From: Kineothrix alysoides
Lineage (GTDB): Bacteria; Bacillota; Clostridia; Lachnospirales; Lachnospiraceae
Direction: 5' to 3'
DNA length: 64,000 nucleotides
Assembly (NCBI RefSeq): GCF_000732725.1
Contig: NZ_JPNB01000001.1
Location: 682,001-746,000, forward strand
The translations under genes and the position numbers were made by a program. The notes beneath the pieces were generated by a model. That model was not told the origin of the DNA. It made no database searches and saw only the letters and a list, made by a program, of their open reading frames with translations. Shown piece by piece: positions 1-64,000 of the stretch; positions within the stretch are counted from its first letter, which is position 1, and the number at the start of each line of letters is the position of its first letter.

Positions 1-1
1 G

Positions 2-1195
2 GATACTGATGCTTTGTCCGATCTTATGGAGAAAAAATATGATTCCAAGAAGGATAAGGTAAGGATTACCGTGGTGGATGAGAACGGCGATGTATTGTAT
101 GAAAGCGATGCGGATGCAGAAAAAATGGACAACCATGCGAACCGGCCGGAAATCATACAGACCTTTGCCGAGGGAGAAGGACAGGCTGTGAGGAGATCCT
201 CTACTATGGGGAAGAGCACCTTTTATTATGCCATTCGGATAGAGGATGGTAACGTAATCCGCGTGGCGAAGGAAGCGGACAGTATATGGAGTATTTTTGC
301 CGGAGCTCTGCCGGCTATTATTGCAATGATGGTGCTTATTATCCTTTTTTGTGTGGCAGTCGCTCATGTGCTGACGAAAATATTGATCGAACCGATAGAA
401 AAGGTCGCCAGGAACGTAGAGCATTTGGATGCATTGGAAACCTATGAGGAACTGGCGCCGTTTGTGGCTACAATAAAAAATCAGCACGAGAATATTTTAA
501 AAAATGCCGGAATGAGGCAGGAGTTTACCGCGAATGTTTCCCATGAGTTAAAGACTCCGCTCACTTCCATTTTAGGATATTCGGAGCTGATTGAAAGCGG
601 CATGGCATCGGATCAGGATGTGGTGAGATTTGCCAGAAAGATTCATCACAATTCCAACCGGCTGCTGACGCTGATCAACGATGTGATTCGCTTATCTGAG
701 CTGGACGTAGTGGACAGAGAGGAGCCTTTTGAGATGCTGAACCTGTCTGAAATTGCGCGGACTTGTGTCAATATGCTTCAAATCAATGCGGAGAACCACG
801 AGGTAATCCTGCTGTTTCGAGGTATTACCTGCATGGTCCGTTCCGAGAAGCAGATGCTTGAGGAGCTGGTATATAATCTATGCGACAACGCTATCCGTTA
901 TAACAATAAGGGTGGAAGAGTTATGGTTACGGTGGAGCCTATAGACGGGAAGGCGGTGCTCACTGTTGCAGACACGGGAATCGGAATTCCTAAAGAACAT
1001 CAGGAAAGGATTTTCGAGCGCTTTTACAGGGTAGATAAGAGCCGCTCCAAATCTACCGGAGGCACGGGACTGGGACTTGCCATAGTAAAACATATCGTAG
1101 CGAAGAACGAAGCAGAAATGAAGTTGGAAAGCGAAGTGGGAAAGGGAACGAGAATATCAGTTGCTTTTGCATGTGCGGAAAATGAAAAAGTTTAA
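2..1195 (+). CDS. PhoR-like sensor histidine kinase (5' end outside window)
   Basis: This is a membrane sensor kinase that phosphorylates a response regulator, presumably encoded just upstream. The reading frame is open to the window edge, so the N-terminus (first membrane segment and part of the sensor) is missing. What is visible is an extracytoplasmic sensor end, a membrane helix about 95 residues into the visible part, a HAMP-like linker, the HisKA motif NVSHELKTP with the phospho-accepting His, and a HATPase_c domain with N-box (NLCDNAIRY), DTGIGIP and GTGLGLAI boxes. This order is typical of the PhoR/WalK type. The ligand cannot be told. A strong terminator follows the stop codon. Confidence 0.9.
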   Translation, partial: DTDALSDLMEKKYDSKKDKVRITVVDENGDVLYESDADAEKMDNHANRPEIIQTFAEGEGQAVRRSSTMGKSTFYYAIRIEDGNVIRVAKEADSIWSIFAGALPAIIAMMVLIILFCVAVAHVLTKILIEPIEKVARNVEHLDALETYEELAPFVATIKNQHENILKNAGMRQEFTANVSHELKTPLTSILGYSELIESGMASDQDVVRFARKIHHNSNRLLTLINDVIRLSELDVVDREEPFEMLNLSEIARTCVNMLQINAENHEVILLFRGITCMVRSEKQMLEELVYNLCDNAIRYNNKGGRVMVTVEPIDGKAVLTVADTGIGIPKEHQERIFERFYRVDKSRSKSTGGTGLGLAIVKHIVAKNEAEMKLESEVGKGTRISVAFACAENEKV

Positions 1196-1196
1196 T

Positions 1197-1249
1197 AAAA
1201 ATGCGTTTGCCGGGTTGTAAGGACTGCGGCGGAACGCATTTTTTTTTAT
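1197..1249 (+). terminator. Rho-independent terminator after sensor kinase
   Basis: The arms AATGCGTT and AACGCATT enclose a GC-containing loop and are followed by nine T residues. It lies directly behind the kinase stop codon and also separates it from the convergent symporter gene. Confidence 0.85.
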
Positions 1250-1256
1250 GTTTTTA

Positions 1257-2579
1257 CTAATGAGGCGGCAGGTTTGCCGATATGCGGTCCTTAAGGAAAA
1301 ATAGAGCCAGCACGTTGGGGAGGACCATCATAGCATTTATGAGGTCGGTGCATTCCCATACGACGTTTAGCGGTATGACGGCACCTATGTAAATCATAAC
1401 GATATAGAGGAGCTTGTATAAGGAAATGCTTTTTGTACCCCAAAGAAACTCCATTGCTTTTTCCCCGAAATATGACCAGCCGATTAAGGTAGTGATGGCA
1501 AAAGCTGCGAGGGATAGGGAGAGAAAGGTATTTCCTCCTACGGGAAGATAGGAGAACGCAGCATCAGCAAGCCCTGCTTCGTTCACTCCAATAAGTGATT
1601 CCGGGTGTTTCAGCATGTTGGCGATGATGACGAGGCCGGTGAGCAGGCACATGACTACTGTATCCCAGAAGACGGCAGTCATAGATACATACGCTTGTCT
1701 GGAAGGGTTTTCCGAGGCGGAGGAAGCCGCGGCGATGGCGGAAGTTCCTATGCCAGCTTCGTTTGTAAACAATCCTCTTGCGATTCCATATCTGGCGGCA
1801 TGTTTTAAGGAATATCCGGCGACGCCTCCCAAAACTGCATTTGGCATGAGGGCATGCTCCAAGATTACGAGGATAGCATCCCATAGAGCGTCTTTATTCA
1901 GGAACAGCAAGACAAAGCAGCTTCCTATGTAAAGAAAACCGAGAGCAGGAACGAGCTTCATACATATGTTTCCGATGGAACGAATGCCTCCCAGAATGAC
2001 CAGGCCTACGAGGAAAGCGGCAGCGATTCCTACAATGTGAGGGGAAAGTCCCCATGTGGAGGAGGTAGTCTGGGTCAGGGAGTTGGCTTGTGTGGTGCAG
2101 CCGACACCGAAAGCAGCGCATATCGTACACAATGCGTAAAACTTTGCCAAATGCTTATTATGTAAACCGTTTTTTAGAACATACATCGGACCGCCGATAT
2201 AGATTTGCTGCGCATCTTTTTCCCGAAAGAGCATACTCAGATAGCATTCGGCATAAGAAGTAGCCATGCCGAGAATACCCGTCAGCCAACACCAGAAGAC
2301 AGCTCCGGGGCCGCCTAAGGCCACCGCGGTGGAAACGCCGATGATGTTGCCGGTGCCGAGTGTGGCGGCAAGGGTAGTTGCGAGAGCGCCGAAAGAGGAA
2401 AGGTTGCGGGAAGGCTTGGAAGCATCGCCGGTTTCGGGGGAAATGGAGAGGCGGAGCGCTTTTCCTATGTGGCGCTGAGGGATGCGAAGCTTCAGCGTGA
2501 AGAATAAATGTGTTCCCATTAAAAGGAACAAAAGAGGATAGCTCCATAAAAAGTTGTTAATGGTGGATATGATTTTCAC
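1257..2579 (-). CDS. Alanine/glycine:Na+ symporter family protein (AGCS)
   Basis: Integral membrane protein of the AGCS (sodium:alanine symporter) family, importing small neutral amino acids with Na+ or H+. Signature stretches include the glycine-rich segment ATLAATLGTGNIIGVSTA, GGPGAVFWCW, and FTNEAGIGTSAIAAA, with about ten hydrophobic helices throughout. I prefer the GTG start at 2579, which has an AAGG site nine bases upstream and gives the usual N-terminus KIISTINNFLWSYPLL. An ATG further upstream (2636) has no visible Shine-Dalgarno and adds an unusual leader. The gene is convergent with the sensor kinase and probably monocistronic. The substrate is inferred from the family only. Confidence 0.88.
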   Translation of the reverse strand: MKIISTINNFLWSYPLLFLLMGTHLFFTLKLRIPQRHIGKALRLSISPETGDASKPSRNLSSFGALATTLAATLGTGNIIGVSTAVALGGPGAVFWCWLTGILGMATSYAECYLSMLFREKDAQQIYIGGPMYVLKNGLHNKHLAKFYALCTICAAFGVGCTTQANSLTQTTSSTWGLSPHIVGIAAAFLVGLVILGGIRSIGNICMKLVPALGFLYIGSCFVLLFLNKDALWDAILVILEHALMPNAVLGGVAGYSLKHAARYGIARGLFTNEAGIGTSAIAAASSASENPSRQAYVSMTAVFWDTVVMCLLTGLVIIANMLKHPESLIGVNEAGLADAAFSYLPVGGNTFLSLSLAAFAITTLIGWSYFGEKAMEFLWGTKSISLYKLLYIVMIYIGAVIPLNVVWECTDLINAMMVLPNVLALFFLKDRISANLPPH

Positions 2580-2767
2580 GCGGGGATACCTTGTGTTACT
2601 ATTCACTCCGTTCTCAGTAACATATAATTTCTGCATTTAAATTCGCTGCGCGAAGCAGAAATCATCTCTTGCATCACGTTCTTACGCAGCTTAACAGCAA
2701 GTGTTAATCCGCTGTGTGAACAGTAACTACCTTGTTTCTATACTTAATTCTAATATATAAGAGTGGC

Positions 2768-2796
2768 TTGTAATATATGTTCCCTTTTGATATTAT
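2768..2796 (+). promoter_or_regulatory. Sigma-A promoter for the double-HD gene / trk operon
   Basis: TTGTAA and TATTAT are separated by 17 bases, about 55 bases before the start of the HD-domain gene. The rest of the 2580-2852 gap holds the divergent upstream region of the symporter, and I see no other feature in it. Confidence 0.55.
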
Positions 2797-2852
2797 GGTA
2801 AGATAGTGATAAGATAAAGGTTTTTGTTGAAGGAACAACAGGAGATAAATAA

Positions 2853-4112
2853 ATGGGTATAATAAGCAGCCAGAATGTAATTACGATTATTCGGAAGACA
2901 CTGAGCATTTTGAATACCAATATCATGACTCATGGTGAAATCGTAGGCTACATCTTATATAAAATGCTTGAATATGAGCAGGAATATACCGAGCAGGAGA
3001 TGCTCGAATATACGATGCTTGGGATGCTTCACGATATAGGGCTGTACAGAGTAGACGGTCTGGATAATGTGGCAGATTTCGAACTGAAAAACACATGGTC
3101 TCATTCCATATACGGTTTTCTGTTTTTGAAATATCTTTCTCCTATGGAGGAAGGGGCGGAGGTCGTGCTTTATCATCACTTGGATTACGAGCGCTACGGA
3201 CTGATAAAGATGAAGTACGAGCATGTGACGGCGTGCTTAGCGCTGGCGGACAAAATGGACAGCTTTATGCGTCGGGAAAAGACGGAGATGGAGGCAGATT
3301 ATTTTACGAGATATCGGGATATCAAGTTTTCGGGGAAGGCCTTGGACATATTTCTGGAGGCAGAAAAGAAGTTTTCGATTACCTCTAAATTAGTCAGCGG
3401 AGAATATCTTGGAGAGTTAAACGAGCTGCTGTCTCACTGTGTAAGGCCGGAGAACTATAAAAAGGGCCTTTTGGAAATGCTTGTGTATACCATAGATTTC
3501 AGAAGCGAATATACCGTACTGCATACGATGGCAACGGTAAATTTCGCAGGACAGTTAGGAAATCTGATGGGCGTTGGGACGATGGAACTCGAGCAGATGT
3601 ATTATGGAGCATTGCTGCATGATTTGGGCAAGATAGCGATACCTATTGATATTCTTGAATCTCCGGGAAAGCTTTCGGAAGAAGATATGCGCGTTATGAA
3701 GGCACACGTCAGAATTACGGAGATGATTCTTTCTGGGCTGGTGGGACCGGAGGTGCTGGAAATAGCGGCGAGACATCATGAAAAGCTGGACGGCTCAGGG
3801 TATCACAGAGGATTTACCGAAAAGGATTTGACCCTGCCTCAAAAGATAGTTGTGGTTGCTGATATGCTCAGCGCTTTATACGGGCAAAGAAGTTATAAAG
3901 ACTCCTTTGAGAGCAGTACCATCAAGAAGATATTGAGCGATGAAGCGAATAATTACAAAATCAGTAAACCGGTGGTAGATTGTCTTATAAAAAATTACGA
4001 TAAAATTATTAAGGATTTTGAAGAGCAAAAGGATGAGACCATAGGCCTCTATTTGAAAATAAAAGAGCAGCATGAGGAAATTTGGAAAAAATTTGAAGGA
4101 ATTATGCAGTAG
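2853..4112 (+). CDS. Tandem HD / HD-GYP domain protein
   Basis: Probable cyclic-dinucleotide phosphodiesterase or signalling protein. The N-terminal half has an HD-type domain (MLHDIGLY near residue 58, then HS and HH.D motifs). The C-terminal half has a second one with HDLGKIAIP near residue 254 and HHEKLDGSGYHRG near 307, the HD-GYP signature. No receiver, PAS or membrane segment is present, so the input signal is unclear. The start has an AGGAG site. It sits 12 bases upstream of trkA and likely shares its transcript. Known HD-GYP proteins cleave c-di-GMP or cGAMP; the N-terminal copy lacks the GYP part and may act on something else or be structural. Confidence 0.82.
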   Translation: MGIISSQNVITIIRKTLSILNTNIMTHGEIVGYILYKMLEYEQEYTEQEMLEYTMLGMLHDIGLYRVDGLDNVADFELKNTWSHSIYGFLFLKYLSPMEEGAEVVLYHHLDYERYGLIKMKYEHVTACLALADKMDSFMRREKTEMEADYFTRYRDIKFSGKALDIFLEAEKKFSITSKLVSGEYLGELNELLSHCVRPENYKKGLLEMLVYTIDFRSEYTVLHTMATVNFAGQLGNLMGVGTMELEQMYYGALLHDLGKIAIPIDILESPGKLSEEDMRVMKAHVRITEMILSGLVGPEVLEIAARHHEKLDGSGYHRGFTEKDLTLPQKIVVVADMLSALYGQRSYKDSFESSTIKKILSDEANNYKISKPVVDCLIKNYDKIIKDFEEQKDETIGLYLKIKEQHEEIWKKFEGIMQ

Positions 4113-4124
4113 CAGGAGGATATC

Positions 4125-5480
4125 ATGCAGATCATTGTTGTAGGATGCGGCAATGTGGGAGCCACATTAGCGGAGCAGCTAAGCAGAGAAGGACATAATA
4201 TTACAGTCATCGATATGAAGAGTGATGTGGTACATAACGTGAGCAGCAATTTCGATGTTATGGGAATCGTAGGTAACGGAGCCGGTTATTCCATACAGAA
4301 AAATGCCGGAATCGATGAAGCGGATCTGCTCATTGCGGTCACCGGGTCCGACGAGCTCAATTTATTGTGCTGTCTGATCGCGAAGAAGGCAGGTGACTGT
4401 CATACCATAGCGCGGGTGCGAAATCCCGTTTACAGCAGAGAAATAAACTTTATTAAAGAAGAATTGGGGCTGTCCATGATCATCAATCCGGAGGATGCGG
4501 CAGCGCTTGAAATAGCGAGGGTGCTTAAGTTCCCTTCGGCCATCAAGATTGATACTTTTGCAAAGGGAAGAATCGAGCTGGTAAAATATAAAATAGAAGA
4601 GGGCTCGTCGCTATGCGACCAGTCCTTAAAAAGTATATCCGCACAGATGAAATGCGGAGTGCTCATATGTGTGGTGGAAAGGGGAGACGAAGTATTTATT
4701 CCTGCCGGAGATTTCATTCTTCGGGCGAAGGACGAAATCTCCGTAGTGGGCTCGGTGAAGAATTCAGTTCTGTTTTTCAAGAAACTGAAGGTGCCTACCA
4801 CTCGGGCCAAGGACGCATTTATCGTTGGCGGAGGAGAAACGGCATATTATTTGGCATGCCAGCTCCTTTCTATCGGTATCGATGTTAAAATTGTGGAAAA
4901 GGACAAGAAAAGATGCAGCGAGCTGAGCGAGCTTCTGCCGCAGGCGACGCTGATTTTAGGAGACGGCACGGATAGGAACTTATTAATGGAGGAGGGGCTG
5001 CCGCAGGCGGAGGCTTTTGTGGCACTTACCAATTTCGATGAGGAAAATATTATGCTTTCTCTTTTCGCTAAGAGCATATCCAAGGCGAAACTGATTACCA
5101 GAGTACACCGCATAGCATATGATGAGATCATAGAAGAGCTGGACCTGGGAAGCGTTATTTATCCCAAGTATCTTACGGCAGAGATGATCATTAAATATGT
5201 AAGAGCGATGCAGAATTCCATCGGAAGCAATATTGAAACACTATATCGGATGAGTAACGATAAGGTGGAGATTTTAGAGTTTTTAGTGAGAGAGGAATGC
5301 CCGGTAGTAGGAATTCCTTTGGTGGAGCTTAACCTAAAACCGAATATACTGCTGTGCAGTATTAATCATAAGGGAAATATCATTACGCCCAGCGGACAGA
5401 GCCGGATCGGTGTAGGGGATACTGTAGTGCTGGCTACAACGATAACCGGTTTGCAGGATATAAAGGATATTTTGGTATGA
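4125..5480 (+). CDS. trkA: Trk system K+ transport regulatory subunit TrkA
   Basis: Cytoplasmic NAD(H)-binding gating subunit of the Trk potassium uptake system. It shows two Rossmann (RCK/TrkA_N) domains, the first beginning IIVVGCGNVGATLAEQL and the second AFIVGGGETAYYLA near residue 230. Each is followed by a TrkA_C-like lobe. Its length of 451 residues is normal for the duplicated TrkA form. An AGGAGG ribosome site precedes the ATG. The TrkH channel gene follows after 73 bases. TrkA_C domains in Firmicutes often bind c-di-AMP, which would fit the nucleotide-signalling gene just upstream, but that link is inference. Confidence 0.95.
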   Translation: MQIIVVGCGNVGATLAEQLSREGHNITVIDMKSDVVHNVSSNFDVMGIVGNGAGYSIQKNAGIDEADLLIAVTGSDELNLLCCLIAKKAGDCHTIARVRNPVYSREINFIKEELGLSMIINPEDAAALEIARVLKFPSAIKIDTFAKGRIELVKYKIEEGSSLCDQSLKSISAQMKCGVLICVVERGDEVFIPAGDFILRAKDEISVVGSVKNSVLFFKKLKVPTTRAKDAFIVGGGETAYYLACQLLSIGIDVKIVEKDKKRCSELSELLPQATLILGDGTDRNLLMEEGLPQAEAFVALTNFDEENIMLSLFAKSISKAKLITRVHRIAYDEIIEELDLGSVIYPKYLTAEMIIKYVRAMQNSIGSNIETLYRMSNDKVEILEFLVREECPVVGIPLVELNLKPNILLCSINHKGNIITPSGQSRIGVGDTVVLATTITGLQDIKDILV

Positions 5481-5553
5481 ATGTTATAGAGTACGATTCG
5501 AGGATTAAAAATATTCTGTATTTCAGGAATACTTTTAGGCAGGGGAAGGTAAA

Positions 5554-6990
5554 ATGAATTATTCGATGATACGTTATATACTATGCAGGGTTTTGGAGTT
5601 CGAGGCATTATTCATGTCTTTGCCTTGTCTGGTAGGTATAGTATACCGTGAAAAAAGCGCTGTTTCTTTTGGGGCTGTTATGTTGGTCTGCTTTGCGGTC
5701 AGTTTGATAGGAAGGCGGTTTAAACCGAAGAATAAAGTGTTTTATGCGAAGGAAGGCTTCGTGACCGTATCCCTGAGCTGGATTGTATTGAGTCTTGTAA
5801 GTGCTCTGCCCTTTTATCTAAGCGGGGAGATCACTTCTTATACGGATGCCTTGTTCGAAACGGTTTCGGGTTTAACGACTACAGGGGCAACCATTCTTAC
5901 GGATGTGGAGGTTTTATCGAGAAGCGCTCAGTTTTGGCGGTGCTTTACCCACTGGATAGGAGGGATGGGTGTCCTGGTATTGATTTTGGCAGTTCTGCCC
6001 TTGTCCGGAAGCTATAATATGCACCTTCTCAGAGCAGAAAGTCCGGGTCCACGCGTAGGCAAGCTGGTGCCTCGGGTAAAGACTACGGCTATGATACTTT
6101 ATGGCATTTATATGGGTATTACGCTTACGGGAACGATTTCTTTAATGTTAGCCGGGTTATCCGTTTATGATGCGATTACACTGTCTTTTTCCGCGGTGGG
6201 AACAGGAGGTTTCGGACTCCTTAATTCCAGTGTGGGAAGCTATTCGGTAGCGGTACAGTTGGTGCTTACGGTACTGATGTTTATCTGCGGCATCAATTTT
6301 CAGGTGTTTTATCTATTACTCATTAAGAAACCGAAGGAAGCGTTTGCCAGCGAAGAGCTCCGATATTATTTCGGCATTGTATTTCTATCCGCGGTGCTGA
6401 TTACTTTGAATACGAGAAGCCTTTTTGATAATGCTTTTGATGGTTTCCATCATGCGCTGCTTCAGGTAACATCGGTAATAACCACAACGGGTTTCACGTC
6501 CAGGGATTATAACATGTGGCCGGAATTTTCCAAGACGATTTTATTTATACTTTCGATGTTGGGAGCCTGTGCGGGAAGTACCAGCGGTGGATTTAAAATA
6601 TCACGTTTTATTATTACTGTTCGCTCCATTAAGAATGAGGTTTCTTATGTGATACATCCCAGAAGCTTTAAAAAGATCCATATGGATGGACATGTGGTAG
6701 AGAGCAGTGTGACGAAATCAGTTCTGGTATATGCGATGATTTATATATTTATTTTCTTAGGGTCATTTCTGGTACTGTCATTGAATAATTTTGATTTTAC
6801 AACGAATATTACGGCAGTGGCAGCGACCTTTAATAATGTAGGTGCCGGTTTTGGTATGGTAGGGCCTTCGGGGAATTATTCGGCATTTTCGGTACTGTCT
6901 AAATTTGTGCTTATGTTTGATATGCTGGTAGGAAGGTTAGAGCTTTTACCGATTCTTATACTTTTGGCACCGGGAACATGGAAGAAGTAA
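5554..6990 (+). CDS. trkH: Trk system K+ uptake channel subunit TrkH
   Basis: Membrane subunit forming the potassium pore, working with TrkA. The sequence shows the repeated M1-P-M2 pattern of the SKT superfamily, with selectivity-filter-like stretches TVSGLTTTGAT, SAVGTGGFGLL, SVITTTGFTSRDY and FNNVGAGFG. Its length of 478 residues is normal for the family. The ribosome site GGGGAAGG precedes the ATG. It is transcribed with trkA. The 3' flank is not a normal terminator but a purine-rich tandem repeat. Confidence 0.95.
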   Translation: MNYSMIRYILCRVLEFEALFMSLPCLVGIVYREKSAVSFGAVMLVCFAVSLIGRRFKPKNKVFYAKEGFVTVSLSWIVLSLVSALPFYLSGEITSYTDALFETVSGLTTTGATILTDVEVLSRSAQFWRCFTHWIGGMGVLVLILAVLPLSGSYNMHLLRAESPGPRVGKLVPRVKTTAMILYGIYMGITLTGTISLMLAGLSVYDAITLSFSAVGTGGFGLLNSSVGSYSVAVQLVLTVLMFICGINFQVFYLLLIKKPKEAFASEELRYYFGIVFLSAVLITLNTRSLFDNAFDGFHHALLQVTSVITTTGFTSRDYNMWPEFSKTILFILSMLGACAGSTSGGFKISRFIITVRSIKNEVSYVIHPRSFKKIHMDGHVVESSVTKSVLVYAMIYIFIFLGSFLVLSLNNFDFTTNITAVAATFNNVGAGFGMVGPSGNYSAFSVLSKFVLMFDMLVGRLELLPILILLAPGTWKK

Positions 6991-6998
6991 GGAAAGAT

Positions 6999-7168
6999 GA
7001 AAAAGATAGGGGAAGGCGAAAAAGATAAGGGAAGACGAAAGCGATAAAGGAAGACAAAAAAGATAAGGAAAGACGGAAAAGATAAGGAAAGACGAAAAAG
7101 ATAGGGGAAGGCGAAAAAGATAAGGGAAGACGAAAAAGATAAGGAAAGACAAAAAGATAAGGAAAGAT
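6999..7168 (+). repeat. Nine-copy 19-bp homopurine tandem repeat
   Basis: Unit consensus GAAAAAGATAAGGGAAGAC. Units start at 6999, 7018, 7037, 7056, 7075, 7094, 7113, 7132 and 7151; the first eight are exactly 19 bases and the last is 18. Units differ at a few positions. The + strand is almost entirely A and G apart from one T and one or two C per unit. An A-rich tail of similar bias continues to about 7240. Reverse-strand open frames across it are artefacts of the repeat. It fills the whole gap between trkH and the nucleoid-associated protein gene. Confidence 0.95.
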
Positions 7169-7261
7169 AAAATAAAAAAATGAAATAAAAAGTAAAAATG
7201 AAATAAAAAGGAAAAATAAGTAAATAAGGAAAGATGAGGACAGATAGGAGCGATACAATAG

Positions 7262-8287
7262 ATGATGGTGAAAGAGGACATAAGGATAAAGAAGGTTATA
7301 TTACATATTTTGGATTCAACGATTGGGATGCCTGTATTATCGGATGAGGAGATTGAATTTGGTTCGGAGTTCGCGGATTTCCTGAAAGAGCATATAGCGA
7401 AGATATCTTCGGGGGATGATGGGAAGACTTCTCAGTTCTATAAGGAAGAATCGGAAGTTTATAAGATGCTGGAGCAGTATTCGGATGATTTTTTTGTAGA
7501 GATAAGTAAGGATGCAGCGGAGTTGTTGTATAGTATTATGAACAGTAACATAGATATTCCACCGGCGGATCTCATTGTCGTGAGGTTTAAATACGGGGAG
7601 GATGAGTATTTGGCGTTTTTGAAGATGAACTATAAATCGCTTTATACCCATCGGACTCTGGCATCGGAGGAAGGGGGAAATACGAATGAGGTCATGAGGC
7701 ATAAGTCTATATTGCCCTCGGAGTCCCAAAGGCTGAGCGAAGCAGCGATTATTTGTCTGACGGATTTGTCGGTGCAGGTGATAGAGAGAAAGTACGAGGT
7801 GAACGGAGAAAAGACGAATTATTTTTCTTATTTATTTCTTAAATGCAGCAGTCATATGTCCCATAAGTCGAAGCTGTCCATTGTAACGAAGGCGGTGGAA
7901 TCGGTGCAAAAGGAGGCTTACGACGAGCTGGATCAGTATGAGGCGCATATGAAGGCGAAAAGCATCATACAGGAAGAACTGCAGGAAAACGGCGGTTTTG
8001 TGGTAGAGGTGCTTGCGGATAAAATATTTGAGGAAAAACCGGAGTTAAAAGTCGCATTTCAGGATAAAATGGAAAAGTACGACTTGGTAAAGGAAGAAAT
8101 ATTGCCGCAAAGCGAGGCAACGACAAGAAAATACCAGAAGCAGCATTTATATACGGATACCGGAATCGAAATAAAGATTCCGATGGAGCAGTATAAGAAT
8201 CCCGGAAGCGTGGAGTTCATTACGAATCCGGATGGCACGGTATCGGTGCTTATTAAGAATATCGGACACTTGGAGGCGCGTTTTTAG
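7262..8287 (+). CDS. Nucleoid-associated protein (NdpA / NA37 family)
   Basis: A 341-residue protein of the 37-kDa nucleoid-associated family (Pfam NA37, relatives of E. coli YejK/NdpA). It starts with the typical IRIKKVILHILD opening, has the central HRTL....HKSILPSE region where these proteins handle YxxHR-type motifs, and ends with a conserved basic/acidic C-terminal domain. An AGGAG site lies about 14 bases before the ATG. It is followed 12 bases later by the Mbeg1-like hydrolase gene, so both may be one transcript. The function in Firmicutes is unknown; DNA binding is inferred from the family. Confidence 0.82.
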   Translation: MMVKEDIRIKKVILHILDSTIGMPVLSDEEIEFGSEFADFLKEHIAKISSGDDGKTSQFYKEESEVYKMLEQYSDDFFVEISKDAAELLYSIMNSNIDIPPADLIVVRFKYGEDEYLAFLKMNYKSLYTHRTLASEEGGNTNEVMRHKSILPSESQRLSEAAIICLTDLSVQVIERKYEVNGEKTNYFSYLFLKCSSHMSHKSKLSIVTKAVESVQKEAYDELDQYEAHMKAKSIIQEELQENGGFVVEVLADKIFEEKPELKVAFQDKMEKYDLVKEEILPQSEATTRKYQKQHLYTDTGIEIKIPMEQYKNPGSVEFITNPDGTVSVLIKNIGHLEARF

Positions 8288-8299
8288 AGGAGATGCGGC

Positions 8300-9466
8300 A
8301 TGGGAACGATTATTGATTATTTGAAAGAATATGGAGACTATACGTTTGCAAAAAGGCCAATGAATGAAGTGGACAGCTTGGTGCTGTGCCAGTTCAGTTA
8401 TTTGAAATTCGACGGTATTGTGCCGGATGTTTTGGAAGATAAGCCGTTTGTCACAATAGAATATCTGAATCGTCATCAGGAAAAGGAGAAGCTTTTCGCA
8501 GATGAAAGATATAAAGAGGAGAATACGGCACTGTTTGCCGGAATGCTGGGTAGTGCCCGTTATGGTTCTCTCAAGATGAATTATTATGTAAACTTAATTG
8601 AGCCGGAACGGGAGACGCAGTTTTCGGCAGTTACTTATCTTTTGGAAGATAAGACGGTGTATCTTGCGTATCGGGGAACAGATGAGACAATCGTCGGTTG
8701 GAAAGAGGATTTCAATCTGGCTTTTTCCGAGCCGGTGCCGGGGCAGCGCTATAGCGTGGAATATATGAAGACAGTGGCCCGGAAATTTTCTAAGGAGTTC
8801 TATGTGGGAGGACATTCTAAAGGGGGAAATTTTGCTGTATTTGCTTCGATGAATTGCGGCCCGGAGATACAAAAAAGAATCGTTAAGATATTCAGCCACG
8901 ATGGCCCGGGCTTTCGCCCGGAAATAAGGGAGCGTGGACAATACGAAAAAATAGCGGACAGAGTAGTGAGAATACTTCCCCATTCGTCGATTGTAGGGAT
9001 GTTATTTGGTGCCCATGAGGACGGCTATATCGTGGTTGAAAGCAAGACCTTCGGCCTGCTGCAGCACGATCCCTATACGTGGCTTATAAAGGACGATGCT
9101 TTTGTAAAGGCAAAGGATATATATAAAAGCAGAAGATTCATGGATGACGCCTTGAATGATTGGATTTTATCTTTGGATGAGGAACACATCCATTCTTTTG
9201 TGGACACGCTGTATGATGTGGTATCCGCTTCTGAAGCGGCAACATTAATCGATTTTACTGCGGACTGGAAAAAGAGTATGCTGGCGGTAGTAGGGGCAGT
9301 AAAGGGACTGGATGCTGAGACGGCAGGGATGATGAAAAAAATCATTGTGTCCTTATTCGAAGTTGCCGGAGCAAAGGCAAAGGAGGAGCTTCAGGAGCGG
9401 TCAGAGAAACGCCGGAGAAGAAAGGAAATTCAAGCTCCGGCGGTATCACATAAAGATAAAAAGTAA
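8300..9466 (+). CDS. Mbeg1-like alpha/beta hydrolase (DUF2974)
   Basis: Lipase-like protein of 388 residues. YLAYRGTDETIVGWKEDF matches the oxyanion/entry region of lipase-3-like folds, and FYVGGHSKGGNFAVFAS carries the nucleophile elbow GHSKGG. A likely acid residue lies in SHDGPGF and a His in LLQHDPYTW. There is no signal peptide or membrane span, so it is probably cytoplasmic. The C-terminus is very basic (KRRRRKE). Its 3' end overlaps the convergent amidotransferase-like gene by 37 bases. The substrate is unknown. Confidence 0.8.
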   Translation: MGTIIDYLKEYGDYTFAKRPMNEVDSLVLCQFSYLKFDGIVPDVLEDKPFVTIEYLNRHQEKEKLFADERYKEENTALFAGMLGSARYGSLKMNYYVNLIEPERETQFSAVTYLLEDKTVYLAYRGTDETIVGWKEDFNLAFSEPVPGQRYSVEYMKTVARKFSKEFYVGGHSKGGNFAVFASMNCGPEIQKRIVKIFSHDGPGFRPEIRERGQYEKIADRVVRILPHSSIVGMLFGAHEDGYIVVESKTFGLLQHDPYTWLIKDDAFVKAKDIYKSRRFMDDALNDWILSLDEEHIHSFVDTLYDVVSASEAATLIDFTADWKKSMLAVVGAVKGLDAETAGMMKKIIVSLFEVAGAKAKEELQERSEKRRRRKEIQAPAVSHKDKK

Positions 9467-10119
9467 GAAAACAGCAATCGCCCGTCTACGGTACCGCCGG
9501 GAGCGGAGCTGTCGAAAAGCCGCTCCGGATGCCATTGGACACCGATGATTGGGAGCGAATCGTGAACGATTCCTTCGATAATGTTATCATCCGAAGTCTG
9601 GATAACGGTCAGATTGTGTCCTACCTTGCCGATGCCCTGATGATGAGCGCTGTTCACGTTGAAACGTCTTCCGTATAATGAGAAAAGAGGAGAATCGGGA
9701 AGGGAGGCTGAAGAATGAACTTTGTCTCCGTTGTCCCACGCATGATGGGGGGCTTGTTTAAGATCCTGAATAATCGTGCCGTTAAAATAAACGTTGATAA
9801 TCTGGATGCCCTTGCAAATTCCGAGTACTGGATATTCCCGTTTTACGAAGGAGTCCAGCGCCTGGAGCTGTATGATATCCAGTTCGGTGTCCATATTCCT
9901 GGAACCCTGATTTTTTTGTCCGAAAAAGGCAGGAGTAATATCCCCTCCGCCCGGAAGAAGAAGTGCGTCGAAATCTGACAAATCGGCCAAATCCATTGTA
10001 GTTAGACAGGAGACTCCCATGGAGGTCAGAGCCTTTTCATAATTAACGGTATCCTTTGCTCTTCCTGCTATTACTACCTTCAAATCGCTGCGGTAGGGCA
10101 ATATATTGTCTTGATACAT
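9430..10119 (-). CDS. Gamma-glutamyl-gamma-aminobutyrate hydrolase-like protein (peptidase C26)
   Basis: Class I glutamine amidotransferase-like hydrolase of the PuuD/peptidase C26 group, which removes gamma-glutamyl groups from small amines or peptides. Seen motifs are LLLPGGGDITP, the nucleophile in PVLGICKGIQIINV and the His-Glu pair in VQWHPE, giving a complete Cys-His-Glu triad. At 229 residues it is slightly short but complete. An AGAGGA site precedes the ATG. The 3' end overlaps the upstream hydrolase gene on the other strand. The precise substrate is not predictable. Confidence 0.85.
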   Translation of the reverse strand: MYQDNILPYRSDLKVVIAGRAKDTVNYEKALTSMGVSCLTTMDLADLSDFDALLLPGGGDITPAFFGQKNQGSRNMDTELDIIQLQALDSFVKREYPVLGICKGIQIINVYFNGTIIQDLKQAPHHAWDNGDKVHSSASLPDSPLFSLYGRRFNVNSAHHQGIGKVGHNLTVIQTSDDNIIEGIVHDSLPIIGVQWHPERLFDSSAPGGTVDGRLLFSYFLSLCDTAGA

Positions 10120-10156
10120 AATAAAATCCTCTTGGGAGAAAATCTCTTTTGTTAAT

Positions 10157-10588
10157 TTAAATGTATGTGAAGGATAAGAAAAGTATACAAAAAATGTCGT
10201 AATGATAGCTGAGAAGGAAACCGGATTTTATCAATTGGGCAATATTCTGAGGAACATAATCCAGAGAAAACCCGGAAGACATATTGGGAACGATAATTAC
10301 ACCCGAACAACTTGAGCCGTCCTTATAGTTAATCGTCATGTTTGTCATTCCTGTTCGCCAGAAAAAGTCCTTTATTTCTCCGTATATTGAATGATTTAAA
10401 TAAATTTTTACATAATCCGCATTCTCTGGACAATTTATAGTATCATTTGTACTGTATAGTTCTGAACTAATTAGTTCTAGTTTTCTTTTAACTACATTAT
10501 CTCGTCTTTCCAATAAACAAAATCCTTCTTGTGTTATAACCGTATGGTATCTATCCTCGATTGCCTTCCATGTCAGCTGAATTAGATG
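10157..10588 (-). pseudogene. Remnant of an unrecognised gene, 5' end lost
   Basis: The frame stays open for 143 codons but has no convincing start. A TTG at 10513 is possible, yet coding-like sequence (AIEDRYHTVITQEGFCLLERR) continues upstream of it until a stop. This suggests the C-terminal piece of a larger protein. The pattern of a beta-rich C-terminal lobe after a YHTVI...FCLLERR strand resembles the ends of bacterial membrane glycosyltransferase-like proteins, but I do not recognise the family. The end is hydrophobic (YDIFCILFLSFTYI). Low GC and neighbouring remnants suggest an accessory region in decay. Confidence 0.4.
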
Positions 10589-10762
10589 CTAAGCTCGCCA
10601 TTGGCAGAGCAGAAAAGAACCGTAAATTGTTCTTATTATGGTTCTTCTAGTGTAAGAAAAATCGGTTTATTTAATCTCGCTGTGTCTACCGCGTTGTGGG
10701 GACTTGCCAGCAAGAAAATCGGCAAGCAGTTTCATTGCAATAACTGTGGGGCTGACTTTTAA
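10586..10762 (+). CDS. Small zinc-ribbon-like protein (58 aa), one Cys pair damaged
   Basis: A 58-codon frame whose C-terminal half, SKKIGKQFHCNNCGADF, matches a family of short Lachnospiraceae and Bacillus proteins with two Cys pairs around a VRKIG...GLASKKIGK core. The C-terminal CNNC pair is intact. The N-terminal pair reads CSYYG where CPxCG is expected, so zinc binding may be lost. No good ribosome site precedes the ATG. It may be a recently inactivated gene. It overlaps the end of the reverse-strand remnant by three bases. Confidence 0.5.
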   Translation: MLSSPLAEQKRTVNCSYYGSSSVRKIGLFNLAVSTALWGLASKKIGKQFHCNNCGADF

Positions 10763-10880
10763 CATATGAAATCATTACCGATGTTTTGATTCTATATTAT
10801 TTATTTTACTAATATTTTAGATATAAATAAATAATTTTTTATACCACGAATCTACGCTAACTAAAGATATTCAAAAAAAC

Positions 10881-10920
10881 AAAAAAAGCTGTGGCCGCAG
10901 AAAACCACAGCTTTTATTTT
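10881..10920 (-). terminator. Bidirectional-looking terminator of the 59-aa gene
   Basis: AAAAGCTGTGG and CCACAGCTTTT form an 11-bp stem with A and T tracts on either side. It lies downstream of the leftward 59-residue gene at 10984-11163 and could work in either direction. Confidence 0.75.
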
Positions 10921-10983
10921 TATTCCTTGTGAATTACAAGTTTACTATGAAATAGAATCCTTGATCAGCATTTCATTATCATT

Positions 10984-11163
10984 TTACATATCAATACTTA
11001 ATATAGTATAATTATCGTTTCTGACATACTTGTGCTTGAACTTATTAATTTTACCATCTTCATCATATCCAAAGTTTCTTTCATCAATAATTTCGGAGTT
11101 AAAATGATCAACTTTAACTACGATTAATTTTAAATATGGTTTATAAACGATGTTCATATGCAT
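10984..11163 (-). CDS. Hypothetical small protein (59 aa)
   Basis: A 60-codon frame preceded by a good ribosome site (AGAAGGGG, few bases before ATG). A second in-frame ATG lies two codons later. The product is charged and hydrophilic, rich in Asp, Lys and Asn, with a KLIVVKVDHF segment and no membrane span or known motif. It has a terminator downstream and a candidate promoter upstream (TTGTTA, 17-base spacer, TTTATA reading leftward around 11220-11245). That is a complete monocistronic unit. I do not recognise the family. Confidence 0.6.
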   Translation of the reverse strand: MHMNIVYKPYLKLIVVKVDHFNSEIIDERNFGYDEDGKINKFKHKYVRNDNYTILSIDM

Positions 11164-11251
11164 ACCCCTTCTTTCTATATGTAGTTGATAAGTTCCAATT
11201 GCGCAAAAATCAAAACTTATAAAGCTCTATATAAAAAGTATAACAAAAGAT

Positions 11252-11279
11252 GAGTCCCATTGTACGGACTCTGATTTTT
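11252..11279 (+). terminator. Stem-loop with T-tract
   Basis: GAGTCC, an eight-base loop, GGACTC, then TGATTTTT. This has the shape of a + strand terminator, but no + strand gene ends here. It may mark the end of a lost gene or a short untranslated RNA. Confidence 0.5.
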
Positions 11280-11369
11280 AAAAAATAAATAAAAAATAAA
11301 GTTATAAATTACCATTTCTTATCATAAAACACTCAAATGGTGTGAGTGCCAAACATGCGGCAAAGATAA

Positions 11370-11590
11370 AGGATAAGTCTCTATATAATAATTTTACTGT
11401 GCCGTTCATATCCCCACACAAGCATATGATAAAATCCAGCGTCATAAATCTTCCCAACCTTCGCCTCGTCGATGGATGTTTTCAGCTTACGGTAAATAAA
11501 CTGTTTTACGGCGGGCTTTTTAGCATAACATCGTCGATGAGTGCAGCAGTTCCTTAAATAAACTATATACGAAATAACCCTCCATCATGA
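11370..11590 (-). pseudogene. Frameshifted remnant between 11280 and 11600
   Basis: No intact gene is present in this 320-base stretch. On the minus strand two short coding-like pieces lie in different frames: one reading MMEGYFVYSLFKELLHSS and then, past a stop and frame change, KKPAVKQFIYRKLKTSIDE followed by AKVGKIYDAGFYHML. Together they look like a decayed small gene following the minus-strand frames to its right. A + strand frame at 11342 starting with GTG has no ribosome site and is probably meaningless. Confidence 0.3.
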
Positions 11591-11600
11591 ACAGGCGGAT

Positions 11601-11879
11601 CTACGAGACGATAGGAGAATAATTCAAAGAAAGGGCCTCCCTTACTTTTTCCTCTTTTTGTTCTTTCTTGGCTACGACCAGTATCAGCTCTTTTATATGA
11701 GGGTTCCGGTTTTTGCCGCGCAGTCTTAATATCTGGTCGAAGAGAAGAGAGTATCCCTGGGCAATCAGATATTCATTTTCTATTTCCGCCTCTCTGGTAA
11801 TCTGTACATTATAATTTTGTTTTACAATTTCTTTGATAGGTATCTTAATGAGTGTATATTGTGTTTTATCTATGACTGA
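11601..11879 (-). pseudogene. Unrecognised 92-codon frame without start codon
   Basis: The frame is contiguous and coding-like (KIPIKEIVKQNYNVQITREA, then SLLFDQILRLRGKNRNP, LILVVAKKEQKEEK), but has no ATG, GTG or TTG before its last third. It begins directly after, and in the same frame as, the stop of the 106-residue gene at 11880. An ATG overlapping that stop (MKEGNQS) would enter it after a one-base frameshift. It is therefore either a frameshifted gene or a fused C-terminal domain split by a stop codon. The function is unknown. Confidence 0.4.
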
Positions 11880-12200
11880 TTACCTTCTTTCATAATTCCA
11901 AGCACCGAATTCTATAAAACTGATGAGATATTCATATTTTTTAATAGTGGCTGAGAAAAAGCCTTCCTGATATGTTTTTAGGATATAATCTGCTACGTCC
12001 CTGTTTATACTGTCCGATTCCATCCGGTAAACCTCATCGCCGGCAACACTATGGTATTGTCCAATGCTATTCTGAGATATTTCGAATGTGAAATCATAGA
12101 TGTTCGGTTTATCGGTATCCGTTTTTAATATGTTGGCCCTAACTGTATAGTCTTCATTTACCGGCACCGAAATGGCGAAGCCTTGTTTTATATATTTCAT
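11880..12200 (-). CDS. Hypothetical protein (106 aa)
   Basis: Unrecognised small soluble protein, beta-rich by appearance (FAISVPVNEDYTVRANILK and IYDFTFEISQNSIGQYHSV). Its start overlaps the stop of the preceding 71-residue gene by four bases (ATGA), so the two are translationally coupled. The frame continues past its stop into an open stretch lacking a start codon, so the protein may once have been about 200 residues. Accessory gene; no motif recognised. Confidence 0.6.
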   Translation of the reverse strand: MKYIKQGFAISVPVNEDYTVRANILKTDTDKPNIYDFTFEISQNSIGQYHSVAGDEVYRMESDSINRDVADYILKTYQEGFFSATIKKYEYLISFIEFGAWNYERR

Positions 12201-12412
12201 AAGCTGTGGTTCCTTTCCTTATTAGTGAAGTTGGAATAATTAATTTTTTTTCTGCATTCATCATTAAATATTAAAACATTGACTGTCTCCCGGATTGCCA
12301 GGCCCGCCGGACGGCTCTGATTGAAATCACGGGGACTTATCTCTCCTGCGTAGGCGTGGTGGAATTCTTCCCGGGTCGGTATACGCAGCATGTTACGTTG
12401 TAATTTCGTCAT
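12197..12412 (-). CDS. Hypothetical protein (71 aa), first gene of a small leftward operon
   Basis: Short basic protein with no recognised motif. A strong AAGGAGG lies upstream, but about 16 bases from the ATG, which is longer than ideal. The stop overlaps the next gene by four bases. Immediately upstream is one copy of the interspersed palindromic repeat. The gene belongs to the unrecognised accessory strip. Confidence 0.5.
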   Translation of the reverse strand: MTKLQRNMLRIPTREEFHHAYAGEISPRDFNQSRPAGLAIRETVNVLIFNDECRKKINYSNFTNKERNHSL

Positions 12413-12449
12413 TTATTATTTTGATAATCCTCCTTTTCATTTATTTTTT

Positions 12450-12564
12450 ATAATAGGAAAGTGCTGCTATTATATAAAAATGGATGCGCAGCAACGCGCC
12501 AGGCAAAAGCTGTGCTGCTGGGGCGTTTGGCTGTGAGAGTGTGTGAAGTACACTTTTGCTGTAT
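12450..12564 (+). repeat. Interspersed palindromic repeat, copy 1
   Basis: Member of a six-copy family in this window. The left module is a hairpin (TATAATAG ... CTATTATA). The right module has GATGCGCAGCAACGCGCC, GGCAAAAGCTGTGCTGC and GTGTGAAGTACACTTTTG, in which GCAAAAGC...GTGC and ACACTTTTGC can pair. This is the only copy not placed directly behind a recognisable terminator; it lies upstream of a leftward operon. Confidence 0.85.
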
Positions 12565-12705
12565 GAAATTGTCAAGGAGCGTTTGTTTTTACGCTAAAAG
12601 TGGAAAGTATAAAGTTACAAATTGTTAAAGTCATCCTTTATCAGCCACGATAGAAGATGGGCTCCATATGGGAGCAGTGGGTTACCATATACAGATATTA
12701 GCACT

Positions 12706-12719
12706 CGAACATTTGTTTG
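12706..12719 (+). promoter_or_regulatory. LexA/DinR-like box
   Basis: CGAACATTTGTTTG fits the Firmicutes SOS box CGAAC-N4-GTTYG/C with few mismatches (second half-site GTTT instead of GTTC). It lies 38 bases before a tiny ORF. The remaining gap sequence, 12565-12705 and 12720-12756, shows nothing else I can name. Confidence 0.45.
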
Positions 12720-12756
12720 TCAAGGAATAAATAAATTATGTTAGAGGGGATAAAAA

Positions 12757-12855
12757 ATGGCAGTTTATAATGAATTTTAAAATAATAATAGCAAGATACG
12801 ATTCTTATTTGGATACGTAATTCGGGGCATTGTCAGCTTATTATTACTAATTTAA
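12757..12855 (+). pseudogene. Interrupted mini-ORF with one membrane-like segment
   Basis: The ribosome site AGAGGGGA precedes ATG and seven codons (MAVYNEF), then a TAA, then 24 more in-frame codons with a hydrophobic stretch (FGYVIRGIVSLLLLI) and a stop. If the first stop is a mutation, the original product was a 32-residue single-span peptide downstream of a LexA-like box. This is speculative. Confidence 0.25.
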
Positions 12856-12872
12856 CATAATGAAAATATTCC

Positions 12873-12902
12873 TTGACATGACTGTCATAACTATAGTATA
12901 TT
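12873..12902 (+). promoter_or_regulatory. Promoter with nested palindromic operator for the MrpR-like gene
   Basis: TTGACA and TATATT are 18 bases apart. Two overlapping dyads lie at and just after the -35 box: TGACA-TGAC-TGTCA (12874-12887) and ATGAC-T-GTCAT (12878-12888). This is the layout of a repressor operator. The promoter lies inside the longest upstream reading of the next gene, which shows that the true start is the downstream ATG at 12932. Confidence 0.6.
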
Positions 12903-12931
12903 TACTCCATATAAGAAAAGAGGTAAACGGT

Positions 12932-13930
12932 ATGCTAAAGCAATATACCCCTGAAGAATATAAGAAAATGGTTCTGGAGTTCATCCGGACCAATAAAACG
13001 GCCGCGCAGGCGTTAAACAAGGAAATAGTATGGGACTCGGATATATTCGGTATGTCCAGAGAAGAACTGGTGGATTTCGTTATTTATAAAATCTGCGGGA
13101 ATCCGAAATCCATCAAATATGTTTTAAATCAAAAAAATAAATTGAGTTTATTTTTGGATTGGTGCGTCGGTAAAGGGTATATAAGCAGCAATCATCTAAG
13201 GGATGAGGAATTCGATGATGAGGCTTTTATTTTTAAAACAATTGAGGCTATGGATATTACAGTCTTTTACGATGATACGGTAGAACGCCTGATAGACAGC
13301 ATGAGGCTTAATAAAATATTTTACGAGCTGCTGATCAGGGGATTTTATGAAGGCATAAGAACGATCGATGATTTCATAAGGCTTAAATACAGCGATGTGG
13401 ACTTTGATAATCTCACAATATGCACGGGCGGAATATGTAAGCAGATGTCTCATAGATTTTTCGAATTGCTAAGGCAGTATAAAAGCTGTTACGCATGGGA
13501 AGTGTGCTGGACGAGAAAGGAATTTATCGGTAATGATAATAAAATAAGTGTTCAATATATGAGCCAATATAAAGATTATATTATTAAGATAAAGGAGATT
13601 GACGGCCTGACCGATGAACTGTACAAATCCAGAATGGCAGCAATTGTCGGTAAGTATTTCATTCGCATTTCTCAATATGCGGGTTATAGCGTATCTGCGG
13701 ATATGCTCTATATTTCGGGTTTTGTTAATTATATAAAAGGGATATGCGACAGAGAAAATAAACCGGTTGAGTATTACATTAAGTTATTTTATGTGAGGCT
13801 GAACCAAAGAGGGTTTACGAGAATTAAGGATTTATCGGATGAATATGGATTTTCAGCGGGAAATACCGCTCCTCTGGAAATAAGAAGAAAGTGTCTGCCA
13901 TATATAGTGAGAGGAAAATACTATCGTTAA
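12932..13930 (+). CDS. Degenerate tyrosine-recombinase-like protein (MrpR-like)
   Basis: A 332-residue protein with the two-domain outline of a tyrosine recombinase: a helical SAM-like N-terminal half, then LIRGFYEGIRTIDDFIRLKY with SDVDFDNLTI, which aligns with the first catalytic Arg region (G-I-R). I cannot find a credible HxxR box or catalytic Tyr context, so it is probably not an active integrase. Such inactive integrase-fold proteins include the SPbeta phage repressor MrpR, and many Lachnospiraceae carry relatives. The start at 12932 has AGAGGT before it. It has its own promoter, operator and terminator. The role is inferred as a DNA-binding regulator. Confidence 0.55.
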   Translation: MLKQYTPEEYKKMVLEFIRTNKTAAQALNKEIVWDSDIFGMSREELVDFVIYKICGNPKSIKYVLNQKNKLSLFLDWCVGKGYISSNHLRDEEFDDEAFIFKTIEAMDITVFYDDTVERLIDSMRLNKIFYELLIRGFYEGIRTIDDFIRLKYSDVDFDNLTICTGGICKQMSHRFFELLRQYKSCYAWEVCWTRKEFIGNDNKISVQYMSQYKDYIIKIKEIDGLTDELYKSRMAAIVGKYFIRISQYAGYSVSADMLYISGFVNYIKGICDRENKPVEYYIKLFYVRLNQRGFTRIKDLSDEYGFSAGNTAPLEIRRKCLPYIVRGKYYR

Positions 13931-13950
13931 AAACGGATAGTATTTTTTTT
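13915..13950 (+). terminator. Terminator of the MrpR-like gene
   Basis: AATACTATCGTT pairs with AACGGATAGTATT and is followed by eight T residues. The left arm overlaps the stop codon. Confidence 0.85.
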
Positions 13951-14060
13951 ACAACGAACAATGTGCGGATGTGCGATACTAAGCTAAGATATCATGATGT
14001 ATTGTTTTTTGAATGCATACACAATTGAAATATTCTCATATATGTTCTGAGCATTGATAG

Positions 14061-14110
14061 TTGACATTAACTCTGAAATGTAATAATATGAGAAAAAGAA
14101 CAAACGTTCG
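14061..14110 (+). promoter_or_regulatory. Consensus promoter with LexA-type operator
   Basis: TTGACA (14061-14066), a 17-base spacer and TAATAT (14084-14089) form a near-consensus promoter. GAACAAACGTTCG at 14098-14110 is the GAAC-N4-GTTC dyad of the Gram-positive SOS box, covering the expected transcription start. LexA bound here would block transcription until DNA damage. Assignment of the repressor is inference from the motif. Confidence 0.65.
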
Positions 14111-14122
14111 AATGGAGGGGAC

Positions 14123-14434
14123 ATGGAGACAGATGATTTTTTAGATGAACTCGATGAATATATCGGACAAACCCTGGCTGTGAAAATCCTGCCAAAGATG
14201 ACCAATTTTGAGATGAAATCCCGTAAGGCGATATTACGTAAGATGCTGCATAAACGAGACGGCAATCGGCTGTTGTTATATGCCAGAGGGGCCTCCGGTG
14301 CCGAGGAGATTGATTTATATGCTATTGACAGAATCGACAAACAGCAGTATGGAAGCAGGCTGTTGAATACATACACGATAAGCTACGAGCTGATATTCGG
14401 AGAATACAGCATATTCCTGACAATAAAAGAATGA
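14123..14434 (+). CDS. Putative SOS-regulated small protein (103 aa), unknown function
   Basis: An acidic N-terminus (METDDFLDELDEYIG) is followed by a basic middle (KSRKAILRKMLHKRDGNRLL) and a beta-like C-terminus. It has no membrane span and no recognised domain. It has a strong ribosome site (GGAGGGG) and sits behind a consensus promoter carrying a LexA-type box. Its stop codon lies inside a stem-loop that serves as the terminator of a small RNA coming from the other strand. This architecture resembles SOS-controlled toxin/antisense-RNA pairs such as symE/symR, although there is no sequence similarity I can claim. Confidence 0.6.
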   Translation: METDDFLDELDEYIGQTLAVKILPKMTNFEMKSRKAILRKMLHKRDGNRLLLYARGASGAEEIDLYAIDRIDKQQYGSRLLNTYTISYELIFGEYSIFLTIKE

Positions 14435-14531
14435 GCCTCAAGCAGTACTGGCAATACCTCGGCTCATTCTCGAACAATTTGTAACTTAAAGGCCGATAGG
14501 CCAAGAAGTTTGATACATACGTGAAGTATGC
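14421..14531 (-). ncRNA. Putative antisense small RNA converging on the SOS-type gene
   Basis: A leftward promoter, TTGACA (14562-14567) with 18-base spacer and TATAAT (14538-14543), is followed about 100 bases later by a leftward intrinsic terminator (GAATGAGCC / GGCTCATTC with TTTTATT). Between them are two short hairpins (GCATAC-TTCAC-GTATGT and GGCC-TATC-GGCC) and no frame with a ribosome site. The RNA would overlap the last codons and stop of the 14123-14434 gene. A 60-codon TTG-started hydrophobic frame exists in it but lacks a ribosome site and outruns the terminator. Confidence 0.5.
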
Positions 14532-14624
14532 GTTCTCATTATATAGTGTAATATTTTAATCTGTCAAACTTTAAGAATAATTGGAAAAGATTTACTGTAA
14601 AAAGGAAAAAGGGTATTGAATGTT

Positions 14625-14894
14625 ATGGCAAAAGTAATGGTAAAAACGGCAGTCGAGGGAAATATAGATAAATTTGACGCATTTAGAGCATTATGTGAAG
14701 AACTTGGGCTTAACATGCTGACGGGAAACAAACTGAATGAATATGTGGTAGAGGCAGGGACTTTATATAAATATATAGATTCGGGATATGAAGGAAAATA
14801 TGAAGGCAGCGAGAAGGAGAAGGAGCTGGTAAGCAGTGACTATAGAATGGTGACCTTATTTGAGAGCCTGCTCATTGTAAAAAGTTTAATATAA
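14625..14894 (+). CDS. Hypothetical protein (89 aa)
   Basis: Small protein with an ACT/ferredoxin-like look (MAKVMVKTAVEGNIDKFDAF and later YRMVTLFESLLIVKSL) but no firm family. I chose the ATG at 14625 over a TTG nine bases earlier because of the GGAAAAAGGG site. It is divergent from the small RNA promoter. No membrane span or signal peptide is present. Confidence 0.5.
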   Translation: MAKVMVKTAVEGNIDKFDAFRALCEELGLNMLTGNKLNEYVVEAGTLYKYIDSGYEGKYEGSEKEKELVSSDYRMVTLFESLLIVKSLI

Positions 14895-15021
14895 TTCAGT
14901 GGCCTATTGTCCATGATTGGCTCATTATAGGAGGATGTCATATTTTAAATGACTTAAAAGATTCTTTAAAATGATACTTTGAAATATTAATTTATGATGC
15001 TTTAAAATATTAATTTAACTG

Positions 15022-15050
15022 TTGACAGAATGCCAAAAAACATATAAAAT
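15022..15050 (+). promoter_or_regulatory. Promoter of tRNA-Leu(CAG)
   Basis: TTGACA, a 17-base spacer and TAAAAT end 11 bases before the tRNA. The preceding 14895-15021 stretch is AT-rich with a duplicated TTTAAAATATTAATTTA-like motif and no gene. Confidence 0.75.
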
Positions 15051-15061
15051 AATCTTTGCGT

Positions 15062-15145
15062 GCAGGAATGGCGGAATTGGCAGACGCGCACGGTTCAGGT
15101 CCGTGTGATAGCAATATCATGAGGGTTCAAGTCCCTTTTCCTGCA
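15062..15145 (+). tRNA. tRNA-Leu, anticodon CAG
   Basis: The acceptor stem GCAGGAA pairs with TTCCTGC, discriminator A. The anticodon stem is CACGG/CCGTG with loop TTCAGGT, giving anticodon CAG. There is a long class II variable arm and a TTCAAGT T-loop. The 84-base length fits tRNA-Leu. CCA is not encoded. It reads Leu codon CUG. Confidence 0.97.
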
Positions 15146-15146
15146 C

Positions 15147-15192
15147 TTATCGCTTTTATGAAGCTTCGGTTTTCATAAAGGCGATTTTTTTG
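15147..15192 (+). terminator. Terminator of tRNA-Leu(CAG)
   Basis: ATCGC(C)TTTATGAA-type arms with a short loop, then seven T residues, directly follow the tRNA. Confidence 0.85.
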
Positions 15193-15256
15193 TAACAGGA
15201 AAGTGATTCACTTACATAAAAATGGGTGCGCAGCACAGCTTTTGTTCTTTGTATTT
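15190..15256 (+). repeat. Interspersed palindromic repeat, copy 2 (internally deleted)
   Basis: Starts at the terminator T-tract with TTGTAACAGGAAAGTGATTC, then the GGGTGCGCAGCACAG and CTTTTGTTC parts of the family, with the central portion missing. It looks like a deletion between the two inverted arms. The region up to 15340 may hold further degenerate family sequence but no gene. Confidence 0.65.
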
Positions 15257-15341
15257 TTTCATTGAAGTGCAGCCTATTCATATATCGCTTAGCTGCATGT
15301 CGCTTTTCTGTAATAAGAGCCTTTTACTGATTACTAATTAC

Positions 15342-15376
15342 AAAAAAACGGATCGGCTGTATCTTGCCGACCCGTT
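15342..15376 (-). terminator. Terminator of the FliD-like gene
   Basis: Read on the minus strand, AACGGGTCGGC pairs with GCCGATCCGTT (one mismatch) around an eight-base loop and is followed by seven T residues. Confidence 0.85.
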
Positions 15377-15402
15377 TGTATTATGTACTTGAATATTTAA
15401 TT

Positions 15403-16179
15403 TTATAGCAAGCTGTCAAGTAAATTACCTACCGAATAATTACTGCTGTAAGAGCCGGCATAATTATAAGTATTTGCTTTCAGAGCCTCGCGGCTTGCCG
15501 CATAGTCGATATAGGAAGCCTGAGTTGAAATGCTGTAAGCGAACGAAGGTGAATTGTTGAAAACAGACTTTAAAGCAGAAATATCAGCCGATTTCAAAGC
15601 CTCTTTATCAAGCGTGAGTTTATTATCGCTTCCTACCGTAATTCCAACCTTTTCCAACGTCTTAGAATATAAACTCGAGATATTCGTCATGTTGGATGCC
15701 GCTTTTGAAACCGAAGAAGAATCCGATTTCGATACCGAGTTGATAAGCGAATTATAGTTGGTAACGAAAGTTGATACCGCTTTATATATAGCCTCCGTAT
15801 CATACTGCTTCGTGGTAGTAGTGGTACCGTCATCATTTTTTACAGTTACATCTTTTTCTTTAAATAAAGAATCCTTTCCTTTGTTAATTAAAACATCGGC
15901 AGAATCTTTCAGCTTGTCGGCAGAACTTTCGATGGCAGCCAGAGTCTTAGCGGAGTCGGCGGCCAGGGAAATAGAAAGCTTCGAGGAATTGCTTGTTGAG
16001 GTACTCGAAGAATCGCTGCCTACCTTATCGTAGTATGCTTTTAAAAGCTTTCCATAGCTTCCGTTCTTAATACCGGCATAGTCAGATAAATAGTTCAGAT
16101 TACCGAGACTAGAGCTTGAACGGGAAGATGATAAATTGGAAAACAAATAAGAAACATCAGTTCTTGCATTAATATTCAT
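15403..16179 (-). CDS. FliD-like (flagellar cap C-terminal domain) protein, orphan
   Basis: A 258-residue, Ser/Thr-rich protein. The middle and C-terminal parts resemble the FliD C-terminal region: a helical AIESSADKLKDSADVLINKG, then IYKAVSTFVTNYNSLINSVSK and GITVGSDNKLTLDKEALKS, where FliD has NGxLxxDxxxL. It is much shorter than full FliD and no flagellar gene is nearby. No signal peptide is seen. AGGAG precedes the ATG and a terminator follows the stop, so it is a single-gene unit. It could be a truncated hook-associated protein or an exported structural protein unrelated to flagella. Confidence 0.6.
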   Translation of the reverse strand: MNINARTDVSYLFSNLSSSRSSSSLGNLNYLSDYAGIKNGSYGKLLKAYYDKVGSDSSSTSTSNSSKLSISLAADSAKTLAAIESSADKLKDSADVLINKGKDSLFKEKDVTVKNDDGTTTTTKQYDTEAIYKAVSTFVTNYNSLINSVSKSDSSSVSKAASNMTNISSLYSKTLEKVGITVGSDNKLTLDKEALKSADISALKSVFNNSPSFAYSISTQASYIDYAASREALKANTYNYAGSYSSNYSVGNLLDSLL

Positions 16180-16424
16180 ATAATCACTCCTTTGATAATT
16201 ACAGAGGCATCCGTGCCTTCTTTTTGCTTTTGTAAGATAGTTAAATAGGGTATAATATCCCTATGATTGCTTATATTATAGCAGGGAATGATATGGAATT
16301 CAATGGTAAAAGTGGATATACTGTGATATCCTGCCGTTTTTAGTTTTTAAATTTTTTATATTGTGGTATACTCGAGCATATGAACGTGAAAAAAGGTTAT
16401 TGACTTAGAAGGAGAATTGTTGCG

Positions 16425-16838
16425 ATGAAAAACTTTTTTAATGAATTCAAAGCATTTATTTCGAAAGGAAACGTCATGAATCTGGCTGTCGGCGTAATTA
16501 TTGGAGCTGCGTTTCAAGGAGTGGTAACCTCCCTGACAGACAATATCCTTTCACCGATTATCGGTCTTTTTGCCGGACAGAACTTTGACTTGCTGAAGCT
16601 GGAGGTTTTCGGTGTAACGATTGCATATGGCGCCTTTTTGACCAGCCTTGTAAATTTCATTATAATGGCGTTTGTCATATTTTTGATTGTCAAACTGATG
16701 AACAAGCTCTTAGCAGCAGGCAAGAAGCCGGAGGAGCAGGCGCAAGCTCCAGCAACGAAGAAATGTCCGTATTGCTACAGTGATATTCATACGGAAGCAA
16801 CCCGTTGTCCTTCGTGTACTTCCCAGCTGGGACAATAG
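16425..16838 (+). CDS. mscL: Large-conductance mechanosensitive channel MscL with C-terminal zinc ribbon
   Basis: Membrane channel that opens under osmotic downshock. Residues 1-95 are a standard MscL: FKAFISKGNVMNLAVGVIIG (first helix with the Ala/Gly-rich pore face), then GAFLTSLVNFIIMAFVIFLI (second helix). After a Gln/Ala/Pro linker there is a zinc-ribbon tail with CPYC and CPSC pairs. The fusion is seen in some Firmicutes. The start has AGAAGGAG upstream. It is probably monocistronic. Confidence 0.95.
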   Translation: MKNFFNEFKAFISKGNVMNLAVGVIIGAAFQGVVTSLTDNILSPIIGLFAGQNFDLLKLEVFGVTIAYGAFLTSLVNFIIMAFVIFLIVKLMNKLLAAGKKPEEQAQAPATKKCPYCYSDIHTEATRCPSCTSQLGQ

Positions 16839-16958
16839 AGGTATAGAACTTTTCTCATACTAATGTGATAAGGATATTATAAAAAGGGCATTTTATACGT
16901 ACCGGAGGATTTGGTGTAATACTGAAAGAATAATTTTTATAAAATTGTTAAAAATATA

Positions 16959-16987
16959 TTGACTTTTTTCTTTCAAAATGATACTAT
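16959..16987 (+). promoter_or_regulatory. Promoter of tRNA-Leu(AAG)
   Basis: TTGACT, a 17-base spacer and TACTAT, about 30 bases before the tRNA. Confidence 0.7.
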
Positions 16988-17016
16988 CCTACTTGCGGCG
17001 TGAGTGATTGCGCTAT

Positions 17017-17100
17017 GCGGAAGTGTCGGAATTGGCAGACGAGCAAGACTAAGGATCTTGTGATGGTTACATCGTGAGGGTTCAAGTCCCTTCTTCCGCA
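17017..17100 (+). tRNA. tRNA-Leu, anticodon AAG
   Basis: The acceptor GCGGAAG pairs with CTTCCGC, discriminator A. The anticodon stem is CAAGA/TCTTG with loop CTAAGGA, giving anticodon AAG (A34 likely deaminated to inosine or read by wobble). There is a long class II variable arm. CCA is not encoded. Confidence 0.96.
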
Positions 17101-17115
17101 GTATAATATTTGTCG

Positions 17116-17155
17116 AAAGAAGTCAATTGCGGATGCAGTGGACTTCTTTGTTTTT
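17116..17155 (+). terminator. Terminator of tRNA-Leu(AAG)
   Basis: AAAGAAGTC and GACTTCTTT form a 9-bp stem followed by TGTTTTT. The repeat family copy begins at its T-tract. Confidence 0.85.
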
Positions 17156-17277
17156 ATGTAATTAGGAAAAGACATTTGTTACAGCGACAATGGCTGCACA
17201 GCTACGCGCGCCAAGCAAAAGCTGTGCGGCCGAAGTGTTTGGCTGCAAGAATATACGGAGCGCACTTTTGTTCTATA
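17151..17277 (+). repeat. Interspersed palindromic repeat, copy 3
   Basis: Family copy with TTTTATGTAATTAGGAAAAG, a TGGCTGCACAGCTACGCGCG block, CCAAGCAAAAGCTGTGCGGC and finally GAGCGCACTTTTGTTC. It lies directly behind the tRNA terminator. The 17278-17427 stretch after it has no gene. Confidence 0.85.
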
Positions 17278-17427
17278 GTGGAATACGGATATATATCATA
17301 GGTTCATTCCGCCTTGATTTTATAAAGTATGGGAATTCATTAACCAAATAAGAAGGGTAGCATTTTTCGATAGCGACTTGACTGCCGGCGGTAAAATGTT
17401 AAGTAATTATACTAAGAAAGGGGTTGT

Positions 17428-19161
17428 ATGATTATTTTTAAATTATCTAACAGCTTAAAACGTAAGATAGTCAACTTGGCTATTATTCTTATTATAATGT
17501 CGGGAATAGGGAACATAATATTTTCACTGCCTCATAAATTTAAGGTACTGGATTTTATCGGGCAGCATTATGCTTTTTTCAGACCGGAAACTATGTTGCT
17601 TCACCGGACAGTGTCTACAGCAGTTGGGTTTATTCTGATCTTTCTGAGCTACAGGCTGTATAAAAGAATGAGAATGGCTTGGATTATTATAGTAAGCGTA
17701 TTGCCGGTATCAGTGCTTCTACATATTTTAACATTTCATGACTATATCAATGCATTTACATTATCGGAAGTTTTCGTCATATTGGTTTTAGTTGTCTCAC
17801 ATAAGGACTTTAACAGGGTATCAAATCCTATAAATTTAAAGTGGGGATTTATAATTGCATCCATTTCGTTATTTATGGTGTTATTGAATACAGCATTGGG
17901 ACTGCTGATTATGGAAACCCATTATACAAATATTGACGACTTTATGGATTCGGTAATACGCTCATTTCAACTGTTTTTTTATATGGACGTTTCCGTTATT
18001 GAACCCAAAACGAGAGCAGCCAGGCTTTTTGGACAATCGGCCATTGCACTCAACTGGATCAGCCTTATATCAGCGCTGTTTCTTATTTTAAAACCGTTGG
18101 TCTATCAACCGATTGTTTCCTTGCGGGATAGGGAAAAAGTAAGGAATTATCTAAGCTTATATGGGGATAATCCAACATCCTACGTAGCAATAGAGGAAGA
18201 TAAAAAATATTACTTTGGAAGTAATGTGGAGGGAGCAATCGTATATGTTGCCGCCGCAGGGGTTGCGGTTTGTGTTGGAGATCCCGTATGCAGGCAAGAG
18301 GATGCAGTTATCCTTTTAAGTGAATTTATTTCATTTTGCAGGCAAAACGAGTTGGATATCTGCTTCTGCCAAACTACGGAGAATATGTTAAGCATATACA
18401 AGGATATGAGGTTTGGTATTACCAAATATGGAGAAGAGGCCATGTTTGAACTTGAGTCCTATAATATCTCCGGAAGTAAAGCAGCAAAGGTGCGGCAGGC
18501 TATTAATAATGCCAATAGATTGGGAATCGAGGTTTTTGAATATAAACCGCGCGAAAAGAGAAACAAGCAATTAGAAGAACAAATCATGGATGTTTCACAA
18601 GAATGGCTGGCGTTCAAGAAGAGCGGGGAATTATCTTTTCTGCTTGGCAGTATAGCGCTGGATAACCCTATGGATAGAAGATATTTTGTTGCGGTGGATT
18701 CTCAAAATATAGTGCAGGGATTCATTGTTTTTGTGCCCTTTGCAGGGGGAGAAGGTTATTATTCCGATGTCACCCGCAGAAGAAAAGAGGCTCCAATTGG
18801 TGTAATGGAAAAAATTGTTATATGTGCATTTCGGGCAATGAAGAATGAGGGAGTAAAATGGGGAAGCCTTGGTCTTGCACCATTGGCCAATGTCAGAGAA
18901 GGTGAGGAGTGTAAACCGATTACCAGCCTTGTATTAGAATTGATTTATGAGCATTTAAATAATTTTTATGGTTTTAAAACGCTGCACCAGTATAAGAGAA
19001 AATACGGACCAACAGCATGGGAACCACGGTATTTAGCATATTATCCTAGTGTTTTCACACCTAAGATAGCGTATTCCATTATTAAAGTGCAAAATCCCAA
19101 AGGGGTAAAAGACTATATTTTACAGCAGATTAAACTGCTGTATCAAAATAGAAAAGTATAA
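17428..19161 (+). CDS. DUF2156 / phosphatidylglycerol lysyltransferase-like membrane protein
   Basis: A 577-residue protein with about six or seven membrane helices (residues 10-230) and a cytoplasmic GNAT-like DUF2156 domain (about 255-560). The soluble part has GDPVCRQEDA, KAAKVRQAINNANRLGIEV and SDVTRRRKEAPIGVMEKIV, all typical of MprF/LysX C-terminal domains that move an aminoacyl group from tRNA to phosphatidylglycerol. It lacks the 8-helix flippase half of full MprF and may modify lipids or be an orphan transferase. The ribosome site AAGAAAGGGG precedes ATG. It is probably transcribed alone. Confidence 0.82.
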   Translation: MIIFKLSNSLKRKIVNLAIILIIMSGIGNIIFSLPHKFKVLDFIGQHYAFFRPETMLLHRTVSTAVGFILIFLSYRLYKRMRMAWIIIVSVLPVSVLLHILTFHDYINAFTLSEVFVILVLVVSHKDFNRVSNPINLKWGFIIASISLFMVLLNTALGLLIMETHYTNIDDFMDSVIRSFQLFFYMDVSVIEPKTRAARLFGQSAIALNWISLISALFLILKPLVYQPIVSLRDREKVRNYLSLYGDNPTSYVAIEEDKKYYFGSNVEGAIVYVAAAGVAVCVGDPVCRQEDAVILLSEFISFCRQNELDICFCQTTENMLSIYKDMRFGITKYGEEAMFELESYNISGSKAAKVRQAINNANRLGIEVFEYKPREKRNKQLEEQIMDVSQEWLAFKKSGELSFLLGSIALDNPMDRRYFVAVDSQNIVQGFIVFVPFAGGEGYYSDVTRRRKEAPIGVMEKIVICAFRAMKNEGVKWGSLGLAPLANVREGEECKPITSLVLELIYEHLNNFYGFKTLHQYKRKYGPTAWEPRYLAYYPSVFTPKIAYSIIKVQNPKGVKDYILQQIKLLYQNRKV

Positions 19162-19277
19162 GATAAATTATACGACATATCTACTCAAAAACAGAAGGAA
19201 CGGGAATGTTTTCATAAAAAGGAAGAGCAAATGATAACAGAGTTTCTGATATAAAAGGGGTGATAAGAAAGGGTTAT

Positions 19278-19718
19278 ATGGATATTTGGGAAAAGTTATA
19301 TTTAAGGGCAAGAGAAGAATATCATCCGGAGGATGTATCTCCATTCGTGTATGCGCATCATGTGGTATGTGCTTTGGAAAGTGAAAATGGAGATATTTAT
19401 ACGGGATTTTGTATTGAAAGCTGTAGTGGTGTTATGAACTTATGTGCCGAAAGAGTAGCTGTTCTTAATATGTATGTGAACAGTGGGCAAACTGTAATTA
19501 AGAGAATGATAGCATTTTGCGATGAACCTCCGATTGGTGAAGGCAGCGGTATGCCTTGCGGAGCATGCAGGGAGTTTCTCATGCAATTGTCTTTAAAAAA
19601 CAAAGACATGGAGATTATGGTCGATTATGCTAAAAGAGAAGTCATTACATTAGAAGAATTGCTGCCAAAATGGTGGGGGATGGAACGATACAAGGAGGAA
19701 AGAAATGCTGGAATTTAA
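19278..19718 (+). CDS. Cytidine deaminase-like protein
   Basis: Zinc-dependent deaminase of the tetrameric CDA type, salvaging cytidine or deoxycytidine. The zinc and catalytic motif is NLCAERVAVLN (Cys-Ala-Glu), with MPCGACREFL giving the other two zinc cysteines. At 146 residues it has the normal length. I chose the ATG at 19278, preceded by AAGAAAGGG; a GTG 18 bases upstream is possible. The end overlaps the next gene by 14 bases. It opens a run of nucleotide-related genes. Confidence 0.88.
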   Translation: MDIWEKLYLRAREEYHPEDVSPFVYAHHVVCALESENGDIYTGFCIESCSGVMNLCAERVAVLNMYVNSGQTVIKRMIAFCDEPPIGEGSGMPCGACREFLMQLSLKNKDMEIMVDYAKREVITLEELLPKWWGMERYKEERNAGI

Positions 19719-19956
19719 ATATGATACGCAGTTATTGCTTGAGGGAAAAGATCTTGATGAAGATATCATTACTGATTATTTTACAAACAATTTTAATGGG
19801 GATTGTCTTTTAGCAGTGGGAGATGAAGAACTCATTAAGATACATTTCCATACGAATGAGCCTTGGGAGGTATTGGAGTACTGTTCTTCCTTAGGAGAAA
19901 TCTATGATATTGTCGTTGAGGATATGGATAGACAGTCAAGAGGATTGCATGGGTAA
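19705..19956 (+). CDS. Stand-alone FakA/DAK-phosphatase-like domain protein (83 aa)
   Basis: Small protein matching only the C-terminal domain of DAK/FakA (YloV) proteins, often annotated as kinase to dihydroxyacetone kinase. The characteristic run is GDCLLAVGDEELIKIHFHTN followed by EPWEVLEYCSSLGEIYD. Full FakA carries an N-terminal kinase domain, which is absent here. It starts inside the end of the cytidine deaminase gene with an AAGGAGG site, so the two are coupled. The function as a separate unit is unknown. Confidence 0.65.
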   Translation: MLEFKYDTQLLLEGKDLDEDIITDYFTNNFNGDCLLAVGDEELIKIHFHTNEPWEVLEYCSSLGEIYDIVVEDMDRQSRGLHG

Positions 19957-20032
19957 TATCCTCCGGTTTCATGAAGTGAGCGTAAAAAAATGCATGGAAG
20001 AAACTTGGGATTAGTAGAAAGAAGGTGTAAAA

Positions 20033-20602
20033 ATGCCGGAAGGAATTATTATTTTCGGACCAGCCGGTTCAGGCAAAACGACCTTGGGAAGAATGGTTGC
20101 CAAAGAGCTTGATTTTCCATATTTTGATATAGATGATTATATTTGGAGAAAAGATACGGACAGACCATTTACTGTTATGTACACTCGTGAGGAAAAAATC
20201 AACAGGTTGATGACAGATATATCCAAAGGAAAATATTTCGTTATGGCGGGTTCGATGGATAGCTTTCATACACCTTTTGATGCGCTATTTCGCTTGGCGG
20301 TACATATCACAGATTCTGCGGAAACAAGACTTGACCGCATTCATAAACGAGAATATGAAAGTTTTGGAGACAGAATTATGGAAGGTGGAGATATGTATGA
20401 AGAACACCAGCGTTTTCTTGACAATTCAGCAAGGTATGATTCGGACGGTTCTCCATGTATGAAGACACATAAAGAATGGGCTGATACACTGCATTGTAAA
20501 GTAATTCGCCTTAACGGTGAGGAGGAGTTAAATAAAAGTGCAGAAATAATAGTCAAGGAGTTTTTTTCCAATACTAAAATGTTGGCGGCAGAGGTAAAAT
20601 AA
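20033..20602 (+). CDS. P-loop nucleotide kinase-like protein
   Basis: A 189-residue AAA/adenylate-kinase-like protein. The Walker A motif is FGPAGSGKTTLGR near residue 9, followed by FPYFDIDDYIW, the DxD substrate region of shikimate/adenylate-kinase folds. A lid-like segment ETRLDRIHKREYESFGDRI follows. The substrate is not clear; small nucleoside or metabolite kinases of this type are common in the group. AGAAGGTG precedes the ATG. The NUDIX gene begins three bases after its stop. Confidence 0.75.
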   Translation: MPEGIIIFGPAGSGKTTLGRMVAKELDFPYFDIDDYIWRKDTDRPFTVMYTREEKINRLMTDISKGKYFVMAGSMDSFHTPFDALFRLAVHITDSAETRLDRIHKREYESFGDRIMEGGDMYEEHQRFLDNSARYDSDGSPCMKTHKEWADTLHCKVIRLNGEEELNKSAEIIVKEFFSNTKMLAAEVK

Positions 20603-20605
20603 AAA

Positions 20606-21148
20606 ATGATAGAAGACAAATTCCCGCAAAAGCTTGATAGAAAAATAATATATGAAAGCGATTGGGTGTCCTTATATTCTGATAAGGTACAGATGCCTGA
20701 TGGACATATTATAGGCACTTATCATAATATACATTACCCTAATGAAGCCGTATGTGTCGTGATTTGCAATGAAAATGATGAAATACTTATGATTCAATCC
20801 AAAAGATACATTACCAACAGGCTTGAATGGGAAATACCCGCAGGAGGTATTGAAAAGGAGGAAACGCCGGAAGAGGCTGCAAAACGCGAATGTCTGGAAG
20901 AAACTGGTTGTGAAATTAAAGATTTAACTTATTTATGTTGTCATAATCCAAGTAACGGCACTTCCGATTTACTTTTGCATGTTTTTGTCGCAAAGGTAAA
21001 AAATGAAACAGGAGATTTTGATGAAAATGAAGTAAGAAGTAAGCGGTGGATAAAGAAAGATGAAGTTATTGATTTGCTGAAAAATAATGAAACACATTGT
21101 GGAGTGTCAATGCTTGCATTATTATATGCTATTCAGTTTTATTTATAA
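20606..21148 (+). CDS. NUDIX hydrolase (ADP-ribose pyrophosphatase-like)
   Basis: The complete Nudix box reads GGIEKEETPEEAAKRECLEE followed by TGCEI, within a 180-residue protein of the ADP-sugar pyrophosphatase type. The upstream strand IYESDWVSLYSDKVQMPDG is typical of NudF-like enzymes. It removes damaged or excess nucleoside diphosphate derivatives. It is coupled closely to the P-loop kinase gene. Only a weak ribosome site is visible, in keeping with coupling. Confidence 0.88.
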   Translation: MIEDKFPQKLDRKIIYESDWVSLYSDKVQMPDGHIIGTYHNIHYPNEAVCVVICNENDEILMIQSKRYITNRLEWEIPAGGIEKEETPEEAAKRECLEETGCEIKDLTYLCCHNPSNGTSDLLLHVFVAKVKNETGDFDENEVRSKRWIKKDEVIDLLKNNETHCGVSMLALLYAIQFYL

Positions 21149-21192
21149 AAAAATACAAAAAGATATCTATGATTATGAAGGAGACAAAGAAA

Positions 21193-21378
21193 ATGGCAAG
21201 GAAGAATGATCGATTTGAAAAAATATATTCTCAAGGAGCATTAACAAAAACTGAAATCTGGGTGGATAAGGAAACCGGTGTAAATTATATGTTTCATGAG
21301 GACGGCTATGCCGGAGGGTTAACGCCTTTGCTGGACCGTGACGGGAAGCCGATCGTTACGTCTATTCTGAATAGTTAG
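21193..21378 (+). CDS. DUF6440-type small protein (61 aa)
   Basis: Short protein reading DRFEKIYSQGALTKTEIWVD, then KETGVNYMFHEDGYAGGLTP, which fits the small DUF6440 family. The start was set at the ATG at 21193, preceded by GAAGGAGAC; longer upstream readings run back into the NUDIX gene. The function is unknown. It likely shares the transcript of the preceding genes. Confidence 0.7.
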   Translation: MARKNDRFEKIYSQGALTKTEIWVDKETGVNYMFHEDGYAGGLTPLLDRDGKPIVTSILNS

Positions 21379-21413
21379 ACTCCGTTATAGAGGGCTATAA
21401 AATCAGGATTTTT

Positions 21414-21962
21414 ATGGAGGAATTAAGGTTGAGCTACGAAAAACTTGAAAAAAATATAATTGACATAATAAAAGAAGAGCAAGCTAAATTGGGATACCGG
21501 AAGGAAACGGTGAGGCTGTACTATCCGCTGCGTTCCTTGAATCATTTTTTTGATGATGAATATGGCATTCGGCAAATGAAAGAGTTACTGCAGGTCTTTT
21601 GTCAACAGGTGAGGGATAAATTAGGAGATATTCAAGTCACAAACGAAAAAGACAGATTTTGCTTCGCCATTCCTGAAAAGGGAGTTGAATACATCCATGA
21701 TAATATGGATAAGAACGAATTTATCAAGGAACTGGTGGAAACGGTACAAAAGCATGGATGTACGATAGAAGATATCTTAAACATATTTTGCAGCTATTCC
21801 CAAGATATTCATTTTGAAAAAGTGGATAACGGCGAATTCAATTATCTTATTTACTTCAAAGACCAGCATCCCGACAGTTATTATTATTGCTTTACCGTGG
21901 AAGAAGGCCATATCATATATCATCGATTCCTGCAGGAAGACTATGAGGACTTTGGTTTTTAG
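21414..21962 (+). CDS. DUF3877-like protein (182 aa)
   Basis: Soluble protein that resembles DUF3877 members of Lachnospiraceae (YEKLEKNIIDIIKEEQAKLG and YYPLRSLNHFF). It has no catalytic motif. The TGGAGG site overlaps the start region. The family name is from memory and moderately certain; the function is unknown. It is in the same orientation and closely spaced with its neighbours. Confidence 0.6.
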   Translation: MEELRLSYEKLEKNIIDIIKEEQAKLGYRKETVRLYYPLRSLNHFFDDEYGIRQMKELLQVFCQQVRDKLGDIQVTNEKDRFCFAIPEKGVEYIHDNMDKNEFIKELVETVQKHGCTIEDILNIFCSYSQDIHFEKVDNGEFNYLIYFKDQHPDSYYYCFTVEEGHIIYHRFLQEDYEDFGF

Positions 21963-22063
21963 GCAGTGGCCTGCCCGTGAAGAACGAGTTAAAGAATTCG
22001 GACGGCTGTCAGGCCGTATTCTAAAACAGGAATAAGAAAATAAGGATATGAAGGAGTTGCAGA

Positions 22064-22525
22064 ATGTGCGAATGCATGGTATGTAAGAGAATCGAGTTGA
22101 TTTTGCAGGGAAATAATCCTTACTTTGTGAGGGAGCTTCAAACGGGATACGTGGTTATCGGTGATTATCAAAGATTTAAGGGCTATACGCTTTTCCTATG
22201 CAAGGAACATGTGACAGAGCTGCATTTCTTAGAGCAGAATTTCAGGTATACATTCTTACAGGAAATGTCATTGGTTGCAGAAGCTGTATATAACGCTTTT
22301 CATCCCGATAAGCTCAACTATGAATTGTTAGGCACAGGAAATGCAGTTCACATGCATTGGCACTTTTTTCCCAGAAGAGCCTCAGACACGCCGGTAGCGG
22401 GGCCGGTATGGAAGCTTAGTAAGGCGGAAATGTATGCAGAAGAGTATCTTCCGGGCGAGCAGGAATTATCCGTGCTGAAAGAGAAACTGGAGGATGAATT
22501 GATTAAGCTGTTGGAGAAGCGGTAA
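22064..22525 (+). CDS. HIT family hydrolase-like protein
   Basis: Histidine-triad protein of 153 residues with the active-site motif HMHWHFFPRR (H-x-H-x-H) and an N-terminal CMVC pair that may bind zinc. These proteins hydrolyse or transfer nucleoside monophosphates. AAGGAG precedes the ATG. It ends the series of nucleotide-handling genes from 19.2 kb. Confidence 0.85.
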   Translation: MCECMVCKRIELILQGNNPYFVRELQTGYVVIGDYQRFKGYTLFLCKEHVTELHFLEQNFRYTFLQEMSLVAEAVYNAFHPDKLNYELLGTGNAVHMHWHFFPRRASDTPVAGPVWKLSKAEMYAEEYLPGEQELSVLKEKLEDELIKLLEKR

Positions 22526-22598
22526 AATAATTAAGCTGTTTTAGTTTATTGCTATCACAATTGAATCCTGCCTCATATCATGTAGCAGAGGTGTTTTT

Positions 22599-22763
22599 AT
22601 GAATTCTTGTGAACTGGTTACTTTTATTACTGCTACCGCCTGCGCCATAAGCAATTGCTGCGACAAGGATGAAATCGCAATGTTATCGGCTATTTTTTCT
22701 CAACTGGGCGATACTTTGGCCACCATGCTTACACACGATGAAATATGTAATAAGGAAGAGTGA
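22599..22763 (+). CDS. Small conserved Cys-containing protein (54 aa, DUF6774-like)
   Basis: A 55-codon frame with ribosome site AGAGGTG. The product begins MNSCELVTFITATACAISNC, continues with a CDKDEIAMLSAIFSQLGDTL stretch and ends near an EICNKEE tail. Short proteins of this layout (CELV...ACAI..C...L..L...F.QLGDTLATI) are widespread in Lachnospiraceae. The function is unknown. It is annotated here because the ribosome site, codon use and family pattern all agree. Confidence 0.7.
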   Translation: MNSCELVTFITATACAISNCCDKDEIAMLSAIFSQLGDTLATMLTHDEICNKEE

Positions 22764-22943
22764 CCTGCCCTATCGAGAGCACTCCAAGCTTTCTTGCAGC
22801 CCGGATTTTGTCGAAAGTCCTTTTTTGCCTTTTCTCCCATCCTATGATAAAATATAATAAATTGACAGTCATGCTGGAGGCGGGCGGTCGGGGAAGAGAG
22901 TATGCGTGCGGACGATGCTCTAAGAAGGGGATTGGAGTGGAGT

Positions 22944-23696
22944 ATGAAAAAGAAGAGATGGATGACACTGGCAATGCTGTTTGTGGGCGTGACATTTACG
23001 GCGTGCGGCAATTCTGAGAATTCTGAAGAAGCTGCCCCGGAGGTAATGCAGGCGGAGGACTTCTCTGCTGTGGCGTCAGAGGAGATAGGGGCCGAAGGCG
23101 GAATGGGCAGTATCGTGGATGAGCTCATAAGCCTCAGAGAAGATACTCAGACAAAAGAGCAGGCTGCGAACGAAGAAACGCAGCGAACCATAGACGGGAC
23201 GAAACAGCAGAACGAAGTGCAAAGCGGAGAAACTGAGCGCGGCAGCAAAGCGGCGGATTTACAAAATACAGGCGAATATGGAGATGATGTGACCGATTTA
23301 CAGAATTTGCAGGAGTTGGTAATTTATTACAGCAACAGCAAGGCAGACGGTCTGGAATCGGAGACGGTACTCGTGGAAGAAGTGACGGCTAATGCGATTA
23401 TCGGCTATCTGGCGGGGCATAATATCGTTTCTATAGATACAAATGTAAATGACTTCCGGGTAGAGGAGGAAAACAGTCTTATTTACCTGGACCTTTCGAA
23501 AGCCTTCGGAGAATATTTAAAGACTATGGGAAGCAGCGGAGAGGCCGTGATTATGGCGGCGCTTACGGATACTTTCTTACAGGCATATGAAGCGGAAGCG
23601 CTTCAAATTACAGTGGAGGGAAAAACCATAGAAACCAACCATGCGGTATACGATGAGCCATTGACTTTTACAGAGCCAAAGTTCGATTTCGAATAG
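22944..23696 (+). CDS. GerMN-domain lipoprotein
   Basis: Secreted lipoprotein with a short signal peptide (KKKRWMTLAMLFVGVTFTAC) whose last Cys is the likely lipid site. A long acidic Glu/Gln-rich linker (residues 25-120) follows. The C-terminal GerMN domain starts ELVIYYSNSKADGLESETV and continues through SLIYLDLSKAFGEYLKTMG to NHAVYDEPLTF. GerMN proteins take part in sporulation or germination envelope complexes. I chose the internal ATG at 22944 with GGAGTGGAG upstream because it gives a clean signal peptide. Confidence 0.85.
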   Translation: MKKKRWMTLAMLFVGVTFTACGNSENSEEAAPEVMQAEDFSAVASEEIGAEGGMGSIVDELISLREDTQTKEQAANEETQRTIDGTKQQNEVQSGETERGSKAADLQNTGEYGDDVTDLQNLQELVIYYSNSKADGLESETVLVEEVTANAIIGYLAGHNIVSIDTNVNDFRVEEENSLIYLDLSKAFGEYLKTMGSSGEAVIMAALTDTFLQAYEAEALQITVEGKTIETNHAVYDEPLTFTEPKFDFE

Positions 23697-23754
23697 GGTG
23701 TTTAAGCAGGTATCATGGACATAAAAGAAAGACAGAAGGACGAGGAGATAACAG

Positions 23755-24429
23755 ATGGCAGAAATTACGGAAAGGGAACAGTTGATTTTCGATATTGCAC
23801 AGATTGAATGGGATATGTTTCAGCATGTTTATAATACCGGAGGAAGGGCTTCCTGTCAGGAGGATCCGGATACGTTTTTCCGTATGAGAATGAGCCAGTG
23901 GATGGTTTATACTGACGAAATACTTAAGAGCTATATGGAGGATTTAAAGGTGGCCTGTGAAGAAGGCAGGAACCTTCTGTTTGAAAAATATGCGAGGATG
24001 ATGGAAGTTACATATCCGGAGGAATATGAGAGGGTAAAAGAATATATACCGATGGCCTCCGAACGCAAAAAAGAGCTGGTGGAGGAGCTGGTGGCTATCC
24101 ATCTGGAGTGGGATAATGAGATGATTTCCCATTATCCGAATCTGAGGGAAAACGGAAGGGTGGCCAAAACACAGGAGGATTCTCCTGCTAACGGTTCCTC
24201 CATGGAAAGTTATTTCAGAGGGGAGCTTCTGACCTATTCGGAGAAAACGGTAAGTTTGTTACTGGCACAGACCAAAGAAGTCCATGAAAAAGGTGAAAAT
24301 CTGGAGAAGCAGATCATTGAGAACGAAACGAAATTCTATGGCTATAAGAGCATCGAGGAAGCAGAAGAAAGGCACGGACTAAAAGTGCAGCCGCCTTCTG
24401 ACCTCATCGCGCAGCCGCCTTTTGGATAA
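23755..24429 (+). CDS. DUF4125 family protein
   Basis: A 224-residue soluble protein matching DUF4125 ([20 protein letters not shown], then [17 protein letters not shown]). Conserved Trp, Gly and Cys lie in the first third. The function is unknown. The ribosome site AGGAGATAAC precedes the ATG. Its last 51 bases overlap the end of the convergent DUF6320-like gene. Confidence 0.78.
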
Positions 24430-25083
24430 AAGAGTAATAAGTGCGATGACAATAATGCTGCATGCGGTCAGAACTACGGCAGACCATGACAATCCCATTG
24501 GTTTTAGCAGGAACTTGTCGATGAGAAGCTCGATACCCACGCATAGAATAGCGATTTCTGCGAAAAAGTATAACGTCGTAGTAATAAAAGAAATAGGAAA
24601 GGTACGAAGCAGGAACGTGAATATTTCAACTAACAGTGTTACTAACGCTGTAATCGGCAAAGCGAGCAGCCAGAACCATTCGGCAGAGGGGGTAAGATAG
24701 GTAATCATGTACAAATATCCTCCGACAGCAATCCCGTCAAACAACAGCGACAGATAAATGGGCAGCTTCGTGTATATGACAGCCGGAACGGCCAACACGA
24801 AAAGAATAATACATATACCGATGATTAACAGCGACCACATACTGTTAGTAAAGACCAACAGGTTGAGCAGCGCACAGCTTACGGCAGCAGCGCCGAGAAC
24901 TACCGACAAAAGAATTCCCAAATCCTTTCTTTTTACGACCTCTACTTGCCCTTTTTCATGGGGGTAAGAGGACGGACGTTCCATTTTCTTCAGCTCGCTC
25001 GGGTTGATGACCGGTGTATGGCAGAGCGGGCATTTTTGCAGGTCCGCATCCAATTCCACACCGCAATTTACACAATATGACAT
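24379..25083 (-). CDS. Zinc-ribbon membrane protein (DUF6320-like)
   Basis: A 234-residue protein. The N-terminus holds a zinc ribbon ([19 protein letters not shown]), followed by a linker and six hydrophobic helices. This matches DUF6320 proteins that commonly sit beside acyltransferase genes in Lachnospiraceae. It is transcribed leftward 12 bases after the acyltransferase gene, with AGGAGG before its ATG. It probably has a membrane partner role for that enzyme; this is inference from gene order. Confidence 0.72.
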
Positions 25084-25095
25084 ATAGGTTACCTC

Positions 25096-26403
25096 CTATC
25101 GGTTGCTTTCTATTTTAACATGAATTCCGTCCTGTACAAGCTTGCGGAAAAAGTACCGCTCCACATCCGCCTCGATGATGCTGCTGGCAAAGTTGATGGT
25201 AAGGGTGTCCTCGAAGCTGGAAATGGCGCAGTTGGTACGTGAGGAAAAGGGCTGCCCCATATAAATATCAAATCGCTCGATATGCTGCTTCATATCCTCC
25301 GGTACCTTTAACGCCCCCATGTTGGTAAGCCCTGCGGAGGAATTCTTATCCTGAATCTTCGTATAAAAAAAGCGGACGGTAAAATCTTTGATAAAAAGAG
25401 GGATGACGCGTATTACCGGATTCCGCTGAGTTGCCGCATTCGTGGTAATCTCTCCTCTTAAAAATTTTTCATTGATATAATAGCGCATGTAATTATGCAC
25501 ATGGACTACTATTTCCTCGAAGGTATATTCTCCAAGCCTCGGATCGATGGAGGGATATATCATGGTTATGAAATTGCGCAGTGTCTTGGAAGGAAAAAAG
25601 CGCCTTAGATTGACTGGCATGGCGATTTTTACCGGACGCAGCTTCAGGTGCAATTCCTCCGCCTGCTTTTGCAGCAAAGAGTATAAAAGTACAGAATTCA
25701 AATATTCTGTAATCGTAGCATGATATTTGGAGGCGACGTTCATGACCTCCTTTACGGACATAATGCCGTCGACAATATTGAGCGTGTAAAAGGGCTCCTT
25801 TGTACCGCGTACCCGGTAAGTCTTTTCCCCGGGGCGGGGCGGGCGCACTTTCGCATTGGCATAACGCATGTATGCATCCTCCAGCTCTTCGGGATCAGGT
25901 TCCCCATCCACATCCAGAACGAAGCCGCCGCAGGAAATCTCGTGCCCTAACAGGCGCAGGTAAACCGCGGTAATCGTCTGAAGTACGCACATGCCGCCGC
26001 TGCCGTCGCCTAAGCTGTGATGTGCTTCCAGCGCAATCCGGCATTCGTGATAATAGATTCGGATCAAATAGCGATTATTGGCTTTGAAGGGCATGGGCAT
26101 GCAGGGATTTTTGATGTCGGGCTGAACGAAGGGACCGGGTCTGTTATTGGGTTCTAAGTAACGCCAGAACAAGCCCTTTCGGATAGCTACTTTATATGTG
26201 GGAAAGCGTTTCAGCGCAATATCCACCGCCTGCTGTAAAACATCGGGGCGTATAGTCTCCTTCAGCACCACGGAAAGCCGGTAAACGGAAGAGAAATCCT
26301 TACGCTGAAGAGTGGGATATACGATGGCGGACAGATCCAGTTTATACCAGGTCCGTTTCTCGCTTTTTTTATGCGGTGTTGTCTTGTCCTTGCGTGCGGT
26401 CAT
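25096..26403 (-). CDS. Alcohol acetyltransferase / condensation-superfamily acyltransferase
   Basis: A 435-residue cytoplasmic protein of the CoA-dependent acyltransferase (condensation-like) fold. The catalytic motif is HHSLGDGSGG (HHxxxDG). Other conserved parts are LRPVKIAMPVNLRRFFPSKT and GLTNMGALKVP. It probably transfers an acyl group to an alcohol or amine; the substrates are unknown. It is divergent from an HSL-type esterase gene and in an operon with the DUF6320-like protein, which hints at making and breaking of one ester. Confidence 0.75.
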   Translation of the reverse strand: MTARKDKTTPHKKSEKRTWYKLDLSAIVYPTLQRKDFSSVYRLSVVLKETIRPDVLQQAVDIALKRFPTYKVAIRKGLFWRYLEPNNRPGPFVQPDIKNPCMPMPFKANNRYLIRIYYHECRIALEAHHSLGDGSGGMCVLQTITAVYLRLLGHEISCGGFVLDVDGEPDPEELEDAYMRYANAKVRPPRPGEKTYRVRGTKEPFYTLNIVDGIMSVKEVMNVASKYHATITEYLNSVLLYSLLQKQAEELHLKLRPVKIAMPVNLRRFFPSKTLRNFITMIYPSIDPRLGEYTFEEIVVHVHNYMRYYINEKFLRGEITTNAATQRNPVIRVIPLFIKDFTVRFFYTKIQDKNSSAGLTNMGALKVPEDMKQHIERFDIYMGQPFSSRTNCAISSFEDTLTINFASSIIEADVERYFFRKLVQDGIHVKIESNR

Positions 26404-26542
26404 AAATATCCCCCGAAATAGAAAGATTAAAGATTCTTACTGTAATGTATAGAGTATACCACAAAATGCAAATTATGTGATAGAATTGACTTAAAAATAA
26501 TAGATTATGCTTATTATTTATAGGAAAGGTGCGGCGATTCAT

Positions 26543-27439
26543 ATGGCAAAGTCGGATAAAAGAAATCAAAATTTGATGAACCTTATCAAACGAGTTCATA
26601 GCGTGGTGGAAAATGCGGATATTGAGAAGTACAGGCAGTCTCAGGATTATTTTGGTGCTCTTTTGGGAAACAGCAAGGAAACTACTGTGAAGGCAGTTCG
26701 TATCGGTGAGATGTACGGGGAATGGATTGCTGTAAACAGAGCTCATATGAAAAAGCATGTAATACTATACTGCCATGGCGGGGGTTATTCCACGGGCAGC
26801 AGTCAGTATGCCAGAACCTTGACGACAAAGCTGGCTGTGTCAACTTCGATGGACGTGTTCAGTTTCGACTACAGGCTGGCGCCGGAGCACCCTTATCCCG
26901 CGGCATTGGAGGATGCCGTGGCGGCATGGGACTATCTTATGCTCTTAGGTTACGGGGCACGGGATGTGGTGATAGCGGGAGATTCTGCAGGAGGGAATCT
27001 GGCTCTCGCTCTTACTCTTAAGTTGAAAGAGGGAGAAAGGCTTCTTCCCAGAGGACTTGTGCTGATGTCCCCCTGGACAGATTTGACCTCCTCAGGGAAG
27101 TCCTACGGGAACAAAAAAGAGGTGGACCCCGTATTGAATGAAGAGTATATCGGGCAGATGATACAAAACTATGCCTCCGGGCAGGATTTGGAAAATCCTT
27201 TGATTTCACCGGTTTTTGGAGATTTTGAAGGCTTTCCCTCGACTTATATACAAGTGGGCGATAATGAGATGCTGCTAAATGATGCCACTCTGCTTCATAA
27301 GAAGATGGCAAAAGCCAATGTTTCCGTGAAAATCGATATATTCAAAGGAATGTGGCATGTGTTCCAGATGTCGCCCTTTAAGACGGCATATGAAGCCATG
27401 GATAAAAATGCGGAATTCATTTATGATGTATGCCGCTAA
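26543..27439 (+). CDS. HSL-type alpha/beta hydrolase (esterase)
   Basis: A 298-residue esterase of the hormone-sensitive-lipase family: oxyanion motif YCHGGGYSTGS, nucleophile elbow GDSAGGNLAL, a likely acid in GDNEMLLND and His in GMWHVF. I chose the ATG at 26543 with AAAGGTG upstream; an earlier ATG adds 12 residues. It is divergent from the acyltransferase/DUF6320 pair and shares a 139-base upstream region. It hydrolyses short-chain esters by family rule; the physiological substrate is unknown. Confidence 0.88.
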   Translation: MAKSDKRNQNLMNLIKRVHSVVENADIEKYRQSQDYFGALLGNSKETTVKAVRIGEMYGEWIAVNRAHMKKHVILYCHGGGYSTGSSQYARTLTTKLAVSTSMDVFSFDYRLAPEHPYPAALEDAVAAWDYLMLLGYGARDVVIAGDSAGGNLALALTLKLKEGERLLPRGLVLMSPWTDLTSSGKSYGNKKEVDPVLNEEYIGQMIQNYASGQDLENPLISPVFGDFEGFPSTYIQVGDNEMLLNDATLLHKKMAKANVSVKIDIFKGMWHVFQMSPFKTAYEAMDKNAEFIYDVCR

Positions 27440-27569
27440 ATCGTGCGATAAAAAAATAACTGTAAAATGAAGAAAAAATAAAGGAATATCTAAACGGGCC
27501 GAGAATATTTAATACAGTGATTGATTTTTGTATGTGGCAGCGAAAGGTAAAGGTAAAAGCTGAGTGATC

Positions 27570-28577
27570 ATGTTGATTCGAGAGAAAATGGAGCAGTGGG
27601 AAAAAGAATATTTAAGCCCCTATGCGTCCCTTAGCATGAATTCCAGAGGCAGGCTGAGGGAGGAAGAGCAGTGCGACATCCGCCCGGTCTATCAGCGGGA
27701 TAGAGACAGAATACTGCACAGCAAGGCATTCAGGCGTCTGAAGGATAAGACGCAGGTCTTTTTGACGCCGGAAGGCGATCATTACAGGACGAGGCTGACA
27801 CATACACTGGAGGTATCTCAGAATGCCCGTACCATTGCCAAAGCCCTTCGGATGAACGAGGATTTGGCGGAAGCCATTGCCTTAGGACATGATTTGGGCC
27901 ATACACCCTTCGGACATGCGGGAGAGCGGGCTCTTGACAGAGTGTGCCCGTACGGCTTTTGCCACAGCGAACAAAGCGTTCGCACGGTAGACTGCTTGGA
28001 GAAGGATGGACAGGGGCTTAATCTGACGGAAGAAGTCAGAGACGGCATCCGTAACCATCAGACAAAGGGAATGCCCTTTACATTAGAAGGAAAAATTGTC
28101 CGATTTTCGGATAAGATCGCATATATTCATCACGATATGGACGACGCCATTCGCGGTGGGATTTTGAAAGAATCCGATGTTCCGGAGGAAATCGGAGAGG
28201 TAATCGGAAAGACTACGGGGGAACGTTTGGACCATTTCATTCACGATTTGGTAACCACCAGCTATGACAGAGACGATATTATGATGTCGCCTCCCGTTGC
28301 CGAGGCTATGAAAAAGCTGAGGGAATTCATGTTCGACCGGGTGTATAAGAACAACGAAGCCAAGAGCGAAGAGAAGAAAGCAGAAATGCTGATGGAGTCG
28401 CTTTATGAATATTATCTTCGCCATATGGAGCTTCTTCCGAAGCATCTTACCGCGCGGATAGAGGAGTATGGAGAACCGGCTCAGATTATCGTATGCGATT
28501 TCATCGGAGCGATGACGGACCGCTTCGCCATTGCCAAGTATGAAGAACTGTTCATACCGAAATCGTGGCATTATTGA
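27570..28577 (+). CDS. dgt: Deoxyguanosinetriphosphate triphosphohydrolase-like protein
   Basis: HD-domain dNTPase that hydrolyses dGTP (or other dNTPs) to nucleoside and triphosphate. The metal-binding residues are in RTRLTHTLEVSQ, LGHDLGHTPFGHAGE and FSDKIAYIHHDMDDA. Its 335 residues are normal for the short Dgt type. A GTG two codons upstream is an alternative start. It heads the macromolecular-synthesis run dgt-dnaG-rpoD seen in many Clostridia. Confidence 0.92.
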   Translation: MLIREKMEQWEKEYLSPYASLSMNSRGRLREEEQCDIRPVYQRDRDRILHSKAFRRLKDKTQVFLTPEGDHYRTRLTHTLEVSQNARTIAKALRMNEDLAEAIALGHDLGHTPFGHAGERALDRVCPYGFCHSEQSVRTVDCLEKDGQGLNLTEEVRDGIRNHQTKGMPFTLEGKIVRFSDKIAYIHHDMDDAIRGGILKESDVPEEIGEVIGKTTGERLDHFIHDLVTTSYDRDDIMMSPPVAEAMKKLREFMFDRVYKNNEAKSEEKKAEMLMESLYEYYLRHMELLPKHLTARIEEYGEPAQIIVCDFIGAMTDRFAIAKYEELFIPKSWHY

Positions 28578-28627
28578 GCGTGAGGCGGCGTATAACTATT
28601 TGATATATTACAGATTAAAGAAGGGAA

Positions 28628-30409
28628 ATGAGAGTGTACTATCCTGATGAGTTAGTTGAAGAAGTACGGTTGAAAAACGATATAGTAGATGTGATTTCCG
28701 GTTATGTGCGTTTGCAGAAAAAAGGGAGCAGCCATTTCGGCCTATGTCCCTTTCATAATGAAAAGTCCCCCTCCTTTTCCGTTTCGGGAAGCAAGCAGAT
28801 GTATTATTGCTTCGGCTGCGGGGCGGGCGGAAATGTATTTACTTTTATTATGGAATATGAGAACTTTACCTTTCCTGAAGCAATCAAGCTGCTGGCGGAC
28901 AGGGTAAAGGTGGATTTGCCTGAGATAGAATATTCGGAAGAGGTAAAGAAAAAGGAAGGCAAAAGAAATAAGCTGTTAGAAGTGAATAAAGAAGCGGCGA
29001 AATACTTTTATTATCAGCTCCGTTCCCAAAAGGGCAGCATAGGTTATCGCTATTTGGCGGACAGGCAGCTTAGCGACGAGACGATGAAGAAGTTCGGATT
29101 GGGATTCGCTAACGTATCCAGCAACGATCTGGTACAATACCTGCGCTCCAAGGGCTACCGGGACGAGCTCATACAGGAGGCTGGGCTTGCAAGCTTCGAT
29201 GAGAAATATGGAATTCACGATAAGTTCTGGAATCGGGTCATTTTCCCTATTCAGGACATCAATCACAGGGTAGTAGGCTTCGGCGGACGCGTGATGGGCG
29301 ATGCCAAGCCGAAATACTTAAATTCGCCGGAGACAATGATTTTTGATAAAAGCCGCAATTTATACGGACTGAATTTTGCGAGAACCTCGCGGCAAAGCAA
29401 CATTATTCTATGCGAAGGCTATATGGACGTCATTGCTATGCATCAAGCCGGATTTACGCAGGCTGTGGCATCTCTCGGAACAGCATTTACCGCAGGGCAG
29501 GCGAATCTTCTGCGCCGTTATACGGAGGAAGTGCTGCTCGCTTATGACAGCGACGGAGCGGGAGTGAACGCAGGGCTTCGGGCTATATCCATATTGAAAG
29601 AAGTGGATTTAAGCGGTAAGGTACTCAATCTGGAGCCTTATAAGGACCCGGACGAATTCATTCAAAACCTGGGAACGGAGGCATTTCGCCAGAGGATGGA
29701 CGAGGCGGAGAACAGCTTTTTCTTCGAACTTCGTATCATGGAAAAGGAATACAACCTGAAAGACCCGGAATCCAAGACCAAATTTCATAGGGAAATCGCG
29801 AAGAAGTTATGTGGCTTTCCTGAGGAGGTGGAACGGGAGAACTACATAGAAGCGGTAGCGGATAAATATAACGTAGGTTTTGACAATCTGAGGAAGCTGG
29901 TAACCACCTATGCGGCGCAGACGGGGCTGGTAAGTCCGATTGTTCGTCCCAAGTCAGGAATCGCAGAGAAGAAAAATACACCGGAAGAGAACATGAAGAA
30001 GTCGCAAAGGTTACTTATTACCTGGATTGCGGAGGAACCGGAGGTATTTCCTAAAATTGTGAAATATATATCCCCCGAGGATTTTACGGAAGAACTGTAC
30101 CGGAAGGTGGCGGACAGGCTGTTCGAGGGCTTGGAGCAGGGAAAGCTGAACCCGGCTCATATCATCAGTCTTTTTACGGACGAAGAGGACCAGCGGGAGG
30201 TAGCGGCGCTTTTCAACACCAAGTTGGAGGAGCTGGAGACGAAACAGGAGCGGGAAAAGGCTTTCCACGATATCGTTTATACGGTAAAAAAGAACAGCTA
30301 TGAATATTATTCCGGCAGGCTGGGGGCTGATATAAGTACGTTAAAGCAGGTAATTGCGGGAAAAAAAGCGTTGGAAGAACTTAGCAAAACGCATATTTCT
30401 TTAGATTAA
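28628..30409 (+). CDS. dnaG: DNA primase DnaG
   Basis: Makes RNA primers for replication. The N-terminal CHC2 zinc finger spans CPFHNEKSPSF and YYCFGCGAGGNVF. The catalytic core includes VIFPIQDINHRVVGFGGRV, and the Toprim motif EGYMDVIAMHQ lies near residue 263 with LAYDSDGAG (DxD). The C-terminal helicase-binding region completes the 593 residues. The AAAGAAGGG site precedes the ATG. It is followed by rpoD after 28 bases. Confidence 0.98.
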   Translation: MRVYYPDELVEEVRLKNDIVDVISGYVRLQKKGSSHFGLCPFHNEKSPSFSVSGSKQMYYCFGCGAGGNVFTFIMEYENFTFPEAIKLLADRVKVDLPEIEYSEEVKKKEGKRNKLLEVNKEAAKYFYYQLRSQKGSIGYRYLADRQLSDETMKKFGLGFANVSSNDLVQYLRSKGYRDELIQEAGLASFDEKYGIHDKFWNRVIFPIQDINHRVVGFGGRVMGDAKPKYLNSPETMIFDKSRNLYGLNFARTSRQSNIILCEGYMDVIAMHQAGFTQAVASLGTAFTAGQANLLRRYTEEVLLAYDSDGAGVNAGLRAISILKEVDLSGKVLNLEPYKDPDEFIQNLGTEAFRQRMDEAENSFFFELRIMEKEYNLKDPESKTKFHREIAKKLCGFPEEVERENYIEAVADKYNVGFDNLRKLVTTYAAQTGLVSPIVRPKSGIAEKKNTPEENMKKSQRLLITWIAEEPEVFPKIVKYISPEDFTEELYRKVADRLFEGLEQGKLNPAHIISLFTDEEDQREVAALFNTKLEELETKQEREKAFHDIVYTVKKNSYEYYSGRLGADISTLKQVIAGKKALEELSKTHISLD

Positions 30410-30437
30410 AGATAATACTATGACTACATGAGGAAGG

Positions 30438-31562
30438 ATGGAACCTAAAATGGATGAAAACACACAAGCAAAGTTTGAGGAGCATTTGAGGGAGCTCTTA
30501 AGCGCTGCTAAAAAGAAAAAGAATGTACTGGAGTATCAGGAGATTAACGATTTCTTCGCCGACATGGCGCTGGAAGAGGAACATTTCGATAAGATAATGG
30601 AAACTCTGGAACAGAATAACGTAGATGTACTTCGTATTACGGAGGAGGACGATGTGGATGACGAGGAAATTATCCTCACGGAGGAGGATGAGGTCGATGT
30701 GGAGAGTATCGATCTTACCGTTCCGGATGGCATCAGCATCGAAGACCCCGTCAGAATGTATCTGAAGGAAATTGGTAAGGTTCCCCTTCTGAGCGCAGAG
30801 GAGGAAATCGAACTGGCAAAGAAGATGGAGATGGGCGATGATGAGGCGAAAAAGCGCCTTGCGGAGGCGAATCTTCGTCTCGTTGTCAGCATAGCCAAGA
30901 GGTATGTAGGCCGCGGTATGCTCTTTCTCGATTTGATTCAGGAGGGCAATCTTGGTCTTATTAAGGCTGTGGAAAAGTTTGATTATAGAAAAGGATATAA
31001 GTTTTCTACCTATGCTACATGGTGGATTCGTCAGGCGATTACAAGAGCCATCGCAGATCAGGCGAGAACGATCCGTATTCCTGTTCATATGGTGGAGACG
31101 ATCAATAAGCTGATTCGTGTCAGCAGACAGCTCCTTCAGGAACTGGGCAGGGAGCCTTCCCCTGAAGAAATAGCGGAAGAAATGAATATGCCGGTGGACA
31201 GGGTAAGAGAGATTCTCAAGATTTCCCAGGAACCGGTTTCTTTGGAAACCCCTATCGGAGAAGAAGAAGACAGTCATCTGGGTGACTTCATTCAGGACGA
31301 TAACGTGCCGGTACCTGCTGATGCGGCGGCCTTTACCCTATTAAAGGAGCAGCTTGTAGAGGTGCTTGGTACCTTGACGGAAAGGGAGCAGAAAGTGCTT
31401 CGCCTTCGCTTCGGTCTGGATGACGGACGGGCCAGAACGCTGGAGGAGGTTGGAAAGGAATTCAATGTTACCAGAGAGCGGATCAGACAGATAGAAGCGA
31501 AGGCGCTCCGTAAGCTTCGCCATCCAAGCAGAAGCCGTAAGCTGAAAGATTACTTGGATTAA
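30438..31562 (+). CDS. rpoD: RNA polymerase primary sigma factor RpoD (SigA)
   Basis: Housekeeping sigma factor. A short acidic N-terminal region is followed by region 1.2 ([16 protein letters not shown]), region 2 ([39 protein letters not shown] and [10 protein letters not shown], which read the -10 box), region 3 and region 4 ([20 protein letters not shown], which reads the -35 box). Its 374 residues are typical of Clostridia. The start with AGGAAGGATGG upstream follows dnaG directly. Confidence 0.98.
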
Positions 31563-31574
31563 TCGGATAAAAAC

Positions 31575-32357
31575 ATGAATCTTAATGAAAACTTAGATAT
31601 TAGCTCCTGGTCCAAGGAAATCGTGCTGTCGGACAGAATGCTCTGCGTAGCCGGTATGGTGACGAAGGGGAATGTTGTGTGCGACGTAGGCTGCGACCAT
31701 GGATTCGTCTCCATATATCTGGTAAGAAATGGAATCAGCCCGAGGGCATTGGCCATGGATGTGGGAGAAGGACCTTTAAAAGCTGCAAAAGAGCATGTGG
31801 AAGAGTATGCTTTGACAGACTACATAGAAACCAGACTGTCCGACGGAGTGACGGCCTTGCGCCGGGAAGAAGCTGACACCTTGATTTGTGCGGGAATGGG
31901 CGGCAAATTGATAAAGCGTATTCTGGAAGAAGGAAAGGACAAGATACGCTTTATGCAGGAAGTTATTTTGCAGCCCCAGTCCGAGATACGCGGTATGAGA
32001 GAATATTTGCGAAAGCAAGGCTATGATATAACAGATGAGGACATGATTTTTGAGGATGGTAAATACTATCCGGTTATCAAAGCGCGTCCCGGAGCAGGAC
32101 AGGGCGAAGATGCAGCTTTACAGACGGTAAGCAGGCAGGTGCCGGATAAATATGGTCCCATCCTTTTAGAGAAAAAGAATCCGGTGCTTCATGGATTTCT
32201 TATGAAAGAACGGGTGTTATGCGAGGAAATTCTTGGCGGCCTTAAAAAAGCAGCCGGTGGGAATGAACAGCAGAGCAGCAGGCGGAATATGAGGCAAAAA
32301 GAAATAGAATGCAGAATAAAGGATATCGATTCGGCACTTTCTTATTTTGATAAATAG
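31575..32357 (+). CDS. trmK: tRNA (adenine(22)-N(1))-methyltransferase TrmK
   Basis: SAM-dependent enzyme methylating A22 of tRNAs. Motif I reads VCDVGCDHGFVSIYL, followed by AMDVGEGPL and LICAGMGGKLIKRIL, the usual TrmK/COG2384 pattern. It has a C-terminal coiled coil. It follows rpoD after 12 bases, the standard Firmicutes position, with the Nif3-like gene next. Confidence 0.93.
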   Translation: MNLNENLDISSWSKEIVLSDRMLCVAGMVTKGNVVCDVGCDHGFVSIYLVRNGISPRALAMDVGEGPLKAAKEHVEEYALTDYIETRLSDGVTALRREEADTLICAGMGGKLIKRILEEGKDKIRFMQEVILQPQSEIRGMREYLRKQGYDITDEDMIFEDGKYYPVIKARPGAGQGEDAALQTVSRQVPDKYGPILLEKKNPVLHGFLMKERVLCEEILGGLKKAAGGNEQQSSRRNMRQKEIECRIKDIDSALSYFDK

Positions 32358-32438
32358 TATGAATACTGGTATATGTGCCAGCATGAATGCCGGAGCCGGA
32401 AGCCGTATGCGGGAAGTACCCGGGAAAGGTGGCTGTAT

Positions 32439-33221
32439 ATGAGATGTGACAAAATCATAGAAAGTCTGGAACGGCTTTCGCCCTCTTCCTTTGCGGAAAG
32501 CTGGGATAACGTCGGGCTCCTTGCAGGGAGAACGGACAAGGAAGTGAGCAGGCTGTGTATTGCGCTGGACGCTACCGATGAGGTAATAGATGAGGCGGTG
32601 CGCGCAGGAGCGGATATGCTTCTGACTCACCATCCGCTTATATTCTCCCCTATGAAAAAGGTTACGGCGGAGGATTTCATCGGGCGCAGGGTGATAAAGC
32701 TGCTTCAGAATGATATTAGCTATTACGCCATGCACACAAATTTCGACGTAATGGGAATGGCGGATGCGGCAGCGGATGAGCTTGGGCTTAAGGACAGGCA
32801 AGTGCTTGACATTACCTATGAGGATGAAATAGCAAAAGAGGGGCTGGGCAGGTATGGAAGGCTTATTCAGATTATGACGCTGGAGGAGTGCGCCTCCTTT
32901 GTGAAAGAAACCTTTGAGCTTGAAAATGTAAAAATATATGGAGAATCGGATACGCCTATCGAATGGGCGGCAGTTTCACCAGGCTCCGGCAAAACCATGA
33001 TAAAGCCGGCGGTATCGGCGGGAGTGGAGGTGCTCATCACCGGAGATATCGAGCACCATGAGGGGCTGGATGCGATGGCACAGGGACTTTCGATTATCGA
33101 TGCCGGACATTTTGGCTTGGAGAAGATATTTATTCCATATATGAAGGAATATATTAGAAGAGAGCTGCCGCAGCTTACCGTATTTGCTGCGAAGGAAAAG
33201 AATCCGTTTTGGATATTATAG
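32439..33221 (+). CDS. Nif3-like dinuclear metal centre protein
   Basis: YqfO/NIF3 family protein, forming hexamers with a two-metal site. The motifs are ESWDNVGLLAG at the start, DMLLTHHPLIFSPMKKV for metal ligands, YAMHTNFDV and later GDIEHHEGLDAMAQGL. The start at ATG 32439 has AAAGGTGG before it. The biochemical role is unsettled (GTP cyclohydrolase-like relatives exist). It is normally next to trmK, as here. Confidence 0.92.
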   Translation: MRCDKIIESLERLSPSSFAESWDNVGLLAGRTDKEVSRLCIALDATDEVIDEAVRAGADMLLTHHPLIFSPMKKVTAEDFIGRRVIKLLQNDISYYAMHTNFDVMGMADAAADELGLKDRQVLDITYEDEIAKEGLGRYGRLIQIMTLEECASFVKETFELENVKIYGESDTPIEWAAVSPGSGKTMIKPAVSAGVEVLITGDIEHHEGLDAMAQGLSIIDAGHFGLEKIFIPYMKEYIRRELPQLTVFAAKEKNPFWIL

Positions 33222-33244
33222 GCAGCAGGATTTTGGAGGACAGC

Positions 33245-34900
33245 ATGTTTACAGTTACAATAGATGGCGAGAAGAGGCAATATGAAGAGGGTACCACGTA
33301 CGAGGAAATTGCAAAGGAGTATCAGAACCGGTATTCGCAGAGAATCGGTCTTATAACCGCCAATGGAAAGATAAGGGAATTGATCAAGGAAGTGAAGAAG
33401 GACTGCGAGCTGAATTTCATTACGCTAGGCGATCCGGTGGGGCATAAAACCTACGTCCGTACGGCAATCATGCTACTGATCAAGGCGCTTAGAGACGTTG
33501 CGGGGGAAACTGCTATTAGGAAATTCAAAGTGGAATTTGCTATCGGTCCCGGCTATTATTGCAGCATAGACAGCGATTTCAAGATAGAGCCGGAGTTTAT
33601 TCGCAGGCTGAACGAGAGAATGCGAAAGCTGGCAGAAGCGGACATACCGATTACGAAGAAGTCTTATCCGATTAACGAGGCTATGGAAATTTTCCGTGGA
33701 CAAAATATGAAGGATAAGGAAAAGCTGTTCCGATACCGAAGAAGCTCCTATGTGAACGTATATTGCCTGGATGGCTATTACGATTATTATTACGGTTATA
33801 TGCTTCCCAGCACCGGATATGTAAAATATTTCGAGGTGCTTTCCTTCGAGGAAGGCTTGATGCTCCTTCTTCCGGAACAGCAGGTGCCGGATAAGCTCCC
33901 GTTGATGGAACCCAGAGAAAAGTTGTTCGAGACCTTGAAAAAATCGGATGAATGGGGTAATATGGTGGGAGTTGACACCGTAGGAGACTTAAACGACCAG
34001 ATTTGTATGGGGAATATCAACGATTTAATACTTGTTCAGGAGGCGCTTCAAGAGCGGAGCATCGGGGAAATAGCCAAGGATATTGTGGCGCGCGGAGGTG
34101 TAAAGTTTGTGATGATCGCGGGGCCTTCCTCCTCAGGGAAGACTACCTTTTCACATAGATTGTCTATTCAGCTTCGGACATATGGCTTGTCACCGCATCC
34201 CATTGGCCTGGACGATTATTTTGTCAACCGGGATAAGACTCCCAGAGATGAGAATGGAGATTATAATTTCGAATGTCTGGAAGCGATAGATGTGGAGCAG
34301 TTCAATGAGGACATGACAAGGCTGCTTAAAGGAGAGACGGTGGAACTTCCAAGCTTCAATTTCAAGTCGGGGCTGCGGGAATATCACGGAAACTATAAGA
34401 AACTGGGGCCTGAGGATGTCCTTGTGATTGAAGGAATCCATGGTCTGAATGGAGATACGTCTTATTCTCTGCCGAATGAAAGCAAGTATAAGATTTACAT
34501 CAGCGCCCTGACGAGTATCAATATCGACGAGCATAATAGGATTCCCACCACGGATGGCAGGCTTCTGCGGCGTATGGTGAGAGATGCACGGACGAGAGGG
34601 GCTTCGGCAAAGCGCACGATGGAGATGTGGAACTCCGTCAGAAAGGGCGAAGAGAAATATATTTTTCCTTTTCAGGAAAGTGCGGATGCCATGTTTAATT
34701 CTGCGTTGATTTACGAGCTGGCGATTTTGAAGCAGTATGCGGAGCCGCTTTTATTTGGAATAGAAAAGGGTGAGCCCGAATATTATGAAGCGAAGAGACT
34801 TTTAAAATTTTTAGAATATTTTATCGGTGTGAGCAGTGAAAACCTTCCTAAGAATTCCATTTGCCGCGAATTCGTAGGGGGAAGCTGTTTCCATGTTTAA
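33245..34900 (+). CDS. Nucleoside kinase (TGS-like plus uridine kinase)
   Basis: A 551-residue protein with an N-terminal TGS/ThrRS-like part (FTVTIDGEKRQYEEGTTYEE) and a second-domain-like middle. The C-terminal uridine kinase/PRK domain has the P-loop MIAGPSSSGKTTFSHRL, then GLDDYFVNRDKTPRD and VIEGIHGLN. It probably phosphorylates a nucleoside or similar substrate. I chose the ATG at 33245 with GGAGG upstream; the longer reading overlaps the Nif3-like gene. An inverted repeat TTCCATGT / ACATGGAA covers the stop codon. Confidence 0.88.
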   Translation: MFTVTIDGEKRQYEEGTTYEEIAKEYQNRYSQRIGLITANGKIRELIKEVKKDCELNFITLGDPVGHKTYVRTAIMLLIKALRDVAGETAIRKFKVEFAIGPGYYCSIDSDFKIEPEFIRRLNERMRKLAEADIPITKKSYPINEAMEIFRGQNMKDKEKLFRYRRSSYVNVYCLDGYYDYYYGYMLPSTGYVKYFEVLSFEEGLMLLLPEQQVPDKLPLMEPREKLFETLKKSDEWGNMVGVDTVGDLNDQICMGNINDLILVQEALQERSIGEIAKDIVARGGVKFVMIAGPSSSGKTTFSHRLSIQLRTYGLSPHPIGLDDYFVNRDKTPRDENGDYNFECLEAIDVEQFNEDMTRLLKGETVELPSFNFKSGLREYHGNYKKLGPEDVLVIEGIHGLNGDTSYSLPNESKYKIYISALTSINIDEHNRIPTTDGRLLRRMVRDARTRGASAKRTMEMWNSVRKGEEKYIFPFQESADAMFNSALIYELAILKQYAEPLLFGIEKGEPEYYEAKRLLKFLEYFIGVSSENLPKNSICREFVGGSCFHV

Positions 34901-34929
34901 TACATGGAATTTATATAAGTTAAGTAATG

Positions 34930-35276
34930 CTAAGTAGAATAAATGATCGCGGCTGCAATTCCGAAAGGAAGCAGGTGAGGAAAGTCCGGGCTTCATAGGG
35001 CAGGATGCCGGATAACGTCCGGTGGAGGTGACTCCAAGGATAGTGCAACAGAAATGAACCGCCCCGTCATGCGGGGTAAGGGTGGAAGGGCAGTGTAAGA
35101 GACTACCGTTCGTCTGGTAACAGGCGGAGCCATGTAAACCCCATCCGAAGCAAGACCGAATAGAAAGCGATAGGCCGGCCCGGCCTGCTTTCAGGTGGGT
35201 CGCTAGAAATTGCCGGCGACGGCAATTCAAGATAGATGATCATTCACGACATAACCCGGCTTATCGTTCTGCTTAG
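34930..35276 (+). ncRNA. rnpB: RNase P RNA (rnpB)
   Basis: Catalytic RNA of RNase P, which matures tRNA 5' ends. Hallmarks are GAGGAAAGTCCGGGC, the CAACAGAAATGAACCGCC region, AAGGGTGGAAGGGCAG, GTAAGAGACTACCG and GGCGGAGCCATGTAAACCCC. The P1 helix is CTAAGTAGAA at the 5' end with TTCTGCTTAG at the 3' end, which sets the boundaries. Its size of about 347 bases is normal. Confidence 0.95.
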
Positions 35277-35333
35277 TATGAAAATAAATAAAAATGTAAC
35301 TGTTCAGTACCTTGGCGGTTGCATAAGATTAAA

Positions 35334-35364
35334 TAAAAATCTCTCCATAACGGGGGGATTTTTA
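35334..35364 (+). terminator. Terminator downstream of rnpB
   Basis: AAATCTCTCC pairs with GGGGGGATTT (one G-T) around a short loop, then five T residues. The 35277-35333 and 35365-35427 stretches have no other feature. Confidence 0.75.
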
Positions 35365-35427
35365 TGAATATGACTGCGAAACGGCAGTAAAAAGCCGCTT
35401 GCCCGATGAATAAAAGAAGGTTGATCG

Positions 35428-36303
35428 ATGAAGTATGTTTGTACATATCTTAGGAAGCAATGCTTTTTGAAGCATAGAAATAAAGGGCATGGAAAATGGT
35501 GCAGCATAAATTTTATGTTCATAAATCTTATGTTCATAAATCTTATGTTCATAAGCATTATGTGTATGTGTCTTGCAGTGTTTTGCCCGGGCGATTTTCT
35601 GACGGCTCATGCGGCTGGAGAGAAACTTCGCCGTCCGCTCATCCAGACTACCACCTTTCAGGATCAGTATGAAGGAATGGTGTGTTATGGCGGAACGGTT
35701 CTGCATGCCTTAGAGGCGGCGGATGTGACTTTGGCCTATGAAAATGTGAAGGCAGGAATTGTTCAAATAAATACAGGAAATTTATATGGCAGCGGAGTGA
35801 TTTGGGAGATGGACGAGAAGGAAATCGTTATCATATCCAATAAGCATCTTTTGGAGGACTGGGGAGAGGACGGCAGTATTACGTTCTGGAACGGCAGGAC
35901 TTGCGGCGGAAAATTGCTTAAGATTTCGCAGAAGTACGACTTGGGTTTTCTTAAGGTGGAGGTGAAAGATATTAGCTACGAGGAACTCATTTCATTAAAA
36001 GAGGTAAAAAGAGAAGATAAGCCATACCGCAGGCTGAAAGCCGGGGATACCATTTTTACAGTAGGTTCAGCGGACGGAACGGGAGCAAATATGTATGAGG
36101 CGACGGTAGCTTCTCCTTCTTGGTACATAGAGGAATTTGATTCTTATATGCTATATGGTTTCGGCTTTGCCAAGCCGGGAATGTCAGGAGGAGGAACATT
36201 CGACGCATACGGTAATTTTGTGGGAATGCTAAGCGGAGGAACAGGTGGAGATGAAACAGCCAGCCTTCCTATTACATCAATTTTGGAGGAATATGGGGAA
36301 TGA
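35428..36303 (+). CDS. Secreted or membrane-anchored trypsin-like serine protease
   Basis: Protein of 291 residues with an unusual basic leader and a hydrophobic segment built of three near-identical MFINL units (residues 29-45), then a possible signal-peptidase site AHAAG. The protease domain has the catalytic His in SNKHLLED, Asp in QKYDLGFLK and Ser in KPGMSGGGTF, the chymotrypsin/HtrA-like triad. There is no PDZ domain. The stop overlaps the start of the next lipoprotein gene (ATGA), suggesting a joint role at the cell surface. Confidence 0.75.
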   Translation: MKYVCTYLRKQCFLKHRNKGHGKWCSINFMFINLMFINLMFISIMCMCLAVFCPGDFLTAHAAGEKLRRPLIQTTTFQDQYEGMVCYGGTVLHALEAADVTLAYENVKAGIVQINTGNLYGSGVIWEMDEKEIVIISNKHLLEDWGEDGSITFWNGRTCGGKLLKISQKYDLGFLKVEVKDISYEELISLKEVKREDKPYRRLKAGDTIFTVGSADGTGANMYEATVASPSWYIEEFDSYMLYGFGFAKPGMSGGGTFDAYGNFVGMLSGGTGGDETASLPITSILEEYGE

Positions 36304-37994
36304 AGAGAATAGTAGCGGCATTGGCGACAAGCGTGACTATCGCTGTCCTTGCGGGCTGTCAGGTGCAGTCGCCGGAGGCTGGAGATGCACAGCAGGAGAC
36401 AGAGAGTGTCCGGCCGCAGGTGAAGGATAATCAACAGCCGCAGTCAGAAGGCCAGCAGCCGCAAGGCGAGGATGGGCAGCAGGCAGAAAAAGAGCAAAGT
36501 AACTCCATGGAAGGACAGGCCATAGACAATGGTTCCGAAGAATGGGCTACCTATACCGGATATGTGGAGGGTTTTTCGGAGAGAGATTTGGATGGGGACG
36601 GATTAACGGACAAGCTGTATCGTACCTATGAGGAAAACAAGACGGAAGATGAGGCGCCGTATGTAGCCAGCTATGAATTGCATTTTGGGAACGGGGAGAA
36701 GCTGCTCCTTAATAGAAGCGGAGATGATTACTTTTTCAATGTAATGGTGGATAGCATGGATTTGACGGGAGATGGTCAGAATGAGATTATCGTTGTGGAT
36801 ACTCATGAGGGCAGTACCAATCCGGCAGGGGCGAGAGAGCTGGCTGTCTATACCCGTAAGGAGGACGGTTATTACAGAATGAAGCTTCCCGGACAAAAAT
36901 CGGAGGAAAAGGCAAGCAAAAGCAGAAGAACGGACGATTATGTGAACACGATAGGCATTGCTGTCAATATGACCTATCGAAAGGATAACACGCTGTTGTG
37001 CGAGAATGCGGAGTACGGGTATCGGGAGGAAGTGCCCGTCAGTTCCTCATATATGTCGGATAGAGGGGTGGCTGTTTATTATGAAGAGCTTGACGGAACG
37101 GTTTGGTCTTCGAGCATTTATCGTTATCAACCGGTTATAAGAGATGGAAGGGTATCGCTCCTGGTTAACCAGCAGGTAGGCTATAAGGGCCTTCCCGGAG
37201 ATATTTCTTATCTTCTTACATGGGATGAAAAGGGAGATTATAATGTCTCAGATATTTCTTTTGAACTATCCGATTATGATTTCAGACAGCACGAGCGCTA
37301 TGATGCCGAAGAAGAATTCAAGAATTTGAATTTGGATGGAGACGGAATCGCTGACAGTGCCCGGATGTATGAGTCAAAAAGCGCCAAAGCGTATGTGGAA
37401 GTCCGGTTCGGAGATGGAAAAATGCTGGAAATTCGCCAGACCGAAGAACTTAAGTTCAGCCATAACTTCAAGATTATGGCGGTGGATAGCGATTCGGACG
37501 GAGAGAAGGAAATATTCCTTCTTCTCAATACCGGCAAACAGGGCGGCGATGGAGAATATACTTTGGTTGCTTACGATAAACAGGGTGAGGACTATGTGGA
37601 AGTCCAGATGCCGGAGGCCTTTCTCTATACGGTAACAGGAGACGGAGAAAAGGTAGTGCTTTCTTGTGAGGAGCTCGGATATGAAGAGGAGTTGTTTGGG
37701 CAGGAATGCGGTGAGGAAGTGAAGGCGTTATGGGAAGAGAAGAGGAAGCAGGCCTTTGGAACCACGCAAGCAGACGGGTTCTGTGACTTTTCGTTCTATA
37801 GACCGTATAACGGAACCGAGGAGTATGAGGACTCTTCCGGCGTCAGAATTCAGTTAAAACAATATCTTTATGGCGACGGTCATTCGGATTTATTAGCATA
37901 TGCAATAACTGATCTCGTTTATGAGGACGGCCAATATGTGGTATGCGGCAGTGAAGCGACATATCCGGTTTATGGGGAACTGGCCGGGGAATAA
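36300..37994 (+). CDS. Lipoprotein with FG-GAP/Ca-binding-like motifs
   Basis: A 564-residue lipoprotein: signal peptide with lipobox LAGC near residue 20, a Gln/Glu-rich linker (residues 25-75), then repeats with DLDGDGLTDKLY, DLTGDGQNEIIV, NLDGDGIADSARM and DSDSDGEKEIFL. These are the D-x-D-x-D-G loops of VCBS/FG-GAP or dockerin-like calcium sites. No enzymatic domain is recognised. It is translated from an ATGA overlap with the protease gene. Possibly a protease partner or substrate-binding surface protein; this is inference. Confidence 0.72.
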   Translation: MKRIVAALATSVTIAVLAGCQVQSPEAGDAQQETESVRPQVKDNQQPQSEGQQPQGEDGQQAEKEQSNSMEGQAIDNGSEEWATYTGYVEGFSERDLDGDGLTDKLYRTYEENKTEDEAPYVASYELHFGNGEKLLLNRSGDDYFFNVMVDSMDLTGDGQNEIIVVDTHEGSTNPAGARELAVYTRKEDGYYRMKLPGQKSEEKASKSRRTDDYVNTIGIAVNMTYRKDNTLLCENAEYGYREEVPVSSSYMSDRGVAVYYEELDGTVWSSSIYRYQPVIRDGRVSLLVNQQVGYKGLPGDISYLLTWDEKGDYNVSDISFELSDYDFRQHERYDAEEEFKNLNLDGDGIADSARMYESKSAKAYVEVRFGDGKMLEIRQTEELKFSHNFKIMAVDSDSDGEKEIFLLLNTGKQGGDGEYTLVAYDKQGEDYVEVQMPEAFLYTVTGDGEKVVLSCEELGYEEELFGQECGEEVKALWEEKRKQAFGTTQADGFCDFSFYRPYNGTEEYEDSSGVRIQLKQYLYGDGHSDLLAYAITDLVYEDGQYVVCGSEATYPVYGELAGE

Positions 37995-38021
37995 AGCAGG
38001 AAATGAAATGAGAGGATGAGG

Positions 38022-38924
38022 ATGGAGGAGTTTACGGTAAAAGAGCAAAAAACTTCATATGTGGTAGGCGGCTTCATTATCTGCAGTGCCATCTTCCTGT
38101 TAGTTACGGAAATTTTATTCCATACAGAGACCATACCGATGTGGATATATCTGATGATTTTAGCGGTTTTTTTATCCGGTGTCCTCTTATGTATGGAGGG
38201 GAGGAATCGGAGGCTGGAGGTAAAGGGGGAAAGGTTATTTTATGTGAATCTTCTTCGGAGAAGAAAAGAATTTAACCTTCGGGATATCGGCTTTGCAAAT
38301 GCAGCATGGGATGTGAAGAGAGGGCAGGATTATCTGCGTCTTTATGATAAAAGCGGCAAAAAGATATGCGGGCTGGCTTTCCGAATGAAAAACGCATATT
38401 CCTTTTTTGTTTATTTATATGATAACGGAATCACTATCGATACGACGAAGGACACGGGGGTTGCGCTCGCGGAAGTAATCGCGCAGCAGCAGGTGGAAAT
38501 AGGCGACATTGCGAAGCTGACGGAGAAAATATATGGGGAAATAACCCTCCAGCTTAAAGAGTGGCTGGAAAAAAACCGGAAACTGGATGCACAGTTTCAA
38601 TATGGCTTTGCTGAATACGCAAGTGCAGGTATAGAAAAAGGGAAGATTCCGCTCGGTTATTCTTGTGTACTGGAAATTTATGTGAAAAAGGAAGGGAGTT
38701 TTGTCAAGGATAGGAAAGGTAAGCTTGTTTCTATGGATTTCCCCGTTATTTATATGCGCAGATCCGGAGCTGTATCGGATAAATATAAGCTGTGTTATAA
38801 TAAGGACTATAGCAGGAAGGTTGCGGAGGCCTTGGAAATTCTGGCACAATATCTGCCCCGGCGTAAATTTATGCTGTCGGAGTCAGGGATTTCTCACAAT
38901 TTGAAAAATATAGTGGAAAAATGA
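38022..38924 (+). CDS. Membrane protein of unknown function (300 aa)
   Basis: Two N-terminal membrane helices (VVGGFIICSAIFLLVTEIL and WIYLMILAVFLSGVLLCM) are followed by a beta-rich domain resembling a bacterial PH fold (RLEVKGERLFYVNLLRRRKE), then a larger soluble C-terminal part. I chose the ATG at 38022, six bases after AGAGGA. No specific family can be claimed. It lies in the same orientation as the lipoprotein gene upstream and may share its transcript. Confidence 0.6.
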   Translation: MEEFTVKEQKTSYVVGGFIICSAIFLLVTEILFHTETIPMWIYLMILAVFLSGVLLCMEGRNRRLEVKGERLFYVNLLRRRKEFNLRDIGFANAAWDVKRGQDYLRLYDKSGKKICGLAFRMKNAYSFFVYLYDNGITIDTTKDTGVALAEVIAQQQVEIGDIAKLTEKIYGEITLQLKEWLEKNRKLDAQFQYGFAEYASAGIEKGKIPLGYSCVLEIYVKKEGSFVKDRKGKLVSMDFPVIYMRRSGAVSDKYKLCYNKDYSRKVAEALEILAQYLPRRKFMLSESGISHNLKNIVEK

Positions 38925-39001
38925 CATAAAAAGAAATAAAATAGTGAAAGGGAGAATAGATAAAAATAAAGAGAAAAAAGCGATAGCTTGGAGGATAAAT
39001 T

Positions 39002-39781
39002 ATGGATACGAAAATACTTACAGGAATATTGATTCCTTTTTTAGGGACGTCGCTCGGTGCCGCCTGCGTCTTCTTGCTAAAAAAGGAAATGAATGCGGTA
39101 GTGCAAAAGACTATGTTAGGTTTTGCGGCAGGAGTCATGGTAGCCGCATCCGTATGGTCACTGCTGATTCCGGCGATGGACATGTCGGGAGAAATGGGAA
39201 AGCTGGCATTTATACCGGCAGCCGCCGGCTTCTTGGTAGGAATCCTATTTTTGCTTGGGCTGGATAGGGTCATACCACATCTTCATTTGGACGCAGAAGA
39301 ACAGGAAGGACCTAAGAGCAGCTTCAAAAAATCCACTATGCTCATGCTGGCAGTGACGATTCATAACATACCGGAGGGCGCATCGGTAGGTATCGTGCTG
39401 GCGGGTGCATTAAACGGCGACAGTATGATTACAATGGCGGGGGCGATTGCCCTTTCTATAGGTATTGCAATTCAGAACTTTCCGGAGGGTGCAATTATTT
39501 CCCTTCCGCTCAAGGAAGAGGTGGGAAAGAAAAAGGCTTTTGCCATGGGAGTACTTTCAGGAGTTGTAGAACCTATTGCCGCAGTGTTCACACTGCTTCT
39601 GGCGACCTATATCACTCCCTTCATCCCCTATACACTGGCATTTGCAGCAGGGGCAATGATTTATGTAGTCGTGGAGGAACTGATTCCCGAATCGGCGGAG
39701 GGAGAGCATTCCAATATGGGAACTATCGGTTTCGCGATTGGGTTTGTGATTATGATGGTATTGGATGTTGCATTAGGGTAA
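39002..39781 (+). CDS. ZIP family metal transporter
   Basis: Membrane transporter for divalent cations such as Zn2+. It has eight hydrophobic helices with the two metal-site signatures HNIPEG and QNFPEG in helices four and five, and a His-containing loop (HLHLDAEEQE). Its 259 residues are the typical bacterial length. GGAGG precedes the ATG. Other metal-related genes follow within 5 kb. Confidence 0.93.
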   Translation: MDTKILTGILIPFLGTSLGAACVFLLKKEMNAVVQKTMLGFAAGVMVAASVWSLLIPAMDMSGEMGKLAFIPAAAGFLVGILFLLGLDRVIPHLHLDAEEQEGPKSSFKKSTMLMLAVTIHNIPEGASVGIVLAGALNGDSMITMAGAIALSIGIAIQNFPEGAIISLPLKEEVGKKKAFAMGVLSGVVEPIAAVFTLLLATYITPFIPYTLAFAAGAMIYVVVEELIPESAEGEHSNMGTIGFAIGFVIMMVLDVALG

Positions 39782-39873
39782 AGTGAGACACGAAAGAAGT
39801 AAAGACGAATGAAGCAGAAGATGGAAGCGGTAACACATGAAAGAAAGTTAAAATACGAAAGGCGGGAGTGAAT

Positions 39874-40263
39874 ATGTATGAGATGAAAGACGAGTATTTG
39901 ACGGGGATTGAGCAAATTGACAATGAGCATAAGGTGCTGTTCGAGATTGCGGAGGAAATTTACCAGTTATGTGTAAATAATTTTGTGCCGGATAAGTATG
40001 ACCACATTACAAGCCTCATTCAGCGGTTGAAGGATTACGCTGCGATGCACTTTAAAAATGAGGAAGCCTATATGGAGAGCATTCAGTATAAGAGAATGTT
40101 CACACAGAAGATTCAGCATGACAATTTCATCCGCAAACTGGACACGATGGATTTGGAAATAGTGGATGAGAATCAGGCGAAGACGATAGAGGATTTGCTG
40201 AAGTTTGTCACAGATTGGATGATAGAGCACATAATGGAGACGGATAAGAGAATTGCTGAATAA
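39874..40263 (+). CDS. Bacteriohemerythrin
   Basis: Non-haem di-iron O2-binding protein of 129 residues. Iron ligands appear in GIEQIDNEHKVLF, MHFKNEEAYM, QHDNF and HIMETDKRI, a complete hemerythrin set. I chose the ATG at 39874 with GGCGGGAG upstream; a GTG six bases earlier is possible. It probably serves oxygen sensing or scavenging in an anaerobe. A terminator follows. Confidence 0.93.
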   Translation: MYEMKDEYLTGIEQIDNEHKVLFEIAEEIYQLCVNNFVPDKYDHITSLIQRLKDYAAMHFKNEEAYMESIQYKRMFTQKIQHDNFIRKLDTMDLEIVDENQAKTIEDLLKFVTDWMIEHIMETDKRIAE

Positions 40264-40330
40264 AGCGGCAGGATAAAGAAATTGAATGAAGAGACAGAAT
40301 AAAGAAGTTGAATAATGAAGCCGAATAAAA

Positions 40331-40375
40331 AAAGGAAACCTTGCCGATACGTATAGTATCAGTAAGGTTTTCTTA
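40331..40375 (+). terminator. Terminator after bacteriohemerythrin gene
   Basis: GGAAACCTT ... AAGGTTTTC with an inner ATAC/GTAT stem, followed by TTAATT. The stem is imperfect. The purine-rich spacer before it has loose repeats of GAATAAAGAAGTTGAAT type. Confidence 0.65.
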
Positions 40376-40379
40376 ATTA

Positions 40380-40482
40380 CTTTATATCATAGGGGCAAAC
40401 GATGCGCAGCAGCGCGCGCCAAGCAAAAGCTGTGCTGCCGAAAAGCTTGGCTGCGAGAGTGCGCGAAGCACACTTTTGTTCA
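40380..40482 (+). repeat. Interspersed palindromic repeat, copy 4
   Basis: Family copy with GATGCGCAGCAGCGCGCGCC, AAGCAAAAGCTGTGCTGCC, AGCTTGGCTGCGAGAGTGCG and AAGCACACTTTTGTTC. The left hairpin is reduced to ATATCATAGGGGC. It lies directly behind a terminator and ends 12 bases before the stop of the convergent editing-protein gene. Confidence 0.88.
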
Positions 40483-40493
40483 GCCGTCTGCAT

Positions 40494-41672
40494 TTAAAAT
40501 AGTGCAAGAATAGCCTCTTGGAATCCGAGAAGTGAGCCTTGTACCATTTCCTTGCTGCCGCCGCCTTTGGCATCCAGACTTTGTTTCAGCTTTTCATTTA
40601 CGGTACGGACATCCTCATATTTGGAGGCGATGATATAGCGGTAGCCGTTTTCATCATTTCCCACGAATACACCGCAGATGCCGGAGCATTTCTCTGCCAG
40701 CATGTTTACATATTTTCTATGGGCAGGGGAATCCATGGATTCTTCGAACAGACAGCAGTTCTTCGTCCCTTCGGCAATTTGAGAGACTTTAAGTTGTATC
40801 AGTGACTCCTGTAATCCGAGAATTTCTCCCCTCAATGAAAAGTTCTCTTCCTTCAAACGCTCCACTGCCGGGGCGATAAGTTCCGGTTTGGCGGATAAAA
40901 GTGCAGAAACGGCGTAAACCTGTTCCTGTTTCTGCTTAAAATCTTCGAGGGCACGGTTTCCACAAAGAATGCTGATGCGAATGCCGCCCCTGTGTCTTAT
41001 GGCATCCACGATTTTAATTATGCCGATTTCCCCAGTTCTTTTCACATGAGGCGCACAGCAGGCGCAGATGTCGTAGCCTGGAATGGTTACAATGCGCACT
41101 GCCTCATTCAATTCGATTTTGCTGCGGTAATTTAAGTCTTCCAGTACTTGTGCAGGGGGGTATTCGGCAAGTACTTCGATATTGCGATATATAGCTTCAT
41201 TGGCCAGGTTTTCTATCTCTCTAAGCTGTTCCTCTTCCAGGAAGCCGTTGAAATCGAGGGTAACAGCCTGGGAACCGAGATGGAAGCCCACATTGTCGTA
41301 GCCAAAATGAGAATGAATCAAGCCAGACATAATATGTTCTCCTGAATGTTGCTGCATATTGGAATAGCGGGATTCCCAATGGATTTGCCCGGTTACGGTT
41401 TCGCCGATGGAGATGGGAGCATTCGTTATATGTGTTATAATGCCGTTCTCTATCTTCACATGAGATACAGGCACCTCGTTCAGAGTACCCGTATCGGAGC
41501 TCTGGCCGCCTTCTTCAGGGAAGAAAAGAGTCTGATCCAATATGATTTCATAGAGGGGAGAGGAAACCTCTTCTCCTTCTTTGGATGGCGTGACGGGGCA
41601 GCAAGAGATTACTGCGGCGGTAAAATCAGTCGTATAGGCGTCGATATCATAAAGCTTTTGTGTTTTTTCCAT
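40494..41672 (-). CDS. AlaX-like alanyl-tRNA editing protein with DHHA1 domain
   Basis: Trans-editing enzyme that removes mis-charged amino acids (usually Ser) from tRNA-Ala. It has an N-terminal beta-barrel, a tRNA_SAD editing site with HSGEH and CACCAPHV zinc ligands, a coiled coil (ERLKEENFSLRGEILGLQES) and a C-terminal DHHA1 domain ending KGGGSKEMVQGS. Its 392 residues fit the AlaX-L type. I chose the ATG at 41672; a GTG five codons upstream is possible. It is divergent from the CobW-like gene. Confidence 0.88.
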   Translation of the reverse strand: MEKTQKLYDIDAYTTDFTAAVISCCPVTPSKEGEEVSSPLYEIILDQTLFFPEEGGQSSDTGTLNEVPVSHVKIENGIITHITNAPISIGETVTGQIHWESRYSNMQQHSGEHIMSGLIHSHFGYDNVGFHLGSQAVTLDFNGFLEEEQLREIENLANEAIYRNIEVLAEYPPAQVLEDLNYRSKIELNEAVRIVTIPGYDICACCAPHVKRTGEIGIIKIVDAIRHRGGIRISILCGNRALEDFKQKQEQVYAVSALLSAKPELIAPAVERLKEENFSLRGEILGLQESLIQLKVSQIAEGTKNCCLFEESMDSPAHRKYVNMLAEKCSGICGVFVGNDENGYRYIIASKYEDVRTVNEKLKQSLDAKGGGSKEMVQGSLLGFQEAILALF

Positions 41673-41714
41673 AATAAAAATAACCACACTTTCTTGATAA
41701 AATTTATCGGATAT

Positions 41715-41738
41715 AGGTATACTTAAAATATCATACCT
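41715..41738. promoter_or_regulatory. Inverted repeat in the alaX-like/cobW-like divergent region
   Basis: AGGTAT, 12 bases, ATACCT. It lies in the gap between the two divergent genes and could be an operator. No known regulator motif is recognised. A candidate promoter for the rightward CobW-like gene follows at 41815-41843 (TTGACA, 17-base spacer, CAAAAT). Confidence 0.35.
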
Positions 41739-41880
41739 CGTATTTTAAAAGAGCGCAACTTGAAAAAGGGCTGCAAGCGACGACGTGCAGCAGTAGAAAG
41801 CCGGTCCGAAGAACTTGACATTAATAGAAAATTAGAGCAAAATACAAGGATAGCAAATAGGAAGGAGAACAATTGCTGAC

Positions 41881-43134
41881 ATGACGAAAATTGATATAAT
41901 ATCTGGCTTTTTGGGCGCCGGTAAAACGACATTGATAAAAAAATTATTGAAGGAGGCTTTGGCAGATACAAAGGTCGTACTGATTGAGAACGAATTCGGT
42001 GAAATCGGAATTGACGGCGGCTTTTTGAAGGAAGCAGGAATTGAAATCAAGGAAATGAATTCCGGTTGTATCTGCTGCTCTTTGGTTGGAGATTTCGGTA
42101 CTTCACTGAAAGAAGTATTAACGACCTATTCGCCGGAGCGTATATTGATAGAGCCTTCGGGAGTGGGCAAGCTGTCCGATGTAATGAAGGCTGTTCAGGA
42201 TGTGACGGATGAAAGCGAGATAACACTTAACAGCGCCGTAGCGGTAGTGGATGCCTCGAAATGCAAAATGTATATAAAGAACTTCGGAGAGTTCTTCGTC
42301 AATCAGATAGAAAATGCAGGAACGATTGTTTTGAGCCGTACGGGTAAAATCAGTGCCGAAAAGCTGGAAACAGCGGTGAGCATGATCCGGGAATATAACG
42401 AAAAGGCGATAATCGTTACGACTCCATGGGAGGAGTTGGACGGCAAAGCTATTTTGGAGACGATAGAGGGTGCAAAGGATCTGGAAGCTGAGCTGATGGA
42501 AGAAGTGGGAAAGGCACACGAGCATCATCATGAGCACGGCGAGGATTGCACCTGCGGCTGTCACGGACATCATCATGATCATGAATGTGACGGAGAGCAT
42601 CATCATGGACACGACCACGATGGAGAGCATCATCATGATCATGAATGTGACGGAGAGCATCATCATGGACACGACCATGATGGAGAGCATCATGATGATC
42701 ATGGCCACGAGGAAGACCACCATCATCATGACCACGACGGGGAATGTCATCATCACGAGCATGACTACGACGGAGAACATCATCACCACGAGCATGACCA
42801 CGATCAAGAACACCATCACCACGATGACCACCATGAGCACGCCGGTCATCATCACGCGGATGAGGTATTTACGAGCTGGGGAATGGAGACGGCTTCGACG
42901 TATACCGTGGAGGACATCGATGCACTTCTTAAGGAATTGGAGAACGAGGAAGAATACGGAATCGTGCTTAGGGCAAAGGGCATGGTACCTGCCGGAGACG
43001 GAACGTGGGTTTATTTCGATTATGTGCCTGAGGAAAGAGATATACGTGCCGGACGTCCTGATGTAACGGGTAAGATTTGCGTAATCGGCGCACAGCTTAA
43101 GGAAGAGAAGCTGAAAAAGCTTTTTCATAAGTAA
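41881..43134 (+). CDS. CobW/ZNG1-type G3E GTPase with very long His-rich insert
   Basis: Metal chaperone-type GTPase (COG0523). Walker A is SGFLGAGKTTLIKK near residue 12, the metal-site motif is SGCICC near residue 62, and the guanine-side region is ILIEPSGVG. Between the GTPase core and the CobW_C domain lies a stretch of about 115 residues (213-327) with about fifty His plus Cys, Asp and Glu, including CTCGCHG. It should bind Zn, Ni or Co. The CobW C-terminal domain (EYGIVLRAKGMV...WVYFDYVP) is intact. Its partner GTPase follows after 26 bases. Confidence 0.9.
   Translation: MTKIDIISGFLGAGKTTLIKKLLKEALADTKVVLIENEFGEIGIDGGFLKEAGIEIKEMNSGCICCSLVGDFGTSLKEVLTTYSPERILIEPSGVGKLSDVMKAVQDVTDESEITLNSAVAVVDASKCKMYIKNFGEFFVNQIENAGTIVLSRTGKISAEKLETAVSMIREYNEKAIIVTTPWEELDGKAILETIEGAKDLEAELMEEVGKAHEHHHEHGEDCTCGCHGHHHDHECDGEHHHGHDHDGEHHHDHECDGEHHHGHDHDGEHHDDHGHEEDHHHHDHDGECHHHEHDYDGEHHHHEHDHDQEHHHHDDHHEHAGHHHADEVFTSWGMETASTYTVEDIDALLKELENEEEYGIVLRAKGMVPAGDGTWVYFDYVPEERDIRAGRPDVTGKICVIGAQLKEEKLKKLFHK
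42571..42690 (+). repeat. 60-bp tandem duplication inside the His-rich coding region
   Basis: Bases 42571-42630 and 42631-42690 are identical except for one silent C/T difference. Each unit encodes HHDHECDGEHHHGHDHDGEH. Less exact copies continue to about 42860, indicating stepwise expansion of the metal-binding segment. Confidence 0.95.
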
Positions 43135-43160
43135 AAGATAGACGGATAGAGAGGAAGCAT

Positions 43161-44090
43161 ATGAAACCGGTTTATATAATCAATGGATTTTTGGAGAGCG
43201 GGAAGACGGAGTTCATTACCTATACGATGGAGCAGCCTTATTTTCAAGTAAAGGGGAGAACACTCCTGATTCTGTGCGAAGAAGGAGAAAACGAATATGA
43301 TGTAAATTTGCTCAAGATGAGCAGGACCGACCTCGAGTGGATAGAAAACGAAGAGGATTTCAATCCTTCACGGTTGCTTGAACTGGAGAAACGGTACAAG
43401 CCGGAGCGCATCATTATCGAATATAACGGAATGTGGAATTATAAAAATATGAAGTTGCCGTGGCACTGGAGTATAGAACAGCAGGTAACGACTATCGATG
43501 CATCTACGTTTCCCATGTATTTCAACAATATGAAGTCCTTGCTGGCGGAAATGATAAGAAAGTCAGAGCTGATTATTTTTAACCGCTGCGACGACGTGGA
43601 GGATTTAAACAGCTATAAGAGAAACATTAAGGCAATTAATCAGAAGGCGGAAATTGTCTTCGAGGATTCTAACGGTGAAGTCGATGAAATCATGGAGGAT
43701 GACCTTCCCTACGATTTGAAAGCAGAGATCATCAGCCTGGACGATGCGGGTTATGGAATCTGGTATCTGGATTCTTTGGATCATTTGGAACGCTATATCG
43801 AAAAAAAGGTACAGTTTACAGCTATGGTGCTGAAACCCGAGAGCTTTCCCAAAGGATATTTCGTGCCGGGGAGAATGGCGATGACCTGCTGTGCAGATGA
43901 CATGGCTTTTTTAGGTTTTGCCTGCTCTTACGATAAGTCGGATAAGCTTACGGATAAGCAATGGGTCAAGGTGACTGCAGTAGTAAAAAAAGAGTATTTT
44001 GCCGATTATAACGGAGAGGGACCGGTGTTGGCTGCGCTGAGCGTGGAACATACGAAGGCACCGAAAGAAGAAGTGATAAGCTTTGTATAA
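43161..44090 (+). CDS. G3E-like GTPase with C-terminal DUF1980-like domain
   Basis: A 309-residue protein. The P-loop is INGFLESGKTEFI (an SGKT variant of the CobW motif), followed by RIIIEYNGMW. The C-terminal TCCADDMAFLGFACSY and WVKVTAVVKKEYFADYNGEG resemble the DUF1980/TIGR03943 module linked to zinc-related permeases. The usual CxCC motif of COG0523 is missing. AGAGAGGAAG precedes the ATG. It pairs with the His-rich GTPase upstream and overlaps the YlmH gene by eight bases. A metal role is inference. Confidence 0.7.
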   Translation: MKPVYIINGFLESGKTEFITYTMEQPYFQVKGRTLLILCEEGENEYDVNLLKMSRTDLEWIENEEDFNPSRLLELEKRYKPERIIIEYNGMWNYKNMKLPWHWSIEQQVTTIDASTFPMYFNNMKSLLAEMIRKSELIIFNRCDDVEDLNSYKRNIKAINQKAEIVFEDSNGEVDEIMEDDLPYDLKAEIISLDDAGYGIWYLDSLDHLERYIEKKVQFTAMVLKPESFPKGYFVPGRMAMTCCADDMAFLGFACSYDKSDKLTDKQWVKVTAVVKKEYFADYNGEGPVLAALSVEHTKAPKEEVISFV

Positions 44091-44850
44091 CGACGATAAA
44101 GAATTGCAGCAATTGAAAAAGCGGATAGCGGAGCTGGCGAGAAAGTCTTATGAACATAACATATATACTTACATAGGATTTTTGAGCATGGCGGAGCAGG
44201 ATGTGTTCTATAGCATGGAACAGGAGATAAAGGGAATCTCATATAAAGTATTCGGCGGAAGCGAAGATTGTGAGCGGCAGATGCTCCGGTTCGGGAGCGC
44301 AGAAAGCTTAGGATATGAGGAGCAGTTCCCCATTATCTGTCTTGCGGTTAAGCCCCTCATTGAGAAATTTGCGGACGAGCTAAGTCATAGGGATTTTCTT
44401 GGGGCGCTCATGAATCTGGGAATCGATAGAAGTACTGTAGGCGACATATTTCTCCAAGGGAAAAATGCATATATATTCTGTACAGATAAAATTGCACCCT
44501 TCATCATAGAAAATCTGGATAAAGTAAAGCATACCAACGTAAGATGTGTAGTGGAGGATGCTGCCGTATGCTTTCCGGCAAAAGAGCCGGAGATGATAAA
44601 GTTTACGGTTTCTTCGGAGCGTGCTGATGCTGTGTCATCGAGGGTATATCAGATGTCCAGAAACCAGAGCCTTTTGCTTTTTAGGGAAAAGCGGATATAC
44701 ATAAACGGCAGGGTAAATGAGAACAACAGCTACCTGCTAAAAAGAGGAGACATTGTTTCCGTGCGTGGTTACGGAAGGTTTATTTACTATGGCTGTGAAT
44801 ATGAAACGAAAAAAGGAAAGCTAAGCGTGCTGGCTGGAATTTATAAATAA
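44083..44850 (+). CDS. ylmH: YlmH family S4-domain RNA-binding protein
   Basis: Cytoplasmic RNA-binding protein of 255 residues, the relative of B. subtilis YlmH associated with cell division clusters and ribosome rescue. The middle domain has the pattern DFLGALMNLGIDRSTVGDI. The C-terminal S4 domain reads SSRVYQMSRNQSLLLFREKR, then IYINGRVNENNSYLLKRGD. The TTG start at 44083 overlaps the end of the previous gene. It is not in its usual division cluster here. Confidence 0.88.
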   Translation: MYNDDKELQQLKKRIAELARKSYEHNIYTYIGFLSMAEQDVFYSMEQEIKGISYKVFGGSEDCERQMLRFGSAESLGYEEQFPIICLAVKPLIEKFADELSHRDFLGALMNLGIDRSTVGDIFLQGKNAYIFCTDKIAPFIIENLDKVKHTNVRCVVEDAAVCFPAKEPEMIKFTVSSERADAVSSRVYQMSRNQSLLLFREKRIYINGRVNENNSYLLKRGDIVSVRGYGRFIYYGCEYETKKGKLSVLAGIYK

Positions 44851-44892
44851 GAAAAGGCGCGGGGAGCTGATTTTTATGAATAAGGAGGGTCT

Positions 44893-45807
44893 ATGTATTC
44901 CTATACGATGGCACAATGGTTATTTTTCTTTTATTTTTACTGTTTTTTCGGATGGTGTTTTGAATCGACATTTGTTTCTTTGAAAAAACGCAGCTTTGTT
45001 AACCGTGGCTTTATGCGGGGGCCTTTTCTTCCGCTGTATGGAAGCGGCGCAATTATGATGCTGGTAGTATCTATGCCCTTTCAGCACAATATTCTGCTGA
45101 CGTATGCAGCAGGATGTATCGGAGCTACGGTGTTGGAATACATAACGGGCGTAGTTATGGAGGGGTTGTTCAAAGTGAGGTATTGGGATTACTCCAATCA
45201 GAAGTTCAATTTTAAAGGGTATATATGCCTGACCTCCACTCTCGCATGGGGCGGTCTGACCATATTGATGACAAGAATCGTACATAAGCCCATCGAGCAA
45301 TTGGTGTGGGACATTCCTCATAATATCCTTATGACAGTCGTATTCATTCTCACGATTTATATCGTGGCGGATTTTACATTATCCTTTAAGGCGGCAATCG
45401 ATCTGCGCGATATTCTTGTGAAGCTGGAAGCGGCGAAGGAGGAACTTGAGCGTGTACAGCGTCGTCTGGACGTAATTATTGCCGTATCTAACGAAGGCCG
45501 GGAGGCGAAGAAGCAGGAGAGGGGCGAGAGAGTGGATGAACTGCTCTCTGGTATAGAAGAACGACTGACGGGATTAAAGGAAAAGATTCAAAGCGGTGTT
45601 TCGGTATATCCTGAAAGTATGCGGGAAGAAATTCTGGATTTGTGGACGAAATACAAGATAAATCTGGAGAAGAGCAGCCAGCTTAGGAATCTTATTGACA
45701 TCTATAAGCGCCGGCTGATCAAGGGTAATCCTGGCATGGTTTCCGCTAAATTTAAGCATGCTCTTCAAGAAATAAAAGATGTTGTATACGATAGATTGAA
45801 GAAATAA
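44893..45807 (+). CDS. CmpB-type putative ABC transporter permease (PF06541-like)
   Basis: Membrane protein with five or six N-terminal helices and motifs FGWCFESTFVSLKKRSFVNRG and RYWDYSNQKFNFKGYICL, the hallmark of the CmpB family. This is followed by a long cytoplasmic coiled coil (LEAAKEELERVQRRLDVII). AGGAGG precedes the ATG. The function is unproven. A shorter relative lies at 59796-60197. A terminator follows. Confidence 0.8.
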   Translation: MYSYTMAQWLFFFYFYCFFGWCFESTFVSLKKRSFVNRGFMRGPFLPLYGSGAIMMLVVSMPFQHNILLTYAAGCIGATVLEYITGVVMEGLFKVRYWDYSNQKFNFKGYICLTSTLAWGGLTILMTRIVHKPIEQLVWDIPHNILMTVVFILTIYIVADFTLSFKAAIDLRDILVKLEAAKEELERVQRRLDVIIAVSNEGREAKKQERGERVDELLSGIEERLTGLKEKIQSGVSVYPESMREEILDLWTKYKINLEKSSQLRNLIDIYKRRLIKGNPGMVSAKFKHALQEIKDVVYDRLKK

Positions 45808-45826
45808 AAAAAATAATTTCTTAGTG

Positions 45827-45863
45827 ACTTCCGCCTTAAATGATAATAGGGCGGAAGTTTTTT
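45827..45863 (+). terminator. Terminator after the CmpB-type gene
   Basis: ACTTCCGCC and GGCGGAAGT form a 9-bp stem followed by six T residues. The next repeat copy starts within the T-tract. Confidence 0.85.
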
Positions 45864-45986
45864 ATGTAATAGGAAAGCGCTCCTATTACATAAAAGATAG
45901 ATGCGCAGCTAAGTGCAAAGTATTTTCTTCCTATGATGTAAAAATCCAGGCATATGATGCGCAGCTATGCGCGCTGAACAAAAAAA
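45860..45986 (+). repeat. Interspersed palindromic repeat, copy 5
   Basis: The left module is a perfect 15-bp inverted repeat, TTTTATGTAATAGGA with a six-base loop (45860-45895). The GATGCGCAGC block occurs twice (45900 and 45956), as if two copies were nested or partly duplicated. The right end GAACAAAA is incomplete. Confidence 0.85.
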
Positions 45987-46117
45987 TCATATAAAAGATT
46001 GACAAAATATGTTTCTAGTACTAAAGTAACAGAAATATAGTGCCGATATATATTATAAATAGGACTATAGTACTATTTTTGTCCCGTGAAACATGCACCT
46101 AGAAGGGAGGCAAGCTC

Positions 46118-46273
46118 ATGAGTTATGAAACATGGATGGTACAATCGGTTGTTATTGTTCCGAAACTGAGAGATTATAAAACCGGTAGATCTGTAAAGGA
46201 AAGTAAAAAGGAAAAAAGGGAGACTGCCGGTAAAAAGGATTTTGAATCGATTCTTAGACAAATGATGAAATGA
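46118..46273 (+). CDS. Hypothetical small basic protein (51 aa)
   Basis: Strong ribosome site GGGAGG, ATG and 52 codons ending 20 bases before the PAS-GGDEF gene. The product begins MSYETWMVQSVVIVPKLRDY and ends KKDFESILRQMMK, with a Lys-rich middle and no membrane span. Its position suggests co-expression with the c-di-GMP enzyme. A candidate promoter is TTGACA at about 46000. The family is not recognised. Confidence 0.6.
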   Translation: MSYETWMVQSVVIVPKLRDYKTGRSVKESKKEKRETAGKKDFESILRQMMK

Positions 46274-46293
46274 CATAAGGAGAATTAGAAATT

Positions 46294-48120
46294 ATGGAAG
46301 AGAGTTTAAATGAAGGACCTGATGCCGGGCTCCCCTTGCAATACATTATAGAAAACTTGCCGGAAGCCTTTTACATCATCGATGTTGAGGGTGTGATTCT
46401 TTATGCCAACCTGAAGGGCCTTGAGTTATGTGGAATTAAGCCTGAGGATATTGGAAAACAGAATTTTTTTTCCTATTGGGTTGAAGAGAATAAGCGTATC
46501 CTTTGGTTTGACAGCGTTATGAAGGGAGGGCGAAGCGACGGTTTCGAAATGCAGCTTAAGAATCCGTCCGGGAAGGAGATATGGGCGGTCGCAAGCAGTA
46601 TTACGACACAATATCAAGGTCAGGTCTGCATCCTAGCAACGGTAAGCAATATAACGGAGAAAAAGCGGTTAGAGGCAGCACTTAAACGTAATGAAGAGAA
46701 ATGCAGCTTGCTTACGGAATTTACGGCCGATGTGGTATGGGTATATAACCTTCGGTCAGGGAGTTTTACGTATCTTAGTCCTTCCTATTTCGAATTGACA
46801 GGATTTACCGTAGAGGAGGGCTTGGCCAATGGGCTTTCCGCACACGTAATGCCGGAGTCATATGCAGTATCGCAGGAATTTCTCGAGAAAAATCAAGACG
46901 ATTTTTTGGAGAATCCTTCTGCTCAGAAGCACTACCTTATGGAAGTACGCCTTCAGCGTAAAGATGGAGATGGAGTATGGGTAGAGGTATCTATTAAATA
47001 CAGATACAATGAAGACGGCGAGATAGAGACAATAGGAGTCAGCCGTAACATTGAAGAGCGTAAGCAGGCAGAAAATGATATACGTTACTTAAGCTATCAT
47101 GATCAATTGACGGGGCTTTTTAATAGAAGATTTTACGAAGAAGAGCTGGAGAAAGAAAAATTTCAAGAAAATCTTCCTTTTGCTCTGCTTCTTTGCGATA
47201 TAAATGGCTTAAAGCTGACGAACGACGCCTTTGGGCATATGGTGGGAGATGATTTACTTAAGCGCTTTGCCGGTATATTGGCAGAGAAGCTGCGTTCCGG
47301 CGATGTAGCAGCGCGCATTGGCGGAGATGAATTCGTGCTTCTTCTTCCTAAGACTGATCAAGAAGCTGCGGAGAAACTGGCGGCGCGTATTCGAGCGGGA
47401 ATAGAGCAGTCCAATGCAGAAAATCCCGATTTACCAATGCTGTCTGTGTCCTTCGGATGGGCAGTGAAGAAAAATGCAGAAGAGAAGTTCGAGATGACCT
47501 TTTTGCAGGCAGAAGAGAGGATGTACAGTCAGAAGCTGAGAGAAGGTGTTTCAAGGAAAAATGAAATGGTTCAGCTCGTATTGCAGAAGCTGTTTGCAAG
47601 AAATCAGAGGGAGTTTGCTCATTCCGAAAATGTGGGACGACTGAGTATGGCTATTGGAGCGGCAATGGGGCTTCAAATTACCGCATTAGAGGAACTGCGG
47701 ACTCTTGGGCGCCTGCATGATATCGGTAAGGTAGGAATTTCGGAAAATATTTTGAATAAGCAAGGAAAACTGAGCGAAGGAGACCGGATGGAGATCAGAA
47801 GGCATCCGGAAATCGGCTATCAGATACTCCGTTCTGCCGACAAATACGCTTCTATCGCTGAGGCAGTGCTTTCCCATCATGAATGGTACGATGGAAGCGG
47901 TTATCCCAGGAAGCTGAAAGGTCAGGAGATTCTGCTTGGCGCAAGAATTATAGCGGTAACGGAGGCTTATGATAAGTTGATAAATGGAGACAACTTCTGT
48001 AAGCCCGTAAGCAGACAGGCTGCGGCAAGCGAGCTTTTGGCCGGTGCCGGGACAAAGTTTGACCCGGAAATCGTAGAGCTGTTTCTTTCTGAGGTCATAG
48101 AACCTATGGCTACCGCTTGA
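46294..48120 (+). CDS. PAS-PAS-GGDEF-HD-GYP cyclic-di-GMP protein
   Basis: A 608-residue cytoplasmic protein with two PAS sensor domains (about 15-120 and 130-250). The GGDEF domain has an intact active site RIGGDEF near residue 342 and an RxxD inhibition site (RSGD) five residues before it. The C-terminal HD-GYP domain has LHDIGKVGIS near 473 and HHEWYDGSGYP near 528. Both c-di-GMP synthesis and breakdown look possible, with feedback control. AGGAG precedes the ATG. A bidirectional terminator follows. Confidence 0.92.
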   Translation: MEESLNEGPDAGLPLQYIIENLPEAFYIIDVEGVILYANLKGLELCGIKPEDIGKQNFFSYWVEENKRILWFDSVMKGGRSDGFEMQLKNPSGKEIWAVASSITTQYQGQVCILATVSNITEKKRLEAALKRNEEKCSLLTEFTADVVWVYNLRSGSFTYLSPSYFELTGFTVEEGLANGLSAHVMPESYAVSQEFLEKNQDDFLENPSAQKHYLMEVRLQRKDGDGVWVEVSIKYRYNEDGEIETIGVSRNIEERKQAENDIRYLSYHDQLTGLFNRRFYEEELEKEKFQENLPFALLLCDINGLKLTNDAFGHMVGDDLLKRFAGILAEKLRSGDVAARIGGDEFVLLLPKTDQEAAEKLAARIRAGIEQSNAENPDLPMLSVSFGWAVKKNAEEKFEMTFLQAEERMYSQKLREGVSRKNEMVQLVLQKLFARNQREFAHSENVGRLSMAIGAAMGLQITALEELRTLGRLHDIGKVGISENILNKQGKLSEGDRMEIRRHPEIGYQILRSADKYASIAEAVLSHHEWYDGSGYPRKLKGQEILLGARIIAVTEAYDKLINGDNFCKPVSRQAAASELLAGAGTKFDPEIVELFLSEVIEPMATA

Positions 48121-48125
48121 CTTTA

Positions 48126-48157
48126 CAGGCGCTTTTCATGCTAAGCGCCTTTTTTGT
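48126..48157. terminator. Shared terminator between convergent genes
   Basis: GGCGCTT and AAGCGCC with TTTTTT on the right and a weak A/T run on the left. The stop codon of the leftward PHP gene lies inside the stem. Confidence 0.8.
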
Positions 48158-48968
48158 AGGCTTCACGTTCCTTGTGACTTGGTAGGTATTCATACAAGTG
48201 GCTCTTTAAGAGTTCCATGTTGCGTTTGTGCCTTTTGAACAATGCAAGAAATTTATTATAAAACCAGAAGGAATATACCAAAACGTTATTTATTCTGCCG
48301 ATTTTCTGTTTGGTAGTGAACATATATCTTTCGCCGCCCGAAGAAATCGCTATGTCGGAGCAAAGGGCATGAATGAAATCCGTTTCGTTTTTTATTACGG
48401 CTTCGATCATCGTGTAGCCGAAGCCAACGCTTTCCTCCCTGTGCGAGTCACTGCCGCCGATTCCCGGCTTTTCAAACCGCTTGGCCAGTTCTCTTGCGGC
48501 CATGTTGGATTGCGGAGATTCACAGGCATTATAGGTTTCGATAAAGTCGAAGCGGGTAATCAGGCTGCGGGATTTCTTGCCGCGCCTTGTATTCATCAGG
48601 CTCAGGTATTTCTCACCGCAGGGATGTGCGGGGCCTAGAATTCCGCCGAAATGATGAACGATATCGATCAACAAATTGACGGGAAGTCCGCGAAGTTCTA
48701 AAAGCGGCAGATGAACGTCCGTAGGCATAATAATAATGATATGTCCGGCATCGATGGTATCGTATTCGATACCCTTTAGAACGACGAAATCAGGGAATTC
48801 GCTGTTCAAATTATATTTTTTATAATAACGATATGCTTTGTAGGAGTTGTGATCCGTAATGAGCATACCTTGATAACCTTTTTCCTGAAGCAGGCAAATC
48901 GCGTCTCGTATGGCAATTTTACCATCCAAAGAACCTTCCTTCGTATGGCAGTGCATGTCGAATTTCAA
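48141..48968 (-). CDS. PHP domain phosphoesterase
   Basis: Metal-dependent phosphoesterase of 275 residues. Metal ligands appear in KFDMHCHTKEGSLDG, LITDHNSY, GPAHPCGE, FIETYNA and GGSDSHREE, a complete PHP set. The start is a TTG at 48968 preceded by AAAGGATGG. It could hydrolyse nucleotide or histidinol-type phosphates (YciV-like). The C-terminus is basic. Confidence 0.85.
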   Translation of the reverse strand: MKFDMHCHTKEGSLDGKIAIRDAICLLQEKGYQGMLITDHNSYKAYRYYKKYNLNSEFPDFVVLKGIEYDTIDAGHIIIIMPTDVHLPLLELRGLPVNLLIDIVHHFGGILGPAHPCGEKYLSLMNTRRGKKSRSLITRFDFIETYNACESPQSNMAARELAKRFEKPGIGGSDSHREESVGFGYTMIEAVIKNETDFIHALCSDIAISSGGERYMFTTKQKIGRINNVLVYSFWFYNKFLALFKRHKRNMELLKSHLYEYLPSHKEREAYKKGA

Positions 48969-49252
48969 AAATATACCATCCTTTCGTATGTTCGTGCAAA
49001 ATAAATTTCACACTGTCGTTGATAAAGTCCCAATATTCACATTGTACCCTAAATGGACAGGAAGTAAATATATTTCTCAATTTTTTTTGTTTATGTCTGT
49101 TTATAGTGATGGGAATTTGCTTTTGCGGTATAGAGATTTCCTTTTTATTGATTTTGAACATTATCATGTATGGGGAAATGTGCGGTGCAAAGTTCTTTAT
49201 ACAAAGGTAGAAGACCAGGTTCTAACGATTTGAAGTGATAGAAAATTTAGAC

Positions 49253-49281
49253 TTGACAATCATAAAAATTTGGATTAATGT
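49253..49281 (+). promoter_or_regulatory. Promoter for the T-box leader and ABC importer
   Basis: TTGACA, a 17-base spacer and TAATGT. The 48969-49252 gap before it is AT-rich with no supported gene; overlapping frames on both strands there lack ribosome sites. Confidence 0.65.
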
Positions 49282-49289
49282 AAATAAAA

Positions 49290-49598
49290 GAGAAATAAAC
49301 GACAAACCTATGAGAAAGAGTAGTAGGTATCAGGAACTATTGCAGAGAGCCGTCGGTGGTGGAAGGCGGTATAGGGAATCTTACTGAATGGACTTTCGAG
49401 GCTGGGCTGAACTTATAGTAGGTACCGGCGGGATTCGGACCCGTTATCCATCCGACGTGTATGACAGTACATGAATAAAGTGGTCGATGCCTATGGCATG
49501 TCAATTTGAGTGGTACCGCGATAATAAGGCTTATATTAAGTTTACTTATGTTAAGTTTATTACCGTCTCAAGCAATTAGCTTGAGGCGGTTTTTTTGT
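49290..49598 (+). promoter_or_regulatory. T-box leader with terminator
   Basis: tRNA-sensing leader. Stem I base ACCTA/TAGGT (49306 and 49419) encloses a specifier loop with AGTA on the 5' side and GAAC on the 3' side. The AGAGAGCC region and the T-box sequence TGGTACCGCG (49511-49520) follow. The terminator is ACCGTCTCAAGC / GCTTGAGGCGGT plus seven T residues (49562-49597). The base after TGG is T, so the sensed tRNA should have discriminator A. Tryptophan is then unlikely. The codon after GAAC reads TTA (Leu); TAT (Tyr) is offset by one. Confidence 0.92.
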
Positions 49599-49734
49599 GC
49601 ACTCGCTTTGTGAAGAAACTTTTTCTTCGGCGGGATACACCTGACATGCTGCAGTGAGGCACTTTTGGATGGAATATGGAGAGTGTAGTTTTTCTTGTAA
49701 ACGGAGGCATAATAAGAAAAGGAGAGTGGAGATT

Positions 49735-50733
49735 ATGAAAAAGAAATTATTAGCAGTACTTTTAACGGCGGTAACTATGACGGCAATGCTGACGGCTTGT
49801 GGAGAAAAGGCTTCGGATGGATATACCATCGGCATTTCCCAATTTGCTGAACACGGTTCCCTGGATAACTGTAAGGAAGGTTTTCTCGCCGGACTTGCGG
49901 AAGAGGGAATTAAAGAAGGTGAGAACCTGAAGGTGCTTTTTGATAATGCGCAGTCTGATACGGGAACGGCCAGTACGATTGCGGATAACTACGTATCGCA
50001 GAAGGTGGATATGATTTGTACCATCGCCACGCCCAGCGCCATGAGTGCGTACAATTCCTGCCTGAATACGGATATTCCGGTTATCTATACGGCAGTATCC
50101 GATCCGGTGGAAGCAGGACTTGCAGGGGCAGACGGTACACCTGCCGGGAATGTGACCGGTACCTCCGACGCACTGGCAGTATCCGAGCAGCTTGAGATGA
50201 TTCGCAAGGTTTTGCCTGAGGCGACGAAAATAGGTATTATTTATACGACCAGTGAAGTGAACTCCGTCAGCGCTATTGAAGAATATAAGAAATATGCAGG
50301 CGATTACGGATTTGAAATTATAGAGACGGGAATCAATACCATTGCCGATGTGGGTATGGCGGCAGCGGATATCGTAACAAAGGTTGACTGTATTACGAAT
50401 TTGACGGATAATACAGTAGTATCCGCATTACAGACAGTAATTGCGGAAGCAAACAATGCCGGAATCCCGGTATTCGGTTCCGAGGTGGAACAGGTCAAGG
50501 CGGGCTGTGTGGCTTCCATGGGTCTGGAATATTATGAGCTTGGCAAGCAGACCGGTAAAATGGCAGCTAAGGTATTAAAAGGTGAAGCAAAGGCTTCTGA
50601 AATGAATTTTGAAGTTATCTCGCAGCCCAGCTTATATGTGAATACGGCAGCAGCAGAAAAAATAAACCTTGCATTGGACGATACGTTCGTAAGCAGTGCA
50701 TATGAAAAGTTCGACGAAATAATTGTAGAATAA
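49735..50733 (+). CDS. ABC transporter substrate-binding lipoprotein (TrpX-like)
   Basis: Extracellular solute-binding lipoprotein of 332 residues. The signal peptide MKKKLLAVLLTAVTMTAM ends in lipobox LTAC. The mature part reads YTIGISQFAEHGSLDNCKEG and fits the ABC_sub_bind family (TrpX/YtrF-type) that binds amino acids. The start was set at the ATG after AAAGGAGAG. It is the first gene of a three-gene importer controlled by the T-box; the cargo is likely the amino acid of the sensed tRNA. Confidence 0.9.
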   Translation: MKKKLLAVLLTAVTMTAMLTACGEKASDGYTIGISQFAEHGSLDNCKEGFLAGLAEEGIKEGENLKVLFDNAQSDTGTASTIADNYVSQKVDMICTIATPSAMSAYNSCLNTDIPVIYTAVSDPVEAGLAGADGTPAGNVTGTSDALAVSEQLEMIRKVLPEATKIGIIYTTSEVNSVSAIEEYKKYAGDYGFEIIETGINTIADVGMAAADIVTKVDCITNLTDNTVVSALQTVIAEANNAGIPVFGSEVEQVKAGCVASMGLEYYELGKQTGKMAAKVLKGEAKASEMNFEVISQPSLYVNTAAAEKINLALDDTFVSSAYEKFDEIIVE

Positions 50734-50754
50734 GAAATTACCGGAGGAATTACA

Positions 50755-51648
50755 GTGACTTTATTACTCAGTGTGTTGGAACAAGGTATGATATATGCCA
50801 TTATGGCTCTGGGGGTATATATAACCTACAAAATATTGGATTTCCCGGATTTGACGGTAGATGGAAGCTTTCCTATGGGAGCGGCAATTACCTGCATGCT
50901 GATTTCTTCCGGAATGAATCCTCTTGCAGCGCTGCCCATAACGTTTGCGGCGGGAGCGCTGGTAGGTATATGTACGGGACTCATCCATGTCAAGCTGAAG
51001 GTGCGGGACCTTTTGTCGGGCATTATCATGATGACTGCTCTTTATACGGTAAATTTGAGAATTGCCGGAAGGGCTAATCTGCCTATTTACAACATGGCTA
51101 CGATTTTTGATAACGGCTTTATCAATGCCGTTTTTCCGGAAGGTATGTCGGCGTATAAGACAGTAATCATTATTTTCCTTATTACTATGATTACTAAATA
51201 TTTGCTCGATGGTTATATGAGTACAAAGTCAGGCTTCCTCCTTCGTGCGGTAGGCGACAACGACGTTATCGTAACCTCTCTGGGAGTGGATAAGGGGCTG
51301 GTGAAGATAGTCGGGCTCGCCATCGCTAACGGCTTGGTCGCTCTAAGCGGATGCATATTCGCCCAACAGCAGAGATATTTCGATATTTCTATGGGAACGG
51401 GCACGGTAGTCATCGGACTTGCCAGCGTTATCATAGGAACAAGTCTTTTTAAGAAGGTGACGTTCTTCAAAATAACCTCCAGTGTGGTAATCGGTTCTCT
51501 TCTATACAAAGGCTGCGTGGCGCTGGCTATCAGAATGGGACTTCCTTCTACGGATCTCAAGCTGATTACCGCGGTGCTGTTCCTTATCATATTAGTAATA
51601 GGAATGGAAAGAAAGAAGACGGGAGGCAGACATGTTAGAGCTAATTAA
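50755..51648 (+). CDS. ABC transporter permease (TrpY-like)
   Basis: Membrane permease of 297 residues and about eight helices, of the branched-chain/ribose permease family (BPD_transp_2). It has DFPDLTVDGSFPMGAAITCM and GLVALSGCIFAQQQRYFDIS. The start is GTG with GGAGG seven bases before. It overlaps the ATPase gene by 17 bases. It works with the preceding binding protein. Confidence 0.9.
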   Translation: MTLLLSVLEQGMIYAIMALGVYITYKILDFPDLTVDGSFPMGAAITCMLISSGMNPLAALPITFAAGALVGICTGLIHVKLKVRDLLSGIIMMTALYTVNLRIAGRANLPIYNMATIFDNGFINAVFPEGMSAYKTVIIIFLITMITKYLLDGYMSTKSGFLLRAVGDNDVIVTSLGVDKGLVKIVGLAIANGLVALSGCIFAQQQRYFDISMGTGTVVIGLASVIIGTSLFKKVTFFKITSSVVIGSLLYKGCVALAIRMGLPSTDLKLITAVLFLIILVIGMERKKTGGRHVRAN

Positions 51649-52405
51649 TATTAATAAAAATTATAATGCCGGTTCTATTAATGAACTTTGTCTCTTTCAG
51701 GATTTTTGTCTTAAGATAGATGAAGGAGACTTTGTGGCTGTGGTAGGCAGCAACGGTTCCGGCAAAACCTCTATGTTAAATATTATCTGCGGCAGCATCG
51801 ACATCGACAGCGGCAGAATAGAGGTAAACGGAGAGGATATGTCGGGAAAAAGGGACTTTTTCAGGCACCGCAAAATCGGGCGCGTGTATCAGGACCCGTC
51901 CAAAGGAACCTGTCCCAGTATGAATATTTTGGAAAATATGTCCATTGCTGATAACAAGGGGAAGAAATACGGTCTGGGGCGCGGCGTGAACAAGGCGAGA
52001 ACAGATTATTATAAAGAGCAGCTTAAATCTTTGAATCTGGGCCTTGAGGATAAGCTGTATACACAGGTAGGCTCTTTGTCCGGCGGGCAGAGGCAGGCAT
52101 TGGCTTTACTTATGTCAACCATGTCTCCTATTGAGTTTTTAATATTGGATGAGCATACAGCTGCGCTGGATCCCAAGACCGCGGAAATCATCATGGAACT
52201 GACAGATAAAATAGTCAGGGAGAAAAAGGTGACCACCATCATGGTCACCCATAATCTACGCTATGCGGTAGAATATGGGGATAGACTTTTGATGATGCAC
52301 GAGGGCAATGTGATTCTGGATAAGGCAGGCGAAGAGAAGAAGGGGCTGCAAACGGAAGAAATAATGAGCGTCTTTAATAAAATTAGCGTGGAATGCGGGA
52401 ATTAA
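51632..52405 (+). CDS. ABC transporter ATP-binding protein (TrpZ-like)
   Basis: ATPase of the same importer, 257 residues. Walker A is VVGSNGSGKTSMLNI, the signature is VGSLSGGQRQALALLM, Walker B is FLILDEHTAALDP and the H-loop VTHNLRYA. The DEHTAALD reading (H in place of P) is usual for this subgroup. GGGAGG precedes the ATG, which lies inside the permease gene end. Confidence 0.92.
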   Translation: MLELININKNYNAGSINELCLFQDFCLKIDEGDFVAVVGSNGSGKTSMLNIICGSIDIDSGRIEVNGEDMSGKRDFFRHRKIGRVYQDPSKGTCPSMNILENMSIADNKGKKYGLGRGVNKARTDYYKEQLKSLNLGLEDKLYTQVGSLSGGQRQALALLMSTMSPIEFLILDEHTAALDPKTAEIIMELTDKIVREKKVTTIMVTHNLRYAVEYGDRLLMMHEGNVILDKAGEEKKGLQTEEIMSVFNKISVECGN

Positions 52406-52438
52406 TGATAAAAGACAGCGCCTTTTGATATTCTCCGA

Positions 52439-53971
52439 TTACCTTTTTTCAATACTAATGACTCTCTGTACCAAATCTTTGTAAAATGCTTCCTCGTGTG
52501 AAACGAGCAGGACCGTACCTGAAAATTCAGATAAAGCAGCTTTAAGCGCCTCCTTTGCCTGAATATCAAGATGGTTGGTTGGTTCGTCCATGATCAGGAA
52601 ATTACACGGAGCCAGTGCAAGAAGGCACATTTTTACTTTCGCTTGTTCACCGCCGCTTAAGGTGGCGATAGGCTGCATCGCATGCTTGCTGGAAATTCCG
52701 CATCGGGCAAGATGTTTTCGTACCTCCTTAACGACTAAGCTGCTATAGGTATCTGACACGATTTGCATCGGTGTTCTCGTCTCATCCGGCCATATTAAAT
52801 CCTGCTCAAAATATCCAATGGTCACCTGCTCGGAGAAGCTATAGCGGCCCTGCATTGCCGGAAGCTGACCGACCAAGGTCTTAAGTAAGGTTGATTTACC
52901 GATTCCGTTAAATCCGGTTATCGCTATTTTTGCTCCTCCGGTCACGCTAAAGTTGATGGCGGATAAAATCGGGTAGTGGTAACCTACCGATAAATTCTTT
53001 GCCGACAGATGTTCGGCATTAGTTGAGGGCAATTCCATGAAGTGAAAGTGCGGTGTGATTTCCTTTTGCTCCAGCGCTTCCATTTTATTCATACGTTCTA
53101 GCTGTGTTCTGCGGCCTCTGGCCATTTTCGATTTTCTCCCTGCAATGTTCTTTTGAATGAATTCTTCCGTCTTTTTGATTTCCTTTTGCTGAGCGGTATA
53201 TTGTTTGATGTAATCTTCCCTCAAAAGCGTCTTTTTTTTCAAGAATTCCGAATAGGTACCATAGTATTTTGATAATGCATTATTATCGATATCGCATATA
53301 CGGTTGGCGATTTTATCAAGGAAAGCATAGTCGTGAGATACGACCATAAAAGCATTTTCCAGGGAAGAAAGGTAATCTGCGAGCCATTCAACATGCTCCT
53401 TGTCCAGGAAATTGGTTGGTTCATCGAGAAGAAGGACATCTGGTTTTTCCAAAAGCAGCTTCGCAAGAATTACTTTTGCTTGCTGTCCGCCGCTCATTTG
53501 CTCAATGGGACGACTCAGTCCTATAGTGAGAAGTCCTAGTCCTGATGCCACTTGATCAATCTTGGTATCAATGGAATAAAAGCCGTGGATTTCAAGTTGT
53601 TCCTGCTTTTTAGCCGCAAGGCTTAAGCATTCCATATTGCCGCAAGCCGCTTTTTCGTACAGCATCGACATTTCTTCCTCTATTGTATAGAACCTTGAAA
53701 AGGCTGACTTTAAAAAGTCTTTCACCGTGGTGAGTCCATTTATTTTAGCATATTGATCCAGATAGCCCATAGATATATTAGGGTGCCGGATAATTCGACC
53801 GGCATCAGGGATAACCTGCTCAGTGCAGATCTTGATCAGGGTACTTTTTCCTGCACCGTTTTGTCCCACGATGCCGAGGTGTTCCCCTTTGTTTAGTGAT
53901 AAATTAGCATTTTTATAAAGAGAATTGTCTCCGAATGAATGGGTTAATCCTTCGATTTCTAATAAGCTCAT
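52439..53971 (-). CDS. ABC-F family ATPase
   Basis: Ribosome-associated protein of 510 residues with two ABC domains and no membrane part. Walker A motifs are VGQNGAGKSTLIK and TGFNGIGKSTLLK, signatures MSGGQQAKV and LSGGEQAKV, Walker B LLLDEPTNFLD and LIMDEPTNHLD. The linker contains KSKMARGRRTQLERMNKM. Members protect ribosomes from antibiotics or resolve stalls. The start is the ATG at 53971 with AAAGGACT; a longer reading would run through the leader terminators and is rejected. Confidence 0.9.
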   Translation of the reverse strand: MSLLEIEGLTHSFGDNSLYKNANLSLNKGEHLGIVGQNGAGKSTLIKICTEQVIPDAGRIIRHPNISMGYLDQYAKINGLTTVKDFLKSAFSRFYTIEEEMSMLYEKAACGNMECLSLAAKKQEQLEIHGFYSIDTKIDQVASGLGLLTIGLSRPIEQMSGGQQAKVILAKLLLEKPDVLLLDEPTNFLDKEHVEWLADYLSSLENAFMVVSHDYAFLDKIANRICDIDNNALSKYYGTYSEFLKKKTLLREDYIKQYTAQQKEIKKTEEFIQKNIAGRKSKMARGRRTQLERMNKMEALEQKEITPHFHFMELPSTNAEHLSAKNLSVGYHYPILSAINFSVTGGAKIAITGFNGIGKSTLLKTLVGQLPAMQGRYSFSEQVTIGYFEQDLIWPDETRTPMQIVSDTYSSLVVKEVRKHLARCGISSKHAMQPIATLSGGEQAKVKMCLLALAPCNFLIMDEPTNHLDIQAKEALKAALSEFSGTVLLVSHEEAFYKDLVQRVISIEKR

Positions 53972-54021
53972 GTTGATTATAGTCCTTTCTGTTTCTGTAA
54001 AAGTTATAGTATAGGTGTACG

Positions 54022-54077
54022 GTAAAATTAAAAATGCAGAAGACAACAATACACGAGTGTATTCGCCTTCTGCATTT
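54022..54077 (-). terminator. Leader terminator B of the ABC-F gene
   Basis: Read leftward: AAATGCAGAAG ... CTTCTGCATT then TTTAATTTT, with an inner hairpin AATACAC-GA-GTGTATT. It lies about 50 bases before the ABC-F start, so it would stop transcription unless prevented. Confidence 0.75.
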
Positions 54078-54140
54078 CCTGGCCTGAAATAGCCGGAATA
54101 AAAACAACGAGCAACATGTCTTACGATTGCTCTTGTATTC

Positions 54141-54178
54141 AAACAAAAGGCTACGGACAAAAACATTGTCCATAGCCT
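54141..54178 (-). terminator. Leader terminator A of the ABC-F gene
   Basis: Read leftward: GGCTATGGACAA, short loop, TTGTCCGTAGCC, TTTTGTTT. A 12-bp stem with one G-T pair. Confidence 0.8.
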
Positions 54179-54200
54179 TATTTACGCTTAAATGATATAC

Positions 54201-54268
54201 GGGAAACAAGAAATAAACATACTCGCGGCAGCTTCCTGCGGCGCTGGTATGCGTATTGACTGTTTCCC
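54201..54268 (-). promoter_or_regulatory. Long leader hairpin of the ABC-F gene
   Basis: GGGAAACA and TGTTTCCC bound a 68-base stem with inner ATAC/GTAT and GGCAG/CTGCC pairing. It follows directly after the leader ORF and may switch pairing with the terminators. Confidence 0.6.
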
Positions 54269-54277
54269 GATGAAATC

Positions 54278-54379
54278 CTATCGCGTTATTTTATCGCTAT
54301 ACTCTGCACAATGTTTCACCGGTATGGATTGTACAGAGCGCAGCTTCCTTGTAAGCTGATTGGTTATATAATAGTTCAT
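54278..54379 (-). CDS. Leader peptide ORF (33 aa) of the ABC-F gene
   Basis: Starts at an ATG with AAAAGGAG eight bases upstream and encodes 33 residues (MNYYITNQLTRKLRSVQSIP at the start, ending YSDKITR). It lies about 30 bases after the transcription start and before two terminators. This is the usual place of a drug-sensing upstream ORF in ABC-F, Erm and cat leaders. Ribosome stalling here would be the signal. Confidence 0.65.
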   Translation of the reverse strand: MNYYITNQLTRKLRSVQSIPVKHCAEYSDKITR

Positions 54380-54415
54380 GATGATGCTCCTTTTCGGGCA
54401 TTGCCCTTGGCACTT

Positions 54416-54444
54416 ATAATACTTCATCAAAAGTCATCTGTCAA
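54416..54444 (-). promoter_or_regulatory. Promoter of the ABC-F leader
   Basis: Read leftward: TTGACA (54444-54439), 17-base spacer, TATTAT (54421-54416). The transcript would carry about 435 bases before the ABC-F start codon. Confidence 0.75.
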
Positions 54445-54634
54445 TCTTTAGACGGTAACTATAAGCTCTAAGGGCTCACTCCTGTCAGACAATATAATCA
54501 GTAGGAGGAAGACAGGGAATGGCATAATCATTGTCCGTCAATAGAAAGCCACCGTTAGATTTTCATATATGAATAAAAATTTAGAGTTTCACAATGGTAT
54601 ATAATTTATTATAATGAAGCTGGAGGTAATGACA

Positions 54635-55501
54635 ATGAATATTTTAGTTATCGGCGGAACTCGGTTTATGGGAAAGCATCTGGTAAATGGACTGCTAAGG
54701 CAGGGCCATATGGTAACGATTGCCACAAGAGGCATCGCACAAGACAATTTTGCAGATTCGGTAAAAAGGCTGACCATCGACAGAATGAATGAGGACAGCT
54801 TACAAGAAGGTCTTAAAAATACTTATTTTGATGTGATATATGATAGTTTGGCCTACAGCTCTAACGATATAAGGCGTCTTCTCGATATTGTTACCTGCAA
54901 TAAGTATATTATGATTTCAACTACAGCCGTTTACGAGAAGTATATGAATGCAGTGGAAGAAGCCTTCGATCCGCTGGGAAAAAAGCTGATCTGGTGCGAT
55001 AGAGCGGATTTCCCTTATGATGAGATAAAAAGGCAGGCAGAATGTGCTTTGTTTCAAGAATACGCACATATTCATTCCGTCGCGGTAAGATTTCCGTTTG
55101 TAATCGGGTCAGATGATTATACCGGAAGGCTGCAATTTTATATAGAGCATATAATAAAGCAAAAGCCCATGAATGTGGATAATTTTCACAAACAAATGTC
55201 CTTTGTGCGCTCTCAGGAGGCCGGAAGTTTCCTGGCTTATCTTGCAGTCAATGATTATTCGGGATCAATTAACGGCGCAAGCGAAGGAACGATATCTATC
55301 AGGGATATTGCCGATTATGTGGAAAGCAGAACCGGCAAAAAGGTAATATTATCTTCGTACGGAGAAGACGCTCCATATAATGGTGTGGATGAAAATAGTA
55401 TCAATACGGACAAAGCAGGCAGCTTAGGATTTGCTTTTTCACCGCTAAAAGCATGGATTTATGATTTAATTGACGGATATATAGAAGAAGCTGCAGTGTA
55501 A
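54635..55501 (+). CDS. NAD-dependent epimerase/dehydratase family protein (SDR)
   Basis: Rossmann-fold protein of 288 residues. It begins MNILVIGGTRFMGKHLVNGL (GGTRFxG dinucleotide loop), followed by ISTTAVYEKY in place of the usual YxxxK region. It resembles extended SDR proteins of the isoflavone-reductase/CSP41 type. I chose the ATG at 54635 with TGGAGGT upstream. The substrate is unknown. After it, 55502-55709 holds no gene, only an inverted repeat TACGG/CCGTA near 55590. Confidence 0.8.
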   Translation: MNILVIGGTRFMGKHLVNGLLRQGHMVTIATRGIAQDNFADSVKRLTIDRMNEDSLQEGLKNTYFDVIYDSLAYSSNDIRRLLDIVTCNKYIMISTTAVYEKYMNAVEEAFDPLGKKLIWCDRADFPYDEIKRQAECALFQEYAHIHSVAVRFPFVIGSDDYTGRLQFYIEHIIKQKPMNVDNFHKQMSFVRSQEAGSFLAYLAVNDYSGSINGASEGTISIRDIADYVESRTGKKVILSSYGEDAPYNGVDENSINTDKAGSLGFAFSPLKAWIYDLIDGYIEEAAV

Positions 55502-55709
55502 GATATTTGGCAAAGAATTATATATCCGCATAGTATTTTCATTTATGCAACGATCAGAATATCCCAATAACGTTTCTATTTAGTACGGTATATATGTCCG
55601 TATGCTTTTCGATCATCACCGGAAAAAGAGAGTTTAAATCATTATTAAACTGAAAATATGAAAGAATATAAAGCAAAAAAGCGGGAATTATAGGAATAGA
55701 GAAGGTGTC

Positions 55710-55757
55710 ATGAGACCTTTGCAAAACTATAAGGAAAGCGGAGGAGAAAGCAGTTAG
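55710..55757 (+). CDS. 15-codon upstream ORF before the HPr-like gene
   Basis: AGAAGGTG, ATG and 15 codons (MRPLQNYKESGGESS). Its last codons contain the GGAGGAG that could serve the HPr-like gene, and a GAAAGC/GCTTTC hairpin follows. It could couple translation of the two. Evidence is only the layout. Confidence 0.35.
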   Translation: MRPLQNYKESGGESS

Positions 55758-55772
55758 CTTTCGGTGCAGAGT

Positions 55773-56030
55773 ATGAAAAGTTTTCGATATAAAATAACGG
55801 ATTATCAGGAGATGTTCGAGAGTCCGGCGGGACAGCTTGTGAGAAAGGCTTTAACATATGCGTCGGCAATTTCTGTCAGTGTGAACGACAGATTCGGAAA
55901 TGCGAAAAGAATCCTTAGCGTGATGGCGCTTGGGCTTGCCGCGGGAGATGAGGTCCTGGTAGAGGCGGAGGGACCGGATGAGGCTAGAGCAGTAGTGGAT
56001 TTGGCAGAATTTTTCAAGAATAATTTATAG
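55773..56030 (+). CDS. HPr-like protein lacking the active-site His
   Basis: An 85-residue protein with the HPr fold pattern: SPAGQLVRKALTYASAISVS, then FGNAKRILSVMALGLAAGDE and VLVEAEGPDEARAVVDLAEF. HPr has HARPAG; here the aligned segment is FESPAG, so the phosphorylated His is gone. The Ser46 region reads KRILSVMALG instead of KSIMGVMSLG, so the regulatory Ser is also changed. It cannot act as a normal phosphocarrier. The start is ATG 55773 (GTG 55764 possible). A terminator follows. Confidence 0.75.
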   Translation: MKSFRYKITDYQEMFESPAGQLVRKALTYASAISVSVNDRFGNAKRILSVMALGLAAGDEVLVEAEGPDEARAVVDLAEFFKNNL

Positions 56031-56031
56031 G

Positions 56032-56083
56032 AGAAGCCCCTTTTATGAATCGAAGGATTCGTATTTCAGGGCTTCCTCTTTTT
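56032..56083 (+). terminator. Terminator after the HPr-like gene
   Basis: GAAGCCC pairs with GGGCTTC, with an inner GAATC-GAAG-GATTC hairpin, then CTCTTTTT. A repeat copy starts at its T-tract. Confidence 0.8.
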
Positions 56084-56205
56084 ATAATAGGAAAAGGTAG
56101 CCCTATTATAGAAAAGATAGAGGAGCAGCAATGCGCGCGGAACAAAAGCTGTGCAGTCAAAGTATTCGGCTGCAGGAGTGTGCGAGCACACTTTTGTTCA
56201 CATAG
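56080..56205 (+). repeat. Interspersed palindromic repeat, copy 6
   Basis: Complete copy. Left hairpin ATAATAGG / CCTATTAT; right module with GCGCGCGGAACAAAAGCTG and GTGTGCGAGCACACTTTTGT. GAACAAAAG and CTTTTGTTC are 9-bp inverted ends of a stem of about 75 bases. It lies behind a terminator and in front of the convergent pyrI end. Confidence 0.88.
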
Positions 56206-56242
56206 CAAGAGTTTGCGAAGCATGCTGCCCGCTATCCGTGGG

Positions 56243-56677
56243 CTATTTTGCAGTATCTTCGTATTTTTCTTCACAGTATTTGCAGCGGTAAACTTCTTTT
56301 TTCTCATCCGCAAGTACGAAGACATGAGGAAGCCCCTGTTCGATGGAGGTGATACATCTTGGGTTCTTGCATTTGATAACGTTTTTGATTTCCTTAGGGA
56401 GCACCAGCTCCTTTTTGTCTACGATTTCACCGTCTTTGATTACGTTTACCGTAATGCAGTGATCAATAAAGGCGAGAACATCCAAGTCCAGCGTATCGAT
56501 ATCGCATTCCACCTTGAGAATGTCCTTTTTTCCCATCTTGTTGCTTTTCGCATTTTTTATGATGGCCACGGTGCAGTCCAGCTTATCCAGTTGAAGATGA
56601 TGATATAAGGAAAGACTCTTGCCTGCCTCGATATGGTCGAGAACAAAGCCTTCCTCAATTTTTCCTACATTTAACAT
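56243..56677 (-). CDS. pyrI: Aspartate carbamoyltransferase regulatory subunit
   Basis: Allosteric partner of PyrB, 144 residues. The N-terminal nucleotide-binding part begins MLNVGKIEEGFVLDHIEAGK. The C-terminal zinc domain has CKNPRC and CKYC (four Cys). It is co-transcribed with pyrB, 22 bases apart, as in pyrBI of enteric bacteria. Confidence 0.96.
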   Translation of the reverse strand: MLNVGKIEEGFVLDHIEAGKSLSLYHHLQLDKLDCTVAIIKNAKSNKMGKKDILKVECDIDTLDLDVLAFIDHCITVNVIKDGEIVDKKELVLPKEIKNVIKCKNPRCITSIEQGLPHVFVLADEKKEVYRCKYCEEKYEDTAK

Positions 56678-56699
56678 GAAATTTTCCTCCCTTCCTACC

Positions 56700-57614
56700 C
56701 TATACTTGAATTTCTAACAATGTGAGTATGAGTGCCATCCGGACGTACACACCGTATTGCACCTGCTTGAAATATGCGGCGCGGGGATCGTCGTCGATTT
56801 CCACAGAAATTTCATTGACGCGGGGAAGCGGATGGAGCACGAGCATATCGCTTTTGGCCAGATCCATTTTTGGTTTATCCAATATGTAGAAGTCTTTTAA
56901 TCTTACGTAATCCTCTTCGTTGAAGAATCGCTCTTTTTGTACACGGGTCATGTATAGGAAATCCAGGCTCGGCATGATTTCCTCCAGACGAATGACCTCT
57001 TCATAAGGGATGTTCTTTTCCTTCAGCATATCGGTGAGATAATCGGGAACCTTCAGTTCCTCCGGTGATATAAAGATGAAATGGATATCAGGATAGCGCA
57101 TCAAGGCGTGGATAAGAGAATGAACGGTCCGCCCGAATTTCAAATCTCCGCACAAACCGACAGTAAAGTTCTCAATCTTTCCTTTTAAAGAGCGGATGGT
57201 GAGTAAATCGGTAAGTGTCTGGGTCGGATGCTGATGACCGCCGTCTCCGGCGTTGATGACCGGAATGGAGGATTTGCTGGCAGCGACCATTGGAGCACCC
57301 TCCTTTGGGTGACGCATAGCGCAGATGTCCGCAAAGCAGGAAATGACGCGTATCGTATCGGAAACGCTTTCTCCCTTGGATGCGGAAGAGGAGCCGGCAT
57401 CGGAAAAGCCGATAACACTTCCTCCCAAATTCAGCATTGCAGATTCAAAACTAAGCCTCGTTCGGGTGCTCGGTTCGTAGAAGCAGGTGGCGAGCTTTTT
57501 TCCGTCACATGCGTGAGCATATTTAGCCATGTTGTGCTCGATATCATTTGCGAGGTCGAAGAGCTTATCAAGTTCTTCGGCAGTAAAGTCGAGGGGGCCC
57601 ATTAAATGTCTCAT
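56700..57614 (-). CDS. pyrB: Aspartate carbamoyltransferase catalytic subunit
   Basis: Catalyses carbamoyl phosphate plus aspartate to carbamoyl aspartate, the first committed step of pyrimidine synthesis. The carbamoyl-phosphate site is [15 protein letters not shown], and the [18 protein letters not shown] and [12 protein letters not shown] motifs are complete. I chose the ATG at 57614 with GGAAGGAT upstream, giving 304 residues. The leader upstream has a terminator and a leader peptide (separate entries). Confidence 0.97.
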
Positions 57615-57670
57615 AGTGTTATCCTTCCTTTCCGTGTAATTGGGTGTTTGTAAAAATAATAGCCGTACAT

Positions 57671-57701
57671 ACAAAATCGAAGAGAAATAATTCTCTTCGA
57701 C
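57671..57701 (-). terminator. pyrBI attenuator terminator
   Basis: Read leftward: TCGAAGAGAA, a four-base loop, TTCTCTTCGA (perfect 10-bp stem), then TTTTGT. It starts two bases after the stop codon of the leader peptide and about 57 bases before pyrB. Confidence 0.85.
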
Positions 57702-57809
57702 TTAAAATTTAACTATGAACGATATAGATGAAACGAATAGGAAAAAAAATAAATGGCTAAGCGGCATCTGGGAAAATCTGAAACATTCGTTATGCGCTAT
57801 TACTGCCAT
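57702..57809 (-). CDS. PyrL-like leader peptide of pyrBI (35 aa)
   Basis: AAGGAGG lies six bases before the ATG. The 35 codons encode MAVIAHNECFRFSQMPLSHL followed by a Phe-rich FFFLFVSS stretch and an ISFIVKF end. The Phe codons give a U-rich message, including eight U in a row (57749-57742), upstream of the attenuator stem. In E. coli, pyrL works this way: low UTP stalls polymerase in the U-run, so the trailing ribosome prevents terminator folding. No such sequence is expected in a PyrR-type system. Confidence 0.75.
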   Translation of the reverse strand: MAVIAHNECFRFSQMPLSHLFFFLFVSSISFIVKF

Positions 57810-57861
57810 GGGATACCTCCTTAACTCGTTCATGAAAAATATGTGCTCTAAAATTTATTCT

Positions 57862-57890
57862 ATGATACCACAATGGTTCTTCTCTTTCAA
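57862..57890 (-). promoter_or_regulatory. Promoter of the pyrBI leader
   Basis: Read leftward: TTGAAA (57890-57885), 17-base spacer, TATCAT (57867-57862). Transcription starts about 45 bases before the leader peptide. Confidence 0.7.
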
Positions 57891-58001
57891 TGTAAAAACT
57901 TATAAAAATTTATTAAATCTATGAAAAGGCTTTGCATTATGATTAGCTATCTTATATAATAAATAAAGTGTGAAATAATGAGGAAAGGAATGGTCATTAT
58001 T

Positions 58002-58373
58002 ATGGAATATGTAGAACGAAAAAGGCTTTTGTTTTTTGGACTTCCATGGACATTTACGAAATATACGGTGGGAGAAGAATATATTGTGGTCAACAGCGGC
58101 TTGTTTAGGACTTATGAGAATGACTGTTACATGTATAAGGTTCAAGACGTTGAGCTTCAGGCCACTTTATTAGAAAGAATATTCAGACTGGGAACCGTTG
58201 TGTGTTTTACCGGAGATACGACCCATCCTAAGTTGCAGCTCATACATATCAGACATGCGAAGGAAATCAAGGACTACATTCTGAAGACTTCTGAGGAAGC
58301 GAGAAGAAAAAGAAGAACCCTCAACACGCTTGATATAAGCTCAGGGCTAAGTGGTGATGAGGACATTTTATAA
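58002..58373 (+). CDS. Bacterial PH-domain-like protein (123 aa)
   Basis: Single beta-rich domain (YVERKRLLFFGLPWTFTKYT, then YKVQDVELQATLLERIFRLG) with the pattern of DUF304/YdbS-type PH domains but without membrane helices. The start is ATG 58002 with AGGAAAGGA upstream; an earlier ATG overlaps that ribosome site. It is divergent from pyrBI. A terminator follows. Confidence 0.7.
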   Translation: MEYVERKRLLFFGLPWTFTKYTVGEEYIVVNSGLFRTYENDCYMYKVQDVELQATLLERIFRLGTVVCFTGDTTHPKLQLIHIRHAKEIKDYILKTSEEARRKRRTLNTLDISSGLSGDEDIL

Positions 58374-58379
58374 AAATGC

Positions 58380-58413
58380 GGCGGTATGGATGAATTTTCA
58401 TACCGCCTTTTAA
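58380..58413 (+). terminator. Terminator after the PH-like gene
   Basis: GGCGGTATG, ten-base loop, CATACCGCC, TTTT. Nine-bp stem. Confidence 0.85.
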
Positions 58414-58439
58414 AGGTATTTTGAAAGGTTAGAAGAGAT

Positions 58440-59801
58440 ATGGAACTGGATATGACGAAGGGAAGCCCTTCCAAGCTAATTGTTAAATTTATTATCCCGC
58501 TTATTATAGGAAATATTTTTCAACAATTATATACCATGGTGGATACGATTATCGTAGGCCGCTTTCTTGGCGTACAGGCGTTGGCGGCAGTAGGCGCTAC
58601 CGGAACGATTACATTTTTGATTTTTGGTTTTATGCAGGGACTTACTACGGGCTTTACCGTACTTACCGCCCAGCGTTTCGGTGCAGGGGATATTGAGGGA
58701 TTGAAAAAGAGTGTGGGCAATGCTGTTTTTTTATCCGTAATAGTTACCGTTATCATGACGATTGTAAGCATTGCGGGTATGGACAAGCTTCTGAGCATTA
58801 TGAATACGCCGGAGGATATCTTCGAGATGTCCAAGACCTTTGTTGTAATTATGTGTATAGGTATGATGTGCACCGTTTTTTATAACCTGCTTGCCAGCTT
58901 TTTAAGGGCGGTAGGAAACAGCAAGGTGCCGCTTTATTTTTTGATGATCGCTGCGGTGCTCAATGTAGTCTTAGATTTATTCCTGATTGTCGTTATCCCT
59001 CTGGGGGTAGCCGGGGCTGCTATTGCTACCGTTATTTCGCAGGGCGTGTCGGGAGTTCTCTGCCTGATTTACATTAGGAAGAAGGTACCGATACTATGTA
59101 TTGGCAAGGAGCATTGGAAGGTGGATTATATATGCTGTGCCAATCAGCTTAGCATCGGTCTGCCCATGGCACTTCAATTTTCCATCACGGCAATAGGAAC
59201 AATGATGGTGCAGGCGGCGCTGAACCTGTTCGGCTCCACCGTGGTGGCGGCCTATACGGCGGCATCTAAGGTAGAGCAGTTCGTAACACAGCCGTTTGTT
59301 GCTATAGGAATGACAATGGCGACTTACTGTGCACAGAATAGGGGAATCAATGATTTTGCCCGAATCCGACGGGGCGTCAGAATTGCCAATGTGATGTCGG
59401 CAATATATGGAATCGCAATTTATGCTGTGATAATGCAGATACTTCCATATGCGATCGGTCTGTTCGTGAGCGGCGATATTACGGAGGTACTGGGATATGC
59501 AAGAACCTATGTGACGATTTGCGGCTTCTTCTTCATTCCTCTTGGCATGATATTCATTTTCCGAAATGCTCTGCAGGCCAGCGGATATTCTGTGGTACCG
59601 ATGCTCGGAGGTGCCGTGGAACTGATCTGCCGTGCCACTCTGGCCTTTATCGCTGCGCATTATCAAAGTTATGTAGGCGTTTGCTTCGGAAATGCCAGCG
59701 CGTGGCTGATGACAGGTATTTTCTTAGCGATTGCATATATTTTTGTAATGAGGAATGCACAGAGGCGTAACGATGCGAGGGTCATCCGGCAGAACTCATA
59801 G
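58440..59801 (+). CDS. MATE family efflux transporter
   Basis: Twelve-helix exporter of 453 residues (DinF/NorM type), using Na+ or H+ to expel drugs or metabolites. Typical elements are GSPSKLIVKFIIPLIIGNIF at the start and TGFTVLTAQRFGAGD in the first half, mirrored by AYTAASKVEQFVTQPFVAIG in the second. GAAGAGAT precedes the ATG. It overlaps the convergent small membrane gene by six bases. Confidence 0.93.
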   Translation: MELDMTKGSPSKLIVKFIIPLIIGNIFQQLYTMVDTIIVGRFLGVQALAAVGATGTITFLIFGFMQGLTTGFTVLTAQRFGAGDIEGLKKSVGNAVFLSVIVTVIMTIVSIAGMDKLLSIMNTPEDIFEMSKTFVVIMCIGMMCTVFYNLLASFLRAVGNSKVPLYFLMIAAVLNVVLDLFLIVVIPLGVAGAAIATVISQGVSGVLCLIYIRKKVPILCIGKEHWKVDYICCANQLSIGLPMALQFSITAIGTMMVQAALNLFGSTVVAAYTAASKVEQFVTQPFVAIGMTMATYCAQNRGINDFARIRRGVRIANVMSAIYGIAIYAVIMQILPYAIGLFVSGDITEVLGYARTYVTICGFFFIPLGMIFIFRNALQASGYSVVPMLGGAVELICRATLAFIAAHYQSYVGVCFGNASAWLMTGIFLAIAYIFVMRNAQRRNDARVIRQNS

Positions 59802-60197
59802 TTCGTCACTTTCCTTTATAAGGCGCTCGAAAAGAAGACCTGCGAATATCCAGCAGGGAATATAGTCCAAGCGGACGATTTTCTTGATATTCCATTTGGA
59901 GCGGCAGTAATCCCAAGGGCATATTTCTTTTCGCATCAAAAGCGAACCGGTGATGAACTCGCCGAGAAAAATAAGGAAAGCATAGACGATTCCCCGGATG
60001 AGAAAATGTCTCTTTTTCACGATTTTGCATACCGGAGCGAGGAAGGATGCCATGCCGTATATGGGAAACATCCAGATAGAAGTATTTCCCGTCAGTTTAA
60101 ATTCTCTGCGCCGAAAGGAATTCAGCGCCGTAAAGGTAATTTCGAGGCACCAGCCAAGGATGCCACAGTGGATAAAGTTATGGATTAGTTTTTTCAT
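59796..60197 (-). CDS. Short CmpB-type membrane protein
   Basis: A 133-residue protein with four hydrophobic helices and the family motifs GWCLEITFTALNSFRRREF and CPWDYCRSKWNIKKIVRLDY. It is a shorter relative of the 44893-45807 protein, lacking the coiled coil. The start was set at the ATG at 60197; the ribosome site is weak. The function is unknown. Confidence 0.72.
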   Translation of the reverse strand: MKKLIHNFIHCGILGWCLEITFTALNSFRRREFKLTGNTSIWMFPIYGMASFLAPVCKIVKKRHFLIRGIVYAFLIFLGEFITGSLLMRKEICPWDYCRSKWNIKKIVRLDYIPCWIFAGLLFERLIKESDEL

Positions 60198-60265
60198 GAG
60201 GATAATTATTTCCAAATAAAAAAATATTATTCTTTGCGTATTTTACAGACAGGAAAGGTGCGAGT

Positions 60266-61552
60266 ATGAACTATAAGGAAGCCATGGAATATATGGAAGA
60301 AGTAAATCAATACGGGAGTGTACTCGGTCTCGACAATATGAGGGAGCTTTGCAGGCGGTTAGGAAATCCGCAGAATGATCTGCGCTTTATCCATATTGCA
60401 GGTACTAACGGAAAGGGTTCTGTTCTTGCATATCTTTCCACGGTTTTTAAAGCGGCAGGATATAAGACGGGAAGATACATATCGCCTGTTATTTTTGGAT
60501 ATAGGGAACGGATACAGGTCAATGGACGTCCGATTACGAAACAGGCATTGTGTGAATGTCTGGAAGAAATCAAGCGGATGATTGACGAAATCGTGGCGGA
60601 AGGTTTGCCGCATCCAACGCCTTTTGAAATTGAGACGGCTATGGCCTTTTTATATTTTAAGAAAATGAAATGCGACATTGTAATATTAGAAACAGGGATG
60701 GGTGGCTTATCGGACGCGACCAATATCATTTCAAACACCGTGGCGGCTGTGTTCGCATCGATCAGCATGGACCATATGCAGTATCTTGGAAAAACACAGG
60801 AAGAGATTGCAGAGAATAAGGCCGGAATTATAAAAAACAGTTGTTATGTAATTAGTATGGTTCAGAAACCGGAGGTTTTATCTATTTTAAGGAAACGGGC
60901 AGAGGATAAAAACAGCCCTTTTTTTGCAGTAGAAGAAGAAAAAATCACGCGGATCAAATATGGTGTGGAAAAGCAGCGGTTTTCTTATGAGGGTTACAAG
61001 GATTTGGAAATCGGACTGGCGGGGCAGCATCAGATTATGAATGCGGCGCTTGCGGTAAAGACGATAGAAGTTCTGGGGCAGGCAGGCTATCCTGTTAAGG
61101 AAAAAGCACTCAGGACGGGACTTGCGGATACGGTGTGGCGCGGGCGCTTCAGTGTGATAGGAAGAAAACCGTTATTCATTGCTGACGGTGCCCATAACGA
61201 GGATGCGGCAAAGAAGCTGGCCCAGTCCATCCGTTTCTATTTTGCAAATAGAAGAATTATTTATATAATGGGGATGCTGAGGGATAAAGAATACGAGAAG
61301 ATAATTGGAGAGACATATGAACTTGCGCAAGATATCATTACGATAACGGCACCGGGAAATCCAAGGGCCATGCAGTCATATGATCTGGCAAAAGAAGTGC
61401 AGAAGTTTCATCCGAGAGTGACCGCTTCCGACAGTTTGGAAGAGGCGGTGGAACTTAGCTATCTGCTTGCGGATAAAGACAGTGTCATTATTGCATTCGG
61501 TTCTCTGTCTTATCTGGGCGATTTGATCAAGATTGTGGAGAATAGGGATTGA
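60266..61552 (+). CDS. folC: Folylpolyglutamate synthase / dihydrofolate synthase
   Basis: Adds glutamate to folates (and possibly to dihydropteroate). The Mur-ligase-like P-loop is HIAGTNGKGSVLAYL, with VTS-like PFEIETAMAFLYF, and the C-terminal region has ADGAHNEDAAKKLAQS. Its 428 residues are normal. GGAAAGGTG precedes the ATG. It is a single gene. Confidence 0.95.
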   Translation: MNYKEAMEYMEEVNQYGSVLGLDNMRELCRRLGNPQNDLRFIHIAGTNGKGSVLAYLSTVFKAAGYKTGRYISPVIFGYRERIQVNGRPITKQALCECLEEIKRMIDEIVAEGLPHPTPFEIETAMAFLYFKKMKCDIVILETGMGGLSDATNIISNTVAAVFASISMDHMQYLGKTQEEIAENKAGIIKNSCYVISMVQKPEVLSILRKRAEDKNSPFFAVEEEKITRIKYGVEKQRFSYEGYKDLEIGLAGQHQIMNAALAVKTIEVLGQAGYPVKEKALRTGLADTVWRGRFSVIGRKPLFIADGAHNEDAAKKLAQSIRFYFANRRIIYIMGMLRDKEYEKIIGETYELAQDIITITAPGNPRAMQSYDLAKEVQKFHPRVTASDSLEEAVELSYLLADKDSVIIAFGSLSYLGDLIKIVENRD

Positions 61553-61643
61553 GTTATAGCCGGAATAGGGCCAAGTCTTTAACTTTATGTGAATGAAGTG
61601 AAGGTTTGGTCTTATTTTTTAGCTAAAAATGGAAAAAATGAGA

Positions 61644-61672
61644 TTGACATCAGACGGTATGATAGATATAGT
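61644..61672 (+). promoter_or_regulatory. Promoter of the ABC/GntR operon
   Basis: TTGACA, a 17-base spacer and TATAGT. The following GTGTATATATAGATATAGACA and TTTATATACAG stretch is AT-rich with partial dyads and could be bound by the GntR regulator encoded in the operon. Confidence 0.6.
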
Positions 61673-61757
61673 GTATATATAGATATAGACAGTTTATATA
61701 CAGTTGATTGCTTAATTCGCAGTTTGGTGAGCCGATTCGTCTGTCGGGGGAGGTCAT

Positions 61758-62618
61758 ATGGAAGATTTATTGAAGGTGGAGCATTTGAATAAGAGAGTCG
61801 GTGAATTCTGTCTGAAAGATATCAGTTTTTCTTTAAAGCCGGGATACATCATGGGATTGCTCGGTGTAAACGGCGCCGGCAAGACAACATTGATTCATAC
61901 CATACTAAATCTATATAAGAAAGACGGCGGAGGAGTTTATGTCGATGATATGGAAATGGAAGAAGAGGAACGTGCGGTAAAAGATAAAATCGGCTTTGTT
62001 CTGGATGAGAATATGTTTGAAGAAAGTATGAGCGTTATCCGCAATGCGAAGGGATTCGGGAAGCTTTATTCCAAGTTTGATGAGGAGCTTTTCCGTATTT
62101 TCTGTAAGAATTTCGGGATACCTTTAAATAAGACGGTGGGCAGTTTGTCGACAGGAATGAAGGTACGGTTTCAGCTCGCTTTTGCTCTTTCCCATGATGC
62201 GGTGCTGTTCATTATGGATGAGCCGGCAGCAGGGCTTGACCCGCTGTTTCGCAAAGAACTTATGAGGTATATGCAGGAAATCGTGGAGGATGGGACGAGA
62301 AGTGTTCTGTTTTCCACGCATATTACGGAAGATTTGGAAAAAATGAGCGACTATATTGTGCTCATGAGAGACGGAGCGGTGTTTTTGAGCATGCCGACCG
62401 TGGACTTGAAAGAGCGCTATCGTATAGTTTACGGTACGAAAGAGCAGATTGAGACACTTCCTTTTTTCCGTGTTATTTATAAGGAATATGGGGAGTACGG
62501 AAGCTATGCTTTTTTAGAAAGTACGGAAGGGGAAGATTATGGAGAATATGAAGTAAAGGAACCTCTTTTGGAGGATATTATGTATTGTCTGGAAAAAGGA
62601 GGATATTCCTATGTTTAG
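61758..62618 (+). CDS. ABC transporter ATP-binding protein
   Basis: A 286-residue ATPase of the YtrB/BcrA type. Walker A is LLGVNGAGKTTLIHT, signature VGSLSTGMKVRFQLA (a variant of LSGGQ usual here), Walker B LFIMDEPAAGLDP, H-loop FSTHITEDLE. GGGGGAGGT precedes the ATG. It overlaps the membrane gene by eight bases. It probably exports or senses a cell-wall-active compound, as YtrA-regulated systems do. Confidence 0.9.
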   Translation: MEDLLKVEHLNKRVGEFCLKDISFSLKPGYIMGLLGVNGAGKTTLIHTILNLYKKDGGGVYVDDMEMEEEERAVKDKIGFVLDENMFEESMSVIRNAKGFGKLYSKFDEELFRIFCKNFGIPLNKTVGSLSTGMKVRFQLAFALSHDAVLFIMDEPAAGLDPLFRKELMRYMQEIVEDGTRSVLFSTHITEDLEKMSDYIVLMRDGAVFLSMPTVDLKERYRIVYGTKEQIETLPFFRVIYKEYGEYGSYAFLESTEGEDYGEYEVKEPLLEDIMYCLEKGGYSYV

Positions 62619-63366
62619 TATTATGATGACGGATATGTGGGTAACGGTAAAAAAGCGGCTGACAACTTGGATGTTATATATGATCATTGGCTTTGGGAGT
62701 GTCAGAATTCTGGAAAATATTGTTATGAATCCTCAAATTGCGGAAGCATTATCTGCGGTAAAAGCAGTGCAGATGAAACGCATCTTGATAAGTTTGCTTC
62801 TGCTGATTATTCTTTATCAGTTCGCACAAGAAATAACATTGCGGATTTGCCGGGGAATGTTTGTATGCGGGGCAGGGAAAAAGGAAAGGATGAGATATTT
62901 AATTGAGCAATTTTTTATAAAGTTATTATTTTCTTTCCTATTTTTGATGGTGGTTCTTTTTATCACAACACGGGATATTTTCATTACCGGTAACGAGGGG
63001 GCAAAAGCCGTACAGATAATCTTATGGTTTTTTACCATATGGAATATAAATCTTAAGGTCGGAATTGGAATAAAGGGAGCGAGAAAACTGGATGAAAAAG
63101 GTTATGCCGTTTATTCTAAGGCTGAGATAGCAGTAAATATATATTGGTTCTGTTTTATCCTTATTCAGAACATTGTGTTCTATACATGTTCCTTACTTAA
63201 TTTTTTCCCGGGAAAGCCATGGACGACAGGTATTCTTGTTATGATGCTCATTTCCAACGGATATTTCGGAGTAAGGTATTTTAAACCAATATTGATGGAA
63301 GCAATGTCTTATGAAAATGTCTACAGGCAGGAACCGGAAAAAGAATATGTGCAGTATGACATTTAA
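62611..63366 (+). CDS. ABC transporter membrane subunit (hypothetical)
   Basis: A 251-residue membrane protein with six hydrophobic helices and no clear family motif. The start overlaps the upstream ATPase gene and has AAAGGAGG. By position it is the permease of that ATPase. Confidence 0.72.
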   Translation: MFSIMMTDMWVTVKKRLTTWMLYMIIGFGSVRILENIVMNPQIAEALSAVKAVQMKRILISLLLLIILYQFAQEITLRICRGMFVCGAGKKERMRYLIEQFFIKLLFSFLFLMVVLFITTRDIFITGNEGAKAVQIILWFFTIWNINLKVGIGIKGARKLDEKGYAVYSKAEIAVNIYWFCFILIQNIVFYTCSLLNFFPGKPWTTGILVMMLISNGYFGVRYFKPILMEAMSYENVYRQEPEKEYVQYDI

Positions 63367-63410
63367 AATGCAACAGAGGGCCGGCGGACCTTTGGCAGGA
63401 GTGGAAAAAT

Positions 63411-63776
63411 ATGAATATTAGGATAAGAACAGATAATAATTTGCCGATATATGAACAGATTGTAGGCGATATAAAGAAGGCAATTATTAATAGTGAAATT
63501 CTCCCGGGAGATATGCTGCCGTCTATCCGGTCTTTGGCAAGGGGATTAGAGGTCAGTATCATAACGACGAAGAGAGCCTATGAAGAACTGGAAAAAGAGG
63601 GGCTGATTTATTCGGAGACAGGAAAAGGCTTTTATGTAAAAAAGCCGGATACAAAGAAACTGCGGGAAGAGCAGCTGCGGGAAATGGAAGGCAGGCTGGA
63701 GGAGTGGATACAGGAAGGAAAAAAACTGAACCTGACCATGGAAGAGATGCAGGATATGATTAAGGAATTATACTGA
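63411..63776 (+). CDS. GntR family transcriptional regulator (YtrA type)
   Basis: A 121-residue regulator. The winged helix spans LPIYEQIVGDIKKAIINSEI, then PGDMLPSIRSLARGLEVSII and KRAYEELEKEGLIYSETGKG, followed by a short C-terminal tail, typical of the YtrA subfamily without a ligand domain. GGAGTGG precedes the ATG. It probably represses this operon. Confidence 0.92.
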   Translation: MNIRIRTDNNLPIYEQIVGDIKKAIINSEILPGDMLPSIRSLARGLEVSIITTKRAYEELEKEGLIYSETGKGFYVKKPDTKKLREEQLREMEGRLEEWIQEGKKLNLTMEEMQDMIKELY

Positions 63777-63798
63777 AACAGGAAAGGAAGGGGAGTAA

Positions 63799-64000
63799 AT
63801 GGCAGCGGTTCTGGAGTGTGTGGGAGTGGAAAAACAATATAAGGACTTTGCGTTAAAGCCTGTGAATTTTGTGCTTGAGGCCGGATATCTTACCGGACTC
63901 ATAGGTATCAACGGAGCCGGAAAAACAACGTTGCTCAATATTCTTTCAGGCCTTGACAGGAAATTTAGCGGAGATGTGATAATTGGCGGCATCAGCCTAA
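63799..64000 (+). CDS. ABC transporter ATP-binding protein (3' end outside window)
   Basis: Starts at an ATG after AAGGAAGGGGAG and runs off the window after 67 codons. The visible part ends with Walker A, LIGINGAGKTTLLNILSG. It is a second ATPase of the GntR-controlled operon. Confidence 0.9.
   Translation, partial: MAAVLECVGVEKQYKDFALKPVNFVLEAGYLTGLIGINGAGKTTLLNILSGLDRKFSGDVIIGGISL

Follow-up and report, generated by a model that had tools for sequence, protein, structure and literature searches.

A candidate PyrL-like attenuator of pyrBI in Kineothrix alysoides and its probable descent from a nitroreductase-family gene

The region upstream of pyrB in Kineothrix alysoides (Lachnospiraceae) raises the question of how pyrBI is controlled in a Gram-positive host in which a short leader open reading frame (ORF) and a hairpin precede the operon, a layout reminiscent of the E. 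coli pyrBI operon with its PyrL leader, reportedly described by Roland, Liu and Turnbough in 1988. The window considered here is the whole stretch of DNA that was analysed, 64,000 nucleotides of contig NZ_JPNB01000001.1 (assembly GCF_000732725.1, positions 682,001 to 746,000 of the forward strand). No earlier description of PyrL-type control in Lachnospiraceae was found in titles and the beginnings of abstracts, within a partial coverage of the literature, and both the family-wide picture of pyrB leaders and the gene-to-leader origin proposed below are new.

The promoter, the strong Shine-Dalgarno (SD) sequence and the 35-codon U-rich leader ORF with its run of eight U, followed by pyrB, had been reported in a first-pass annotation and are all found on the minus strand (Table 1). 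The leader ORF is predicted to encode MAVIAHNECFRFSQMPLSHLFFFLFVSSISFIVKF. The perfect 10-bp terminator stem of that annotation is likewise present (TCGAAGAGAA/TTCTCTTCGA, then TTTTG), at a distance of 62 nt from pyrB. The leader stop codon had been placed two bases before the stem; the sequence gives one base, and added A-U and G-U pairs make the stem overlap the stop.

Table 1. Features of the pyrBI leader region and its neighbourhood, in window coordinates
Feature	Position	Strand	Basis
Sigma-70-type promoter TTGAAA-17-TATCAT, extended -10 TG	57862..57890	-	sequence scan
AAATTTT at predicted transcription start; candidate AAUUUU slippage start	57850..57856	-	sequence
Shine-Dalgarno AAGGAGG of leader ORF	57816..57822	-	sequence
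PyrL-like leader ORF, 35 codons and TAA stop (57704-57702)	57702..57809	-	sequence, composition
U-rich tract UUUAUUUUUUUUCC, presumed UTP-sensitive pause region	57740..57753	-	sequence
U8 run in leader ORF, beginning 49 nt before stem	57749-57742	-	sequence
Attenuator hairpin, 10-bp core (57700-57691 with 57686-57677), loop of 4	57677..57700	-	folding, sequence
Attenuator U tail, TTTT, then G	57673..57676	-	sequence
pyrB, aspartate carbamoyltransferase catalytic subunit	56700..57614	-	Pfam, NCBIfam TIGR00670
pyrI, aspartate carbamoyltransferase regulatory subunit, after pyrB	56243..56677	-	Pfam, NCBIfam NF002063
Divergent bPH_2-domain gene, also a neighbour in many nitroreductase-bearing relatives	57978..58373	+	Pfam

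The leader thus has an SD-led ORF, its translation predicted from ORF, SD and position, that reaches a terminator directly before pyrBI, with a U-rich tract shortly upstream of the hairpin. The coding sequence is 42% T, compared with a mean of 26.5% in 14 long ORFs of the window, and this content is equalled by 7 of the 6216 35-codon windows that those ORFs provide; the best 30-mer before the stem holds 20 T, and pyrimidines make up 61% of the leader. Phe accounts for eight of the 35 residues, including the segment FFFLF. When 42 terminator-like sites in 96 kb of the same genome (the window and regions L223-L225) were scored, an SD-led ORF of 12-70 codons ended at three of them, these being the pyrB leader, the tail of a long ORF and a 50-aa ORF.

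No antiterminator was detected in the window leader, where the terminator 5' arm pairs with leader sequence at -5.7 kcal/mol, compared with a mean of -7.7 for shuffles and -15.9 with its own arm. The leader therefore ends in an intrinsic terminator free of a competing antiterminator, although its U tail is short, which is why a simple terminator scan did not flag the hairpin. The fold of the whole leader (z -1.9) was uninformative, as much of it comes from the terminator. A pause hairpin was also considered and is a lead at most: in the window's clade the start-codon region pairs with the segment preceding the U tract, at ordinary energies except in the same-genus locus L086 (z -2.6, 5 of 300 shuffles as low), and none of six leaders outside the genus has an unusually stable fold before the U tract.

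The comparison covered 195 pyrB upstream regions, 186 of them distinct once nine duplicates, judged by the last 200 nt, had been removed; they comprise the window, a first set of 80 loci, 14 same-genus loci and 100 family genomes, which are part of at least 206 with a match and are weighted to close relatives. Classification by script gave 82 loci with a nitroreductase-family gene and a terminator, 15 with a terminator and no nitroreductase gene, 14 with a nitroreductase gene and no strong terminator, 72 with neither, and three too short to class (L032, L048 and L060). Some assignments were made manually: L033, L035 and L179, whose hairpins are weak (-7.7, -7.1 and -6.5 kcal/mol), were put into the terminator class by hand, L183, classed as 'none' by the script owing to a long terminator loop, was shifted to the leaders by eye, and L082, with an SD under the script threshold, was scored as a leader by eye.

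Ten of the 186 distinct regions (the window, L084, L004, L086, L033, L035, L082, L139, L179 and L183) have a short leader ORF whose end is at the terminator, in it or beyond it; two of these were recognised by eye and three have weak hairpins. In six loci the leader stop precedes the stem, by 1, 12, 1, 3, 10 and 5 nt; in three others it falls within the hairpin, and in L086 past it. The peptides are unlike one another. As far as the ORFs tell, what is kept is a ribosome predicted to reach the hairpin, and the peptide sequence is not kept. The most T-rich 30-mer within 70 nt before the stem has 18-23 T in nine leader loci against a median of 11 in the 82 nitroreductase loci (p 4e-7, with L082 picked by eye, L183 excluded and the loci related); L183, with 13 T, is not strongly U-rich, unlike the other nine. 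By script alone, an SD-led short ORF accompanies a strong hairpin (at most -11 kcal/mol) in 5 of 12 loci, compared with 8 of 75 others lacking a nitroreductase gene (p 0.015, uncorrected for kinship, and four of the five leader loci form one clade). An earlier form of this association (9/15 versus 1/72, p 9e-8) was withdrawn, being biased by the hand-placed L033, L035 and L179 and the eye-judged L082 and L183. Seven changes of the leader label are needed on a pyrB tree with 109 rows, at least five of them being forced by well-supported branches, while the placement of L139, L179 and L183 is unsure owing to long branches.

Within the genus, the -35 and -10 elements and the hairpin stem are invariant in all four leader loci, and the U run varies (8, 7, 6 and a split tract). 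Diverged relatives retain the SD, the start codon and a stop close to the stem, except that in the same-genus L086 the ORF continues through the terminator. The closest relative, L084, has 7 T in its U run, and with the frame shifted its ORF stops 12 nt short of the stem; the old frame still reaches a stop codon at the stem, and the U7 is either a real slippage site or a sequencing (homopolymer) error. Conservation across relatives had been suggested as a check at the outset, and the design of ORF plus terminator does recur in other lineages while the peptide changes; a terminator kept after loss of the ORF and U run, which would have spoken against the idea, is not the pattern seen, although U-run length itself is not fixed.

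Attenuator control is not universal in the family, because 72 of the 186 loci fell into the class that lacks both an attenuator and a nitroreductase gene (L183, among them, does have a leader and hairpin). Eight Butyrivibrio loci (L051, L063, L064, L067, L070, L072, L076 and L078) have pyrB with no upstream nitroreductase gene and no strong attenuator by script. Outside the family, an order sample of 56 genomes contained 24 with a match, five of which belong to Lachnospiraceae; among the upstream regions of the other 19, read by eye and some with a badly placed start, L285, from another family of the order, is the sole possible case of a U-rich leader ORF upstream of pyrB, with its stop in or near the terminator loop.

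Another arrangement is a structural gene that ends a few nucleotides before a terminator with pyrB next, as found in the 82 nitroreductase loci; in its arrangement this is the rph-pyrE type. The upstream gene belongs to PF00881 (E 4e-34, L018 copy); its matches to NCBIfam models stay under the cut-offs of those models. Its stop lies a median of 6 nt from the stem, compared with 21 nt from pyrI to its own terminator (31 of the first-set 80 loci, those in which a terminator was found; p 4e-5, optimistic like the other p values on these distances given that the loci are related) and with 23 nt for 15 ordinary ORFs of the K. alysoides genome. In 41 of the 82 loci the stem is at most 40 nt from the pyrB start, which leaves no room for a promoter, and therefore pyrB must be reached by readthrough. 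Leu TTA is frequent in the last ten nitroreductase codons (93/165, versus 142/842 elsewhere; for example in L018 and L088), but such synonymous U-enrichment at the 3' end was rejected as proof, since the 14 terminator-free loci show it too (12/28 versus 29/149).

The window's leader appears to be connected with this gene. Sixteen same-genus genomes, including that of the window, were searched and 15 gave a full pyrB match; four of these loci have the leader and 11 the nitroreductase gene with a terminator (three of the 11 duplicate first-set loci). In the pyrB tree the four genomes with the leader group as a single clade (100/98) surrounded by nitroreductase-bearing relatives, and the window genome has no nitroreductase ortholog, its only match being a 22%-identity one elsewhere. 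An alignment with eight same-genus nitroreductase loci matches the promoter, SD and start codon of the leader to those of the gene; the promoter of L094 lies outside the aligned stretch and was seen in a separate reading of that region. The leader N-termini of the window (MAVIAHNECFRF) and L084 (MAARAHNECFKF) resemble those of nitroreductases, for example MTAKECIKGRRS. In a comparison with 92 distinct nitroreductase N-termini, the score of the leader was reached by 0 of 200 shuffles in the window, 1 of 200 in L084, 6 of 200 in L086 and 20 of 200 in L004, so that the match is significant in two members of the window's clade and not in L004, and none of the six leaders outside the genus gave a significant match. 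Of the four clade members, all but L086 have the bPH_2 gene beside the leader, and this gene is found at 50 of the 82 nitroreductase-terminator loci, though within 1300 nt in just 3 of the 11 same-genus ones; the leaders of L035 and L139 also adjoin a bPH_2 gene, despite having no N-terminal likeness to nitroreductase.

Because of the nested clade, the missing ortholog, the aligned promoter, SD and start codon, the N-terminal likeness and the bPH_2 neighbour, the leader is most simply read as the stump of an upstream nitroreductase-family gene, of which promoter, SD and start codon would have been retained and the remainder lost. An independent evolution of the leader system had been raised as a possibility on first inspection, and gains support here together with a named route.

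PyrL-type, UTP-sensitive attenuation is the best-supported reading of this comparative sequence evidence, with the locus as an analogue and not a homologue of E. coli pyrBI. We consider it probable that pyrBI is governed by a ribosome-coupled transcription attenuator working like E. coli pyrL, and that the leader is what remains of a collapsed nitroreductase-family gene, which would have the same role in relatives as rph has for pyrE. RNA polymerase would transcribe the leader from a start some 47 nt upstream of its ORF. With plentiful UTP it would clear the U-rich tract before the ribosome arrives there, the 10-bp hairpin would form and transcription would stop. When UTP is scarce, polymerase would hesitate in the tract and the ribosome would catch up to the stop codon, where its footprint would block the hairpin, so that pyrBI could be transcribed by readthrough; such a response would be the basis of regulation in vivo. 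The first-pass annotation had claimed that this clade senses UTP by leader-peptide attenuation, and its attenuation part holds up well, there being no PyrR element and a recurring design, while the sensing of UTP itself is what we infer.

For E. coli, the available portion of PMC10135430 describes polymerase limited for UTP as pausing on pyrL, so that the ribosome can arrive early enough to keep the hairpin from forming. Intrinsic terminators of E. coli are suppressed by ribosomes that stand at a stop codon close by, and when the distance from stop codon to terminator was shortened from 28 to 5 bp, termination fell from ~90% to <10%, a repression of termination that was abolished by uncoupling translation, according to the accessible part of PMC4824070. 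Coupling in the window's clade is not assured, because the polymerases of many low-GC Gram-positives outrun ribosomes (PMC13323073, as excerpted); a polymerase that outruns ribosomes by default would favour termination until scarce UTP slows it in the U tract. The short U tail, the miss by the terminator scan, the three weak hairpins among ten leaders and the frame shift of L084 count against an attenuator.

The hairpin could instead be an ordinary intergenic terminator that ends an upstream transcript, with pyrBI served by its own promoter downstream and the leader ORF a meaningless gene stump. The stem and pyrB are 62 nt apart in the window, which may accommodate a weak second promoter, the leader does resemble a gene remnant, and genes of this genome can end near terminators, 3 of the 15 ordinary stop-to-stem distances being at most 12 nt. 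A promoter scan, however, gave no sigma-70-like minus-strand site between hairpin and pyrB, and the gap is 22-28 nt in L033, L035 and L139, which, like that of half the nitroreductase loci, is too little for a promoter and an SD. The persistence of SD, start codon and stop near the stem (or run-through) in diverged relatives and the recurrence of short leaders in unrelated form also argue against this explanation, which we judge unlikely. Rho-dependent attenuation, in which an untranslated pyrimidine-rich leader loads Rho, translation prevents loading and UTP has no direct role, would suit the leader's pyrimidine content, and purine-poor RNA is described as inviting Rho in species with runaway transcription in the part of PMC13323073 at hand; the conserved intrinsic hairpin at the leader end speaks against it and makes it a rather improbable mechanism.

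That the leader senses phenylalanine supply, as an amino-acid-sensing leader peptide, is suggested by its Phe residues, but is very improbable in view of the lack of alternative antiterminator pairing in the window leader and of a stop codon 1 nt from the stem, not well before it, amino-acid attenuators keeping >20 bp from leader to terminator in the portion of PMC4824070 available. Three of the other leaders moreover have a Phe count of 2-3, the gene to be controlled belongs to pyrimidine synthesis, and U-rich codons yield Phe, Leu, Ile and Ser anyway. Control by PyrR, as in Bacillus, has hardly any probability left. It is the usual control of Gram-positive pyr operons in the accessible text of a review (PMC13328217), and PyrR elements are present in other families of the order. 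An Rfam search found no PyrR RNA element in the leader or in the K. alysoides genome, as a first-pass suggestion to look for such a motif required, and at a permissive threshold the leader gave just sub-threshold matches to unrelated families. PyrR RNA was detected in 0 of 60 Lachnospiraceae genomes versus 10 of 38 from other families of the order, and PyrR protein above cut-off in 1 of 60 (G054, at a contig edge) versus 13 of 38, with none in the K. alysoides genome. A PyrR-like motif is visible by eye upstream of pyrB in L283, L286 and L289, from other families of the order. Elsewhere in the window, Rfam matched a T-box leader (49301-49536), uup RNA (54301-54348) and RNase P RNA (34931-35279).

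A second UTP sensor may lie at the transcription start. The predicted start A-A-UUUU lies 7-12 nt after the -10 element in the window and three relatives, and L183 has AAUUU at the same distance; starts of this kind occur at 5 of 10 leader promoters compared with 1 of 71 promoters of the 'none' class, a contrast that involves just two lineages, differing search ranges and predicted starts. UTP-dependent reiterative initiation operates at E. coli pyrBI, codBA and carAB. The use of UTP-dependent slippage at such starts by E. coli pyrBI and related genes is also reported in the available portion of PMC6245113. Slippage at the AAUUUU start is a possible second UTP sensor in the window's clade. In a joint reading, pyrBI of this family would be controlled through the coupling of polymerase with a ribosome that translates any ORF found upstream; ancestrally this would be a whole nitroreductase gene in the style of rph-pyrE, and the window's clade would have a collapsed U-rich leader with the old promoter, SD and start codon and an added AAUUUU slippage sensor. 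We offer this reading tentatively and lean slightly against it. If true, the whole two-layer control of E. coli would be matched by convergence, in bacteria whose coupling is thought to be poor.

Should the ribosome-coupled attenuator be real, it would offer a natural test of transcription-translation coupling in Gram-positives, where polymerase is often thought to outrun ribosomes, and would document how leader peptides can arise when an upstream gene decays after its translation has taken on a regulatory part. It would also provide a mechanism of pyrimidine control for a large family in which PyrR is hardly detected. Two other pyr regions of the same genome were looked at. Upstream of pyrF (L224, contig C1, just above 2051136, minus strand) an ORF stop lies in the loop of a AGGCGTTG/CAACGCCT hairpin followed by TTTG, an arrangement present in 6 of 11 same-genus pyrF regions inspected (16 searched, five not located by script), and pyrFE may have an rph-like attenuator. 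The long leader of pyrC (L223, contig C2) has hairpin-like inverted repeats by eye and no Rfam match at the gathering threshold.

Among known systems, the E. coli pyrBI operon, read here in the MG1655 sequence, shares with the window the target genes, an SD-led leader ORF, a U-rich stretch before an intrinsic terminator and an AAUUU-like start. The first-pass annotation had called the E. coli arrangement exactly the same, which is true of the general design and not of the ORF ends: PyrL has 44 codons and runs through the terminator, whereas the window leader, with 35, stops 1 nt before the stem. PyrL also has a lower T content (31% versus 42%), 14 rather than 20 T in its best 30-mer, and as its longest T run before the stem a UUUUU located 29 nt upstream of it, compared with a U8 that begins at 49 nt. 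The window further differs in its Gram-positive host and in the apparent nitroreductase-gene origin of its leader, and homology of the peptide to enteric PyrL was not found (BLASTP E 0.73 over 9 residues), in agreement with the initial view that the two are unrelated. In the E. coli rph-pyrE attenuator the upstream structural gene serves as the translated leader and ends a few nucleotides before the terminator; a TGA lies 6 nt before the stem in MG1655 DNA, which we take to be the wild-type rph stop, and the nitroreductase-pyrB median is also 6 nt. The upstream gene and the target are different ones, and in the window's clade the upstream gene has apparently shrunk to a leader. With the PyrR-dependent attenuators of Bacillota (RF00515) the locus shares control of a pyr operon by transcription attenuation, as predicted here, but the window leader lacks the PyrR element, the genome lacks an over-cut-off protein, and translation would be used in place of an RNA-binding protein. 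The histidine leader peptides of Bacilli, located upstream of hisS and hisZ and proposed to have originated repeatedly from random sequence (PMC2965389, in the portion available), are likewise a case of leader peptide attenuation in Firmicutes; they sense an amino acid, whereas the window leader, with neither an antiterminator nor a pathway-linked amino-acid run, would respond to UTP.
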